A stretch of DNA of 45,143 nt. Origin: a virus. The stretch spans positions 1 to 45,143 of the IMG/VR virus record IMGVR_UViG_3300036945_000223, one strand, 5' to 3'. The notes under the pieces were generated by a model. That model made no database searches. It saw only the letters and a program-made list of their open reading frames with translations, and was not told where the DNA came from. Both the position numbers and the translations under genes were made by a program. Shown here in pieces: positions 1-45,143 of this stretch (its first letter is position 1; each line of letters starts with the position of its first letter).

Positions 1-127
1 TGTAGACCACAAGACCCCATTAAAGCGTGGTGGTGGTAATGGCAAGGGCAACCTACGAGTACAGAGTAAGACAACTAACAGAAGTGTTGCTAAGACCAGT
101 GGCAATCGAATGAAGAAGAATGGCTAG
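1..127. repeat. 127-bp terminal direct repeat, left copy
   Basis: The first 127 bases are identical to the last 127 (45017-45143). A perfect end-to-end repeat of exactly 127 bp is what a short-read assembler with a k-mer of 127 leaves on a circular path. The simplest reading is that the genome is circularly permuted or terminally redundant and has been fully assembled. A biological terminal repeat of this length cannot be excluded from sequence alone. Confidence 0.95.
2..127 (+). CDS. 3' end of packaging HNH gene (duplicate of 44847-45143)
   Basis: This is the last 41 codons plus stop of the HNH protein whose full copy lies at 44847-45143. It appears here only because the terminal repeat duplicates it. 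It shows that on the closed molecule the HNH gene runs directly into the large terminase gene, overlapping it by 8 nt (120-127). Confidence 0.9.
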   Translation, partial: VDHKTPLKRGGGNGKGNLRVQSKTTNRSVAKTSGNRMKKNG

Positions 128-1658
128 ACCACCTAAAACTAAAGAAGACATTAAATCCCTAGCGGAAAAGGATTTAGAAACCTTCATTCGCCTTGTTGCC
201 CCTCACCGTGTACTAGGTGCTATACACAGTGAACTCTGCTCTTGGTGGACACGACAAGATGCCAAGGATAATCAACTTGTACTACTTCCTCGGGATCACC
301 AGAAGAGTGCCATGATTGCCTATAGGGTTGCATGGTGGATTACCCGGTTCCCTGAGACAACTATTCTGTATGTGAGTGCAACTGCTGACCTAGCAGAGAA
401 GCAACTAAAGTTTGTTAAAGACATTCTTACTTCTGACATTCACCAGTTCTATTGGCCTGAGATGGTTAATAAGAATGAGAATGCAAGAGAGCGTTGGACT
501 GCTGATGAAATTAGTGTTGACCACCCAAAGCGTAAGGCAGAAGGTATTCGTGATGCCACCCTGAAGGCTGTAGGTTTAACTGCCAACACAACTGGCCTCC
601 ACTGTAATGTCGCTGTACTAGATGACTTGGTTGTTCCAGGTAATGCTTATTCAGAAACAGGTAGGGCACAGGTTAAATCGATGTATAGCCAACTTGCCTC
701 TATTGAGACAACTGGTGCAAAGGAATGGGTAGTAGGTACACGTTATCATCCTTCTGATCTGTATAAAGATTTGATGGAAATGACTGAACTCTACTTTGAG
801 GAAGAGTCAGATTCTGATGTTGAAACCTCTGTATACGAAACATTTGAGAGGGTGGTAGAAACAAATGGTGAGTTTCTATGGCCTAAGCAACGTCGCCCTG
901 ATGGCAAGACATTTGGTTTTGATGATAGGGAACTTGCACGTAAGAAGGCTAAATATCTAGATGTAACTCAGTTCTTTAGTCAGTATTACAATAATCCCAA
1001 TTCAATTGAAACACAGCAAATTGATAAGGGTAAGTTTCAATACTATAACCGTGAGAATGTAACAAACATTAGTGGTGTATGGTATGTGGGAAACTCTGCG
1101 CTTACTGTGTACGCTTCTATGGATTTTGCCTATTCTGTTACTTCTTCATCTGACTATACGGTTATCATGGTTGTGGGAGTGGATGATGAAAGTAATGTTT
1201 ACATCCTAGACATTGAGAGATTTAAGACTAACAAGATTAGTCAAATGTATACCAAGGCTGAAGCATCCTACCGTAAGTGGAAGTTTAAGAAAATGAGGGC
1301 AGAAGCTGTTGGTGCTCAACGCCTCATTATTCAACAGTTTAAAGACTATATGCGTAGTCAGCAAGTAATCTTTACAGTTGATGAATATTATCCTCCTGCC
1401 ACATTACGTAAAGCAGAACGTATTGCATCTGTATTAGAACCCCGTTATAATAATAATATGATTTGGCATTATAAGGGCGGTAACTGTCAGATTCTTGAGG
1501 AAGAATTAGTATTCACCAATAGTGAACACGATGACGTTAAGGATGCGCTAGCAGCGGTTATCGATATTGCTAAACCTGGGGCTTCTAATAGAGCTTGGAC
1601 AAAGAAAAAAGGAAATGTAATGTATCATTCTAAATTCGGCGGGATTGCTTTCGCATGA
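120..1658 (+). CDS. terL: Terminase large subunit (DNA packaging ATPase/nuclease)
   Basis: This is the motor that pumps DNA into the prohead and cuts the concatemer. A degenerate Walker A (LLPRDHQKS, residues 55-63) and a Walker B with acidic pair (VLDD, 166-169) mark the ATPase. GTRYHPSDLY near 206-215 resembles the coupling region. The C-terminal RNase H-like nuclease shows an early Asp (D335 in ASMDFAYS) and a late acidic cluster (D471, D472, D475). The length of 512 aa is normal for podovirus TerL. The start at 120 overlaps the upstream HNH gene by 8 nt across the contig join. The stop overlaps the portal start (ATGA). The upstream ribosome site is weak (GAAGAAG), so translational coupling is likely. 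Confidence 0.93.
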   Translation: MARPPKTKEDIKSLAEKDLETFIRLVAPHRVLGAIHSELCSWWTRQDAKDNQLVLLPRDHQKSAMIAYRVAWWITRFPETTILYVSATADLAEKQLKFVKDILTSDIHQFYWPEMVNKNENARERWTADEISVDHPKRKAEGIRDATLKAVGLTANTTGLHCNVAVLDDLVVPGNAYSETGRAQVKSMYSQLASIETTGAKEWVVGTRYHPSDLYKDLMEMTELYFEEESDSDVETSVYETFERVVETNGEFLWPKQRRPDGKTFGFDDRELARKKAKYLDVTQFFSQYYNNPNSIETQQIDKGKFQYYNRENVTNISGVWYVGNSALTVYASMDFAYSVTSSSDYTVIMVVGVDDESNVYILDIERFKTNKISQMYTKAEASYRKWKFKKMRAEAVGAQRLIIQQFKDYMRSQQVIFTVDEYYPPATLRKAERIASVLEPRYNNNMIWHYKGGNCQILEEELVFTNSEHDDVKDALAAVIDIAKPGASNRAWTKKKGNVMYHSKFGGIAFA

Positions 1659-3415
1659 ATAATAACATCCAAGTAGAATACACTCCAGATAAGCTGGCCT
1701 CCCGCATCTCTGATATGTGGGTTATGTGGGATAGCGCCCGTAACACCTGGAAAACAGATAAGCAAGAGTTGCGTCAATACTTGTTTGCTACAAGTACACG
1801 TTCAACAACCAATGCTCAATTGCCGTGGAAGAACTCCACAGTTACACCTAAACTCTCCCAGATTCGGGATAACCTCCATGCTAATTACATGGCTGCTCTG
1901 TTCCCTTCTGAGAACTGGTTCTATTGGGAATCAACAGATAAGAACCCACAGGTTTACAAGAAGCGTTCTGCCATTGTTAATTACATGAAGCAGAAACTTA
2001 AGGCTTCTAACTTTCAGCTTCTCATCAGCAGGCTTGTGTATGATTACATTGATTATGGTAACGTTTTTGTTACTCACGACTATCTGCGTGATGTTGTGGG
2101 GACGGTGGTAAAGTATGTAGGGCCTAAAGCCTACCGTCTGGATCCACACGACATCGTTATGAATCCTGTGTGTGATGATTTTCAGAACACACCTGTAGTG
2201 CGTCGTATGCTAAAGAGTGTTGGGGATTTCCTCAATGACATTGATACTAAGCCAGCACTAGGCTACAAGAAGGATGTAATCAATAAGGTTATGCAATATC
2301 GTCGTGAACTACGTGACGATGCTGAGATGCGTAAGAGTGCCAACATCTCTATTGATGGTTTTGGTTCAATTGATGAATACCTCAATAGCGACATGGTGGA
2401 ACTCCTAGAGTTCTGGGGCAACATCTATGACCCTGAAACACAAAAGCTATATAAGAATCAAATCATCACTGTAGTTGACCGGATGTTTGTTATTCGGATG
2501 CAAGAGAATACCAATTGGCTAGGTGGTAAGCCCATGTACCACTGTGGCTGGCGTCTACGTCCTGACAACCTATGGGCACAGGGCCCTCTGGATCAGTTAG
2601 TTGGTCTGCAATATCGTATTGACCACCTAGAGAACCTAAAGGCTGACGTATTTGACCTAATTGCCTATCCGGTGATGAAGGTTAAGGGCAATACAGTTGA
2701 AGAGTTTGAGTATGGTCCTGGTGAAGTTCTATTCTGTGGTGATGAGGGTGACGTAGAGTTCCTTCGCCCTGATGCCACAGCACTACAGGCTGACATCCAG
2801 ATTAACGAGTTGATGAATCGGATGGAAGAGCTTGCTGGTGCTCCTAAGCAAGCAATGGGTATTCGTACTCCTGGTGAAAAGACCAAGTATGAAGTACAGA
2901 GCCTAGAGAATGCTGCTGGTCGCATCTTCCAAAGCAAGGTTAGTTGGTTTGAACGCAACATCCTAGAGCCCCTACTCAACGGTATGCTTGCTGATGCAAT
3001 CTCTAATTTTGAGGGCATAGAGCGCATCAGGAGCGTAGATGAGGACTTTGGTACTGAAATTTACGTTGAAGTCACCAAGGACGATCTGATGGCTTCTGGG
3101 AAGATGTATCCGATGGGTGCAAGGCACTTTGCTGAACAGGCTCGCTTTGTACAAGAATTGACCCAAACAATGAACATTGTTCAGGCAATCCCAACCGTAG
3201 GTGCTCACATCTCAGGTAAGGCAGTTGCCAAGGCCCTTGAAGAGAACATGGGATGGGGTAACTACTCCATTGTTCGTGACAACGTATCCATCATGGAACA
3301 AGCTGAAACACAGCGTCTAGTGAATCAGGCTAGTGAAGATATTCAAACAGAGGCTGCTGTTTCACCAGAAGGCCCAATGCCAGAAGAGATGAGTAATGAA
3401 CCACCTACTGCTTAA
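1655..3415 (+). CDS. Portal (head-tail connector) protein
   Basis: This 586-aa protein would form the dodecameric ring at the capsid vertex through which DNA is packaged and ejected. It follows TerL with an ATGA overlap, which is the expected place. The central region (about 390-430: ELAGAPKQAMGIRTPGEKT, then EVQSLENAAGRIFQ) matches the conserved crown/wing part of T7-type connectors. The acidic, Pro-rich C-terminus (about 560-586) fits a disordered barrel end. The length is close to T7 gp8 (536 aa). Family assignment is by pattern and position, and confidence is high. Confidence 0.9.
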   Translation: MNNNIQVEYTPDKLASRISDMWVMWDSARNTWKTDKQELRQYLFATSTRSTTNAQLPWKNSTVTPKLSQIRDNLHANYMAALFPSENWFYWESTDKNPQVYKKRSAIVNYMKQKLKASNFQLLISRLVYDYIDYGNVFVTHDYLRDVVGTVVKYVGPKAYRLDPHDIVMNPVCDDFQNTPVVRRMLKSVGDFLNDIDTKPALGYKKDVINKVMQYRRELRDDAEMRKSANISIDGFGSIDEYLNSDMVELLEFWGNIYDPETQKLYKNQIITVVDRMFVIRMQENTNWLGGKPMYHCGWRLRPDNLWAQGPLDQLVGLQYRIDHLENLKADVFDLIAYPVMKVKGNTVEEFEYGPGEVLFCGDEGDVEFLRPDATALQADIQINELMNRMEELAGAPKQAMGIRTPGEKTKYEVQSLENAAGRIFQSKVSWFERNILEPLLNGMLADAISNFEGIERIRSVDEDFGTEIYVEVTKDDLMASGKMYPMGARHFAEQARFVQELTQTMNIVQAIPTVGAHISGKAVAKALEENMGWGNYSIVRDNVSIMEQAETQRLVNQASEDIQTEAAVSPEGPMPEEMSNEPPTA

Positions 3416-3644
3416 ACACCGCCCTAAAGATACGACTGAAGAAGAGTTTAAGAAGTCTTGGGATAACGTAGGGTATAGCCTAAGTGCTCTAGCAAGTCTT
3501 CTATCTCATCTAATTAAAGAGAATGAAAAAGTGAAACGGGACGACTTTGACTGTCCCAACCATTATGCAAAACTTGCATTTCAAGCTGGTGAGAATAAGG
3601 CTTATGACTTAATCCTTTCACTTCTCCCCAGCAGTAGTAAATAA
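3396..3644 (+). CDS. Small conserved-type phage protein between portal and scaffold
   Basis: This 82-aa protein starts inside the end of the portal gene (20-nt overlap) and fills the gap before the scaffold gene. The ATG at 3396 is chosen because the ATG at 3390 is in the portal frame. The N-terminal half is charged, the middle is amphipathic helix (SLSALASLLSHLIKEN), and HYAKLAFQAGENKAYD looks helical. No catalytic motif is visible. Small proteins sit at this point in many podovirus genomes, but their role is not known to me. Confidence 0.7.
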   Translation: MNHLLLKHRPKDTTEEEFKKSWDNVGYSLSALASLLSHLIKENEKVKRDDFDCPNHYAKLAFQAGENKAYDLILSLLPSSSK

Positions 3645-3659
3645 TAAAGGAATCAATTC

Positions 3660-4382
3660 GTGACCAACGAAACAACTAATCTATTCACTGGTACGACAGA
3701 GCCAGTAACCATCCAGCCTCCTGCGACAACAGAGGCACCGTCGCTGTTAACGGCCCTTGTAGGGGATACACAGAAATATAAGACACCAGAAGAACTCGCT
3801 AAGGGTTATGCAAATGCAGAGGAATTCATTAACACTCTAAAGAATGAGAATGCTGAACTCCGTAAACAAGTAACTCAGGCTAAGAGTTTGGATGATGTTT
3901 TAGCCAAGCTGAATGAACGCGGACGCAATCAAGACGACAACCTTGATACTCAATCTCCAGGATTGAATGCCGATGCAATTGCTCAAATTGTGCAACAACA
4001 AATCTCAGGTATTGAAACAGCTAAGAGTAGGCAAGCTAATCTGGAAAAGGCTGACAAAGCCATGAAGGAGAAGTTTGGTGAACGTGCATCAGAAGTATTT
4101 GCTAGTGCTGCTGCAACCCCGGAACTCCGGGATGTTTACACGAAACTAGCTGCTGTAGACCCTGATAAATTTGTTTCTTTGTTCTCAGGTGCTGCTCCAC
4201 AACAAGGTGGAACAGTGGACACAAGCAATGTTAATACGGCGAGTGCGCTAAACGCATCCCCTCGTGTTGAACAGTGGAGCAAGGATTGGGTAACAAAAGT
4301 CCGTAAGGAAGACCCAAAGAAATACTGGAGTAGTGATTTCCAGTGGCAACTTGCTCAAAACACTTCTAAATATTTTCGTTAA
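3660..4382 (+). CDS. Scaffolding / capsid assembly protein
   Basis: This 240-aa protein should guide capsid assembly and then leave the prohead. It lies between portal and major capsid, as in T7 (gp9). The start is GTG at 3660 with AAAGGA about 9 nt upstream; no ATG fits as well. Residues 40-70 (PEELAKGYANAEEFINTLKN then NAELRKQV) form a helix/coiled coil, a common scaffold signature. The middle is Gln/Ala/Asp-rich, and the C-terminus is basic and aromatic (KEDPKKYWSSDFQW), suited to binding capsid subunits. Confidence 0.85.
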   Translation: MTNETTNLFTGTTEPVTIQPPATTEAPSLLTALVGDTQKYKTPEELAKGYANAEEFINTLKNENAELRKQVTQAKSLDDVLAKLNERGRNQDDNLDTQSPGLNADAIAQIVQQQISGIETAKSRQANLEKADKAMKEKFGERASEVFASAAATPELRDVYTKLAAVDPDKFVSLFSGAAPQQGGTVDTSNVNTASALNASPRVEQWSKDWVTKVRKEDPKKYWSSDFQWQLAQNTSKYFR

Positions 4383-4394
4383 GGAGATTTAAAA

Positions 4395-5345
4395 ATGGCT
4401 GGTATGGATTATACCCAAGTAAATGCGAACCTAGTTCGCTCAGAGATTTGGTCAAGTGAACTCAAGGACGTTCTACAAGAGCGTCTAATGGCTGATGGCA
4501 TGGTTCGGTGGCTTCAGGATTTCCCTGATGGCAACCAGCTAACCATTCCTTCAATCGGTGAACTCCCAATGCGGGAGATTTCAGAAGGCACTCCTGTTGC
4601 CTATGATGCGCTAGACACTGGTGAGTTCAACCTATCAATCGACCGATATGTTGAGAGCGCCACCTACATCACCGACAAGGCTAAGCAAGATGCCTATTAC
4701 TCACAACAACTCATTGGCATGTTCCCTGCCAAGATGCGTCGTGCCCTAGATGAGAACATGGAGTCTTCAGTTCTCTCCCTAGCTAACACCCAGACTGTTA
4801 ACGACCTAAACAGCATCAATGGTGCTTCACATCGTTTCGTTGCCTCTGGTGCCACTAACACTGTTCTTTCCCTAGATGACTTCGCTAAGGCTAAGTATGC
4901 TCTAGACAAGGCTGCTGCTTTCGGCGCTCGTGTTGCAGTTCTAGATCCTTCACAAGAGTACGTATTCAACAACCTCGTTGGTGCTCAGGCTTTCACTAAC
5001 AACCCAGCTTTCCAAGGTGTTGTTCAGACAGGCTTCAGCGACAGCGGTATGCGTTTCATCCGTAACTTCTTCGGCTTTGATGTGTATGTCAGCAACTTCC
5101 TTGCTACACCTGTTGACACCACCATTAACTCCATCTCTGTTCCTGCTTCACCCGTAAGCAACATCTTCATGACCACTGGTGGCGATCTTACCCCATTCGT
5201 AGGTGCCTATCGTCAGATGCCTCGTGTTGAGTACGAGCGCAACAAAGATCTACGTCGTGATGAGTATGTCATGAACGCTCGCTTCGGCCTCAAGCTCTTC
5301 CGTCCTGAGTGCCTAGTGACCATCATCAGCAAGTCAACTGTTTAA
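4395..5345 (+). CDS. Major capsid protein
   Basis: This 316-aa protein is the main head subunit, probably HK97-fold. It has the best ribosome site in the region (AAGGAG, 8 nt before the ATG), fitting very high expression. The N-terminal region (EIWSSELKDVLQERLMADGM) and RALDENMESSVLSLAN resemble T7-like and related capsid proteins. The C-terminus (RVEYERNKDLRRDEYVMNARFGLKLFR) is the typical beta-rich end. Codon use is more C-ending than in neighbouring genes, consistent with translational selection. It lies directly after the scaffold. There is no sign of a frameshifted longer form. Confidence 0.9.
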   Translation: MAGMDYTQVNANLVRSEIWSSELKDVLQERLMADGMVRWLQDFPDGNQLTIPSIGELPMREISEGTPVAYDALDTGEFNLSIDRYVESATYITDKAKQDAYYSQQLIGMFPAKMRRALDENMESSVLSLANTQTVNDLNSINGASHRFVASGATNTVLSLDDFAKAKYALDKAAAFGARVAVLDPSQEYVFNNLVGAQAFTNNPAFQGVVQTGFSDSGMRFIRNFFGFDVYVSNFLATPVDTTINSISVPASPVSNIFMTTGGDLTPFVGAYRQMPRVEYERNKDLRRDEYVMNARFGLKLFRPECLVTIISKSTV

Positions 5346-5363
5346 TAGAAAGGAGTCATTAAC

Positions 5364-5840
5364 ATGGCCCGCAAAAATACTTGGTCAAATGCTGACGGTC
5401 TAGTCGTTGGTTTTGGTCCCAATACCCCTGAGAAGTATGCTCAGACCACCGAAGTAGATAACACCCCTGTAAAGGCTGCTGTTGTTCGCTTTGACTACGC
5501 TCAAGTCAACACTTCTGCCTCTGGTTCAATCTATTGGACTGCCCCTGCTGGTTCCACTGTTATTGCAGTTGAACTAGTTGTGGATCAGGCTTGGGTTGGC
5601 GGTACTTCACTTGAGTTCGGTGACGCTTCTGACACTGATGGTTTCCTAACCACCACTCAGGGTGCCACTGCTAATCTAACCGCTGGCGCTAAGATTGTTG
5701 GTGCTGGTCTTTACACCAAGGGTGCCACTGATACCGCTGCTCAAGAGTTCAAGGTGTACGCATCTGCCACAGTTTGCTCTGTGCTTCGTGCAGGTACCTT
5801 CACTGCTGGTAGTGCTTCACTAAAGATTTCTTACATCTAA
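5364..5840 (+). CDS. Probable capsid decoration / head structural protein
   Basis: This 158-aa protein has a strong ribosome site (AAAGGAGTCATTAAC before the ATG) and lies between the major capsid gene and a terminator, so it is likely made in amounts similar to capsid. It is rich in Ala, Thr, Val and Gly, predicted all-beta, with no Cys-based or catalytic motif (one Cys near 135). The position and composition suggest a decoration protein or minor head protein. I do not recognise the family, so the role is inferred from context. Confidence 0.65.
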   Translation: MARKNTWSNADGLVVGFGPNTPEKYAQTTEVDNTPVKAAVVRFDYAQVNTSASGSIYWTAPAGSTVIAVELVVDQAWVGGTSLEFGDASDTDGFLTTTQGATANLTAGAKIVGAGLYTKGATDTAAQEFKVYASATVCSVLRAGTFTAGSASLKISYI

Positions 5841-5852
5841 GTGTAAGAACAT

Positions 5853-5884
5853 GGAACCCCAGGGAAACTTGGGGTTCCTTTTAT
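5853..5884 (+). terminator. Rho-independent terminator after capsid genes
   Basis: GGAACCCC (5853-5860) pairs perfectly with GGGGTTCC (5871-5878), extended by an A-T pair, around a short loop, and is followed by TTTT. It lies 12 nt after the decoration gene. It would trim transcription after the highly expressed capsid genes, as the terminator after T7 gene 10 does. Downstream genes are probably read through. Confidence 0.85.
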
Positions 5885-5901
5885 TCATCTAGGAGAATAG
5901 A

Positions 5902-6552
5902 TTGGCCAATATCCAGCACTCAGCGATTCCCGATGGGCAACGGCATGAGCCCAAAGGTATTTCAACCGCTACTAATAAACAAGTCTATATTGCCAATGGT
6001 TCTGCTAGTGGTGCGTGGTCTAAGATTGGTCCCATTAGTTTATCTGGTGTAACCACTAATGGAACAGTAGGGCAATTCGTAGCTGTAGATGGTGCAGGTA
6101 ACTTTGTACTTGCTTCAGCACCTTCAGGTAGTATTTATTTCTATAACATTGGTACACCTTACACCCTAACATATCCATCTGTTTTTACTAAGGCAGCACC
6201 TACAACTGTAGCATCAGGAACTGCTGTACTAATTACAGAAGGAACTAATGCTCGTCTTACTTATACAGGTACAGTTAATGCCTTGCTAGATGTAGTATTT
6301 AATGTGAGTCTAGACCAAGCATCTGGTGCTAGCAGAGATATTGAAGTTGCCATTTATAAGAATGGATCTTTAGTTAATGGTAGTAATGCAATTGTCACCA
6401 CTACAACGGGTGAGAAACACAATCTTGCTTGTCATGCTGATGTTTCAGTAGTGACAAATGATTATCTAGAAGTTTATGTGAAGAATGGCGGTGCATCAGG
6501 TGATGTGCGTATTTACACCTTTAGCTTATTCGCTACAACTGCTGGGGCTTAA
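5902..6552 (+). CDS. Head/capsid fibre protein
   Basis: The 216-aa product begins with TTG at 5902 behind a clear AGGAGAA site; there is no nearby ATG in frame. The N-terminus holds a short motif (HEPKGI at about residues 15-20, then TATNKQVYIANG and GAWSKI) that I associate with the capsid-anchoring part of phage head fibres. The C-terminal ~120 residues (LTYTGTVNALLDVVFNVS, DIEVAIYKNGSLV) resemble a C1q/TNF-like beta sandwich that trimerises. It lies just after the terminator, so it is probably made at lower level than capsid. Its role in surface binding is inferred. Confidence 0.65.
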   Translation: MANIQHSAIPDGQRHEPKGISTATNKQVYIANGSASGAWSKIGPISLSGVTTNGTVGQFVAVDGAGNFVLASAPSGSIYFYNIGTPYTLTYPSVFTKAAPTTVASGTAVLITEGTNARLTYTGTVNALLDVVFNVSLDQASGASRDIEVAIYKNGSLVNGSNAIVTTTTGEKHNLACHADVSVVTNDYLEVYVKNGGASGDVRIYTFSLFATTAGA

Positions 6553-6554
6553 AC

Positions 6555-7259
6555 ATGAAAATGAGTCTTCTTGATATGTGCCAGAATATTCTGAGTGCCC
6601 TAGACTCAGACCCAGTAGATGATATTGCTGAAACAGTTGAAAGTGTTCAAGTAGTAGAAATTATCCGTGAGAGTTATTATGAACTTATGTCTTCACGGCA
6701 ATGGGGATTTCTACGGCAACTCACACAACTAACAGGACTTGGTGACACTACTAATCCTACACGAATGCAAATTCCTGCAACACTGAACAAGATTTATTGG
6801 GTCAAGTACAACGGGGTTGAGATGACGTACTTGACACCAGAAGACTTCAACGATATGATCGCTCAAAGAGAAGCACAAGCGTCCATTGTAGACTCTAATG
6901 GTTATGGGTTAAATAAAGACCCTAGTTATTGGACTTCTTATGATGATAAATACTTAGTATTTGATTCTAGAGACTCTAGTGTAGATAATACTCTTCAGCA
7001 ATCTAAGTCTAGTGTATATGGTGTTAAAGAAGCAACATTCACTTTAACCAATACATTCACTCCAGATATTCCAGAGAAGTTCTTCCCTACTCTACTTTCT
7101 GAGGCTAAGGCTCAAGCATTCGTAAACCTAAAGCAACAGAGTAATGTGCGAGAGGAACGTAAAGCACAGCGCGGTAGGGTTATGCTTAGGAATGAAGCCT
7201 GGAGGAATAAACTAGGCGAAGAGAAATACAATCGTAAAGTTAACTACGGGAGAAAGTAA
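6555..7259 (+). CDS. Tail tubular protein A (head-tail adaptor, T7 gp11-like)
   Basis: This 234-aa protein would form the ring under the portal that joins head to tail. The N-terminal helices (LLDMCQNILSALDSDPVDDI), the pattern YYELMSSRQWGFLRQ near 46-60 and the Leu/Thr-rich loop match the gp11/gp4 adaptor family. The C-terminal helix (ERKAQRGRVMLRNEAWRNK) is also typical. Two ATGs (6555 and 6561) are possible starts; the first is used. It is followed by small charged genes and then the nozzle genes. Confidence 0.85.
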   Translation: MKMSLLDMCQNILSALDSDPVDDIAETVESVQVVEIIRESYYELMSSRQWGFLRQLTQLTGLGDTTNPTRMQIPATLNKIYWVKYNGVEMTYLTPEDFNDMIAQREAQASIVDSNGYGLNKDPSYWTSYDDKYLVFDSRDSSVDNTLQQSKSSVYGVKEATFTLTNTFTPDIPEKFFPTLLSEAKAQAFVNLKQQSNVREERKAQRGRVMLRNEAWRNKLGEEKYNRKVNYGRK

Positions 7260-7261
7260 AC

Positions 7262-7606
7262 ATGGCAACTCGTTCAGCAAAAAGTAAAAAAGCAGACGAA
7301 GATTTTGAACAGTATCAAGAATATTCAAAAAAAGAAAGTAGTGCAGAGAAAAAAGCAGGTCAACTTTCTAATGAAAGTAACCGTATTATGGGAACACTTA
7401 ATTATTTAGGTGGTAAAGAAGCTGGTGATAATGCAGAAGCCGCACGTAAAAAACGACTTTCTATGGCAGATGAAGATGCTCAGTATGCACGAGAAAATGC
7501 AGCACGTAAGAAAAAAGATTATTATAAATCTTCAGAAGAATCGTACAATGAAAAGCGTAAATTAGAAGATGTGAACAAGAAGAATAAGTGGAAAGGTACT
7601 ATGTAA
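7262..7606 (+). CDS. Highly charged small protein between adaptor and nozzle
   Basis: This 114-aa protein is dominated by Lys, Glu, Ala and Ser and is predicted to be nearly all helix or coiled coil (KKSSAEKKAGQ, EAARKKRLSMADEDAQYA). It starts 2 nt after the adaptor gene. The coding strand is unusually purine-rich because of Lys/Glu codons. No known fold is recognised. A virion-internal or tail-assembly role is only suggested by its place inside the tail gene cluster. Confidence 0.7.
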   Translation: MATRSAKSKKADEDFEQYQEYSKKESSAEKKAGQLSNESNRIMGTLNYLGGKEAGDNAEAARKKRLSMADEDAQYARENAARKKKDYYKSSEESYNEKRKLEDVNKKNKWKGTM

Positions 7607-7773
7607 TGGCAACTATGAAACAGAAAGAGCAGCAAGACTTAAAAGCATTTATGGCTCAAGCAGAGAAGAAGATTGAAGAAGTAGAAGTAACTCTAAAGTA
7701 TGAAATGCCAGAAGAGCCTAGTGGTTTGCAAGATGTGAATAAACAAAAAGGTAAGGGGTATATGAATGGCTGA
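7606..7773 (+). CDS. Small charged protein (55 aa)
   Basis: The start at 7606 is chosen because it forms a TAATG junction with the previous stop; an upstream in-frame ATG at 7588 would lie inside the previous gene. The 55-aa product is Lys/Glu/Gln-rich (QKEQQDLKAFMAQAEKKIEE), helical, and ends in a Gly/Lys tail. The stop overlaps the next gene's start by 8 nt, so the three small genes here look translationally coupled. The function is unknown. Confidence 0.6.
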   Translation: MATMKQKEQQDLKAFMAQAEKKIEEVEVTLKYEMPEEPSGLQDVNKQKGKGYMNG

Positions 7774-8041
7774 AGAAGTTAAAAACCTAATGGATGGTAT
7801 TTGGGCTAAGAAGGCAGAGAAGAAAGCCTCTGCTGAAGAGCGCAAGAAGGATAAGGAAGAGAATGGTGTTATTAATCGTCTTCTTGTTGAGCGTCTACCA
7901 ATGGGCCTATATCACTGCCGTTATGAACTAGGTGGTCCTATTCCTGGTGAGTTTGAAGGGTTGTTTACAACAGTAACTCGCATTAACTCTCTTGCCCAGC
8001 GTCGTTGGGGTAACACAGATAAACTAAAAGCAGCATACTAA
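7766..8041 (+). CDS. Small protein with charged helix and compact C-terminal domain
   Basis: In this 91-aa protein the first ~45 residues form a Lys/Glu helix (IWAKKAEKKASAEERKKDKE). The rest (RLPMGLYHCRYELGGPIPGE, then LAQRRWGN) looks like a small folded domain. It overlaps the preceding gene by 8 nt and ends 3 nt before the first nozzle gene. The family is not recognised. The position suggests a structural or assembly factor for the tail. Confidence 0.65.
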   Translation: MAEEVKNLMDGIWAKKAEKKASAEERKKDKEENGVINRLLVERLPMGLYHCRYELGGPIPGEFEGLFTTVTRINSLAQRRWGNTDKLKAAY

Positions 8042-8044
8042 ATC

Positions 8045-8983
8045 ATGGCAGCACAAGGGTCAGTTGAGGATAGCTTTACCTTCGTACAAGGTTTAGTCAC
8101 CGAAGGTGGCTTCTTTGTGCATCCTAAGAATGCTTGGAAGGATGGAGTAAACGTAGTACCCAATGTTGATGGTAGTGTTGAGAGAAGGCTAGGTGCTGAC
8201 TATGAAGAGTTGTATTCCCTTTATGCTGCTGGTATTGACACATCTGAGAGGGACTCATGGGCCTTCACAACAGAACAATGGAACACTGTAGGGGGTAATG
8301 GCAACCTAGACTTCTTTGTTGTGCAGCTAGGCCCAACAATCCACTTCTATGAGAGTGCTACAGGTGCTGTGAGCAATCGTAAGAAGGCATTCACCATTAA
8401 CCTAGTTGACTATGTGTTTACAGGGTTTACAGGTATTGTAGGAACCCATGTTATTAAGGCTACATCTGCCTACGGCAAACTTGTTATCACCTGTAAAGAC
8501 ATTGAGCCAATCCTTATCATCTATGCTCCTTCTACAGACACCATTGAAGTACGTAAACTAGAACTCCTAATCCGTGACTTTGATGGCTTACGTAGCCCTA
8601 AAGCAGACACAGCAGAACTAACACAATCTCAGTGGACAGCCCTAACTCCTTCCTTCTGGCCTCATGCCCTTTACAACCTATATAACCAAGGTTGGAAGGA
8701 TGCTCAAATCAATGCTTATAAACTTGCTAAAACGAATCTGTATCCAGCAAATAGTAAGCAGTGGATTTATGGTAAGAATACAGATGATGACTTTGATGTT
8801 GAAGTTTTAGATAAGCAAGACTTTGGTAGTATGGTTGCTCCTAAGGGCCGTGCAATCCTTAAAGCCTTCTATCAGGATAGGGCAGCAGCACTAACCGATA
8901 TGGCAGATACTAATGCTGGTACAGCAGTTACTTCCATCGTACCTGACACAGCATCAATCATCGACAATCTTAATTGGAATTAA
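8045..8983 (+). CDS. Tail nozzle protein, N-terminal half (tail tubular B-like)
   Basis: This 312-aa protein begins with the typical nozzle opening (GLVTEGGFFVHPKNAWKDG, NVDGSVERRLGADYE) seen in tail tubular protein B relatives. T7 gp12 is 794 aa; this gene and the next add up to 765 aa. It ends with two tandem in-frame TAA codons (8981-8986). The ribosome site before its ATG is poor. It probably forms part of the hexameric nozzle together with the downstream product. Confidence 0.75.
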   Translation: MAAQGSVEDSFTFVQGLVTEGGFFVHPKNAWKDGVNVVPNVDGSVERRLGADYEELYSLYAAGIDTSERDSWAFTTEQWNTVGGNGNLDFFVVQLGPTIHFYESATGAVSNRKKAFTINLVDYVFTGFTGIVGTHVIKATSAYGKLVITCKDIEPILIIYAPSTDTIEVRKLELLIRDFDGLRSPKADTAELTQSQWTALTPSFWPHALYNLYNQGWKDAQINAYKLAKTNLYPANSKQWIYGKNTDDDFDVEVLDKQDFGSMVAPKGRAILKAFYQDRAAALTDMADTNAGTAVTSIVPDTASIIDNLNWN

Positions 8984-8995
8984 TAAGGAATAATA

Positions 8996-10357
8996 ATGGC
9001 TGATATTCCAGTTAACTATGATAATAGCAGGCCTAAAGTATGTGCCTTTTTTGCAGGTAGAATCTGGTATGCTGGTATCGAGAGTAATGAGAAGAATGGA
9101 TGGATTTTATTTACTCAAGTTGCAACTGATCTAGCTAAGTTCTATAAGTGTTATCAAGAGGGTGATCCAACCTCAGAAGTATTTAGTGACTTAGCAGATA
9201 ATGATGGCGGTGTAATTGTTATCCCAGATGCAGGGGAAATTGTAGAATTAAAGCAACTTGGTCCTTCTATCATTGTGTTCTCTACAAATGGAGTATGGCA
9301 AATCATTGGTACTGACCAAGGGTTTAAGGCCACATCTTATAGTGTAGATAAGATTAGTAACGTAGGTTGTATTGGTAGTAAGACAGTTGTAGAAGTAGAA
9401 GAGTCAATACTTTATTGGACTAACACTGGTGTATCAGTTATTAAACTAGATCAAACTGGTTTAGCTGATATTAAGAATATTACAGATGCTGTAATTAAAA
9501 CATTCTATTCTGATATTCCAATCCTCAATAAATACTATGCAGAGGGTGACTATAATTCCACAGATAAGATTGTTTGGTGGGCATACAATAAAGATGATAT
9601 TTCATCAACTTCAGCAGGACGTTATAGGAAGAATAGAATACTATGCTTGGATATGCGTCTTGGTGCTTGGTATGTTTATGACATTGCAAATGGTAGTCCA
9701 ATTCCTGTTTCAATTGCCGTAACACAATCATCACGAGAGACAACACAAGAGTATGATGTAATTGCTGGTGTTGACAATGTACTTGTAGTTGCTGATGAAC
9801 TCGTTGCAGATATTCCAGTAGTGGAGTCTTATGCAAGAAAGTTTAAGATTCTTACTCTTCATCCTGTGACAGCAGAGAACTACAGTGTTACTTGGAGTGA
9901 ACTAAAGGACACATCCTTCAAGGATTGGTACACCTACAACTCCACAGGGTTTGATGCTGCTGCATACATGCTGACAGGCTATATGCTTGGTGGCAACGGT
10001 CCTGCAAGGGCTAAGACAGCAGGGTACGTCAGTGTGTTCATGAAGCGCACTGAGACTGCTTTTGATGCCTCTACGAACCCCTTAAACCCCTCAGGGTGCC
10101 TCTTGCAAACAAGGTGGGACTTCACTGACAACACCTACCCTGGTAAGTGGAGTGATGACTACCAAGTCTACCGGCAACTACGTCCCTTCTTTGCTGAACC
10201 CTCTACAACCTTTGATGACGGGTATCCCCTAGTCATTACAAAGAATAAGGTTAGGGGTCGTGGTAAGGCACTCCAGATGAAGTGGTCTAGCGAATCCGGT
10301 AAGGATATGAAGATTGTTGGGTGGTCAACTACTTTTGCTAGTAATACTAATGTCTAA
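8996..10357 (+). CDS. Tail nozzle protein, C-terminal half (tail tubular B-like)
   Basis: This 453-aa protein is in the same frame as the previous gene, separated by two stop codons and a new AAGGAA ribosome site. Its start (SRPKVCAFFAGRIWYAGIE) corresponds to the central RP..FAGRvWYAG segment of one-piece nozzle proteins. LKQLGPSIIVFSTNGVWQI and VEESILYWTNTGVSVIKL are typical propeller strands of that family. It is best read as the second half of a genuinely split nozzle. An assembly error cannot be excluded from sequence, but the tidy double stop and ribosome site argue against it. Confidence 0.75.
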   Translation: MADIPVNYDNSRPKVCAFFAGRIWYAGIESNEKNGWILFTQVATDLAKFYKCYQEGDPTSEVFSDLADNDGGVIVIPDAGEIVELKQLGPSIIVFSTNGVWQIIGTDQGFKATSYSVDKISNVGCIGSKTVVEVEESILYWTNTGVSVIKLDQTGLADIKNITDAVIKTFYSDIPILNKYYAEGDYNSTDKIVWWAYNKDDISSTSAGRYRKNRILCLDMRLGAWYVYDIANGSPIPVSIAVTQSSRETTQEYDVIAGVDNVLVVADELVADIPVVESYARKFKILTLHPVTAENYSVTWSELKDTSFKDWYTYNSTGFDAAAYMLTGYMLGGNGPARAKTAGYVSVFMKRTETAFDASTNPLNPSGCLLQTRWDFTDNTYPGKWSDDYQVYRQLRPFFAEPSTTFDDGYPLVITKNKVRGRGKALQMKWSSESGKDMKIVGWSTTFASNTNV

Positions 10358-10649
10358 CCTAGAAGTGTTTTGGGAAGATGCTGATGGCTACTTAAAGTTT
10401 CAATGGCATGATGGCAATGTGTTTGCCCACTCTGAAATCTTTAATTGGTCTAAAAGTGTATATGTTAAAGCACAGGCAGTATGGCAAGTGGCTAAAGAGG
10501 AACTTGCCAGTGAGGGTGTAGAAACTATTTATGTTGCCATCCCTGCCAATAATACTAAATTAATTAAGTTTGAAAAGATGTTTGGTTTTCAACCAATAAC
10601 AACTCATCAAGATGTTCTTTATATGGTTTGCTCAACGGAGGTAAAATAA
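10350..10649 (+). CDS. T7 gp13-like small protein with GNAT-type fold
   Basis: The start at 10350 (MSNLEVFWED) gives 100 aa and overlaps the nozzle gene by 8 nt; an upstream in-frame ATG at 10314 would overlap it further with no ribosome site. VETIYVAIPANNTKLIKFEK followed by MFGFQP matches the closing strand-helix-strand of GNAT acetyltransferase folds. T7 gp13 occupies this same place, after the nozzle and before gp14. No clear acetyl-CoA P-loop is visible, so enzymatic activity is doubtful. The stop overlaps the next start (TAATG). Confidence 0.6.
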   Translation: MSNLEVFWEDADGYLKFQWHDGNVFAHSEIFNWSKSVYVKAQAVWQVAKEELASEGVETIYVAIPANNTKLIKFEKMFGFQPITTHQDVLYMVCSTEVK

Positions 10650-11116
10650 TGGGTGTTGATCCAATCAGTGCTGTAGTTATTGCTAGTACAGTGGGTTCTA
10701 TTTATTCAACCCGAAAAGCAGGCAAAGCGGCACAGAGTCAGGCTCGTGCTGAACAACGTCGAGCAGAGATTCAGAATGTACGGTCTACTCGTCAAGCAAT
10801 CCGTGAGGCTCGCCTAGCACAAGGTTCCATTGTTAGCCAAGGGGCTCTAAGTGGCACTATGGGTAGTACAGGTGTTGCTGGTGGGCTCTCATCTGTTTCT
10901 TCACAACTAGGTGGCAACCTAAACTACATTGCCTCAATTGCAGAAGAGAACACCAACATCTTCAATGCTCAAATTGCAGGGGCTAAGGCTGCTACCAATG
11001 CTTCTATCTTTGGGTCTGTAGGAAGCCTTGCAGGTAGTTTTAAAGGCATGGGTACTACTCCCGGTGTTGAGCCAACCTCTAGGTACACTAGTGGTAATCT
11101 AGGATCAGGGGATTAA
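10649..11116 (+). CDS. T7 gp14-like internal virion protein
   Basis: The start at 10649 is chosen for the GGAGG ribosome site 7-11 nt upstream. The 155-aa product has a hydrophobic N-terminus (PISAVVIASTVGSIYS), then a long Arg/Gln/Ala helix (SQARAEQRRAEIQNVRSTRQ) and a Gly/Ser-rich second half. This matches gp14-type ejection proteins, which insert into the outer membrane of Gram-negative hosts during DNA entry. It lies between the gp13-like gene and two giant internal virion proteins, the expected ejectosome cluster. Confidence 0.75.
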   Translation: MGVDPISAVVIASTVGSIYSTRKAGKAAQSQARAEQRRAEIQNVRSTRQAIREARLAQGSIVSQGALSGTMGSTGVAGGLSSVSSQLGGNLNYIASIAEENTNIFNAQIAGAKAATNASIFGSVGSLAGSFKGMGTTPGVEPTSRYTSGNLGSGD

Positions 11117-14100
11117 ATGGCACTCGACAATGAACAATCAATGGACTTCGTTGCAGAAGAGCCCCAGCAAGACTTTACCGGATTCACTGCTGAAGATCAG
11201 AATAACTTAGGTGTTTCCGAGAAGGGTAACTATGAGTACCTAAAGAAACTAGTTAGTGTTGCTGTAGATAGACCTGAAGAGATTGGGGATGTTGACTTTA
11301 ACTCCACCATTAGGAATGCCTACCCAGAAGTTGCAGACCTGAACAATCTACTTGATTATGATGCTGGTACTGCCTATGCACAGAAAGGCATCATCAAGGG
11401 TGTTGAACTTGCTGCACAGGCAATTGATAACCGTCTTGCCTATAGAGAACAACAACAACGTAATCACATTTATGAACTAAATGAAATTACTCAGGCAGCA
11501 GTAGATAAGATTATTTCCTCTTCCCCTAAGGTTGTCATTAACAACACACCACAAAAGTTAGCGGAAGTAGGAACAGCCTCTACACCATCAGCTTCTTATA
11601 ATGCTGTTGTGGAAATGCTAAACAAGAAGGCATCTAGTGTTGCTGGTAATGTTGGCTCTATTGTTTGGGGTTTTACTCCAGGTGCTCTTAAAGAGGCTTA
11701 TGACGTAGGTGAGTTTGCTAAAGAATACCTAGGTGAGTCTGCTGGTATTGAATCAGCTACTGGCCTTAAGTATGAGGCAATGGATAAACTAAAAGGATAT
11801 TACAAGACTCTCAATGAAGAAGAGCAAGTATCCTTTGCTAACACCATGTATGAGCACTTTAAGAACAACCTAGCCACTACGGCCACAGGTGCTGCACAAC
11901 TCACTCTTGAGATTATGAGGGGTGAAGATGTAACTCTTACAGATAAAATCTTCAGTCAAGTAGAACGTGCAGCTATTCCCTTAACTGCTGCCTTTGGTGC
12001 TGGTCAATTACTAAAGGGTATGCGAGGCATTGCTGGTGCTGCAAAGATGTCTCAGATTGAGAAGCAACTTGCTGAGGTTGGCGCTAAGGATGCAATTGTT
12101 GCTGGTGCTGCACAACGTATGGCAAGCAAGGGTGCTGCTCAAATCGTAGGTGCTGTAACTGGTGTTACAGATATGGTTGATGCTGCAAAGCTAGTGACAC
12201 TGGCTAGCTCTAAGGTTATGCCGGAAGCCGTCACTACTGCGGTTAGTGGTCTACAAGACTTACTCCGTACAAAGACAGATGCCTTTGTTGCCAATATGCG
12301 AGAGACAATTGCAGCAAAGAACATCAGGTCCACTGAGGCAGCAGAGCAACTGTCTACATTCCAGAAAACCTATAGCCCAGCGATGAATAGGGAAATCCAT
12401 TCCTTTCACCCTAACACCGCTGATGACACTGGTGCAACTATCCTTCTCAAGCCCTCAGATGAGACTTCCTATCTAACAAAGGAAGCAGCAGAGATGGCTG
12501 CTAAACTAAAAGACCCAACAGGTAAGCTAGGCATCAAGGTTGTACCTGATACAACTAATTCTGGTTATCTTGTTAATGACAATGTTTTCCAAGCACGACA
12601 ACTTGAACGTGCTTCACTGGAAGCTGCCTATATTAAAGAGATGGCAACCCAGGAGAGAGCTGTTAATAAGGCAGTTAAGATTGGAACCCCTACTCCAGCC
12701 CCAGCATCACTATTAAACAGCAAGCCTACTTACTTCTATAAAACTAATAAGTTTGACCTACTCTGGGACAGTGAACTAGATAAGGCAATCTATCAACTAG
12801 GTAGTAAGACAGCGCGTAGCAAGAGTGATGAGGAAGTATTCCAATGGGCTAAGGGACAACTAGGCATTACAAACGATGCCAAGGCTTATGCAAACATTGC
12901 CGCTAAGGCAGGGGAGATTCGTTCCTACCTACGTAAAACAACAAGTCAACTCTCTGGTGGTACGTTAAACATCCCTCGTCAAGTGGACAATGCACTTGAG
13001 AAGGTTGGTAAGACAGGTGAGAGTTCAACCAAGAAGCTAGACAAGCTACGCAATGACATTGACTTCCTAGACCAGCAAATCAGTGCTATGAAGGGCGCTA
13101 GGACCGGGCTGGTACAGGGGTGGCTCCTTGAGCAGAAAGTGTCTCCTACGGGCTTATACAAGGATCTAGGGGCATTCAAGGAAGATGACATCAATAGCCT
13201 TGTTCGCTTCTCCTTTGGGGATTGGACATTAGGTACAAGTTCAGAACTCTATACCAACCGTGTTGTTGGTGTGTTACAGAGTAGTCGTTACCTAAAACTA
13301 CTAACTGAGTATGTGCGTCCTACCCTTGAGAGTTTGAATAAGAAAGAACGCATCATCCTTAACGATGCCTTAGTCAAGGGTGACAAGGCAGGAGAAGAGT
13401 TCACAGAGGCTGAACTAATTAACATGGGTGCTAGTGCCAAGGCTGTGCAAGCCTACATGGAAGTACGCACCTTACGTAACACCATGTACGTTGTACGTAA
13501 TGATGCTGCTGCAAAGTCCCTAACTGGTAAGGGCTTCTTTAGCCTCAAGACACCCCCAATCCTAGATGAACCAGGGCAAATGTTTGGTAAGCCTGTAGAG
13601 GCATCTGCTGCTAGTGGCAAGAGTGTCTATTCTGTTTCCCAAGAGATGCCTGTAAGTGTTGATGAGAAACTACTACGCAGTGACAACATTCTTTATGAAC
13701 TGTGGAAGCCAGTAACCATTAAGGGTAAGGAACATCGCTTCATTGCCATTAGCCCTAATGCTGTTGTAGAGGAACCCATCAAGGTTGTTATCCCCTATCG
13801 CAAGGGTGAGTTCAAGCGATCATACACAGATGAATACTGGGTTAAGTACAAGGGTACATCTGTTGTTGATGGTGTTGCAGAACCTGAAGGTAGGTGGTTA
13901 GCCCATCGTACAGCAGGCAGTAAGAAGGATGCTGAACTCTATGTCAAGACATTCAATGCTGCTGTAGACGCCTTTAAGCAAGGGGAACTAACGCTTGAGA
14001 AGGCAGCAACCATGCAACCTTTTGGTTGGAAGCCTGAGGATTTCATTGAAGCCCTAAACAATAATAGGTTTGGCTACGATCCTAAGATGGAAGTTAAGTT

Positions 14101-16138
14101 CAATCGCACTGATGATGACTATCTAAACGATATGCAATCTACAGGTGGTAGCCAGTTCTCACAAGAACGCGGTGAACATATTAAGTCTGTCTATGGGGAA
14201 TCAACACCAAACACCCTGGCCCCAATTGATTCCATTGCTGCTGAAATCAGTAATACAGCATTCATGGTTCCTCTAACTGAGTGGCGAGATGTTGCCATTC
14301 ACCGTTGGTATAACACCGCTAAGGATATTCTCCCTGATGCCGCTAAACTCATGGCACCAGAGAAAGCCTTCTACTATATGGTGAATAACAAGGGAACTTA
14401 TACAGGTAATGACAGTAGGGCTCGGTTTGCACAACGGGTACAAGACTACGTTATGCACGAGGTGTCTGTTGCCACTAAAGAAGAACAACTGTGGCAAGCA
14501 AACATGCGGGCTGTAAGTGAAAAACTAGAGGGAGCAGGTAATAGCAAGATTATCCAATTAACAGGGGCAGGACTACGCAATGCAGACTTTGTAGGGTTTG
14601 CTCGTGCTGTGTCATTCCACGGGTTCCTAGGGGGCTTTAATCCTGTGCAGCTACTGGTGCAGGGCCTTAACGCTGCTAACGCGGTTGTCATTAGTCCCTT
14701 GCATGGTCTCAAGGCATCTAGGGAAGCAGGCTTGTTACGCCTAGCCCTGATGAGTGATAACCCTGATGTGTGGAAGTCTGTTGCTTCACTAGACAAACTA
14801 TCTGCCCTAGGGTTGTCCAATGCTGCTGATTTTGAAGCCACTGTTAAGGCAATCCGTAGGTCTGGTCTACTAGACGGTATTAACTCTACTTCTCTGTATG
14901 GTGCTGAAACAGGTAAGTACGGTTTGTTTAATAAGACTACCCGTGCTGCTGGTGGTGCTAGTGCCTTCTTCTTCAACCGTGGTGAAGAGATGAGTCGAAT
15001 CATCAGCTTCTCAATTGCACGAAGGGAATACCAAGTTGCCAATCCTGGTATTGATTGGACAACAGATGCAGCACTAAACTCAATCATCCGTAGGCAAGAC
15101 AATCTAACTCAGAACATGGGGAATGCCAACCGTGCCTCTTTCTCACGTGGAGTATTATCAATTCCTACACAGTTCCTACAATATCCAATTAACCTAGGTT
15201 TAAATCTCTTATACTCCATCACTGGTAATAAACGTGCATTCACTCGTAAAGAGGGTATTGCATTATTAACTGGTCATGCGTTATTATGGGGTACTGCTGG
15301 TGCAGGCATGGGAACCTCTTGGGATATTCAAGAGGTACTTGGTGCTGCTGTTAATGATATGTCACCAGAAGAGAAACTATATATTCAACAAGGTGTAGCA
15401 GCAGGTATTATTAACACCACTGCACTTGCTATGACTGACCAACCCTTAGAGTTGGCACTTGGCGCACGGTTTGGTACCTTTAATTCTTACTCAGACATGG
15501 TGGATACCTTGTTTGGTTCTGAAGGACAGGATGTTCGTGACCTAGCCTTTGGTGCTTCTGGTGGTGCCTTTCTACGCTTTGGTAAGAACTTTGCAGATGC
15601 TGCCCAACTGTTCTGGTACAACAAGGATAACTTCACAACTGAAACAGTGTCTGAGGGTTTGAAACTACTTGCTACAGGTTCTTTCAGCAGCTTGAATAAC
15701 ATCCATAAAGCCTACATTGCAGAGAATGCAAGGAACATGGTGCTTAGTCGTTCTGGTGATCCTCTCTATGCTGTAACTGAGGGGCAACGGTTTGCCATGA
15801 TGATTGGACTTCCCCCAGCATCAGGATATGACTATGAGCAACTGATGCAACATAATAAACACCTACAGGATATGTATGTGAAGATTGCTAAGGATATTGG
15901 ACGTTATCAGGCATTAGGTTTAACTGCACTTGAAGCTGGTGACACTGTTGCCTATGAGCAGCACATGAGTGTCATCTATGCCCTACGGGCTGGTCTAAGC
16001 CCTATGGATAAAATTAAAGTTGATAAGGAATATCATAAAATGTGGGTTAATAGTAAGCACAAGGAACTTCTAATTTCTAGGCTGAAGAAGGGCGAAGAGC
16101 GTACACCTTTAATCATTAGCGGCGGGGAGGCACGATAA
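11117..16138 (+). CDS. Giant internal virion / DNA ejection protein (1673 aa)
   Basis: This is the largest gene in the genome. Its place in the ejectosome cluster and its size suggest a gp16-like protein (T7 gp16 is 1318 aa). The sequence is mostly long Ala/Leu/Lys helices. Hydrophobic stretches occur near 1160-1200 (GFLGGFNPVQLLVQGLNAAN), 1310-1330 and 1395-1430 (GIALLTGHALLWGTAGAG). I find no lytic transglycosylase motif, unlike T7 gp16. It starts 1 nt after the gp14-like stop and ends 2 nt before the next gene. Assignment as an internal virion protein is firm; the subunit equivalence is inferred. Confidence 0.75.
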   Translation: MALDNEQSMDFVAEEPQQDFTGFTAEDQNNLGVSEKGNYEYLKKLVSVAVDRPEEIGDVDFNSTIRNAYPEVADLNNLLDYDAGTAYAQKGIIKGVELAAQAIDNRLAYREQQQRNHIYELNEITQAAVDKIISSSPKVVINNTPQKLAEVGTASTPSASYNAVVEMLNKKASSVAGNVGSIVWGFTPGALKEAYDVGEFAKEYLGESAGIESATGLKYEAMDKLKGYYKTLNEEEQVSFANTMYEHFKNNLATTATGAAQLTLEIMRGEDVTLTDKIFSQVERAAIPLTAAFGAGQLLKGMRGIAGAAKMSQIEKQLAEVGAKDAIVAGAAQRMASKGAAQIVGAVTGVTDMVDAAKLVTLASSKVMPEAVTTAVSGLQDLLRTKTDAFVANMRETIAAKNIRSTEAAEQLSTFQKTYSPAMNREIHSFHPNTADDTGATILLKPSDETSYLTKEAAEMAAKLKDPTGKLGIKVVPDTTNSGYLVNDNVFQARQLERASLEAAYIKEMATQERAVNKAVKIGTPTPAPASLLNSKPTYFYKTNKFDLLWDSELDKAIYQLGSKTARSKSDEEVFQWAKGQLGITNDAKAYANIAAKAGEIRSYLRKTTSQLSGGTLNIPRQVDNALEKVGKTGESSTKKLDKLRNDIDFLDQQISAMKGARTGLVQGWLLEQKVSPTGLYKDLGAFKEDDINSLVRFSFGDWTLGTSSELYTNRVVGVLQSSRYLKLLTEYVRPTLESLNKKERIILNDALVKGDKAGEEFTEAELINMGASAKAVQAYMEVRTLRNTMYVVRNDAAAKSLTGKGFFSLKTPPILDEPGQMFGKPVEASAASGKSVYSVSQEMPVSVDEKLLRSDNILYELWKPVTIKGKEHRFIAISPNAVVEEPIKVVIPYRKGEFKRSYTDEYWVKYKGTSVVDGVAEPEGRWLAHRTAGSKKDAELYVKTFNAAVDAFKQGELTLEKAATMQPFGWKPEDFIEALNNNRFGYDPKMEVKFNRTDDDYLNDMQSTGGSQFSQERGEHIKSVYGESTPNTLAPIDSIAAEISNTAFMVPLTEWRDVAIHRWYNTAKDILPDAAKLMAPEKAFYYMVNNKGTYTGNDSRARFAQRVQDYVMHEVSVATKEEQLWQANMRAVSEKLEGAGNSKIIQLTGAGLRNADFVGFARAVSFHGFLGGFNPVQLLVQGLNAANAVVISPLHGLKASREAGLLRLALMSDNPDVWKSVASLDKLSALGLSNAADFEATVKAIRRSGLLDGINSTSLYGAETGKYGLFNKTTRAAGGASAFFFNRGEEMSRIISFSIARREYQVANPGIDWTTDAALNSIIRRQDNLTQNMGNANRASFSRGVLSIPTQFLQYPINLGLNLLYSITGNKRAFTRKEGIALLTGHALLWGTAGAGMGTSWDIQEVLGAAVNDMSPEEKLYIQQGVAAGIINTTALAMTDQPLELALGARFGTFNSYSDMVDTLFGSEGQDVRDLAFGASGGAFLRFGKNFADAAQLFWYNKDNFTTETVSEGLKLLATGSFSSLNNIHKAYIAENARNMVLSRSGDPLYAVTEGQRFAMMIGLPPASGYDYEQLMQHNKHLQDMYVKIAKDIGRYQALGLTALEAGDTVAYEQHMSVIYALRAGLSPMDKIKVDKEYHKMWVNSKHKELLISRLKKGEERTPLIISGGEAR

Positions 16139-16140
16139 TC

Positions 16141-18516
16141 ATGGCTACCAGTTTCCAAAGAGAACTAACAACCCCTAGCCTTGCTGCTGCTGATGCCTCT
16201 GCATCTGTACGGGCAATTCAACTCAAAGGGGAAATGATTGGTGGTGTTATTGGCCTCGCTAAAGAAGGCTATAACATGTACAAAGAAAGTAAGTTCAATG
16301 AGATTCGGCAAGAGGCTGAAGCACTTCCACGTGAGGCCCTAGAAAGAGGTATTCAGTCTCAAGAGGCAGCACAGAAACTCAGTGTATTTGGTCCCGTCTT
16401 AAAGACTCAACAAGATATTGTTAAGCAGACAGAAGAACAAATGGCTGCTGAAGGCCTTTCTATGGCTGACCAAGAAGAACGTAAGAAAGCCATTGGTGAA
16501 CTATCTACTTACGTTGACACTGCAAAGCGTCTAAAGGCTGCTTCTGAGCAGGGCATGTCTCCTATGGAATACACCACCCGTGTACGAGAGTTAACCCGTA
16601 AAGCCATTGGTATGTTCCCAGGATTGGCCCCAGAGATTCGTAAGGAAATCGGTAGTGCAACAGGTATGCAGTATGCAGATGATTATGCTGCCCGTAAGTA
16701 TGTGGAACAGATGTTCACACAGCCTCGTCAAGCTGACCAAAGCAAGGCAATGGAAAGGGATGCAGTAGTCATCAACAAGAACCTTGCTATCCCTATGCAG
16801 CAAATTGAGGCTATGCGTGGTACACCAGAGTACCAGCAAAACCTAACACGAGCCTACGAGATTGAAGGACTAGAACAAGTAGCCCGTCAATCTAAACTAC
16901 AAACAGATGCTCTGTCTAGTACTTCTGGTCCACAAACAATCCTAGGTTTACAGGCACTAGGTAATGAGGCTGCTGCCAAGGCAACCATTGACTTTGCAAA
17001 GTACCAGCAAAGCAACGCAACCCTGTTTGCCACCCTTACAGATAAGGTTAACAGGGGTGAACTAGATGATGTGAATAAGACACACACTGAACTACAAATC
17101 ATCAGCACACAAGCAGCTAACATCATCAGTAAGAACTTTGCTAATTCAGAACAAGCATTGGATGAGAAGTGGGCTGTTGGTGCTCTCAGTAAGGATGATT
17201 ATGAGAAGGGTAAGGTACTTCTAAAGAATGCTAAGGATAGGGCCCTTGGACAGTTTGACATGAACAACATGTCCACTGTTGCTAAGATTCTTGTTGCCCA
17301 TAAGGATAAGAGTCTAACTGACCAACAAAAGATTCTCAGTGCATCTATGGAGTTTGTTAAGCTCTTCGGCCCTACAGAACTAATTGCCTCTTGGTATGGT
17401 AGTGCCGCAGATAGTTCTACACGTAAAGAAATTATGAAGGCATATCCTTCATTAGGTAAAGTCTTAACAGACATGGAACCTACCCTTACAGGTTATGGAC
17501 GTTCTGTAAGTGGTCTATCAGAAGGCACGGGCAGTATTGAAATGGCTCGTGCCCTAACAGATGCCAAGGAAACACCTACTCCCACCCCTGTTCCTGCTCC
17601 TGCCCCAGGCATCACACCAGAGGTTAAGAAGGCCCAACTAGAGGCTGTAGCACTAGAGGGAGAGTTAACCCTAAAGAAACTACAGAAGAATCCTACAGCC
17701 AACATCACTAAGGCAGATGCCAACCTACTAGGCACCCTACTTAATAATGGTGTTGAATATAATCAGCCTGTTAAGATTATCCAGACAAACTATGCAGATG
17801 TAGCTAAGATTTTCACTCGTGTACTTCCTGAAGATCAGGCTAGCATTAAGGCTGCTGTATCAAATACAATTGCAACAAATAGCAATAAGGTTATTCAGTC
17901 TACAGACACCATTAACAAGATGCACGGCACAACCCTAAAGGTTGGTGTGCGTCCTTCAGGTGCCATTGGTGTCATTCCTCCTATGGATTTACTTCAGTCC
18001 ATTCAACTTGAGAGTCCTTATGCAACTCCGGGTACTGGTGGTAAGCGTCCTGACTTTGGACCTTTTGGTGTCTACCCTGAACTCAAGTATAAGAGTGTTA
18101 TTCCCGGTAAGGAAGAAGAGTTCCGTAAGTATGTAGAGGGCACTAAACTATGGGAGAGTACCCAGAGTGCCAGAGTTAATAATATGGTACTTAGTAAAGC
18201 TATTGTCACTGGTGAACAAGCATCTAAAATTGGAGGTGAAATTGCTGGATACATTGAAGCTAAACGGGAAGTACCTTCTTTCTATTCTAATGTGCCTACC
18301 GCTCCTGTTGCTACAGCCCCAGCAACAGAAACAGGAGTGCCTTTAGCTGAACCCCAAATGACAAATAAGGATCGTGCAGCAGTTGATGTGAAGGCACTAG
18401 AGGCAGAACTAAAGCGCATTGAGAAGAAGCCCTCTTGGATTGCTGAAGCTGCTTGGCAGGAACAAAGGAATATCCTTCAGCAAGAGCTGGTTAAGGCACA
18501 ACAGGCAGCTAAATAA
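16141..18516 (+). CDS. Large internal virion protein (791 aa, gp15-like)
   Basis: The length and helical composition fit T7 gp15 (747 aa). The N-terminus (IQLKGEMIGGVIGLAKEGYN) is amphipathic, followed by long Glu/Lys/Ala helices. A Pro-rich linker (TPTPTPVPAPAPG) near 479-491 divides the protein, and a compact region follows (LQSIQLESPYATPGTGGKRP). No glycan-cleaving motif is seen. It comes after the 1673-aa protein, the reverse of the T7 gp15-gp16 order. The stop overlaps the endolysin start (TAATG). Confidence 0.7.
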   Translation: MATSFQRELTTPSLAAADASASVRAIQLKGEMIGGVIGLAKEGYNMYKESKFNEIRQEAEALPREALERGIQSQEAAQKLSVFGPVLKTQQDIVKQTEEQMAAEGLSMADQEERKKAIGELSTYVDTAKRLKAASEQGMSPMEYTTRVRELTRKAIGMFPGLAPEIRKEIGSATGMQYADDYAARKYVEQMFTQPRQADQSKAMERDAVVINKNLAIPMQQIEAMRGTPEYQQNLTRAYEIEGLEQVARQSKLQTDALSSTSGPQTILGLQALGNEAAAKATIDFAKYQQSNATLFATLTDKVNRGELDDVNKTHTELQIISTQAANIISKNFANSEQALDEKWAVGALSKDDYEKGKVLLKNAKDRALGQFDMNNMSTVAKILVAHKDKSLTDQQKILSASMEFVKLFGPTELIASWYGSAADSSTRKEIMKAYPSLGKVLTDMEPTLTGYGRSVSGLSEGTGSIEMARALTDAKETPTPTPVPAPAPGITPEVKKAQLEAVALEGELTLKKLQKNPTANITKADANLLGTLLNNGVEYNQPVKIIQTNYADVAKIFTRVLPEDQASIKAAVSNTIATNSNKVIQSTDTINKMHGTTLKVGVRPSGAIGVIPPMDLLQSIQLESPYATPGTGGKRPDFGPFGVYPELKYKSVIPGKEEEFRKYVEGTKLWESTQSARVNNMVLSKAIVTGEQASKIGGEIAGYIEAKREVPSFYSNVPTAPVATAPATETGVPLAEPQMTNKDRAAVDVKALEAELKRIEKKPSWIAEAAWQEQRNILQQELVKAQQAAK

Positions 18517-18899
18517 TGACATTCCATCTAGGAACCCGCAGTATTAGTAACCTTACAGGGGTGCATCCTGACCTTGTAGGTGTCATGCACGAGGCAATTA
18601 AGAATAGTCCGCATGACTTCACAATTACAGAGGGCCTTAGAACAAGGGAGAGGCAGAAGGAATTGTTTGATAAGAAACTCTCTCAAACAATGAACTCAAG
18701 GCACCTGACAGGCCATGCTGTTGATATTGCAATCATCAAGAGTGGTAAGGCTTGTTGGGATGTACAACTCTTTGAAGAAGTAGTGCTGCATATTCAATTC
18801 ATCTCTAAAGAACTAAATGTTCCTCTTGTCTTTGGGGGTCACTGGAGAACATTCAAGGATTGGCCCCACATTGAGCTTGATAGAAAGGTATACCCATGA
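18516..18899 (+). CDS. Endolysin: VanY/M15-type L-Ala-D-Glu or D-Ala-D-Ala peptidase
   Basis: This 127-aa zinc peptidase would cut peptidoglycan stem peptides. The M15 signature is complete: SRHLTGHAVD at 61-70 (H63 and D70 as zinc ligands) and DWPHIEL near 115-121 (H118), preceded by FGGHWRTF. There is no signal peptide, so release would need a holin. Phage T5 Lys is the well-known small single-domain relative. The gene is coupled to the previous one (TAATG) and the next (ATGA), making it part of the virion-late operon. Confidence 0.9.
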   Translation: MTFHLGTRSISNLTGVHPDLVGVMHEAIKNSPHDFTITEGLRTRERQKELFDKKLSQTMNSRHLTGHAVDIAIIKSGKACWDVQLFEEVVLHIQFISKELNVPLVFGGHWRTFKDWPHIELDRKVYP

Positions 18900-19126
18900 A
18901 AAGTGTAGCTATTGTGAGTAGGCAATGGAATAACCCCAAGATTGAGGCATTCATGACTACTACTGGTGTTGGTGCCTCAATGGATGTGCAGGATGTTCTT
19001 GTAGCCCTTGTAGAGCAGATTGGCAACCCAGCAACAATGATGACTAAGAAGCAACTTCTAACCAAGATGCAGGCTGCATGGGAAGTTGTTGAGAAGGAAA
19101 TCAAAGAAGCAACTAGGCACGTATGA
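18896..19126 (+). CDS. Small hypothetical protein after endolysin
   Basis: This 76-aa protein overlaps the endolysin stop (ATGA) and its own stop overlaps the next gene (ATGA), so it is certainly within the operon. It is helical, with MDVQDVLVALVEQIGNPATM followed by a Lys-rich amphipathic helix to the end. No transmembrane segment or known motif is seen, so a lysis role is not supported beyond position. Confidence 0.65.
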   Translation: MKSVAIVSRQWNNPKIEAFMTTTGVGASMDVQDVLVALVEQIGNPATMMTKKQLLTKMQAAWEVVEKEIKEATRHV

Positions 19127-19554
19127 GTACCGCCCTATTTGGTAAAGATGCAATTACAGGGAGTCAAGACCCTGTAATCATTACAAACAACGCACTCCAT
19201 ACAAACCAGTATGTGTGGGACACAGCAACCCTTACGTGGATTAAACAAGTACAGAGTAGTTCAACAGGTACCTCTGCTGATGTAAACATCACCAATACAT
19301 CTATCCCTGTAACTCAGAATGGGTCTTGGACAGTAAACACTATTGCCCCTGTATATACAAAGAGGTATGAACAGGTGAGTGATATCTTAGCCTACCTTGG
19401 TGATGCTGCTGTTGGTTCTGCAACTACAAATGCTGTATGGAGGATTCAGAAACTAGACTTCGGCAGCACAGGTAGTGTCACCATTACCTTTGCAGATGGT
19501 AATACAAATTTCGATAATGTCTGGAACAACCGGGCAAGCCTTTCATATTCTTAA
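19123..19554 (+). CDS. Hypothetical structural protein (143 aa)
   Basis: This beta-rich, Thr/Ser/Asn-rich product is of the kind common in virion proteins (VNITNTSIPVTQNGSWTVNT). The C-terminal part (AVWRIQKLDFGSTGSVTITF) looks like a small domain. It overlaps the preceding gene by 4 nt and is followed by an AAGGAG site for the next gene. Its place at the start of the fibre block suggests a tail or virion accessory protein. The family is not recognised. Confidence 0.6.
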   Translation: MSTALFGKDAITGSQDPVIITNNALHTNQYVWDTATLTWIKQVQSSSTGTSADVNITNTSIPVTQNGSWTVNTIAPVYTKRYEQVSDILAYLGDAAVGSATTNAVWRIQKLDFGSTGSVTITFADGNTNFDNVWNNRASLSYS

Positions 19555-19565
19555 GGAGATAATTC

Positions 19566-20003
19566 ATGGCCGCATATAACAAATTTCAGGATTTCTCAGA
19601 GCAACTGGTTCGTGGTGTTCACGATTGGGATGCCAATACATTCAAGATTGCCCTGACCAATACTGCACCAGTAAATACACAGGTCAGTCTCGACACTGTT
19701 ACCAATCATCCAGCCCCTACTGCTGCTAACGGCTACACCGCTGGTGGCACTGCAACAACCATTGCTGTCAGTGAGACATCTGGCACCACAACTGTCACTG
19801 GTACTCAAGTAGTGTTCACTGCAACTGCTGGTGGTATTGGTCCCTTCCGTTATGCAATTCTGTATAACGACACTGCTACATCACCTGCTGATGCTCTCAT
19901 TGCCTATTGGGATTATGCCAGTTCAATCACCCTTGCTGACACTGAAACATTCACTGTTAAGTTCAACAACACCACTCCTGGTACAATCTTCACCCTCGTC
20001 TAA
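19566..20003 (+). CDS. Minor tail/structural protein (KFxxF-type)
   Basis: This 145-aa protein has a strong ribosome site (AAGGAG). The opening NKFQDFSEQLVRGVHDWDAN and FKIALTNTAP are a recurrent pattern of small phage virion proteins near tail fibres. GPFRYAILYNDTA and ADALIAYWDYAS are further recurrent elements. It is predicted all-beta. I know the pattern as common in phage genomes but cannot name a defined function. Confidence 0.65.
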   Translation: MAAYNKFQDFSEQLVRGVHDWDANTFKIALTNTAPVNTQVSLDTVTNHPAPTAANGYTAGGTATTIAVSETSGTTTVTGTQVVFTATAGGIGPFRYAILYNDTATSPADALIAYWDYASSITLADTETFTVKFNNTTPGTIFTLV

Positions 20004-20005
20004 TC

Positions 20006-20635
20006 ATGACAATCGTCTATAGGTCAACCAAGGGGAGTAATCTAACTCCCTCTGAGGTGGATGGGAACTTCACTGATTTAGCGGCACGTACAGCCCTATC
20101 ATGGTCCCAGTTTGGTTCTGATCCTGTTATCAGAGATGGGGATTCAAACGCCGCTCAATTGGCAAACTTTAGGGATGGCTTGTATGAGTATGCCTATCTT
20201 CATGACCAGCTTAACCAAGCATTCCTGAAGTTTGACGTACCGTTTGATTATGCTGTAGGGACTGATTTAGTTGTAGGTATTCACTGGAGTCCAGGAAGTT
20301 CCACTGCCACTGGTAATGTGAGGTTTGGTTTAGAGTTCATTTACGCTTGGTCTTATGGGCCTGCCACTAATGCTGTGTTTGGTCCTTCTCAAACTATTTA
20401 TATTACAGCTACACAGGCTAATGGAACTGCGTATGCACATTATATTAACTTTAATGATCCTGCTAATAACTTTCCCGCAGCATCGGTACAGCAGAATATG
20501 CGGTTCATTATTCGTATTTTTAGGGATGGTACAAACGTATTAGATACTTTCCCTGACCCCATCTTTATTATTGGAACTGACTTCTTCTATCAAACAGACA
20601 AGTTTGGTACTAGTAGTAAATCACCTCCATTCTAA
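20006..20635 (+). CDS. Tail fibre/appendage protein (209 aa)
   Basis: The N-terminus (STKGSNLTPSEVDGNFTDLA) is the short KGS.LT..E.D.NF..L motif found at the virion-attached end of many phage fibres. The rest is aromatic and beta-rich (VVGIHWSPGSSTATGNVRFG) and may be a receptor-binding or bridging domain. It starts 2 nt after the preceding stop. The exact role is inferred from the N-terminal motif and its place in the fibre block. Confidence 0.65.
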   Translation: MTIVYRSTKGSNLTPSEVDGNFTDLAARTALSWSQFGSDPVIRDGDSNAAQLANFRDGLYEYAYLHDQLNQAFLKFDVPFDYAVGTDLVVGIHWSPGSSTATGNVRFGLEFIYAWSYGPATNAVFGPSQTIYITATQANGTAYAHYINFNDPANNFPAASVQQNMRFIIRIFRDGTNVLDTFPDPIFIIGTDFFYQTDKFGTSSKSPPF

Positions 20636-20644
20636 GGAATAACT

Positions 20645-21580
20645 ATGCCTAATATTAAACATGCCTTTGCTTCTGGTAAGGCAGATGGAGTAGATGCTAC
20701 GCTGGTGCAGCCTAGTAATTGGAATGCTGAACACGTTGTAGACCAGTATTTGGACCTCCCAGACGTAGTCACGCCTGCAACTCCTTCTGCTGGCATTTTG
20801 CGTATGTTTGCCAAGACCAGGGCCAATAGGGCAACGCTCAACACCGTTGGTCCATCTGGCGTTGACGTTGCTTACCAGCCAGCTTTCTTTGGCAACACGA
20901 TCATGATGTGGATGCCTAGCACGGCAGCCGCGCAAACCGCCATTGGTACAACCTACACCGCACGTAACGCAGGTACTGGCGCTGCACAGGCAACACCGAC
21001 TAGAGCAACGACTAATGCAATGACGAGCCTGTCGCGGGCTACGTTTGGCACAGGCACAACTGCTACGGGTTCTTCAGGCACTGTGTCAACGTCACCGGCA
21101 GTTTGGCGGGGGAATTCGGCGGGCCTTGGCGGGTTCTTCTTCAATGCTCGTTTTGGAGTAGAAACTACTGCTTCCGACTTGAGAATGATCGTTGGTTTGT
21201 CGGCCAACATCGCAGCATTGGCTGGCGACCCTTCTTTGTTAGCCAATACTTGTGCGCTCGTTAAAGATAGTGCGGATAGTACGTGGCAGTTTGCGATGCG
21301 CAACGCGACGACGCTGACCAAAACCGCCAGCGGCTGCACGGTCACAGCGGGCCAGATTCTTGACCTCTTCATCTTTGCAGCCCCCAACAACGCCGGTACT
21401 ATCTATGTGCGCCTGACCGATGCAGTGACGGGCACCATTTTCATGGACGATGTAGCGCTTACCAACAACTTGCCGGTCAATACCACGTTCTTATACATGA
21501 ACGCCCAAGTTCAGTCGGTCACAGGCACCACGGCAAAACTACTTGCACTTAACAAACTATATCTGGAGCAAGACCTATGA
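20645..21580 (+). CDS. Tail fibre protein with foreign-looking distal domain
   Basis: The N-terminal ~35 residues (MPNIKHAFASGKADG, then VQPSNWNAEHV) are a common fibre-attachment motif. The remaining ~270 residues are a Gly/Thr/Ala-rich beta domain. From about 20750 to 21540 the DNA becomes clearly more GC-rich with many GCG/ACG/CGC codons, unlike the A/T-ending codons of the flanking genes. This points to exchange of the receptor-binding part. The ribosome site AAGGAATAACT precedes the ATG. Confidence 0.7.
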   Translation: MPNIKHAFASGKADGVDATLVQPSNWNAEHVVDQYLDLPDVVTPATPSAGILRMFAKTRANRATLNTVGPSGVDVAYQPAFFGNTIMMWMPSTAAAQTAIGTTYTARNAGTGAAQATPTRATTNAMTSLSRATFGTGTTATGSSGTVSTSPAVWRGNSAGLGGFFFNARFGVETTASDLRMIVGLSANIAALAGDPSLLANTCALVKDSADSTWQFAMRNATTLTKTASGCTVTAGQILDLFIFAAPNNAGTIYVRLTDAVTGTIFMDDVALTNNLPVNTTFLYMNAQVQSVTGTTAKLLALNKLYLEQDL

Positions 21581-21717
21581 CATGGGATGTATTACAACAT
21601 ACTGATGGTTCTCTACAACTCATTGTCACTGGCGATCCTGTACCTGATGGTTGGGCAATTGTTGCAGTTACTTGTAATCCTGACTATATTGATTACATGA
21701 TTTCCATCATGGAGTAA
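21577..21717 (+). CDS. 46-aa small protein in fibre operon
   Basis: This short gene fills the gap between two fibre genes. ATGA overlaps the previous stop, a GGAG site lies 8 nt upstream, and the next gene begins 3 nt after its stop. The product is acidic (WDVLQHTDGSLQL, PVPDGWAIVAVTCNPDY), possibly a single small domain. The packing with no wasted bases is the main support. The function is unknown. Confidence 0.6.
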   Translation: MTWDVLQHTDGSLQLIVTGDPVPDGWAIVAVTCNPDYIDYMISIME

Positions 21718-21720
21718 GTA

Positions 21721-22593
21721 ATGGCACAAGCATTTGATTCAGGTGCTTTCTATAGTGGTGCCTTTGAGGCAGGCACGGCTGCTCTTGCCTATACGCTTGA
21801 TGCTCAACCTGCCTCTTATTCCCTAACTGGTAGTGCAGCCACAACACTTGTAGGAAGGAGTGTTAACGCTGTTGCTGGCTCTTATGCTGTAACAGGGCAG
21901 GCAGCTTTAACGGCCCTACAGCGTGTTCTAGTTGCTTCAAGCGGGGCTAGTAGCCTAACAGGTGCTACAGCGTCCCTAGGAGCCTCTAGGAGCCTTGTAG
22001 CGGCATCTGGGGCTTACAATGTCACTGGCAGTGCTGTAACCTTCGTGGTTACTACTGCTATGGGCATGGACTTGCAGCCAGAAGCCTTTGACATCACTGG
22101 TAGCAATGCCTCTCTTGCCCGTACAAGGGTGTTCAATGCTGAGGCTGGTTCCTATTCTGTCACTGGTAGTGCTGCCACTTTAAGCAAAGGTACTTTCCTA
22201 GTAGCCTCTCCTGCCAACTACACCAATGCCTCATATGTAGACTTAGGGTATGTGGATCCTGGATATGTTGGAAATGACAATCCACCAGCATCCTTAATTG
22301 CCACTAGGAATCTAAATCTAGAGTCAGGTACTTTCAGTGTTACAGGGTCTAATGCAACCCTGATGTACATGAAGATGCTTAATGCGTCTTCAGGTAGTTA
22401 CAACATCACAGGAGTTCCTGCCTCACTTGCCTATCCATATTGGCCCCTACCTTCACAGGTGGTGCTAGGTGTGGCTTATGGGCCTAATGGTGATGACTAC
22501 GTTGGCACCTATGTTGACTTGGGAATCAAGATTGATATTGGCACAGGGGCCTTGATTAAACCCTTGTCATCTAAAACAGCAATTACTCTATAG
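21721..22593 (+). CDS. Repeat-containing virion protein (GSYxVTG repeats)
   Basis: This 290-aa protein is built from about seven or eight degenerate repeats of roughly 20-35 residues with the core GSY.(V/L/I)TGSAATL (examples near residues 32-42, 51-60, 99-106, 139-149). Each core is followed by a short spacer ending in R.L. The end (VVLGVAYGPNGDDYVGTYVD) is non-repetitive. Such repeats probably form stacked beta hairpins, a stalk or surface appendage. It lies within the fibre block. The fold and role are inferred. Confidence 0.65.
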   Translation: MAQAFDSGAFYSGAFEAGTAALAYTLDAQPASYSLTGSAATTLVGRSVNAVAGSYAVTGQAALTALQRVLVASSGASSLTGATASLGASRSLVAASGAYNVTGSAVTFVVTTAMGMDLQPEAFDITGSNASLARTRVFNAEAGSYSVTGSAATLSKGTFLVASPANYTNASYVDLGYVDPGYVGNDNPPASLIATRNLNLESGTFSVTGSNATLMYMKMLNASSGSYNITGVPASLAYPYWPLPSQVVLGVAYGPNGDDYVGTYVDLGIKIDIGTGALIKPLSSKTAITL

Positions 22594-22601
22594 GAATCTA
22601 T

Positions 22602-22838
22602 ATGCCTAAGAAAGTGTCTTTGAGGAAGGAGCATAAGAACCCTGAAGGGGGTCTTAATGCCAAGGGTAGGGACTATTACAACAGGGAGACAGGGAGTAAC
22701 CTAAAGCCTCCACAGCCTGAGGGTGGGGCACGTAAGAAGAGTTTCTGTAGTCGAATGAGCGGTGTTAAAGGCCCCATGAAGGATGAGAAGGGGCGTCCTA
22801 CCCGTAAAGCCCTTGCACTCAAGAAATGGAAATGCTAA
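22602..22838 (+). CDS. Small basic Cys-containing protein (DUF6321-like)
   Basis: This 78-aa, strongly basic protein carries a recognisable conserved string: NPEGGLNAKGRDYYNRETGS, SFCSRMSGVKGPM and TRKALALKKWKC at the end. I recall this as the DUF6321-type family seen in phages of aquatic bacteria, though no search was run. The two Cys (in SFCSRM and the terminal KWKC) could bind metal or form a disulphide. It has an AGGA site. Its biochemical role is unknown. Confidence 0.7.
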   Translation: MPKKVSLRKEHKNPEGGLNAKGRDYYNRETGSNLKPPQPEGGARKKSFCSRMSGVKGPMKDEKGRPTRKALALKKWKC

Positions 22839-22844
22839 AAACAA

Positions 22845-23813
22845 ATGCGTACTACTGAACAAAAAGCAGATATTCTCTGGCGACGTAGGAACCTTAGTAG
22901 CTCAGGCACTGGTGTTGATTTATCAACTGCCACTGGTATCTTAGCAATTGCAAAAGGAGGTACAGGAGCAACTTCAGCCCCGGCTGCATTAACATCTCTA
23001 GGCGCTTATCCAGCAACAAACCCTAGTGGATTTACTTCTAACTTAGGAACTGTTACTTCTGTTGCTGCAAGTGTTCCTGCTTTTCTAAGCATTGCAGGGA
23101 GTCCAATTACAACAAGTGGAACCCTTGCAATTACTTATTCTGGTACTGCACTCCCTGTAGCCAATGGTGGTACGGGTATTACATCATTTGGAACTGGAGT
23201 TGCAACTTGGTTAGGTACTCCCTCATCTGCTAACCTTGCTGCTGCAATTACAGATGAAACAGGGTCTGGTGCTTTGGTATTTGGCACTTCACCTACTATT
23301 GCTTCCCCAACAATTACAGGAACAGGTACTGCTGCTTTTGGTAATCTTTCTTATACAGGCACTCTTACAGGTAATGGCCTCACTTTCCCTGCTACACAAG
23401 TACCCTCTGCCAACGCCAATACGCTTGACGACTACGAGGAAGGAACGTTCACACCGACGATTGTGGGGACAACGACTGCGGGGACAGGGACGTATACGAC
23501 ACAGGTTGGAACTTACACCAAGATTGGTAGGCTAGTACACGCAAAGGTTGCTCTTACATGGACAGCACATACAGGAACAGGGAACCTGCAAATAAACGGA
23601 CTGCCCTTTACACCGGGGGCTGGCGGTCTTGGTAGGAGTGTAGGGTCATTGCAAATCGCCAACATAGTTTATACAGGAACACATCTTCAGGCCTATGTAT
23701 TTGACTCAAGTACATCTATTTCCTTGGCTCAAGTGAGTTCTGGAGCAGCCGAAGCGGGAATAGCGATGGATACATCTGCAACCGTATATGTAACTGTTGC
23801 ATACGAAGTCTAA
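22845..23813 (+). CDS. Tail fibre protein (322 aa)
   Basis: Typical fibre modules are visible. IAKGGTGATSA (about 35-45) and ANGGTGITSFG (about 106-116) are short attachment/shaft repeats, and LGTVTSVAAS is a shaft strand. DDYEEGTFTPTIVG followed by YTTQVGTYTKIGRLV (about 196-230) begins a C-terminal beta domain found at the tips of many phage fibres. The DNA over the C-terminal module (23410-23520) is locally more GC-rich. It probably binds a host surface structure. Confidence 0.75.
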   Translation: MRTTEQKADILWRRRNLSSSGTGVDLSTATGILAIAKGGTGATSAPAALTSLGAYPATNPSGFTSNLGTVTSVAASVPAFLSIAGSPITTSGTLAITYSGTALPVANGGTGITSFGTGVATWLGTPSSANLAAAITDETGSGALVFGTSPTIASPTITGTGTAAFGNLSYTGTLTGNGLTFPATQVPSANANTLDDYEEGTFTPTIVGTTTAGTGTYTTQVGTYTKIGRLVHAKVALTWTAHTGTGNLQINGLPFTPGAGGLGRSVGSLQIANIVYTGTHLQAYVFDSSTSISLAQVSSGAAEAGIAMDTSATVYVTVAYEV

Positions 23814-23863
23814 TCCTCATACCCTGGCTGGAGGGTCGGGGCAGACACTTGAAAGGAAACCAA

Positions 23864-24064
23864 ATGGCACTCGAAAAGCAAACAGCGGTGGACCAGATCA
23901 CCGCCATTGAGAACGGCAACGTGCAGGTACGCACGATCATCCGCATCGTTGAGGACGGAGAAGTCCTCTCGACCACCTACCACCGCCATGTGCTTCAGAA
24001 GGGCGACGACATCAGCGGCGAGGACGCCAAGGTGCAAGCCGTCTGCAATGCCGTTTGGATATAA
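23864..24064 (+). CDS. Small conserved-type protein (66 aa), GC-rich gene
   Basis: The start at 23864 (MALEKQTAVDQI) is preferred because AAAGGAAACC lies just before it; an upstream TTG at 23849 is less likely. The pattern TAVDQI...NGNVQVRT..RI.EDGE and HRHVL..GDD...ED..VQAVC is one I have seen repeatedly in phage structural regions, without known function. The gene is clearly more GC-rich than its neighbours, suggesting recent acquisition. It is followed by the holin gene. Confidence 0.7.
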   Translation: MALEKQTAVDQITAIENGNVQVRTIIRIVEDGEVLSTTYHRHVLQKGDDISGEDAKVQAVCNAVWI

Positions 24065-24072
24065 GGAAACAA

Positions 24073-24465
24073 ATGAATCCACTACTTATTGGCCCACTCC
24101 TAGACTTTGGGAGTAAGGTTTTTGACAAGGTGTTCCCTGACCCTGAGAAGGCTAATGAAGCCAAGCTAAAGCTCATGGAGATGGCTCAGAAAGGGGAACT
24201 AGAAGAACTAGCAGCACGTAGTTCAATCATCAAGGCTGAAGCCTCTAGTGAACACTGGATTGTTGCAGCTTGGCGTCCTATTCTTATGCTCACCTTTGGG
24301 GGTCTAATTGTTGCCCGGTGGCTAGGGTTCTCTGCACCAGGAATCTCAGAGGCTGAAATCCTTAAACTCTGGTCCATTGTTGAGTTTGGACTAGGTGGTT
24401 ATATTGTAGGGCGCAGTGTTGAAAAGATTGTCCCATCAGTTACAGATGCTTTGAAAGGAAAATAA
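24073..24465 (+). CDS. Putative holin (GTA_holin_3TM-type)
   Basis: The start at 24073 is chosen behind AAGGAAACAA; the first ATG in frame at 24055 would overlap the previous gene. The 130-aa protein begins with PLLDFGSKVFDKVFPDPEKA and a Glu/Lys helix (LKLMEMAQKGELEELAA). Two or three hydrophobic segments follow (WIVAAWRPILMLTFGGLIVA, LWSIVEFGLGGYIVG). This layout matches the three-helix holin family found in gene transfer agents and many phages. It would let the endolysin reach the cell wall. Confidence 0.75.
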   Translation: MNPLLIGPLLDFGSKVFDKVFPDPEKANEAKLKLMEMAQKGELEELAARSSIIKAEASSEHWIVAAWRPILMLTFGGLIVARWLGFSAPGISEAEILKLWSIVEFGLGGYIVGRSVEKIVPSVTDALKGK

Positions 24466-24466
24466 A

Positions 24467-24619
24467 ATGCCAATGAACAAAAAAATGCTTGAGAACATGA
24501 AGAAACAATATGGTGAGAAGAAGGGAACTTCAGTTGCCTATGCTATGGAGGCCAAACAGAAGAAGGAACTCCCTAAGCGTGGGCAACGTACTGCTACAAA
24601 CAAGAAGGGTAAGAAATAA
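24467..24619 (+). CDS. 50-aa basic protein
   Basis: This small gene starts one base after the holin stop and ends in a TAATG junction with the tailspike gene. The product is Lys-rich (KKMLENMKKQYGEKKG, KKELPKRGQR) with no hydrophobic segment. The context suggests it is translated. Similar Lys-rich mini-proteins are frequent in phages, but I cannot assign a function. Confidence 0.6.
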   Translation: MPMNKKMLENMKKQYGEKKGTSVAYAMEAKQKKELPKRGQRTATNKKGKK

Positions 24620-26457
24620 TGAGTAAGGCTCTTGTTAATAAAGTAAAACTTAATGACGTTGTAAGTATCACAGATTTTGGAGCTGTAGGGGATGGTGTTA
24701 CGGATAACGCGGCTGTTTTGGCTGTTGCTATTGCCAGTGGGGCCAAGCGGATTTATGTGCCGTCAGGGATTTATGCTGTGGCATCCCCGGTAAGTGCCAC
24801 ATTGACCGCTGATCTGACGTTTGAGGGTGAGGGCGAATTTGTCTTTACTGGTGCCAACAACATCAACCCGATGTTTTCCATCCAGTGCGTCGGTTATTCA
24901 CTGCAGTTGAGCGGCATCAAGTTCGATGGTGACGAGAAGATTGTGGGTGGATTGAAGATTGAAAACACAAACGCAATGGGCACTTCTGACCCGGTTTGTA
25001 TAATTGACGGGTGTACGTTTGTCGATTTCAAGATGAACACAACCAGCATCTGGAATCTAGCTGCATATATTGCTGGCTCGTTTGAACGTGTCGAGATACG
25101 CAGCAACATTGTGCAAAACATTACCCGTGTTGCAGGTACAGGGAATCCTGGCGTCAACGGCACCACTGGCATTTATGTCTCGCAGTACGCAGCGGACAAG
25201 TGGGTGAAAAATTGCGTCCACACTGACAATAGTTACGTCAACATCTCCGGTGGAGATGCCGTTGACTCGTCTAATAACGTGGATTACGACGCCTTCAAGT
25301 TCTACGCACCTAACCCAACAAACAACAACAACATTGACGCCACGGTGTCAAGCTATTTGCCAGCCACCTGTCAATCGTTCGGAAATTCATACAGAAACTG
25401 CCGTGGACGCGCCATCAAGATTCAATCGCTGGCGCGGGTACACGGCGAAAAAATTATTCGTGATGCAGATTACACAAAATTTGACGGGTCTATTGAGATC
25501 AATCTGCAATATGGGGCAGGAACGGTTCGTGATTGTGAGTTCTTTTATGAAGACTATGCAGGACCGACATCACCAATTCAAACAGTAGGACACACTCTTG
25601 TTTCGTTTTTTCAAGGAAGCTGGTACGACGAAGATAACGGCGGTATTTCAGTGTCCGGGCTTCGTGTTTACAACAATATCAAAACAGGCGTCGGACAAAA
25701 CATCACACAGATTGTGGGCGCGACAGTAGGTGCAGGGGTGTTGGCAAAAGACAAACCTCTTACACGACTGTCAGATATTGTTGTAAACCGCGGTGAAGTG
25801 GGGTGGTTGCTTACGTTGTCAGGAGACACAGGAGCAGATGGGTTAGTTGTTTTGGAAGATGTTAGTGTCCCTAAGCTGACTTATTCAGCAATAGGATCTC
25901 AATTTACAAACCCCGGCTTTAAGTTAATTGCTCGGGGCATTTATAACTTAGATGGGGTAACAACACCAGCAAACGCAAAGAAGTTTGTCACAAATATATC
26001 TCCAGCAGGAAATGACATCTCGTGGCTCGGGGTGCTGGATGGCCACGGTATTTATGGTTTCTTGAATACCTACAACCGGGGCGCTGATTTTAGCAGTGCG
26101 CCCTTGTTGGTAAACGCAGGGCTAACAGGCTCAGGTATTGGAGGCGCTGCATCAGTCCAAACAATTGGATTGGCTAATGACGCATCGCACACGTTTGACA
26201 GAAGGTTTTTTAATTCATCACGGGGATTAGTGCTTGTTTCAGTAAACTATGATTACACCACCCAAGGTATGTTTGCTTGTGGTTCAAACGGAGTTTATCA
26301 AATTGCCGCCCATGCTTCAGATTTGTTTAGTCCTTCAACAACTGGGCTTAACTTAGATACGGCAGGGCAGTTAAATCTTTGGTTTACTGGGGGATCCCTC
26401 AACGTAAAAAATAGGCTAGGCGCAACATATTATGTGACGGTTCTTTTTGTCGGATAA
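24619..26457 (+). CDS. Tailspike with pectate-lyase-like beta-helix
   Basis: The opening SITDFGAVGDGVTDNAAVLA and the following IYVPSGIYAVAS (about residues 15-55) are the hallmark of the Pectate_lyase_3 right-handed beta-helix used by phage tailspikes that degrade or bind surface polysaccharides. The 612-aa length suits a head-binding tip plus helix and C-terminal trimer domain. The first half (to about 25500) is more GC-rich than the AT-rich second half, suggesting mosaic origin. It is the last gene before the convergent terminator. The substrate is unknown. Confidence 0.8.
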   Translation: MSKALVNKVKLNDVVSITDFGAVGDGVTDNAAVLAVAIASGAKRIYVPSGIYAVASPVSATLTADLTFEGEGEFVFTGANNINPMFSIQCVGYSLQLSGIKFDGDEKIVGGLKIENTNAMGTSDPVCIIDGCTFVDFKMNTTSIWNLAAYIAGSFERVEIRSNIVQNITRVAGTGNPGVNGTTGIYVSQYAADKWVKNCVHTDNSYVNISGGDAVDSSNNVDYDAFKFYAPNPTNNNNIDATVSSYLPATCQSFGNSYRNCRGRAIKIQSLARVHGEKIIRDADYTKFDGSIEINLQYGAGTVRDCEFFYEDYAGPTSPIQTVGHTLVSFFQGSWYDEDNGGISVSGLRVYNNIKTGVGQNITQIVGATVGAGVLAKDKPLTRLSDIVVNRGEVGWLLTLSGDTGADGLVVLEDVSVPKLTYSAIGSQFTNPGFKLIARGIYNLDGVTTPANAKKFVTNISPAGNDISWLGVLDGHGIYGFLNTYNRGADFSSAPLLVNAGLTGSGIGGAASVQTIGLANDASHTFDRRFFNSSRGLVLVSVNYDYTTQGMFACGSNGVYQIAAHASDLFSPSTTGLNLDTAGQLNLWFTGGSLNVKNRLGATYYVTVLFVG

Positions 26458-26520
26458 AAATAAATGCTTACCACCATCTCCACGACAAAGCTAACCACAC
26501 CTTCTAACCTATAAAACACT

Positions 26521-26544
26521 AAGGCCCCTTTCGGGGCCTTTTTT
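26521..26544 (+). terminator. Strong terminator between convergent gene blocks
   Basis: AAGGCCCC (26521-26528) pairs perfectly with GGGGCCTT (26533-26540) around a 4-nt loop, followed by a run of T. It ends the late plus-strand unit. Minus-strand genes end just 3' of it (26550). The hairpin is symmetric but lacks a clear T tract on the minus side, so minus-strand termination here is less certain. Nothing else is seen in 26458-26549. Confidence 0.9.
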
Positions 26545-26549
26545 ATGTC

Positions 26550-26747
26550 CTACTTATTTTCAATCCTGACGATCTTCAGGCCAAACATAGGCGCTAATTC
26601 CAGGGGCGGGTGCTGTGAACGCTTCCATCCCCCAATGCGATAGCGAAGATATTTGCGTAGGGCTGAACGAACTCCCTCGTAAGTCATGAACGATACGCGC
26701 AATTGCTTGGGTAGACTGCCGTTCCTGCGTGTGATTTGGTACATCAT
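26550..26747 (-). CDS. Small basic protein (65 aa), overlaps upstream gene
   Basis: This is the last gene of the minus-strand unit. The product is basic (TYEGVRSALRKYLRYRIGG) and ends ELAPMFGLKIVRIENK. The combination of an Arg/Lys helix with a closing FG..I..V strand resembles small phage proteins I have seen at the end of early operons. AAAGGG lies about 9 nt upstream of the first ATG. It overlaps the next entry by 188 nt in a different frame. I judge this frame to be the more protein-like in the shared part. Confidence 0.55.
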   Translation of the reverse strand: MMYQITRRNGSLPKQLRVSFMTYEGVRSALRKYLRYRIGGWKRSQHPPLELAPMFGLKIVRIENK

Positions 26748-26922
26748 TATTCAAAACCCTTTCAATGTAAATTGTTGCATCCATAAGTTCCTCTTGTAGA
26801 TGCAGGAGCCAACCATGTAGTTCAATGTCACTACGCTCAGTGGTGACACCATATTTCTCAAAGCCCTTCTGAGCCCGGTGCTTATACTTTGAGATTACAT
26901 TACTTACGTTTTCATCCTTCAT
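26560..26922 (-). CDS. Conserved-type phage protein with EExxD helix
   Basis: The first ~58 residues (SKYKHRAQKGFEKYGVTTER, then GWLLHLQEELMDATIYIE) form a recurrent phage module with an EELMDA helix reminiscent of MazG-like pyrophosphohydrolases. It lacks their second metal-binding half. Residues beyond 58 overlap the 65-aa gene at 26550-26747 in another frame and look less protein-like, so the native protein may have been shorter. The start overlaps the previous stop (TAATG). Confidence 0.6.
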   Translation of the reverse strand: MKDENVSNVISKYKHRAQKGFEKYGVTTERSDIELHGWLLHLQEELMDATIYIERVLNNDVPNHTQERQSTQAIARIVHDLRGSSFSPTQISSLSHWGMEAFTAPAPGISAYVWPEDRQD

Positions 26923-27101
26923 TATTCTGGTTTCCTTAGCAGGGCTGCTGTCTTGTTCTTCTCTTCCTCTTGCTCTAGATACTTTCGTAGAAGAGAGAGG
27001 AATCCTTCTGAAATTAGAAGTCGTTGTTCCTCTTGTGTGATTTCAGTGAGGATAACAGTTGCACTACCATCCTCATGTTCTTCAATGTTTTCTACAATCA
27101 T
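26922..27101 (-). CDS. Small acidic protein (59 aa)
   Basis: It has a ribosome site (GGAAAG) before the ATG at 27101 and a TAATG junction with the next gene. The product reads IVENIEEHEDGSATVILTEI at the N-terminus, then a Leu-rich helix (LLISEGFLSLLRKYLEQ) and a charged tail. The strand-strand-helix pattern suggests a small folded domain. It lies 9 nt after the reductase gene. The function is unknown. Confidence 0.65.
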   Translation of the reverse strand: MIVENIEEHEDGSATVILTEITQEEQRLLISEGFLSLLRKYLEQEEEKNKTAALLRKPE

Positions 27102-27110
27102 TTTCTTTCC

Positions 27111-29027
27111 TTAACGAATTGGGCAAGCACCCGTGGCACATTCATCACCAGCATCCATTTCAACACTCGAGATTGAAGTGATGAGGGTGGACTTAGCAAC
27201 CATAGCCTCAAACTGTTCCTTGGTGATTTCCTCTAGGGGTGCCTGTTGGAAACCATGCTCACTATGCAGGAGGAACGAGAGACTCTTGTGACCATTCTTG
27301 TAATGCTTCTTGAGGTACTTCTTAATCTCAGGAAGTTCTTCCTTGCGGTAGTACACGGTGCAAGAGACACTATTGTCACTCCACACTTCCTGAAGCCACT
27401 TAACAGCCTCCAGTTGTGAAAGAGCAGTCATGTCTTTGGCCAATGTAGTACCTTCTGGATAACTGAACGGGAAGCTGACAACAACAGTCCCACGATCTTC
27501 AGTGCCATCAAAGTTACGTTGGTACTCAACGTCGTAACCGTGAGAACGACAAGTCTCCACCAAAGGATGATTAGATGCAATTCGTACCCTCCGAATCATA
27601 TATTGAGAATAACCAGGATGCACACCGGGAGTAACACCAGGAAGCAAGCTAAGAGTTCCAGATGGCTTGACAGTGGTGAGTTTAATAGAAATAGGCCAGT
27701 CGTGCATATCGCTATACTTAGCATCGAAGTCACGAAGTTCTTCATAGGTGTCTTTTAGCCAACTCTTCTGCTCTTCACTAGCTTGCAGCACACCAGTGAC
27801 ACCAATACCCATACGCATATGCTTATGCACAATGGTCTGTGTCTCTTCGTGGTGGCACGGTAGCATTAGGCTGTGCTTGTTAATACGGTAGAGAAGTTTA
27901 CAAACGTCTACGAACTCTTCTCGGTTTGAGATGTTGGGGAGGAAGACTTCTGCGAGGCAGCATGTCTCATAGTTAGCAAGAGATTGTTCAGCGCATGGGT
28001 TGTATCCTTGAACATCTGGATCTGCATATTTAGTTTCTCCAAGGCGTCCAACTTTGCGGCTGAGTTTAAGGTTGATAAGGCCATAAGGTTCGCCCTTGCC
28101 CTCATAACCATCCCAGAAGAATTCGTGCAGGTCAGAGATATCATCACATACCACGGAATTGTTGGACATGGCCCGCCATGAAGGGATGTTTCCCAAGTCC
28201 CATCGTTTAGCAAGTAGGTATTCAACATCATCAGCATCTCCAATTGCAATTTGAGCACTGCGGCGCACGTTACCTGCAACAACCACGGCACCAATGATGT
28301 TCATTACATCTAGCACATCAATGGGACGTACATTCTTGCCTGCACGTTTCTCAAGTACCTTGCTGATTTGCTCAATACCCCAGCAAAGGTCTTCTGGTCC
28401 AGAGGCAACACCACCAAAGCCCTTAATGGGGGCTCCCTTGCCACGAATCATCTTGGTGCTATAGGTGAAGGTTGCCTTCTTCTCACTCAGGAACGCTGCC
28501 TTGAGTGTCTTACCCAAGAGCTTAACCCATCCTTCACGCGAATCAGGAACGATGTAGTCAGCATCGTTGGTGTCAACCCGAGTTGGGCAAGAAAAAGTAG
28601 CATTGACATTAGGTAGTTTCTCAACATTCTTCCTCTGGATGTTATAGCCTACACCACTGCCAAGCATCAGCATATCCATTGCCCATGTGAAGGGACGAAT
28701 AGGGTTGTCAACAGTTGTGAAGGCGCAATTCTGAAGGCTAGAGAGCCCTAGGTTATCCACAGTGGCTGTACCCATCTGCCACCAGAAACGTCCCGCTACG
28801 GACCCTTTAAGGCCCAGCAAATAGCCTCGTAGGCGTGTCTCTTCATCAGGTGTAAACCCTACATTCAGTTGCTTGTTGCAGCTACGTAGTACGCGCTCTA
28901 CTGTCTCAGGGAACTCTTCAGTGCGGGAGTTAATATCCTGCTCGTCAACACGGCGACTATAGGTGCGCTTGTAAACAAGGTAGCCCAGAGTGGACCAAGG
29001 TGTCTCAATAGTTGTTGCCGGTGTCAT
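27111..29027 (-). CDS. nrdJ: Class II (adenosylcobalamin-dependent) ribonucleotide reductase
   Basis: It reduces ribonucleotides to deoxyribonucleotides using a B12 coenzyme, so it works with or without oxygen but needs host cobalamin. The key residues of the monomeric Lactobacillus-type enzyme are present: C101 (SLQNCAF) and C356 (ETCCLAE) as the active-site dithiol pair, C345 and E347 in NPCAEQ for the thiyl radical and acid, and the C-terminal shuttle pair C630/C635 (ECATGACPIR). At 638 aa it is about 100 shorter than the 739-aa Lactobacillus enzyme, probably in the regulatory insertion. The upstream 56-aa gene overlaps its start. Confidence 0.92.
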   Translation of the reverse strand: MTPATTIETPWSTLGYLVYKRTYSRRVDEQDINSRTEEFPETVERVLRSCNKQLNVGFTPDEETRLRGYLLGLKGSVAGRFWWQMGTATVDNLGLSSLQNCAFTTVDNPIRPFTWAMDMLMLGSGVGYNIQRKNVEKLPNVNATFSCPTRVDTNDADYIVPDSREGWVKLLGKTLKAAFLSEKKATFTYSTKMIRGKGAPIKGFGGVASGPEDLCWGIEQISKVLEKRAGKNVRPIDVLDVMNIIGAVVVAGNVRRSAQIAIGDADDVEYLLAKRWDLGNIPSWRAMSNNSVVCDDISDLHEFFWDGYEGKGEPYGLINLKLSRKVGRLGETKYADPDVQGYNPCAEQSLANYETCCLAEVFLPNISNREEFVDVCKLLYRINKHSLMLPCHHEETQTIVHKHMRMGIGVTGVLQASEEQKSWLKDTYEELRDFDAKYSDMHDWPISIKLTTVKPSGTLSLLPGVTPGVHPGYSQYMIRRVRIASNHPLVETCRSHGYDVEYQRNFDGTEDRGTVVVSFPFSYPEGTTLAKDMTALSQLEAVKWLQEVWSDNSVSCTVYYRKEELPEIKKYLKKHYKNGHKSLSFLLHSEHGFQQAPLEEITKEQFEAMVAKSTLITSISSVEMDAGDECATGACPIR

Positions 29028-29175
29028 CTTTATCTTCCTCTACTAAGTCTAGTTTTTCGTATACAACGCGAATAATACCAAGGTCAATCACAAACATGAT
29101 GTTAGGTTGGTCTTGTCCTGGAAATTCAATTCCAATCATGAACCCTGTGATGAGTCCAAAGCTAAGTACTTTCAT
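29005..29175 (-). CDS. Small protein (56 aa) before reductase
   Basis: It starts inside the end of the previous gene (ATGA overlap) and runs 23 nt into the reductase gene. The product has a hydrophobic N-terminal half (VLSFGLITGFMIGIEFP) then LGIIRVVYEKLDLVEEDKDD. It may be a small beta-rich or membrane-associated protein. GGAGAGGAAAA lies upstream of the ATG. The tight coupling to both neighbours supports translation. The function is unknown. Confidence 0.6.
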   Translation of the reverse strand: MKVLSFGLITGFMIGIEFPGQDQPNIMFVIDLGIIRVVYEKLDLVEEDKDDTGNNY

Positions 29176-29414
29176 TCTTTTATTTTCCTCTCCGAATAAA
29201 GTTGTTCGACGGCGACGATTGTACGGATGATTGCCTTGGTTTCCGTGTCGAGGTCTTTCCAGACCTTAGAACCCCACCTTTTGCTTTTGAGGACTTCTTC
29301 AAATCCATAGAGCGTGTGCGTGTAGGAGGCTTCCTCCCAATCTTCAATAGACTGGTCTTCTTGGTTCTTAGGGATTTCTCTTCCCTTGTTTTCAACTTGT
29401 GACATGGTTTGCAT
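29172..29414 (-). CDS. Small charged protein overlapping the HNH gene
   Basis: This 80-aa product is acidic at first, then folded-looking (YTHTLYGFEEVLKSKRW, IIRTIVAVEQLYSERK). It overlaps the HNH endonuclease gene by 235 nt in another frame and is coupled to the following gene by ATGA. No good ribosome site precedes either ATG (29414 or 29405). Its composition looks more protein-like than the HNH tail in the shared region, so it is probably a real gene. Confidence 0.55.
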   Translation of the reverse strand: MQTMSQVENKGREIPKNQEDQSIEDWEEASYTHTLYGFEEVLKSKRWGSKVWKDLDTETKAIIRTIVAVEQLYSERKIKE

Positions 29415-29725
29415 AAAGCCTGTAGGTTTTCAATAGGACAAAATAACCTAGAGATGTAGTCATCCCATGTTGTAAACCCTTTAACGGGGTCTACAACAGG
29501 GACAATGTGGTCAATCTCTAGTCCCTTAGCGGTGAACAGTTTAGCGCAAGAATTACAGAAGTAGAGTTTTGCTTTACGTCCTGTTGCCTCGTTGACACCA
29601 CTGCCGTGTAGTGCTGCTTCTAATGCCTTCCACTTGTTAGGGAACCTACGCATCCCACTACGTAGGGCGCTGACAACGAAGGCATTGAATCTCCCTTCAG
29701 TCCAATCAGGTACTGGACTCGTCAT
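29180..29725 (-). CDS. HNH endonuclease
   Basis: This 181-aa protein has a complete zinc-stabilised HNH core: C57 and C60 (FCNSCAKLF), D72-H73 (LEIDHIVPV), N100 (IENLQALC), then C105 and C108-H109 (CKPCHKLK). The N-terminal ~50 residues are a helical lead-in (FVVSALRSGMRRFPNKW). Beyond about residue 120 the sequence is Lys/Ser/Arg-rich and coincides with the overlapping 80-aa gene, so the tail may be passive. It could be a free-standing homing enzyme or a replication/packaging nuclease. Confidence 0.8.
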   Translation of the reverse strand: MTSPVPDWTEGRFNAFVVSALRSGMRRFPNKWKALEAALHGSGVNEATGRKAKLYFCNSCAKLFTAKGLEIDHIVPVVDPVKGFTTWDDYISRLFCPIENLQALCKPCHKLKTREEKSLRTKKTSLLKIGRKPPTRTRSMDLKKSSKAKGGVLRSGKTSTRKPRQSSVQSSPSNNFIRRGK

Positions 29726-29966
29726 CTAGTACGCCAGGAAATGATGACAACGGGTTGATTTCTTGACCACGCTTACGAACAATGTCTTCTAGGGTGATGG
29801 TGTAGCCCCAGCATCCAGATAGAAAGTGAAGGAACTCTTCTACTACTTCGCTATAGGTGACATTTTCATCTAGTTCAATTGACAATCTTCGTGTTGTTGA
29901 TGGCTTCTCTGGGTAGTCTGAATCAGTGAAACTAAAACTAAAATGTTTGGGATTAAGTTCGTTCAT
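29706..29966 (-). CDS. Small conserved-type phage protein (86 aa)
   Basis: The product begins with alternating aromatic/acidic strands (KHFSFSFTDSDYPEKPSTTR) then LSIELDENVTYSEVVEEFLH and FLSGCWGYT, a strand-helix-loop layout I recognise from other phage early regions but cannot name. It overlaps the HNH start by 20 nt and the MazG gene end by 4 nt (ATGA). The function is unknown. Confidence 0.65.
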   Translation of the reverse strand: MNELNPKHFSFSFTDSDYPEKPSTTRRLSIELDENVTYSEVVEEFLHFLSGCWGYTITLEDIVRKRGQEINPLSSFPGVLDDESST

Positions 29967-30277
29967 CGGTTATCTCCACTTCCTTTGATTGTATTACGTT
30001 GCTTGCGTTCAGTGAGTTTGTTGATGTTACCCTGCTGCACACTTTCCAATGACCATCCCATATCTGTTGAGAGTTCTGAGATGTGCCACATAACATCACC
30101 AAGTTCCTTGTGCAGCTTTTCCTTAAACTCGTCAGAGGTGTAGTCCTTACGGCGATACTTCTGATAACACGCTGCAACCTCTCCTGCTTCAGCTACAAGA
30201 CCTAGAAGACAGGCAATGTGGTCATATTCAGGTAGTCGGAATGTCTTCGTTGCTTCCTGATATTGTTTACTTTCCAT
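29963..30277 (-). CDS. mazG: MazG-type nucleoside triphosphate pyrophosphohydrolase
   Basis: The 104-aa protein shows the paired acidic motifs of all-alpha NTP pyrophosphohydrolases: LVAEAGEVAA (E30 and E33) and KELGDVMWHI (E58 and D61), with the later NINKL.ER...N substrate-side residues. The enzyme hydrolyses NTPs or dNTPs to monophosphates. In phages it may clean up non-canonical nucleotides or alter the host alarmone response. It lies next to ThyX and upstream of the reductase, within a nucleotide metabolism block. Confidence 0.85.
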   Translation of the reverse strand: MESKQYQEATKTFRLPEYDHIACLLGLVAEAGEVAACYQKYRRKDYTSDEFKEKLHKELGDVMWHISELSTDMGWSLESVQQGNINKLTERKQRNTIKGSGDNR

Positions 30278-30298
30278 GTTTAGTTTCCTATTTAATGT

Positions 30299-30955
30299 TT
30301 ATACAACATTTCCAATAATTGCTGTATAACTTGCGGGGAAATACCACTTAATCTCCGCAGCGATTAATGATGCTACTTGCCTTGTCTCTTCTTGTGTGTG
30401 CTTATCTAGGCGCAGCTTGAGCATATCACAGAAGGCCCCTAGTGTTCCGCTCCAAATCCAAGTTGTCATCATATTTTGAGGAAGAAGCATTCGGGCTTGT
30501 TCGGGGCAAAGTTCAGGGTTGTGTTTATATTCAAACAATAGGCGAGTATATGCTTCTTGAATCTTACCGAAAGAACCTGGACGCCATTCAAATTCTTCTT
30601 CACTACTACCCTGTTTTACATTGTCAGCTTTCTTACGCCACTTATCAGGGAAATAGAACTCTGGTTCCTCATCCACATAACGCCTGCTCACTTCATTCCA
30701 AGGGAGGAACTTATGCTTCACAAGCTGCCGTGCTACAAAGATTGGAGCCTTAACACGGAAGGACAGGAAGGCATGGTTGAATGGGCTGGTGTGCTTATGC
30801 TTGGCAAGATATTGAATGAGCTTCTCATCCCTTGCAGATAGATCGCCATCCTCTAGTTCACTCTGCTTGGAGAATGAAACCCTAGCTGCATTGACAACAC
30901 TGAGGTCACTACCGCAGCGGTCAATTAGGTCTACTTCAATCTGTGCTGTTTCCAT
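30299..30955 (-). CDS. thyX: FAD-dependent thymidylate synthase ThyX
   Basis: This 218-aa enzyme makes dTMP from dUMP using methylene-tetrahydrofolate, NADPH and FAD. HKHTSPFNH (53-61) and the signature KHKFLPWNEVSRRY (80-93) identify the family. The canonical RHR of the signature is KHK here, while NE.S.RY is intact. ARMLLPQNMMTTWIWSG near 158-174 and the C-terminal W..P are conserved. The deaminase encoded upstream in the same unit would supply dUMP. Confidence 0.92.
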   Translation of the reverse strand: METAQIEVDLIDRCGSDLSVVNAARVSFSKQSELEDGDLSARDEKLIQYLAKHKHTSPFNHAFLSFRVKAPIFVARQLVKHKFLPWNEVSRRYVDEEPEFYFPDKWRKKADNVKQGSSEEEFEWRPGSFGKIQEAYTRLLFEYKHNPELCPEQARMLLPQNMMTTWIWSGTLGAFCDMLKLRLDKHTQEETRQVASLIAAEIKWYFPASYTAIIGNVV

Positions 30956-31133
30956 TTTTAATTGGTTTCCAAAAGGGATAAGGGAATTTGTAAACTTTCA
31001 TTGCTCTAACACATTCCCAGCAGACAGGAGGTGCATCATCAATGCTTATCCTAGGTACTGGGTTGTAATCGCAGCTATCGCAATTCTTTACAAGTTCGTT
31101 TACGTTAGTAGAGTCTTGGATGTTTTTCTTCAT
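30936..31133 (-). CDS. Small zinc-ribbon-like protein (65 aa)
   Basis: Two Cys pairs, CDSCDY (C18, C21) and VCWEC (C38, C41), are spaced for a single zinc-binding site. It overlaps the ThyX start by 20 nt. The C-terminus is aromatic and basic (YKFPYPFWKPIKN). This may be a small nucleic-acid-binding or assembly factor; no family is recognised. Confidence 0.65.
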   Translation of the reverse strand: MKKNIQDSTNVNELVKNCDSCDYNPVPRISIDDAPPVCWECVRAMKVYKFPYPFWKPIKNGNSTD

Positions 31134-31290
31134 GAATGAACTCTTTGATTTCCTCTAAAGCTTCTTCATACCGGGTGTCGTTAATTATCTTTTTCGGTTT
31201 CGTCCCAAAGGTCTTCCTCGGTTCCGGAGTCATCCCATAAGGGCTCTTCTTCTCCGTATCCTTCCCAGGCTTCTGATTCATCATCTTCAT
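31105..31290 (-). CDS. Small charged protein (61 aa)
   Basis: The N-terminus is Lys/Pro-rich (KKSPYGMTPEPRKTFGTKP) and the C-terminus is a charged helix (YEEALEEIKEFIHEEK). It overlaps the preceding gene by 110 nt in a different frame and the following one by 29 nt. An internal ATG at 31233 could be the real start and would shorten the overlap. No known motif is seen. It is moderately likely to be real because the two halves look protein-like. Confidence 0.5.
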   Translation of the reverse strand: MKMMNQKPGKDTEKKSPYGMTPEPRKTFGTKPKKIINDTRYEEALEEIKEFIHEEKHPRLY

Positions 31291-31480
31291 TTAGATCATC
31301 TCTTTCTTCAATGTCACGTACAAAGATTCTTGGGTGCATATCAACTAGTCTATCAGGGAACAAGTTTATCAAGTCCTCAATGCTAATCTCCAAGAATGTT
31401 GTTAAGTCTTCAGGAGATGTAAAAGTATCGTTGCAGAATTCCCACATCTCCGCTAGTTTTTCTGCATAAGGTTTCTTCAT
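31181..31480 (-). CDS. Small acidic phage protein (99 aa)
   Basis: The first ~60 residues (YAEKLAEMWEFCNDTF, then EDLTTFLEISIEDLINLFPD) look like a compact helical domain I have seen in other phage early regions. The last ~40 residues are extremely acidic and Trp-containing (SGTEEDLWDETEKDN), like a DNA-mimic or protein-binding tail. The start overlaps the phosphoesterase stop (ATGA). The tail region overlaps the 61-aa gene in another frame. Confidence 0.65.
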   Translation of the reverse strand: MKKPYAEKLAEMWEFCNDTFTSPEDLTTFLEISIEDLINLFPDRLVDMHPRIFVRDIEERDDLNEDDESEAWEGYGEEEPLWDDSGTEEDLWDETEKDN

Positions 31481-32241
31481 TTCCCATACTTCCTCTGTAA
31501 ATATTCGATGCTTAGAAACAACTCATCGAAATATCCATCCTTCACATCATTAAGTACAACTAGGCCCCGCCAATGTCGATTGCTTAGTTGATCCATGTAC
31601 CCCTCATCATGCAGGTAGTAACTTCCAGCGATGATTGAGATTAGAGGCTTACCGTCTGCCCTCTTGCCATAAGCCACCTGCTTGCCTTGTTGGTGCCCAG
31701 CAATGCAACTCATGTGCAGTTTGGAAATTATAACACTAGCACTACTTGCAGGACGGCCCATAGCACCGACAGGCCAATAGTGATTAAAGCCAACGCCCCC
31801 GATAAAAACAGGGGAGAGGAACCCATGTACTTCCCAGTCTTTCTCATACTCCAAGTCCTTTACACTGATTACACCCTCAAGCATGGGGTTGTTGTTCACT
31901 GCCCTATCAATGCGGTTCTCATGGTTGCCTAAGCACATCACCATGCGGGGCCTGTAAACCTTATCCTTGTTCTTCTTCTGCTGCTCTTGCAGGGCTTTTA
32001 AGGGGGCTAGGAGAGCTTTGTTTGCCTCCTTGGCTACCTCAACATCCTTCTTGTACCTAAGCCCCTCAAAGTACTTGCTACCTGCCTTGTCGTGACTTGA
32101 GAGGGAGGGCATATCAGCAAAGTCACCAATGTTCACCACAACATCAGGTTGGTATTGTGTGATTGCTTTACCTGCCCATGTGAGGTGCTCCAATGGAACT
32201 CCCTCTTTCACTTGACAATCTGGAATAACCAGGATTTTCAT
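31477..32241 (-). CDS. Calcineurin-like metallophosphoesterase
   Basis: This 254-aa protein has the ordered metal-binding motifs of the family: D8 in PDCQ (usually DxH; here D-x-Q), GDFAD (39-43), GNHENR (105-110) and GHQQG (182-186). The GHxH of classic enzymes reads GHQQ, so metal selectivity may differ. Likely substrates are nucleotides or nucleic acid ends, given its place between an exonuclease and nucleotide-synthesis genes. It overlaps both neighbours (TAATG, ATGA). Confidence 0.85.
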   Translation of the reverse strand: MKILVIPDCQVKEGVPLEHLTWAGKAITQYQPDVVVNIGDFADMPSLSSHDKAGSKYFEGLRYKKDVEVAKEANKALLAPLKALQEQQKKNKDKVYRPRMVMCLGNHENRIDRAVNNNPMLEGVISVKDLEYEKDWEVHGFLSPVFIGGVGFNHYWPVGAMGRPASSASVIISKLHMSCIAGHQQGKQVAYGKRADGKPLISIIAGSYYLHDEGYMDQLSNRHWRGLVVLNDVKDGYFDELFLSIEYLQRKYGK

Positions 32242-33074
32242 TATACAAGCTCCGTTACTCTTGGTGTGTCAACAACTTCGACTAGGAACACAGGGCCATC
32301 TGAATACAGGAAGGTACGCATCTCAGGCCAGCATTCCTTCTTGAAGGGACAATAAGAACAACTGGTGCAGAGTTTTGTATTCTTACTGGTCTTGCTCTGA
32401 GGTACGGGACTTAAACGTGGAATGTCTTTTAAGTCCTTTGTCACGTTTTCTACTGCCTGAGATGCCCCAGCTAGCACACTTTTCTCGTCTACAGAGATAG
32501 GGTACCATCCTAGGTGGCCTAGCTCTTTCTGGATTGTAAGAAATCCCGGATTCGAGTATCCAAGTGCGACGGCATAACCCCCTAGTTGCATCTTGTATCC
32601 AAAAGGGTCTTCTTTCAGACCATTCTTGAATTTCTCTTCGCCATACTTCGTCGTAGATTTTACGTCCACTAGAACGCCGTCTACTACAGCATCGATGCGC
32701 CCTGATATTTTCCATCCGCTAGATAACTCCAAAGTGGCTCGTCCTTGTTGGTCAGAAACACTATGCCCGGACGCTTCTGCAAGACTGAGTACAAGATTCT
32801 CAAGAACATCACCATAGAAGAACTTAAGTCTCGTGTTCCCGTCAATGCCTTCGGCAAGTTGGGGCGAGTTAATCCTATAGTGGAGCTTCCTAGGGCATGG
32901 ATCACCCACTTCACTAAAGTAGAGCGTCTTTGCTGGTCTTTCTTTAATCGTGTTTGCTTTCGCATATACGTTCTTCAAGCTCTCTGTTAAATCCAAAGGA
33001 CTGAAGGTATTTGAAGTTAGCTTACCCTCAAGGGTGGCATAAATGTCAGCTACCAGAGTATCTATTTTCTTCAT
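32241..33074 (-). CDS. PD-(D/E)XK exonuclease, Cas4/RecB-like with Cys cluster
   Basis: This 277-aa nuclease shows GDVLENLV (E92), SGRIDAVVDG (D128) and VDVKST (D137, K139), the RecB-family catalytic core. It also has an early Cys (GDPCPRKL, C60) and a C-terminal set CTSCSYC.....C (C236, C239, C242, C248). That arrangement resembles the Cas4/AddB iron-sulphur cluster. In T7-like phages this place is taken by the gp6 5'-exonuclease, so a role in host DNA breakdown or recombination is likely. It is coupled to both neighbours. Confidence 0.85.
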   Translation of the reverse strand: MKKIDTLVADIYATLEGKLTSNTFSPLDLTESLKNVYAKANTIKERPAKTLYFSEVGDPCPRKLHYRINSPQLAEGIDGNTRLKFFYGDVLENLVLSLAEASGHSVSDQQGRATLELSSGWKISGRIDAVVDGVLVDVKSTTKYGEEKFKNGLKEDPFGYKMQLGGYAVALGYSNPGFLTIQKELGHLGWYPISVDEKSVLAGASQAVENVTKDLKDIPRLSPVPQSKTSKNTKLCTSCSYCPFKKECWPEMRTFLYSDGPVFLVEVVDTPRVTELV

Positions 33075-33286
33075 ACGATTGGACTCTTTGTTGTTGCTGC
33101 TGGTGGTGTTGGTGTTTTAGGGGGTTTCATTTCAACGCATAGTGTTTTTATTTGTATGGGGGCAAAGTCTTTAACTGCTTGCTCTTGCCCTGCCATACAC
33201 GCCTGCATTGAAGGAAACTTCGCTGTTGTTCCTTCAAGGCCCCCGGAGGGGCTGAAGAACAAGACAACTAGTACGTAGAGGGTCAC
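33071..33286 (-). CDS. Small membrane/exported protein (71 aa)
   Basis: A short hydrophobic N-terminus (LYVLVVLFFSPSGG) suggests a signal peptide or membrane anchor. A region with two Cys (MQACMAGQEQ and KTLCVEMK) follows, possibly disulphide-bonded, then a Pro/Thr-rich end. It overlaps the exonuclease (ATGA) and the SSB-like gene (ATGA). The location in a replication operon is unexpected for an exported protein. It could act in the envelope during takeover, but no function can be assigned. Confidence 0.6.
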   Translation of the reverse strand: MTLYVLVVLFFSPSGGLEGTTAKFPSMQACMAGQEQAVKDFAPIQIKTLCVEMKPPKTPTPPAATTKSPIV

Positions 33287-33711
33287 AGGGCTTCCTCTAG
33301 CGCCTCAAGTACAGCACCTTCTCGTGCCACTAGCTCAGTGATGACAACACCACCACGAGAATTGACCACCGGGCCTTTACCATGTGCCTTGGCAAACTTG
33401 TGATCGTATGAACCTGACACCTCGATTACAGCCTTGGTGCCGTTGCCAATGTTCTGAGGATCCACAATGTTTCCAGCATCATCCTTGAATTCCCAGGCAT
33501 AGAGGGATTTGGCATTGAAGTGTAGGCCATAGTCAGGCTTCTCTGGGTTGGTCTTTAGCTTGATGCCGTAGTCTGCTGCTAGGCGCTCTGCTGCCTTAGG
33601 GGATACGTTGCAAACAGTGAGCTTGTACTTCTTGTTACCAGCATCGAATGCTGTGTTGATAGTGACTGCATCGTTGATCCAGAACAGTTGTGCGTTGATT
33701 TTGAGTGCCAT
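33283..33711 (-). CDS. Single-stranded DNA-binding-like protein
   Basis: The start at 33711 (MALKINAQ) is chosen because AAGGAAATAAC precedes it; the frame is open further upstream into the polymerase gene. The 142-aa product is beta-rich, with YKLTVCNVSPKAAERLAADY, NAKSLYAWEF and GTKAVIEVSGSY. It ends in an acidic helix (REGAVLEALEEAL). The beta core and acidic C-terminus, and the place between exonuclease and polymerase, fit an OB-fold SSB such as T7 gp2.5. Sequence support for the fold is moderate. Confidence 0.65.
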   Translation of the reverse strand: MALKINAQLFWINDAVTINTAFDAGNKKYKLTVCNVSPKAAERLAADYGIKLKTNPEKPDYGLHFNAKSLYAWEFKDDAGNIVDPQNIGNGTKAVIEVSGSYDHKFAKAHGKGPVVNSRGGVVITELVAREGAVLEALEEAL

Positions 33712-33731
33712 GTTATTTCCTTGTGTTGATA

Positions 33732-35366
33732 TTAGTGAACGTCGTACCAAGTATCCCCGATCTTGTACTCCGCGCCTACTGGGCAGCGGAACCCCAAGAC
33801 TTCTCCTGCTTTAGCGGCGCATTCTAGCGCAATCTTCCCAACAATGTGTGTTGTATTTTCATCTACTTCAAATTCCACCTCGTCGTGACTGTAGTTGATT
33901 TGTTTGTAGGGGATGGTCTGTGCCGTTAATTCCTCATTCATCAGCACCATCCATTGCTTTGACACGATTGCACCAGCACTTTGCAAAAGAGTATTCAGGG
34001 CTGCATGAGGGCTTCTAACCCATACACGCCTACCATCTAGGCCAGGAATGTGACCCCTCTCTGCAAGTTTAGCCACCTTATCCTGCAACTTCTTGAGTGC
34101 AGGAGTTTGCTTGAGGAAACTGTCAATGAGTTTAGCTCCTACCTTGGCATCCCCGTTGACAATGGAGCCAATCTTAGCTGGTCCTGCCCCATAGAGTAGA
34201 GCGTAGATGAAGGTTTTAGCTTGTGCTCGTGTCTCTAGTCCTGCTGCATGTTGGTTCTTTGTGTGAATGTCTCCTTCAAGTAGTTCACGTTGGTATTCCT
34301 TGTCTTGCATGTAGTGCGATAGGCACCTGAGTTCAATGCCTGATAGGTCAATTCCTACAAGTTTCTTACCCTTGGGCACTGTCCAGCACTGGCGCATCTC
34401 CTTACCGTAGGGAACTGTAACCCCTGCCACCTGACTCATGTTGGGCTTAGAGTGCGTACAACGCCCTGTAACGGCTCCAATTGAATTGACGTACCCATGT
34501 ACCCTATCATCCTCTTGCGCCTCTTCTAGCCAGCTTTTAAGCTGACTGATGCGCTTCTGTAGCATCAGGGACTCATTAACTAGTTTAGCCTCAGGAATGT
34601 CAACACCATCTAGGGTGCCTTCATCAACAATCCACTTGCCGCTAGGTGTCTTGAGGGTAGGTTTCCACCCTAGTTCCAATAGTCTCTCGGCAATATGGTC
34701 CCTGCTATTGGGGTTGAACTCAACCACCTTGTCCTTGAGTGCCTTGCCTGTCTTCTCAGAGGTACGCTTAATAACCTTGGGTTCCCACTTGGTTTGTAAT
34801 TCCTTGAGGATGGTGGCGCTACGGTCTTCTAGTGTTGCCAGTAGCGTCATTGCATGGGGTAGGTCAAGGAGCCATCCATTGCGCTGTTGCTGGGCTAGGA
34901 TGTGTTGCACCTTGTATTCCAGGAGAATACTTTGTGCTGAAAATCCCATCTTCTGAAGGTTTGTAAGCGTTGTATCGTAAACCTTCTCAAGTATGAGTAC
35001 ATCTGTCTTGTTATATTCAATCAAGGCATCCATGTCAGGGTTATCCCACTCATTGTAGTCACCCTTTGGAAATCCTAGCCTCTCGCCCCAAGCAGCAATG
35101 GAGTGACCTCCTTCCATGTCAGGCTTGTACAAACGGCTAAGTACAAGGGTGTCAACTTGATTGGCAGCGGGGATGTATAGGCCCCATACAGATGCGAGTA
35201 TATTAAAATCGAATGCAATGCCATTGTGTGCTACTACGTTTTGCCCCTCAATAATTGGGGACAGAGTTGAGGGGTCTAGGTGAACTTGTACATTGCCACC
35301 CACTTTGGTAGTGCAACACCAAATATGTGAGTGCCTACTGTTGGTTTCAATGTCTAGAAATACCAT
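33732..35366 (-). CDS. Family A DNA polymerase with 3'-5' exonuclease
   Basis: The start at 35366 (MVFLDIETN) has GAGGAAG upstream and gives 544 aa; longer starts lie inside the helicase gene. The exonuclease is intact: D5/E7 (LDIE), D53 (NGIAFDFN) and Y118/D122 (YNKTD). Polymerase motifs are A (D340 in GIDLSGIELR), B (R380, K384, Y388 in RAQAKTFIYALLYG) and C (H494-D495-E496). Tyr at the E. coli Pol I 762 position is the T7-like state linked to virulent phages. It is about 160 aa shorter than T7 gp5, and no thioredoxin-binding insertion is evident. Confidence 0.93.
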   Translation of the reverse strand: MVFLDIETNSRHSHIWCCTTKVGGNVQVHLDPSTLSPIIEGQNVVAHNGIAFDFNILASVWGLYIPAANQVDTLVLSRLYKPDMEGGHSIAAWGERLGFPKGDYNEWDNPDMDALIEYNKTDVLILEKVYDTTLTNLQKMGFSAQSILLEYKVQHILAQQQRNGWLLDLPHAMTLLATLEDRSATILKELQTKWEPKVIKRTSEKTGKALKDKVVEFNPNSRDHIAERLLELGWKPTLKTPSGKWIVDEGTLDGVDIPEAKLVNESLMLQKRISQLKSWLEEAQEDDRVHGYVNSIGAVTGRCTHSKPNMSQVAGVTVPYGKEMRQCWTVPKGKKLVGIDLSGIELRCLSHYMQDKEYQRELLEGDIHTKNQHAAGLETRAQAKTFIYALLYGAGPAKIGSIVNGDAKVGAKLIDSFLKQTPALKKLQDKVAKLAERGHIPGLDGRRVWVRSPHAALNTLLQSAGAIVSKQWMVLMNEELTAQTIPYKQINYSHDEVEFEVDENTTHIVGKIALECAAKAGEVLGFRCPVGAEYKIGDTWYDVH

Positions 35367-35367
35367 T

Positions 35368-36894
35368 TTATAAAACTTCCTCTGGTGGTTTAGCTGACTC
35401 AAACAACTTGCCACTTGCAGCATCATAGCGCAGGAAGAATACTTCCCCAGTGGCTTGACCAGTGTAACGGTCCTTCAGCACACGAAACGTAGTAGTTGAC
35501 CGTACAACAGGGTCTTCTGCCTGCTTGTCCCTCTCAAGGCCAAACATATAGTGACTCCATCGTGCAATGGATCTACTTCCAGTGAAGTCACGTTCACGTA
35601 CACGAGCACCTTCCTCATGGCTCTTCCCGTCTGCTGGTGTAGAGAGGTGACTGATGAAGTGAATGATGAGGCCATCTGCTTGTGCCAGTGAGGCCATATC
35701 TGCCATCAGTCGGTCAAGGCTTCGACGTTCATCCTCTGCATCTGCCGTGAGGGCAGTTAGGTGATCCAGATAAACCATGCGGATACCTAGTGCCTTCTTC
35801 ATATACCTAATCTTAGCCTTGATTGTGTCCCATTCCTTGCTGCCAAAGTGTTCAAACAGCCACAACTTGCCACTAGTCTCAAGGCTTTCAATGGACCCTA
35901 CATACTCTTCACGAGTGTAGTTAGCACCAGGAATATGATAAAGCTTGCCATCCAGCTTGCCACAGACCCTCGCCACAGTTTCAGTAACGGGTTGCTCCAG
36001 ATAGATGACTCCGACAGGCTCACCAAGGGCAGCAATATCGTAAGCAATAGACTGAGTGAACACATCAGTTTTACCCACGCCAACACCTGCACCAAATCCA
36101 TAGAGTTCTCCCTCTCGCCTACCATGTGTTAATTGCGTCAGAGTATCAAAGCACCAAGGAATACCTTTCTTCTGAGGGGCTAGTAGCCTCTCCTTAATAT
36201 CTCCCACAGACACAATGCCCTCTGGCCTATACCCTTCAGCGTGAACAAAGGCATTTACATACTTGGCACTAGATTGTTTCATCAGGTATTCATTGGCATC
36301 CTTGAATCCTTGAGAATGCTTGATTACCTTAGCCTTAGAACCAAATAAAGCAGCTACTTCTTCTGTGGCCTTTTGTCCCGGTTCATCACCATCGAACGCA
36401 ATGACAATAGAGTCAAACGAATCAAGCCATTCAAACGCCTCTTGACAATCCTTAATGGCACTTCCAGCACCATTACGTACTGATACACAAGGGATCTTAG
36501 CCCCCAACATTTGATAGGACGCTGCGGCATCATATTCCCCTTCGGTTACACAAACAACCTTACCACCTGAAGGGAAAATATTCATTCCGAATAATCCCTC
36601 ACCCTTGCCATGAGGCCAGGAAAAACCCTTGTCTAAGGTTCTTCGTTTCTCCTTTTGATTAGGATAAATGAATGACACAACACCAGTATCTTTATTCTCA
36701 AAGATGTTATAGGTTCGTAGTGTGTCATTATTTAAGCATCGATCTGAGAGATTGGACATTATTACTTTCTTTTCCTTGGGGTTATCGGCTTTTCCAGCCT
36801 TATGACATGAGAAACAGAACGTACCGCCATCATCATAGAGTGCATTAGCATCACTAGAATGACATATAGAACATGAGATGTGTTTTATGAACAT
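35368..36894 (-). CDS. Primase-helicase (T7 gp4-like)
   Basis: This 508-aa bifunctional replisome protein unwinds DNA and primes lagging-strand synthesis. It has an N-terminal zinc motif (C8, C11, C27, C30) and a TOPRIM primase core with VTEGEYDA (E118) and FDGDEPG (D168, D170). The RecA-like helicase has Walker A GAGVGVGKT (268-276) and Walker B RMVYLDHL. An internal ATG at codon 46 (36759) lies just after the zinc motif, with AAGGAAAAGAAAG upstream, like the start of T7 gp4B. The gene is first in the replication block, behind a candidate promoter. Confidence 0.92.
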   Translation of the reverse strand: MFIKHISCSICHSSDANALYDDGGTFCFSCHKAGKADNPKEKKVIMSNLSDRCLNNDTLRTYNIFENKDTGVVSFIYPNQKEKRRTLDKGFSWPHGKGEGLFGMNIFPSGGKVVCVTEGEYDAAASYQMLGAKIPCVSVRNGAGSAIKDCQEAFEWLDSFDSIVIAFDGDEPGQKATEEVAALFGSKAKVIKHSQGFKDANEYLMKQSSAKYVNAFVHAEGYRPEGIVSVGDIKERLLAPQKKGIPWCFDTLTQLTHGRREGELYGFGAGVGVGKTDVFTQSIAYDIAALGEPVGVIYLEQPVTETVARVCGKLDGKLYHIPGANYTREEYVGSIESLETSGKLWLFEHFGSKEWDTIKAKIRYMKKALGIRMVYLDHLTALTADAEDERRSLDRLMADMASLAQADGLIIHFISHLSTPADGKSHEEGARVRERDFTGSRSIARWSHYMFGLERDKQAEDPVVRSTTTFRVLKDRYTGQATGEVFFLRYDAASGKLFESAKPPEEVL

Positions 36895-36990
36895 AGAGTA
36901 TCTCTTTCTTTCAATAAAGGAATATAGTAATAAGGTTTAGTATTCTTTTTCTTATATCTATATTCTTTTACTTATATATACTTAAGAGAA

Positions 36991-37020
36991 AGGGTAGCAC
37001 TATGATCTTTTGTGTGTCAA
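36991..37020 (-). promoter_or_regulatory. Candidate sigma70 promoter for replication genes
   Basis: On the minus strand TTGACA (37020-37015) is a perfect -35. After an 18-nt spacer comes TACCCT (36996-36991), a weak -10 match but preceded by TGC as an extended -10. Downstream is a very AT-rich leader of about 90 nt to the helicase ATG. The only other features in the 36895-37184 gap are the inverted repeat listed separately. Confidence 0.4.
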
Positions 37021-37082
37021 GGGGCGGTGTGTTGCATTTCTACATCACTTGTACATAAGTCATGTGAATTTGGAACATTGAA

Positions 37083-37167
37083 TTAAAGGGGGCTAGGAGG
37101 CTTCAGGAGGGCTTCAAGCTACCCTAGTGGCCCCTAGCACGAACAAACGCCTTCTAGCCCTCTTTAA
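37083..37167 (+). repeat. 19-bp inverted repeat with 47-nt loop
   Basis: The arm at 37083-37101 and the arm at 37149-37167 are complementary over 19 positions. Seventeen are Watson-Crick; the other two are G-T, so they pair as G-U only in plus-strand RNA. On minus-strand RNA the same positions are A-C mismatches. A nearby perfect palindrome CTCCTAGGAG (37172-37181) could pair with the left arm instead. It lies in the gap upstream of the helicase gene. Confidence 0.7.
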
Positions 37168-37184
37168 ATGCCTCCTAGGAGCTT

Positions 37185-37355
37185 TCATAGCAGAGCAGTT
37201 CCCCATGCTTCCTTGTTCTGCTGCTTTTCCTTCTCTTCCTTCCTCTCCTTTGCAACTTCAGACTTATCCTTTTGCAAAGGGTTCCCATGTTCACACACAC
37301 TGACGAGGAAAGGCCAGTTTAAAGGGACACGACACCCACATTTCATGTTCATCAT
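37185..37355 (-). CDS. Small Cys/His protein with charged tail (56 aa)
   Basis: It starts with ATGA overlap on the previous stop at 37352-37355. The N-terminal part has CGC (C6, C8) and VCEHGNPL (C21, H23), a plausible zinc-binding set. The second half is a Lys/Glu helix (SEVAKERKEEKEKQQNKEA). The pattern CGC.VPL....CEHGNPLQKD is protein-like and the gene is tightly coupled. The function is unknown. Confidence 0.65.
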   Translation of the reverse strand: MMNMKCGCRVPLNWPFLVSVCEHGNPLQKDKSEVAKERKEEKEKQQNKEAWGTALL

Positions 37356-37579
37356 TCATCCCCATCAGAGCCAAACATATCATTCCACTCTGCATCTGTT
37401 ACCCCGGTCATCAGGAACTCCCTATGTGATGGGGACAGATTAGGGAAAACATCCTGGATTAATGCCCTATTCTCGACATTCCACCATTGGTTGACCCATA
37501 CATTATATTGACTCTGACTGATTGGAATGTCCATTTCGTTTAGATTCCCGGTGAATTGACTTACTTTCTTGAAAATCAT
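37352..37579 (-). CDS. Small conserved-type phage protein (75 aa)
   Basis: The ATG at 37579 has AAGGAAATGTG directly upstream. The product reads FKKVSQFTGNLNEMDIPISQ at the start, then QDVFPNLSPSHREFLMTGV and WNDMFGSDGDE. The P.LS...REFLMTG(V/I)T..EW motif is one I have met in many phage early regions, with no assigned function. It lies 9 nt after the deaminase-like gene. Confidence 0.75.
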   Translation of the reverse strand: MIFKKVSQFTGNLNEMDIPISQSQYNVWVNQWWNVENRALIQDVFPNLSPSHREFLMTGVTDAEWNDMFGSDGDE

Positions 37580-37588
37580 CACATTTCC

Positions 37589-37903
37589 TTATGTGTGTTG
37601 GATTTGAAGACTATATTGTTGCAAGAAACGCCTACAAATATTGCATGGGGCTGCATTCATTGGAACCCCATGCTTGTTATACCGCATCACTACCATTTTT
37701 ACAGCCTTACTCATATCCCTACACCTTACAATTGCGTCAATCTCAGCGTGTAGGAATACTTTGTAGGGTTCCCCTGCTGCTTCTGCTGCTTGAGCTTGCA
37801 GGGGATGCGTCTTGGTATAGGAATTCCTCCCTATACTCAAGGGACGCCCCCGTTTGTCAAACAGGATTGCTGTAATATTGTGCATCTGTTTCTTCGTCAC
37901 CAT
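37589..37903 (-). CDS. Cytidine/deoxycytidylate deaminase-like protein
   Basis: The 104-aa protein carries the zinc site of the deaminase fold: LHAEIDAI (H52, catalytic E54) and APCNICRRF (C87, C90). It is short for dCMP deaminases, and no separate allosteric region is seen. dCMP to dUMP would feed ThyX, encoded in the same unit, though a nucleic-acid or free-base substrate is possible. The start at 37903 overlaps the previous gene by 47 nt. Confidence 0.75.
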   Translation of the reverse strand: MVTKKQMHNITAILFDKRGRPLSIGRNSYTKTHPLQAQAAEAAGEPYKVFLHAEIDAIVRCRDMSKAVKMVVMRYNKHGVPMNAAPCNICRRFLQQYSLQIQHT

Positions 37904-38114
37904 ATGTCACAGACCCTAGCAGTGCCAGTGCCTGAATCAATAGGGATTCAATGTCCCCAACATCACGGATATAGGGATCATCGTCAATCTTAGCCAACAT
38001 TATATTGAGGGTTTTTTCCAGGTATTCCATTGTAGATACATGATCCCCTCGGATATCCTGGAGTTGATACTTGAGCATGAGGGCATACTGTTTCCAGTTT
38101 TGTTCAGCGATCAT
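37857..38114 (-). CDS. Small helical protein (85 aa)
   Basis: It has a strong ribosome site (AAAGGAGAACTGTA before ATG), located inside the upstream 20-codon gene. The product is helical (WKQYALMLKYQLQDI, STMEYLEKTLNIMLAKIDDD, IESLLIQALALLGSV) and acidic. It ends inside the deaminase-like gene with a 47-nt overlap. The function is unknown. Confidence 0.65.
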   Translation of the reverse strand: MIAEQNWKQYALMLKYQLQDIRGDHVSTMEYLEKTLNIMLAKIDDDPYIRDVGDIESLLIQALALLGSVTYGDEETDAQYYSNPV

Positions 38115-38176
38115 TACAGTTCTCCTTTAATGAGGAAACAAAGTAGAAGGATTATAAACACCGAGAGGAAGAACAT
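38114..38176 (-). CDS. 20-aa hydrophobic micro-protein
   Basis: Twenty codons encode a single membrane-type segment (FFLSVFIILLLCFLIKG). Both ends form TAATG junctions: its ATG overlaps the previous stop and its stop overlaps the next ATG. It also carries the ribosome site of the next gene in its last codons. It may be a real one-helix membrane peptide or a leader that couples translation. The evidence is positional only. Confidence 0.45.
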   Translation of the reverse strand: MFFLSVFIILLLCFLIKGEL

Positions 38177-38439
38177 TATGTTGCCTTAGCATTAAACAGC
38201 AACGCACCCTCGCACGACACCGATAGAATGGATTCCCGATTGATTGCACGATAACCATTAGATTGCATATCAAACACAATCAGGAATTTCTCACGGTCGA
38301 GGGTACATTCACCACCCCGTAGGTGTTTCTTGACACCAAGACGAGCATTCATCTTGCGAATAGAACCATCCTTCTTTACAAATTCCACTGTAAAGAACTT
38401 ACCATTTGTATTTTCCAGGATTGCAGAGAGGAACGACAT
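38176..38439 (-). CDS. SH3-like beta-barrel phage protein (87 aa)
   Basis: NGKFFTVEFVKKDGSIRKMN, RLGVKKHLRGGECTLD and FLIVFDMQSNGYRAINRESI form a pattern of short strands that I recall from phage proteins annotated as SH3 beta-barrel fold. It is also widespread in T4-like cyanophages. No catalytic residues are obvious. It probably acts in early infection, since it lies in the early minus-strand block. The stop is coupled to the 20-codon gene. Confidence 0.7.
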   Translation of the reverse strand: MSFLSAILENTNGKFFTVEFVKKDGSIRKMNARLGVKKHLRGGECTLDREKFLIVFDMQSNGYRAINRESILSVSCEGALLFNAKAT

Positions 38440-38470
38440 ATCATCACCTTAGTGTTACGGGCAACATGCC

Positions 38471-38499
38471 CCCATAACCCTCACGCAAAGGGTTATAGG
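38471..38499. other. Intercistronic hairpin
   Basis: ATAACCCT (38474-38481) and AGGGTTAT (38489-38496) form a perfect 8-bp stem with a 7-nt loop, extendable across one mismatch by two more pairs. A second small hairpin (GGGCA/TGCCC, 38459-38471) abuts it. Neither is followed by a T run on the minus strand, so this looks more like an RNA stability or processing element than a terminator. Confidence 0.5.
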
Positions 38500-38505
38500 T
38501 GCCGG

Positions 38506-38739
38506 TCAACCCTTGAGCATATCCTTTAGCTCTTGCTTAAGGGTTTTTGCTTTCTCTCCCTTAAAGGATGACGCATTCGCTAGGAAATAGATAACCACGC
38601 TACGGCCGGAATCAAATCCATAGGATTCATTCACACTATCGAGTCCTTTCATAGCATCGAGATAGGGTTTTGCAGCATAGTTTACCTTAACTCCCCATTC
38701 CCGCTGAATTTCATATGCGATTGCGCTGACGTTTCTCAT
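38506..38739 (-). CDS. Small conserved-type phage protein (77 aa)
   Basis: The product has VSAIAYEIQREWGVKVNYAA, YLDAMKGLDSVNESYGFDSG and VVIYFLANASSFKGEKAK, a helix-loop-helix pattern that I recognise from other phage early regions without a named function. AAAGGAAATTATT precedes the ATG. It ends with a Lys-rich helix. Confidence 0.7.
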   Translation of the reverse strand: MRNVSAIAYEIQREWGVKVNYAAKPYLDAMKGLDSVNESYGFDSGRSVVIYFLANASSFKGEKAKTLKQELKDMLKG

Positions 38740-38756
38740 AATAATTTCCTTTCAGC

Positions 38757-38906
38757 TTAAATAGTGTCAGCAGAGACAATAGAGATATTAAATCCGAAGC
38801 CTCCCCAGTTAATGAAACTTGCCCTAACATTCCTGGCTTCCTCGATTGTGTTGCAGTAGAGATGGGCTGTTTCTTTACCGTGATTAATAACTACGATGTA
38901 AGACAT
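38757..38906 (-). CDS. Small protein (49 aa)
   Basis: AAAGGAAAAATA lies directly before the ATG at 38906. The product reads SYIVVINHGKETAHLYCNTI, then EEARNVRASFINWGG and ends FNISIVSADTI. It is a strand-helix-strand layout suggesting one small alpha/beta domain. It lies between two better supported genes with short gaps. The function is unknown. Confidence 0.65.
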   Translation of the reverse strand: MSYIVVINHGKETAHLYCNTIEEARNVRASFINWGGFGFNISIVSADTI

Positions 38907-38922
38907 TATTTTTCCTTTCAGT

Positions 38923-39567
38923 TTAGGACAATTTGATCCGAATAACCTTGTTCATACTCTTACCATGTGCCGGGTATGCAATGACGGAGATTGCCTTATC
39001 GTAACAAGCTCGGCATCCTGAGCATTTACCCTCATTCTCATATGCTTTGCACAAGGTAACTTGCGACGGGTCAACCCTGCTATCGGGAACAATGACGGAC
39101 CCATGCAGACCCTTTACGTATTGACCCACAATGCTATCACTTGAGAATCTAACCTTGACATTAGGGAGCGAATCCATCTTTTCCAGAATGGCCTGGAATT
39201 TAGGGAATTTTGCCATGCGTGTAGGCACCCAGTGTTTAACCCACGTGGTACGTTTCATGACTTCGAGCATCTTCTCTGCAAGCCCGATAGCATACACGTC
39301 ACCAGAATCGAACCATCGGAAATAGCGGTCAGAATCCAATGCCTTAACCATATCGTCAACCCATGAATCGCGTGTCCAATCCTCTTTGTTCTCAATACGG
39401 GGTGCCTTGACGTTCGGGTACCTATAGTTTCCAGTAGTGGCATAACATCCTTTACATGCGTCCACAAGAGAACCGTTGACCATTGAACCCGGGCATGTAT
39501 CTAATGCCTGCAAAGACCAAGAGCGGATTCCGTCGAGCTTTGAAGTTACAGAGATGCGAATTGACAT
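38923..39567 (-). CDS. Gp88-like Cys-rich phage protein
   Basis: This 214-aa protein has an N-terminal LDTCPGSM (C25) and ACKGCYATTGNYRYPNV (C38, C41), a central RYFRWFDSGDVYA and WVPTRM, and a C-terminal Cys cluster (CKAYENEGKCSGCRACYDKA). The CPG...C..CYA...G.Y...V and R.hdSGD pattern is that of the Gp88 family first named in mycobacteriophages. It is reminiscent of DUF5131/radical-SAM-like layouts. Metal or iron-sulphur binding is likely; the activity is unknown. It is the largest protein of the early unknown block. Confidence 0.6.
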   Translation of the reverse strand: MSIRISVTSKLDGIRSWSLQALDTCPGSMVNGSLVDACKGCYATTGNYRYPNVKAPRIENKEDWTRDSWVDDMVKALDSDRYFRWFDSGDVYAIGLAEKMLEVMKRTTWVKHWVPTRMAKFPKFQAILEKMDSLPNVKVRFSSDSIVGQYVKGLHGSVIVPDSRVDPSQVTLCKAYENEGKCSGCRACYDKAISVIAYPAHGKSMNKVIRIKLS

Positions 39568-39587
39568 GGCATAGACCCTATTGAGGT

Positions 39588-39683
39588 TTAGCGAACGAGA
39601 ACGTCAAGCCCATGCATGATGAGCACGAACAAGGCACCAGATAAGACTACAGCGCAGAGAAGGTCGAGGAGTGAATCACGCAT
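39588..39683 (-). CDS. Small single-pass membrane protein (31 aa)
   Basis: The start at 39683 is chosen for AAGGGATAATGTC upstream; the frame is open further up but would overlap the previous gene. The product is one membrane helix (LLCAVVLSGALFVLIMHG) with short polar ends. It lies 4 nt after the previous stop. Possible roles include interfering with host membrane functions, but nothing specific can be said. Confidence 0.5.
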   Translation of the reverse strand: MRDSLLDLLCAVVLSGALFVLIMHGLDVLVR

Positions 39684-39687
39684 GACA

Positions 39688-39912
39688 TTATCCCTTAGCG
39701 TAGTTGCGGAGGGTTTGCAGATAATCTGCCCTGTTGCCGTGGTTCTTGATGTTGCCTTGCCAAGCAACGACAACGATGCCACTACGTTTCTTGACACCTA
39801 GAAAGACACCCTTGTTGTCCGTGGTGCCGGCATACACGTGTTGTCCGGGTTGAATGTGACGCATAAGGGCGTGAGGGATTTCCCAGATATTGAAGGCAGG
39901 TTGGTATTGCAT
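39688..39912 (-). CDS. First gene of minus-strand unit (74 aa, unknown)
   Basis: The start at 39912 (MQYQPAFNIW) is preceded by AAGGGGAACAGC. The product shows strand-rich elements (QHVYAGTTDNKGVFLGVKKR, GIVVVAWQGN) and ends in a basic helix (RADYLQTLRNYAK). It could be a small beta domain. As the first gene downstream of the control region it is expected to be among the earliest expressed, hence a candidate host-takeover protein. No family is recognised. Confidence 0.6.
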   Translation of the reverse strand: MQYQPAFNIWEIPHALMRHIQPGQHVYAGTTDNKGVFLGVKKRSGIVVVAWQGNIKNHGNRADYLQTLRNYAKG

Positions 39913-40116
39913 GCTGTTCCCCTTGGGGTTTGTTGCGGTGAAGAAATTGTTGCCCAAGAATTACCAAGACAACATAGGGCAAACCCTAAGATCAACACAA
40001 AAGAAACTATCGGAGTCATTGACAAATTCTATTGGCCCTGGGCAACTAGATAAGTTACTCACGCGTACGCGCACGGGCGCACATGTTCCTAAGTTACCGT
40101 TAGCATTGGGGATTTT

Positions 40117-40147
40117 AATGCAAATGAGAATCATTCTTGTTCGCATT
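40117..40147. promoter_or_regulatory. Fur-box-like dyad
   Basis: A 31-bp imperfect palindrome spans this site: 12 of 15 base pairs are symmetric about C40132. Its core at 40120-40138 matches 14 of 19 positions of the classic Fur consensus (GATAATGATAATCATTATC). It lies upstream of the early minus-strand genes. Binding by host Fur is an inference from sequence alone. Confidence 0.45.
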
Positions 40148-40173
40148 GGCTGGGTGATGCTGGGTTCTCAAGT

Positions 40174-40305
40174 GTTAACACATATGTTATAACGCCAATG
40201 TATTATATAATACCCCTGCATACTCTTATATAAGACACATGACCAGTAGTATATAAGACATAATAGTACTCTTATATAAGACATAATAGTACTCTTATAT
40301 AAGAC
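40174..40305. repeat. Array of six AT-rich palindromes phased at 23 bp
   Basis: Six palindromes are centred at 40183.5, 40206.5, 40229.5, 40252.5, 40275.5 and 40298.5, exactly 23 bp apart. Three units share TCTTATATAAGA in an identical 16-bp block (40221, 40267, 40290). One is a perfect 14-bp palindrome (GTATTATATAATAC), one an 8-of-10 pair dyad around CATATG, and one is degenerate. No gene covers it. An operator array or replication origin is likely. Confidence 0.8.
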
Positions 40306-40312
40306 CTGGCCT

Positions 40313-40347
40313 ATTAGGGTAAACAATATCTAGGGTAAACCCTAATA
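40313..40347. repeat. TAGGGTAAAC direct repeats within an inverted repeat
   Basis: TAGGGTAAAC occurs at 40315-40324 and 40331-40340. ATTAGGG (40313-40319) is the inverse of CCCTAAT (40341-40347), and TAGGGT/ACCCTA form a tight dyad at 40331-40344. It follows directly on the palindrome array and may belong to the same control element. Confidence 0.55.
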
Positions 40348-40454
40348 ATACCCGGGGGTACCAAGGGGGTGGGGCTCGAGGGTTTATATTGCATAGCCCC
40401 TTGAATATCCCTCATAGAAATTATGGTGTCACAAAAGTACCCCAGAAATAACAA

Positions 40455-40474
40455 AGGGGCCTCAAAGGGCCCCT
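40455..40474 (-). terminator. Probable terminator downstream of the HNH gene
   Basis: AGGGGCC (40455-40461) pairs perfectly with GGCCCCT (40468-40474), loop 6 nt. Read on the minus strand it is followed by TTTGTTATTT, a usable U-rich tract; the plus strand lacks one. It would stop transcripts from the HNH gene before the palindrome array. Confidence 0.6.
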
Positions 40475-40534
40475 AATGTACACATTAATTAAATACTTAT
40501 AAATTGTTCACCTAGGAAAATTACTAGACACACT

Positions 40535-40710
40535 TTTCCCTTAAACCTAAAGAGAGCTAGTCTTTAAGTTTTAGGGAAATCTAGCAATTCAACTAGATGA
40601 ACAGGAGTCCAAGGTACATGGACGACGTGTCACCTGAGGGATCACTGAGACTCTAGGAACTCAACCATTCCTAGAACAAATCCCCCAGGCGTTAGCCAAT
40701 TCTGAGGGAA
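40535..40710. other. Run of hairpins in non-coding control region
   Basis: At least three stems occur in a row. The first has a 19-bp arm pair with two mismatches (40535-40553 with 40561-40579). Then come ATCTAG/CTAGAT (40579-40584 with 40593-40598) and TCTAGGAA/TTCCTAGA (40652-40659 with 40668-40675). GTCCA/TGGAC and a C-run/G-run pair add more. CTGAGGGA occurs twice. No open frame or tRNA explains it; a structured RNA is possible. Confidence 0.5.
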
Positions 40711-40783
40711 AAGTACACTTTGGCGTCCATCTATAAACCCCACCCGTTGTTAAGAAGTGGCAAAAGTCAATGGAACTGAGACG

Positions 40784-40815
40784 TTAGAGTAAAAGAATCA
40801 GGGAAAGTTCCTTAG
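40784..40815. repeat. Left 32-bp inverted repeat flanking HNH gene
   Basis: This is the inverse of 41347-41378. The outer 11 bp (TTAGAGTAAAA) and inner 13 bp (GAAAGTTCCTTAG) are perfect, and the 8-bp middle is diverged but of equal length, giving 26 of 32 identical. It contains the last codons and stop of the HNH gene. Confidence 0.8.
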
Positions 40816-41313
40816 ATTGGAAAATAAAAGGATCCAATCAAGGAATTCTTTTTCAGTGAATCCTGCTTTAGCCATGTTGCACTGTTTACAACAAGCTTGA
40901 AGATTTGCTTTTTTATGCTCTCCACCTCTAGACAGGGGAACAATGTGATCTATATGGCCTAAATCAATACAGTTACAGGGGCGTTTGCAATAAGCACAAG
41001 GTGTTTCAGGAATCGTCTTAATAAAAACTGCAAGCCACTTTTCATCGAAGTCAGATTCTAAAAATTTTTTTGGGTATTTTTTGTTAATCCCGGCTTGATG
41101 GGACTTGGCTCTACGTTTATGCCAGTTCTTTTCCTCCCACTCAGGATAGTGGTTGTAACTGTCTCCATGAAGTTCTTTACGCCTAGCTCTTTTCTTAATG
41201 CCAATTGCTTTTCGTTCTTCTGGCGTACGTTTATCCCACCATGTCTTCTGATGTTCTTTATTCTTTTTAGCTGAAGGCTCTTTAGCAATCATGCTATAAA
41301 TATTTAGTGTCAT
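40798..41313 (-). CDS. HNH endonuclease in control region
   Basis: The 171-aa protein has a very basic N-terminal half (KKRARRKELHG, KNWHKRRAKSHQAG) likely to contact DNA. The zinc-bound HNH core follows: C106/C109 (CAYCKRP), D122-H123 (GHIDHIVPLS), N137 (KKANLQAC) and C142/C145-N146 (CKQCNMAKAG). AGGAGAACAA precedes the ATG at 41313. The gene stands alone between the two transcription units and is bracketed by 32-bp inverted repeats, so it looks like a mobile or homing element. Confidence 0.85.
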   Translation of the reverse strand: MTLNIYSMIAKEPSAKKNKEHQKTWWDKRTPEERKAIGIKKRARRKELHGDSYNHYPEWEEKNWHKRRAKSHQAGINKKYPKKFLESDFDEKWLAVFIKTIPETPCAYCKRPCNCIDLGHIDHIVPLSRGGEHKKANLQACCKQCNMAKAGFTEKEFLDWILLFSNLRNFP

Positions 41314-41346
41314 TTGTTCTCCTATTAGAACTATATATTTTGTAAC

Positions 41347-41378
41347 CTAAGGAACTTTCTTAACTTATTTTACTCTAA
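41347..41378. repeat. Right 32-bp inverted repeat flanking HNH gene
   Basis: This is the partner of 40784-40815 (see there). It lies 34 bp upstream of the HNH start codon. The two copies enclose 531 bp. No target-site duplication next to them is obvious by eye. Confidence 0.8.
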
Positions 41379-41418
41379 ATGATAAGAAGAAAAGTAGTAA
41401 GCCTTATGCTTAGATCAC

Positions 41419-41448
41419 TTTGAGCTCAAATAGTTCCCTAAAACTAAT
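41419..41448 (+). promoter_or_regulatory. Candidate late promoter with palindromic operator
   Basis: TTGAGC (41420-41425), 17 nt and ACTAAT (41443-41448) match the sigma70 boxes at 4 of 6 positions each with ideal spacing. A perfect 12-bp palindrome TTTGAGCTCAAA (41419-41430) covers the -35. The predicted start lies about 20 nt before the tailspike ATG. This would drive the entire plus-strand unit. Confidence 0.45.
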
Positions 41449-41475
41449 ATTTATTTTCATCCCACAGGAACCTAA

Positions 41476-43629
41476 ATGGCAAAGTTAACCTTAAATACAA
41501 TTGGTAGTCGTTATGGCAGCATTGATGCGCTTAACGATAACTTTGATGCCATTGAACAGGCCCTGGAGAATACCTTTAGCCTAGATGGCACCATTCCTAA
41601 TGCCTTAGAGGCTGATTTAGACCTAAATAACAATGACATCCTGAATGCTGGGGAAATTAGTACTGATACCCTACGTATTAATGGTGTGTTAGTTGAACCT
41701 ACAACTGGTGTCACTGCTGGTGCTGCCTTCCAAACCTATGAGTTTACAGCTACAGCAGGACAAACAACCTTCTCTGTCTCTCCTGCAACCCCTTATAACG
41801 CCTCTATTGTAGTCATTGTTAATGGACTACAGCTTTCTCCTGCTGAAGTATCTGTTTCTGGTACTAATATTATTACCCCCGCCCTCACTGTAGGGGATGA
41901 GGTTGTTATTCGACGTTATATAGCAGAACCAGTAGCTGCACCTGATGCCACAGAAATAAACTTTATTCAAGCTGGTACTGGTGCTATTACTCGTAATGTG
42001 CAGGAAAAGTTACGGGAGATTCCCACACTTGCAGATTTCAACGCGGGAACTTATTATGCCGAGAAAATAGCGGGCCCAATCTTACGTAATACATCGCTTG
42101 AAGCAACAGGAACAGCAGTAACCCTTGGTGCAGAGGTTAGAACTAATTACACAGGCAACGCACACGCAGCCGGAACAGTTGGCACAGTCACGATTCCACT
42201 GACGATTGCGGATTTTACCTTGTACCGAATCACGTTCACTCTGTCTACCACAGTCAACGGTAATGTTGCAATCACGGTGGGGGGCGTCAGCATCTTTGAT
42301 GACTACCCCGCTGGCCTTTTCTACAACACCGACACGATATTGGCAGATTCAATAGAGACTTCTCCAATTTTAAGTTCAACAGTATTTAGTTACGTCTACT
42401 TGTCGCGCAGTGGCTATAGCACTCCAACAAATATTGTATTTACTACAGATACGCTATGGGGGGGTAGTCTATCGGGTATCAGTGTAGAAGAAGTTAGTGA
42501 AATTGAGATGTCATTGGCAATGGCTAGTCAAGACGATCCACTATTACGTCAGCCTATTGGTCCCCGCACTCTTAAACTTGAATATGGAACTATTGGATTT
42601 GGCGACCGTTTGACAGTGGGTTCTATTAAGGCCCCAGCAAGTGCGGGTAATGGTGCGTGGAATACAGCCTTTGGTGTGCGTAGCCTTGCAAGTATGAATC
42701 AAGGTGTGCAGAACGTGGCTATTGGTCCAATGTGTATGATGTATACCGAAGGAAGTCATAACACTGCTCTTGGTTATAGTGCATTAAAATTTTCCGTAAA
42801 AGGGCAAGAGAACACGGCGCTTGGTTACAAGTCTTTTGCAGCAAACGGAACAGGTAGTGGAAATACGGGAGTAGGTTTTCGCACAGCAACAACGCAACTT
42901 CGTGGTGCTTATAATACTGCAATTGGACACACAGCTTTGCCAAGCGTTCAAGCAGGAGATTACAATACTGCAATTGGATATAGGGCGGGTATTGTTAATA
43001 TTGCAGGGTCTACAAATACCTACGTTGGTGCCTTGGCTGGATATGACACGGGTGGATCAGGCTCATACACAGGGCAAGTAGCCATAGGAGCGGAAACCCG
43101 TGTTTATGGAATTGAGTCCGTATCTATTGGACATCTTGCAAACGTAGGTACAACTGGTGCTCCTATAGCTAATGCAATTGCCATTGGTTATTTAGCTAGC
43201 ACAACTACAGCCGCAACAACAAAAATTGGCAATGGGCACACTGGCACCACATTAAGCGGAAAGCCTTTTTACAAGGTTAATTTTGTTAGTGACGCAACGG
43301 CAACAGGAATTACATATACCGCTGCACAGTTTGTAGCAGCCTCCTTACTAACTCGCACAGGACCAACAGGACCTGTAACAGATGTAACTCCCACTGCGGC
43401 TCAAATTGTTGCTGCAATTCCTGGATGTGAAGTAGGAACTGGGTATGACTTATGGATTCGCAATGGCAGCACAGGCACAATTACAGTATCTGGTGGAGCA
43501 GGCGTTGTAGTAAGTTTTACAAACACTATTACCGCAGGAAATACACGACACTTTAAGGTTAATGCTATTAATATTACACCGGGCTCTGAATCGGTAAATT
43601 TGGTGTGCATTTCACAAGCTGCAAATTAA
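41476..43629 (+). CDS. Tail fibre/spike with YadA-like head repeats
   Basis: This 717-aa protein starts behind AGGAACCTAA. Residues 90-180 (YEFTATAGQTTFSVSPATPY, VVIVNGLQLSPAEV, GDEVVIRRYI) form the virion-attached N-terminal domain common in podovirus fibres. A middle beta domain (about 200-360) follows. From about 390 to 600 there are repeats of roughly 14-28 residues of the form N(T/V)A(L/I/F)G..AL, as in the left-handed beta-roll of trimeric YadA-type adhesins. No S74 chaperone is recognised at the C-terminus. It is a likely receptor-binding trimer. Confidence 0.8.
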   Translation: MAKLTLNTIGSRYGSIDALNDNFDAIEQALENTFSLDGTIPNALEADLDLNNNDILNAGEISTDTLRINGVLVEPTTGVTAGAAFQTYEFTATAGQTTFSVSPATPYNASIVVIVNGLQLSPAEVSVSGTNIITPALTVGDEVVIRRYIAEPVAAPDATEINFIQAGTGAITRNVQEKLREIPTLADFNAGTYYAEKIAGPILRNTSLEATGTAVTLGAEVRTNYTGNAHAAGTVGTVTIPLTIADFTLYRITFTLSTTVNGNVAITVGGVSIFDDYPAGLFYNTDTILADSIETSPILSSTVFSYVYLSRSGYSTPTNIVFTTDTLWGGSLSGISVEEVSEIEMSLAMASQDDPLLRQPIGPRTLKLEYGTIGFGDRLTVGSIKAPASAGNGAWNTAFGVRSLASMNQGVQNVAIGPMCMMYTEGSHNTALGYSALKFSVKGQENTALGYKSFAANGTGSGNTGVGFRTATTQLRGAYNTAIGHTALPSVQAGDYNTAIGYRAGIVNIAGSTNTYVGALAGYDTGGSGSYTGQVAIGAETRVYGIESVSIGHLANVGTTGAPIANAIAIGYLASTTTAATTKIGNGHTGTTLSGKPFYKVNFVSDATATGITYTAAQFVAASLLTRTGPTGPVTDVTPTAAQIVAAIPGCEVGTGYDLWIRNGSTGTITVSGGAGVVVSFTNTITAGNTRHFKVNAINITPGSESVNLVCISQAAN

Positions 43630-43665
43630 TACGTATTTTAATAATAACTAATTAAATAACACAAA

Positions 43666-43938
43666 ATGCTACCACTAATTGCTCACGACAAAGCCAACCA
43701 TTACCTCTATGGTTCTGTTATTGCCCTAGTAACATTCTTAGTGGCATTTAATATTCCTAGTGTTGCTGTATTTGCATCAATTGCTGCCTTAATTGCTACA
43801 ACCATTATGGCCGTTGCTAAGGAACTATATGACAAGTACAGTGGAACAGGTACCCCAGACTTCTATGACATTGTTTATACAGTTGCTGGTGGTATTGTTG
43901 TCCTTCTCCCTGTTTCATATGCTACTTGGGTTCCATGA
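43666..43938 (+). CDS. Membrane protein, lysis candidate (YfiM-like)
   Basis: The 90-aa protein has hydrophobic segments at about 14-32 (LYGSVIALVTFLVAFNI), 33-50 and 68-86. The DK..H...G........A.KE..D sequence (HDKANHYLYGSV, AVAKELYDKYSG, PDFYDIVYTVAGG) resembles the YfiM/DUF2279-like pattern. It lies next to another membrane protein and before the terminase genes, a usual place for holin or spanin functions. There is no strong ribosome site. Confidence 0.6.
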   Translation: MLPLIAHDKANHYLYGSVIALVTFLVAFNIPSVAVFASIAALIATTIMAVAKELYDKYSGTGTPDFYDIVYTVAGGIVVLLPVSYATWVP

Positions 43939-44216
43939 AAATGGAACTGTCACAAGATGACTTTAAGCGTTTAGAAAATAAAGTCGATAAACTCACTGAT
44001 GCTGTAACACGACTTATTCTTGTTGAAGAACGTCTTTCAACACAAGGTGTTCGTATTGGTAGTTTAGAAACCAGAGCAGCCCTTTCAGAAACAGCAGTAC
44101 AAAGGGTTGATCGGAAAGTAGATAGTTGGGTTAATAGGGGTATTGGTGTTTGGGGTTTAGCTGTTACAGTATTTGCTCTCCTTCAATTTGTATCTAAAGC
44201 ATTTGGTAATCCATAA
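43935..44216 (+). CDS. XhlA/holin-like coiled-coil membrane protein
   Basis: The start at 43935 is chosen for the ATGA overlap with the previous stop. The 93-aa product has a long coiled coil (FKRLENKVDKLTDAVTRLI, VQRVDRKVDSWVNRG) then one C-terminal membrane helix (IGVWGLAVTVFALLQFV). This layout matches XhlA-type haemolysin/holin partners. With the preceding membrane protein it probably forms part of the lysis machinery. Confidence 0.65.
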   Translation: MKMELSQDDFKRLENKVDKLTDAVTRLILVEERLSTQGVRIGSLETRAALSETAVQRVDRKVDSWVNRGIGVWGLAVTVFALLQFVSKAFGNP

Positions 44217-44218
44217 TC

Positions 44219-44455
44219 ATGCGCCTTATTAAAGTAGTATGGGAAGATGCTTGTGAACTAGATGGTAGTCCTTGGGTATTTAATACTGAAGAAGAGTTTG
44301 CTGATAGTTGTGTAGTAATACAAGTTGGCTTTGTACTTGAAGACAATGAAAAGCATGTTGTATTAACACACTCCTATACCAAGGATCAAGTTGCCCGTAG
44401 GAATTTAATTCCCAAGGGTATGATTACTGAAATTATTGAATTAGGTGACCACTAA
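44219..44455 (+). CDS. Small hypothetical protein (78 aa)
   Basis: It begins 2 nt after the previous gene and ends in a TAATG junction with the small terminase gene. The product is acidic (VVWEDACELDGSPWVF, TEEEFADSCVVIQVG) and ends HSYTKDQVARRNLIPKGMI. The strand-rich pattern with V..GFVLEDNEKHVVLTHS suggests a compact beta domain. The family is not recognised. Confidence 0.65.
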   Translation: MRLIKVVWEDACELDGSPWVFNTEEEFADSCVVIQVGFVLEDNEKHVVLTHSYTKDQVARRNLIPKGMITEIIELGDH

Positions 44456-44838
44456 TGTCTAATGTTCTCCCTGTTGTTGGTGATGATTGGCATGAGATTT
44501 ATGTGAGTCTCCGTGACCCTAGTGAATACCAACCTGCCATTAGGCTTGCTGGTTCTTGGGATAAATGGCAACGTGTACGTAAGAGTGTTCGTTATTCTGC
44601 AATAATTGATGGGTGGGCAGAAGAGGTTGAGGCGCTACTTGCCAGTGAAGCCATTGAAGCCATGAAGGCACACGCACAACAACCTGGGGGCACAGCAGCC
44701 GCTAAATGGCTCGCAGAGAAGAGTTATAAGGACCGTAAGGGGGTAGGTAGGCCCAAGAAGCTAGAAGCGCCTGTAGAGGCTTCTGGAGCCTCCCAGAGGG
44801 TATCTGAGGATGCTATGCGCCTCTTTGCTGTTAAGTAA
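44455..44838 (+). CDS. terS: Terminase small subunit
   Basis: This 127-aa protein should recognise phage DNA and hand it to the large subunit. The N-terminal part contains helices (YQPAIRLAGSWDKWQRVRK) that could form the DNA-binding fold. GGTAAAKWLAEKSYKDRKGV followed by GRPKK near 77-101 is a common closing pattern of podovirus small terminases. It overlaps the preceding gene (TAATG). The packaging HNH gene and TerL follow across the contig join. Confidence 0.8.
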   Translation: MSNVLPVVGDDWHEIYVSLRDPSEYQPAIRLAGSWDKWQRVRKSVRYSAIIDGWAEEVEALLASEAIEAMKAHAQQPGGTAAAKWLAEKSYKDRKGVGRPKKLEAPVEASGASQRVSEDAMRLFAVK

Positions 44839-44846
44839 GGAACTTT

Positions 44847-45143
44847 ATGCCTTACATGAAAAAAGATCCAAAAACGGGAAAATCTGTACGTGACTACGGT
44901 CGAGAAAGAGACCTATATCACTCTCGTCCTGAGCAAATGGCTAACAACCGTGCCCGTAAGAAGGCTCGTAGGGAACTAGAGGCTGAGGGGAAGGTTAAAC
45001 CTTTTGATGGTAAAGATGTAGACCACAAGACCCCATTAAAGCGTGGTGGTGGTAATGGCAAGGGCAACCTACGAGTACAGAGTAAGACAACTAACAGAAG
45101 TGTTGCTAAGACCAGTGGCAATCGAATGAAGAAGAATGGCTAG
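44847..45143 (+). CDS. Packaging-associated HNH protein
   Basis: The 98-aa protein is basic, with KDVDHKTPLKRGGGNGKGN (D59-H60, N74) and SKTTNRS (N83), a minimal HNH fold without the usual zinc Cys pairs. It lies between the small and large terminase genes. HNH proteins adjacent to terminase genes are known to act with terminase in DNA cutting and packaging in several phages. AAGGAAC lies 7 nt before the ATG. Its last 8 nt overlap TerL on the closed genome. Confidence 0.85.
   Translation: MPYMKKDPKTGKSVRDYGRERDLYHSRPEQMANNRARKKARRELEAEGKVKPFDGKDVDHKTPLKRGGGNGKGNLRVQSKTTNRSVAKTSGNRMKKNG
45017..45143. repeat. 127-bp terminal direct repeat, right copy
   Basis: This is identical to bases 1-127 (see left copy). 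It contains the end of the HNH gene and the first 8 bases of the TerL gene. Confidence 0.95.

Follow-up and report, generated by a model that had tools for sequence, protein, structure and literature searches.

A noncoding hub between the early and late modules

The window is the whole stretch of DNA analyzed here, the 45,143-bp record of a podovirus-like phage, whose genes include those for a terminase, a head-tail adaptor, an internal virion protein, PolA, a primase-helicase, a ribonucleotide reductase, and ThyX. The first gene of its leftward early/replication operon (39688-39957) belongs to phrog_21585, and upstream of it, in a noncoding hub, lies an array of short palindromes, some 220 bp from the start of that gene. 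The features of the hub are as follows (window positions).

39958-40797, no strand: noncoding hub between the leftward early operon and the HNH gene and rightward tail and terminase genes
40177-40190, no strand: dyad AACACATATGTTAT, 5/7 symmetric, in register with the units but matching them at 6 of 14 positions only
40200-40213, no strand: SdhR-like operator unit 2, GTATTATATAATAC, with two symmetric changes relative to the consensus
40223-40236, no strand: SdhR operator unit 3, CTCTTATATAAGAC
40246-40259, no strand: SdhR-like operator unit 4, GTAGTATATAAGAC, left half degraded and right half intact
40269-40282, no strand: SdhR operator unit 5, CTCTTATATAAGAC
40292-40305, no strand: SdhR operator unit 6, CTCTTATATAAGAC
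40260-40291, plus strand: linkers ATAATAGTA at 40260-40268 and 40283-40291, a degenerate version of ATAAGA(GTA), the outer half-box of relatives and host SdhR operators
40331-40344, no strand: inverted repeat TAGGGTAAACCCTA, the second conserved motif of the hub, with a half copy at 40315-40324
40349-40481, no strand: conserved noncoding block of 133 bp with a G-rich tract, an AT-rich part, and a GGGGCC hairpin, 77% identical to the related phage L124

No DnaA box was found near the array in the window hub, and no replication initiator was recognized among the scanned window proteins, which include the helicase-primase and PolA. The cumulative GC-skew minimum (after rotation) falls at 42,446, 2 kb from the array, a position that is confounded by gene direction. 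A tRNA search returned none. A search for an RNA polymerase gene gave no match in the window, nor did it pick up its positive control. The array region had no megablast match among annotated phages, and in BLAST searches with the array, MW202796.1 was the only convincing match.

The array consists of copies of one operator at a 23-bp period

The preliminary description of this locus reported six dyads at a strict 23-bp period, and this is borne out by both position and score. The dyad centers lie at 40183.5, 40206.5, 40229.5, 40252.5, 40275.5, and 40298.5, a spacing of exactly 23 bp. The summed dyad score of units 2 to 6 is 30; when the whole window was dinucleotide-shuffled 300 times and all periods from 14 to 39 were scored, the maximum was 25, and 3000 local dinucleotide shuffles of the 160-bp array stretch also gave a best score of 25. 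Because the shuffles never reached 30, the array goes beyond chance.

The same description held that the palindromes vary and that the spacing is what is conserved. This view has to be revised, since the array comprises five palindromic units that are copies of one operator, three of them near-consensus (CTCTTATATAAGAC) and two weaker, together with one unrelated dyad in first position. With its few matches to the unit, that dyad is probably a coincidence in register and not an operator. A half-changed variant of unit 2, GTCTTATATAATAC, is found in the loci L203 and L420.

The units match the operator of the host regulator SdhR

SdhR, a GntR protein of the HutC subfamily, regulates TCA/sdh genes in proteobacteria, and its published operator is TCTTATGTCTTATATAAGACATAAGA (Suvorova et al. 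2015, PMC4494728). This operator contains the phage unit GTCTTATATAAGACATAAGA and includes, without any change, the unit of the relatives described below; across phage arrays, the match extends from the core to the flanking half-box. The window array matches the core palindrome of SdhR operators, GTCTTATATAAGAC, with three units differing from it by one terminal base, C for G, a change that is frequent among phage units (32 of 93). As for the outer half-box, two of the window linkers read ATAATA, one mismatch from ATAAGA, and the remaining linkers do not fit. Across phage arrays, the half-box TCTTAT/ATAAGA is present, exactly or with one mismatch, in 38 of 93 distinct linkers, compared with 1.6 in shuffled linkers, and it flanks the core in 17 of 27 host sites.

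Among 80 Burkholderiales genomes, 24 contain GTCTTATATAAGAC. When 23 sites outside Sapientia were examined, 17 were found beside a gntR/sdhR gene homologous to that of Sapientia (14 of these in the mdh/sdhR-sdhC divergon), 4 were upstream of the isocitrate lyase gene (aceA), and 2 were elsewhere. In Sapientia itself, where the regulator has GntR and UTRA domains and its gene is followed by sdhC, operator sites are present at mdh/sdhR-sdhC and aceA, and icd is preceded by the one-base variant CTCTTATATAAGAC, the exact form of window units 3, 5, and 6. The phage array adjoins phage early and late genes, not the TCA/glyoxylate genes of the sdhR regulon; it is an operator-like site and not a member of the host regulon.

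The binder had been expected to be either new or host derived, and the results favor the latter in a specific form. The window gave no match to a GntR gene (PF00392), and no SdhR homologue was found in any array locus (best SdhR match, E=1.9). A new phage-encoded binder is thus not supported. Because host operator sites match the array, and because neither the window nor the array loci encode such a protein, the binder is most likely the known host protein SdhR. The best cultured match to the primase is from a Limnohabitans phage (45%), and the host is a probable beta-proteobacterium of the Burkholderiales type.

The spacing is conserved in relatives and in unrelated phages

Primase relatives with 55-56% amino acid identity (L246, L255, L256, L258, and L259) carry two to five units, GTCTTNTATAAGACATAAGAGTA, at a 23-bp period, and L203 (primase, 74%) carries three units. 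Loss of the spacing in relatives had been named at the outset as the finding that would count against the array; instead, 23 bp is kept at about 55% primase identity and also in phages without detectable nucleotide similarity. Conservation of the array as such is less complete: L124 and L204-L208, although closely related, lack any SdhR-like site, so phages of this type can do without the array.

When IMG/VR was scanned for pairs of cores at a 23-bp distance, 74 stretches were identified, nearly all of them arrays of 2-5 units with differing linkers. Clustered by shared nucleotide sequence, these stretches form about 22 lineages, which are nucleotide-level groups whose hubs may in some cases share deeper ancestry. 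When the gap was left free (13-43 bp, start to start), pairs of TCTTNTATAAGA were found in 106 stretches, so that 23 bp accounts for about 70% of these (74 of 106 stretches hold a 23-bp pair). The 9-bp linkers vary widely between phage arrays with the same core and spacing, although in this comparison the search pattern itself dictated the core. An earlier pattern, pairs of TTATATAA at 23 bp, was too unspecific and was dropped. Related arrays at 30-bp (and 27-bp) spacing occur as a minority alternative to 23 bp in L020:153-254, L434, L427, and L439.

The tandem 23-bp pattern was found in only 8 stretches from 84,980 cellular genomes. Three of these are Bradyrhizobium matches with different outer bases in the core, and one is a Sapientia aquatica prophage (L464; G002:C58, about 107-142 kb), in which terminase, capsid, tail, and helicase genes lie on one low-GC stretch and the array has three sites with spacings of 37 and 23. 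This prophage offers a ready model, the host's own sdhR, aceA, and icd operators being known. A chromosomal use of the 23-bp spacing was seen in a Burkholderiales metagenome-assembled genome, in which two perfect SdhR operators 23 bp apart lie upstream of an H+-pyrophosphatase gene (L460:7102-7136).

DnaA boxes accompany SdhR operators in related hubs

Within 600 bp of the arrays, DnaA boxes (TTATCCACA) number 19 in 25.8 kb, whereas the rest of these loci, 196 kb in total, has 1, so that the boxes are about 140-fold denser near the arrays; 200 scrambled 9-mers near the arrays gave a mean of 0.22 and a maximum of 2. In L404/L414, L384, L229, L220, and L412, SdhR sites interleave with DnaA boxes or directly adjoin them. 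The association extends to single operators: at least 120 IMG/VR stretches have one SdhR core no more than 31 bp from a DnaA box, compared with 2 for a scrambled box. The gap between core and box is 7-9 bp in 88 of the 109 nonredundant loci among the matches listed, and some modules are symmetric (TTATCCACA-9-TCTTATATAAGA-8-TGTGGATAA). The loci among the matches listed fall into 8 nucleotide-level lineages, and because two of these, with 84 and 15 loci, dominate, the fixed register reflects common descent in part.

In 71 of 117 SdhR-DnaA loci among the matches listed, proteins homologous to those of the window were found, mostly to its primase-helicase, PolA, and phrog_21585, and the phrog_21585 homologue often lies a few hundred bases to 1.5 kb from the module. 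SdhR-like sites, DnaA boxes, or both were present in 12 of the 13 homologous hubs that precede the early gene p1392, and DnaA boxes in 7 of the 13. The side of the shared 133-bp block that bears the array in the window bears two DnaA boxes in L124. We also considered that the phages might have copied a host oriC, but rejected this, as the combined DnaA and SdhR module gave only 2 matches in 399 Burkholderiales genomes.

Since the hub in relatives carries clusters of DnaA boxes, which often interleave with SdhR operators or keep a fixed register to them, it most probably serves as a replication origin of the DnaA type or as an early control region. The initial suggestion of an origin or operator array, cooperatively bound by a dimeric protein, is partly supported, through the match to SdhR and through the DnaA clusters of related hubs; the window hub itself has no DnaA box.

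A proposed role for a host metabolic regulator at a putative phage origin

Host transcription factors at origins and phage use of host regulators are both known kinds of arrangement. At chromosomal origins, sites for CtrA in Caulobacter, Spo0A in Bacillus, and ArcA in Escherichia coli lie among DnaA boxes, and phages that use host DNA-binding regulators include coliphage 186 and CTXphi (LexA) and lambda and Mu (IHF). The hubs described here resemble the former in that regulator sites are interleaved with DnaA boxes, which suggests an analogy in how they work, and the latter in that a phage control region holds operators for a host protein. They differ from the chromosomal cases in that the putative origin is that of a phage and the regulator would be a metabolic (TCA) one of the host, and from the LexA- and IHF-using phages in the choice of a TCA-cycle regulator, in the tandem arrays, and in the position beside DnaA boxes. 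Relative to the SdhR operators described previously (PMC4494728), the phage sites have the same 14-bp palindromic core and outer half-box ATAAGA, and are of the same kind as those at mdh/sdhR-sdhC, aceA, and icd, but they form tandem runs of 2-6 with a 23-bp period or stand in register with DnaA boxes, and the noncoding hub that holds them has no TCA gene. Our searches of the open-licence literature found no report of phages using a TCA-cycle regulator in this way or of such arrays, and a full-text search of that literature for phage decoys or SdhR gave nothing relevant.

We favor, with moderate confidence, the explanation that the array is an SdhR-bound control element of a phage origin or early hub, built from tandem operators of the host TCA/glyoxylate regulator. 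On entry of the phage, pre-existing host SdhR dimers would load onto the array in a cooperative manner, and the loaded SdhR would control the hub upstream of the early/replication operon. By analogy with chromosomal origins, SdhR might gate the initiation complex or help to build it, and phage replication and early expression would then depend on the metabolic state of the host. The sequences themselves establish the array and its conserved spacing, the identity of the operator, the host regulon, and the co-location and register with DnaA boxes in relatives; we infer, rather than observe, that SdhR binds the phage DNA cooperatively, that the hub is an origin under SdhR control, and what the sign of that control would be. 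Because the window hub has no DnaA box and the skew minimum is not decisive, the proposal of an origin in the window phage itself rests on homology of position.

Several other explanations have to be weighed against an SdhR-bound control element. The array could be a sponge with no cis role, titrating SdhR as phage genomes multiply and thereby freeing TCA and glyoxylate genes and raising the supply of energy and precursors; in the same way, DnaA boxes and parS-like sites in other hubs would draw off the DnaA and ParB of the host. Several observations fit: near-consensus copies are many where hosts usually use one, arrays occur in lineages unrelated to each other, the same hubs gather sites for SdhR, DnaA, and a ParB-like protein, all three from the host, and the phages encode no binder. 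With so many near-consensus copies, and with ParB-type sites in a few of the hubs, this model stays alive, but we consider it unlikely. Titration needs neither the 23-bp spacing, nor the 7-9 bp DnaA register, nor confinement to the hub, all of which favor a cis role over a pure sponge, and with 2-6 sites per genome it would be effective only late, after replication. Slightly less likely still is a purely transcriptional switch, in which array-bound SdhR represses or activates an early hub promoter according to metabolic state and replication is uninvolved. In keeping with a switch, promoters are the usual targets of GntR proteins, the hub separates the early from the late module, and many arrays are in divergent intergenic regions; yet the distance from array to gene varies widely, the best promoter-like sequence in the L255 group lies more than 100 bp downstream of the array, and the fixed register with DnaA boxes is left unexplained.

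The tandem repeats of 20-25 bp near replication genes also recall the iteron origins of plasmids and phages, whose replication regions hold tandem direct repeats of about 20 bp, and a phage-encoded initiator could share the SdhR motif by coincidence. We judge this improbable: the units are palindromic one by one and, across phage arrays, match the host SdhR operator with its outer half-box, no GntR-like protein is present in the phages, and no cognate Rep gene was recognized among the scanned window proteins. The idea that the array is a functionless product of chance or slippage is the least credible of all, bordering on negligible. Duplication can yield copies within one lineage, as in L246 and L407, but between lineages the linkers are wholly different and the spacing is still 23, shuffles never attain the score, and matching operators lie upstream of host TCA genes.

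Beyond the control element proposed for the window, the origins of unrelated aquatic phages may have independently recruited SdhR for cooperative control, placing it at a fixed register to DnaA boxes or, in the window, on a tandem array in their stead, as a metabolic checkpoint or take-over absent from the sampled host chromosomes; we put this forward tentatively, at slightly less than even confidence. The data suggest that the onset of infection is tied to the metabolic state of the host in many aquatic phages, or that these phages exploit SdhR. For an anonymous phage repeat, the proposal names a concrete host protein and predicts the operator, the probable host group, and the physiological signal, namely the TCA state; if it is true, the coupling of replication to host metabolism by phages of freshwater and marine bacteria becomes directly testable. 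SdhR cores that repeat every 23 bp, or that stand 7-9 bp away from a DnaA box, may also serve as a signature of candidate phage origins and a hint to their hosts.

Additional sequence features of the hubs

Sites resembling the ParB-type parS (GTTnCACGTGnAAC), for which the chance expectation was estimated at about 0.3 in the 4.45 Mb scanned, occur in several SdhR-array loci (L258:516, L407:668, four copies in L383:440-3790, and L422:9965 and 10794) and in primase relatives with a DnaA box nearby (L278:4905 and L280:5836).

About a dozen loci carry the inverted repeat AGGGTAAACCCT or its half AGGGTAAAC in their array hubs and have almost no copy outside them (window 40315-40344, L384, L004, L007, L389, L416, L203, L255, L407, L414, L420, and L124). 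In 60 Burkholderiales genomes, AGGGTAAACCCT was about as frequent as a reversed control and had no common target gene.

G/C-rich strand runs, CCCCTCCCCC or GGGGGTGGGG, recur beside arrays across lineages (L246, L255, L043, L059, L203, L412, and others) and in the window at 40349-40375; they are possibly an origin feature.

The hub is adjoined by an HNH/endonuclease VII-like gene (40798-41313). The corresponding interval of L124 shows no homologue in the gene map, and the window gene may therefore be a homing-endonuclease insertion next to the putative origin.
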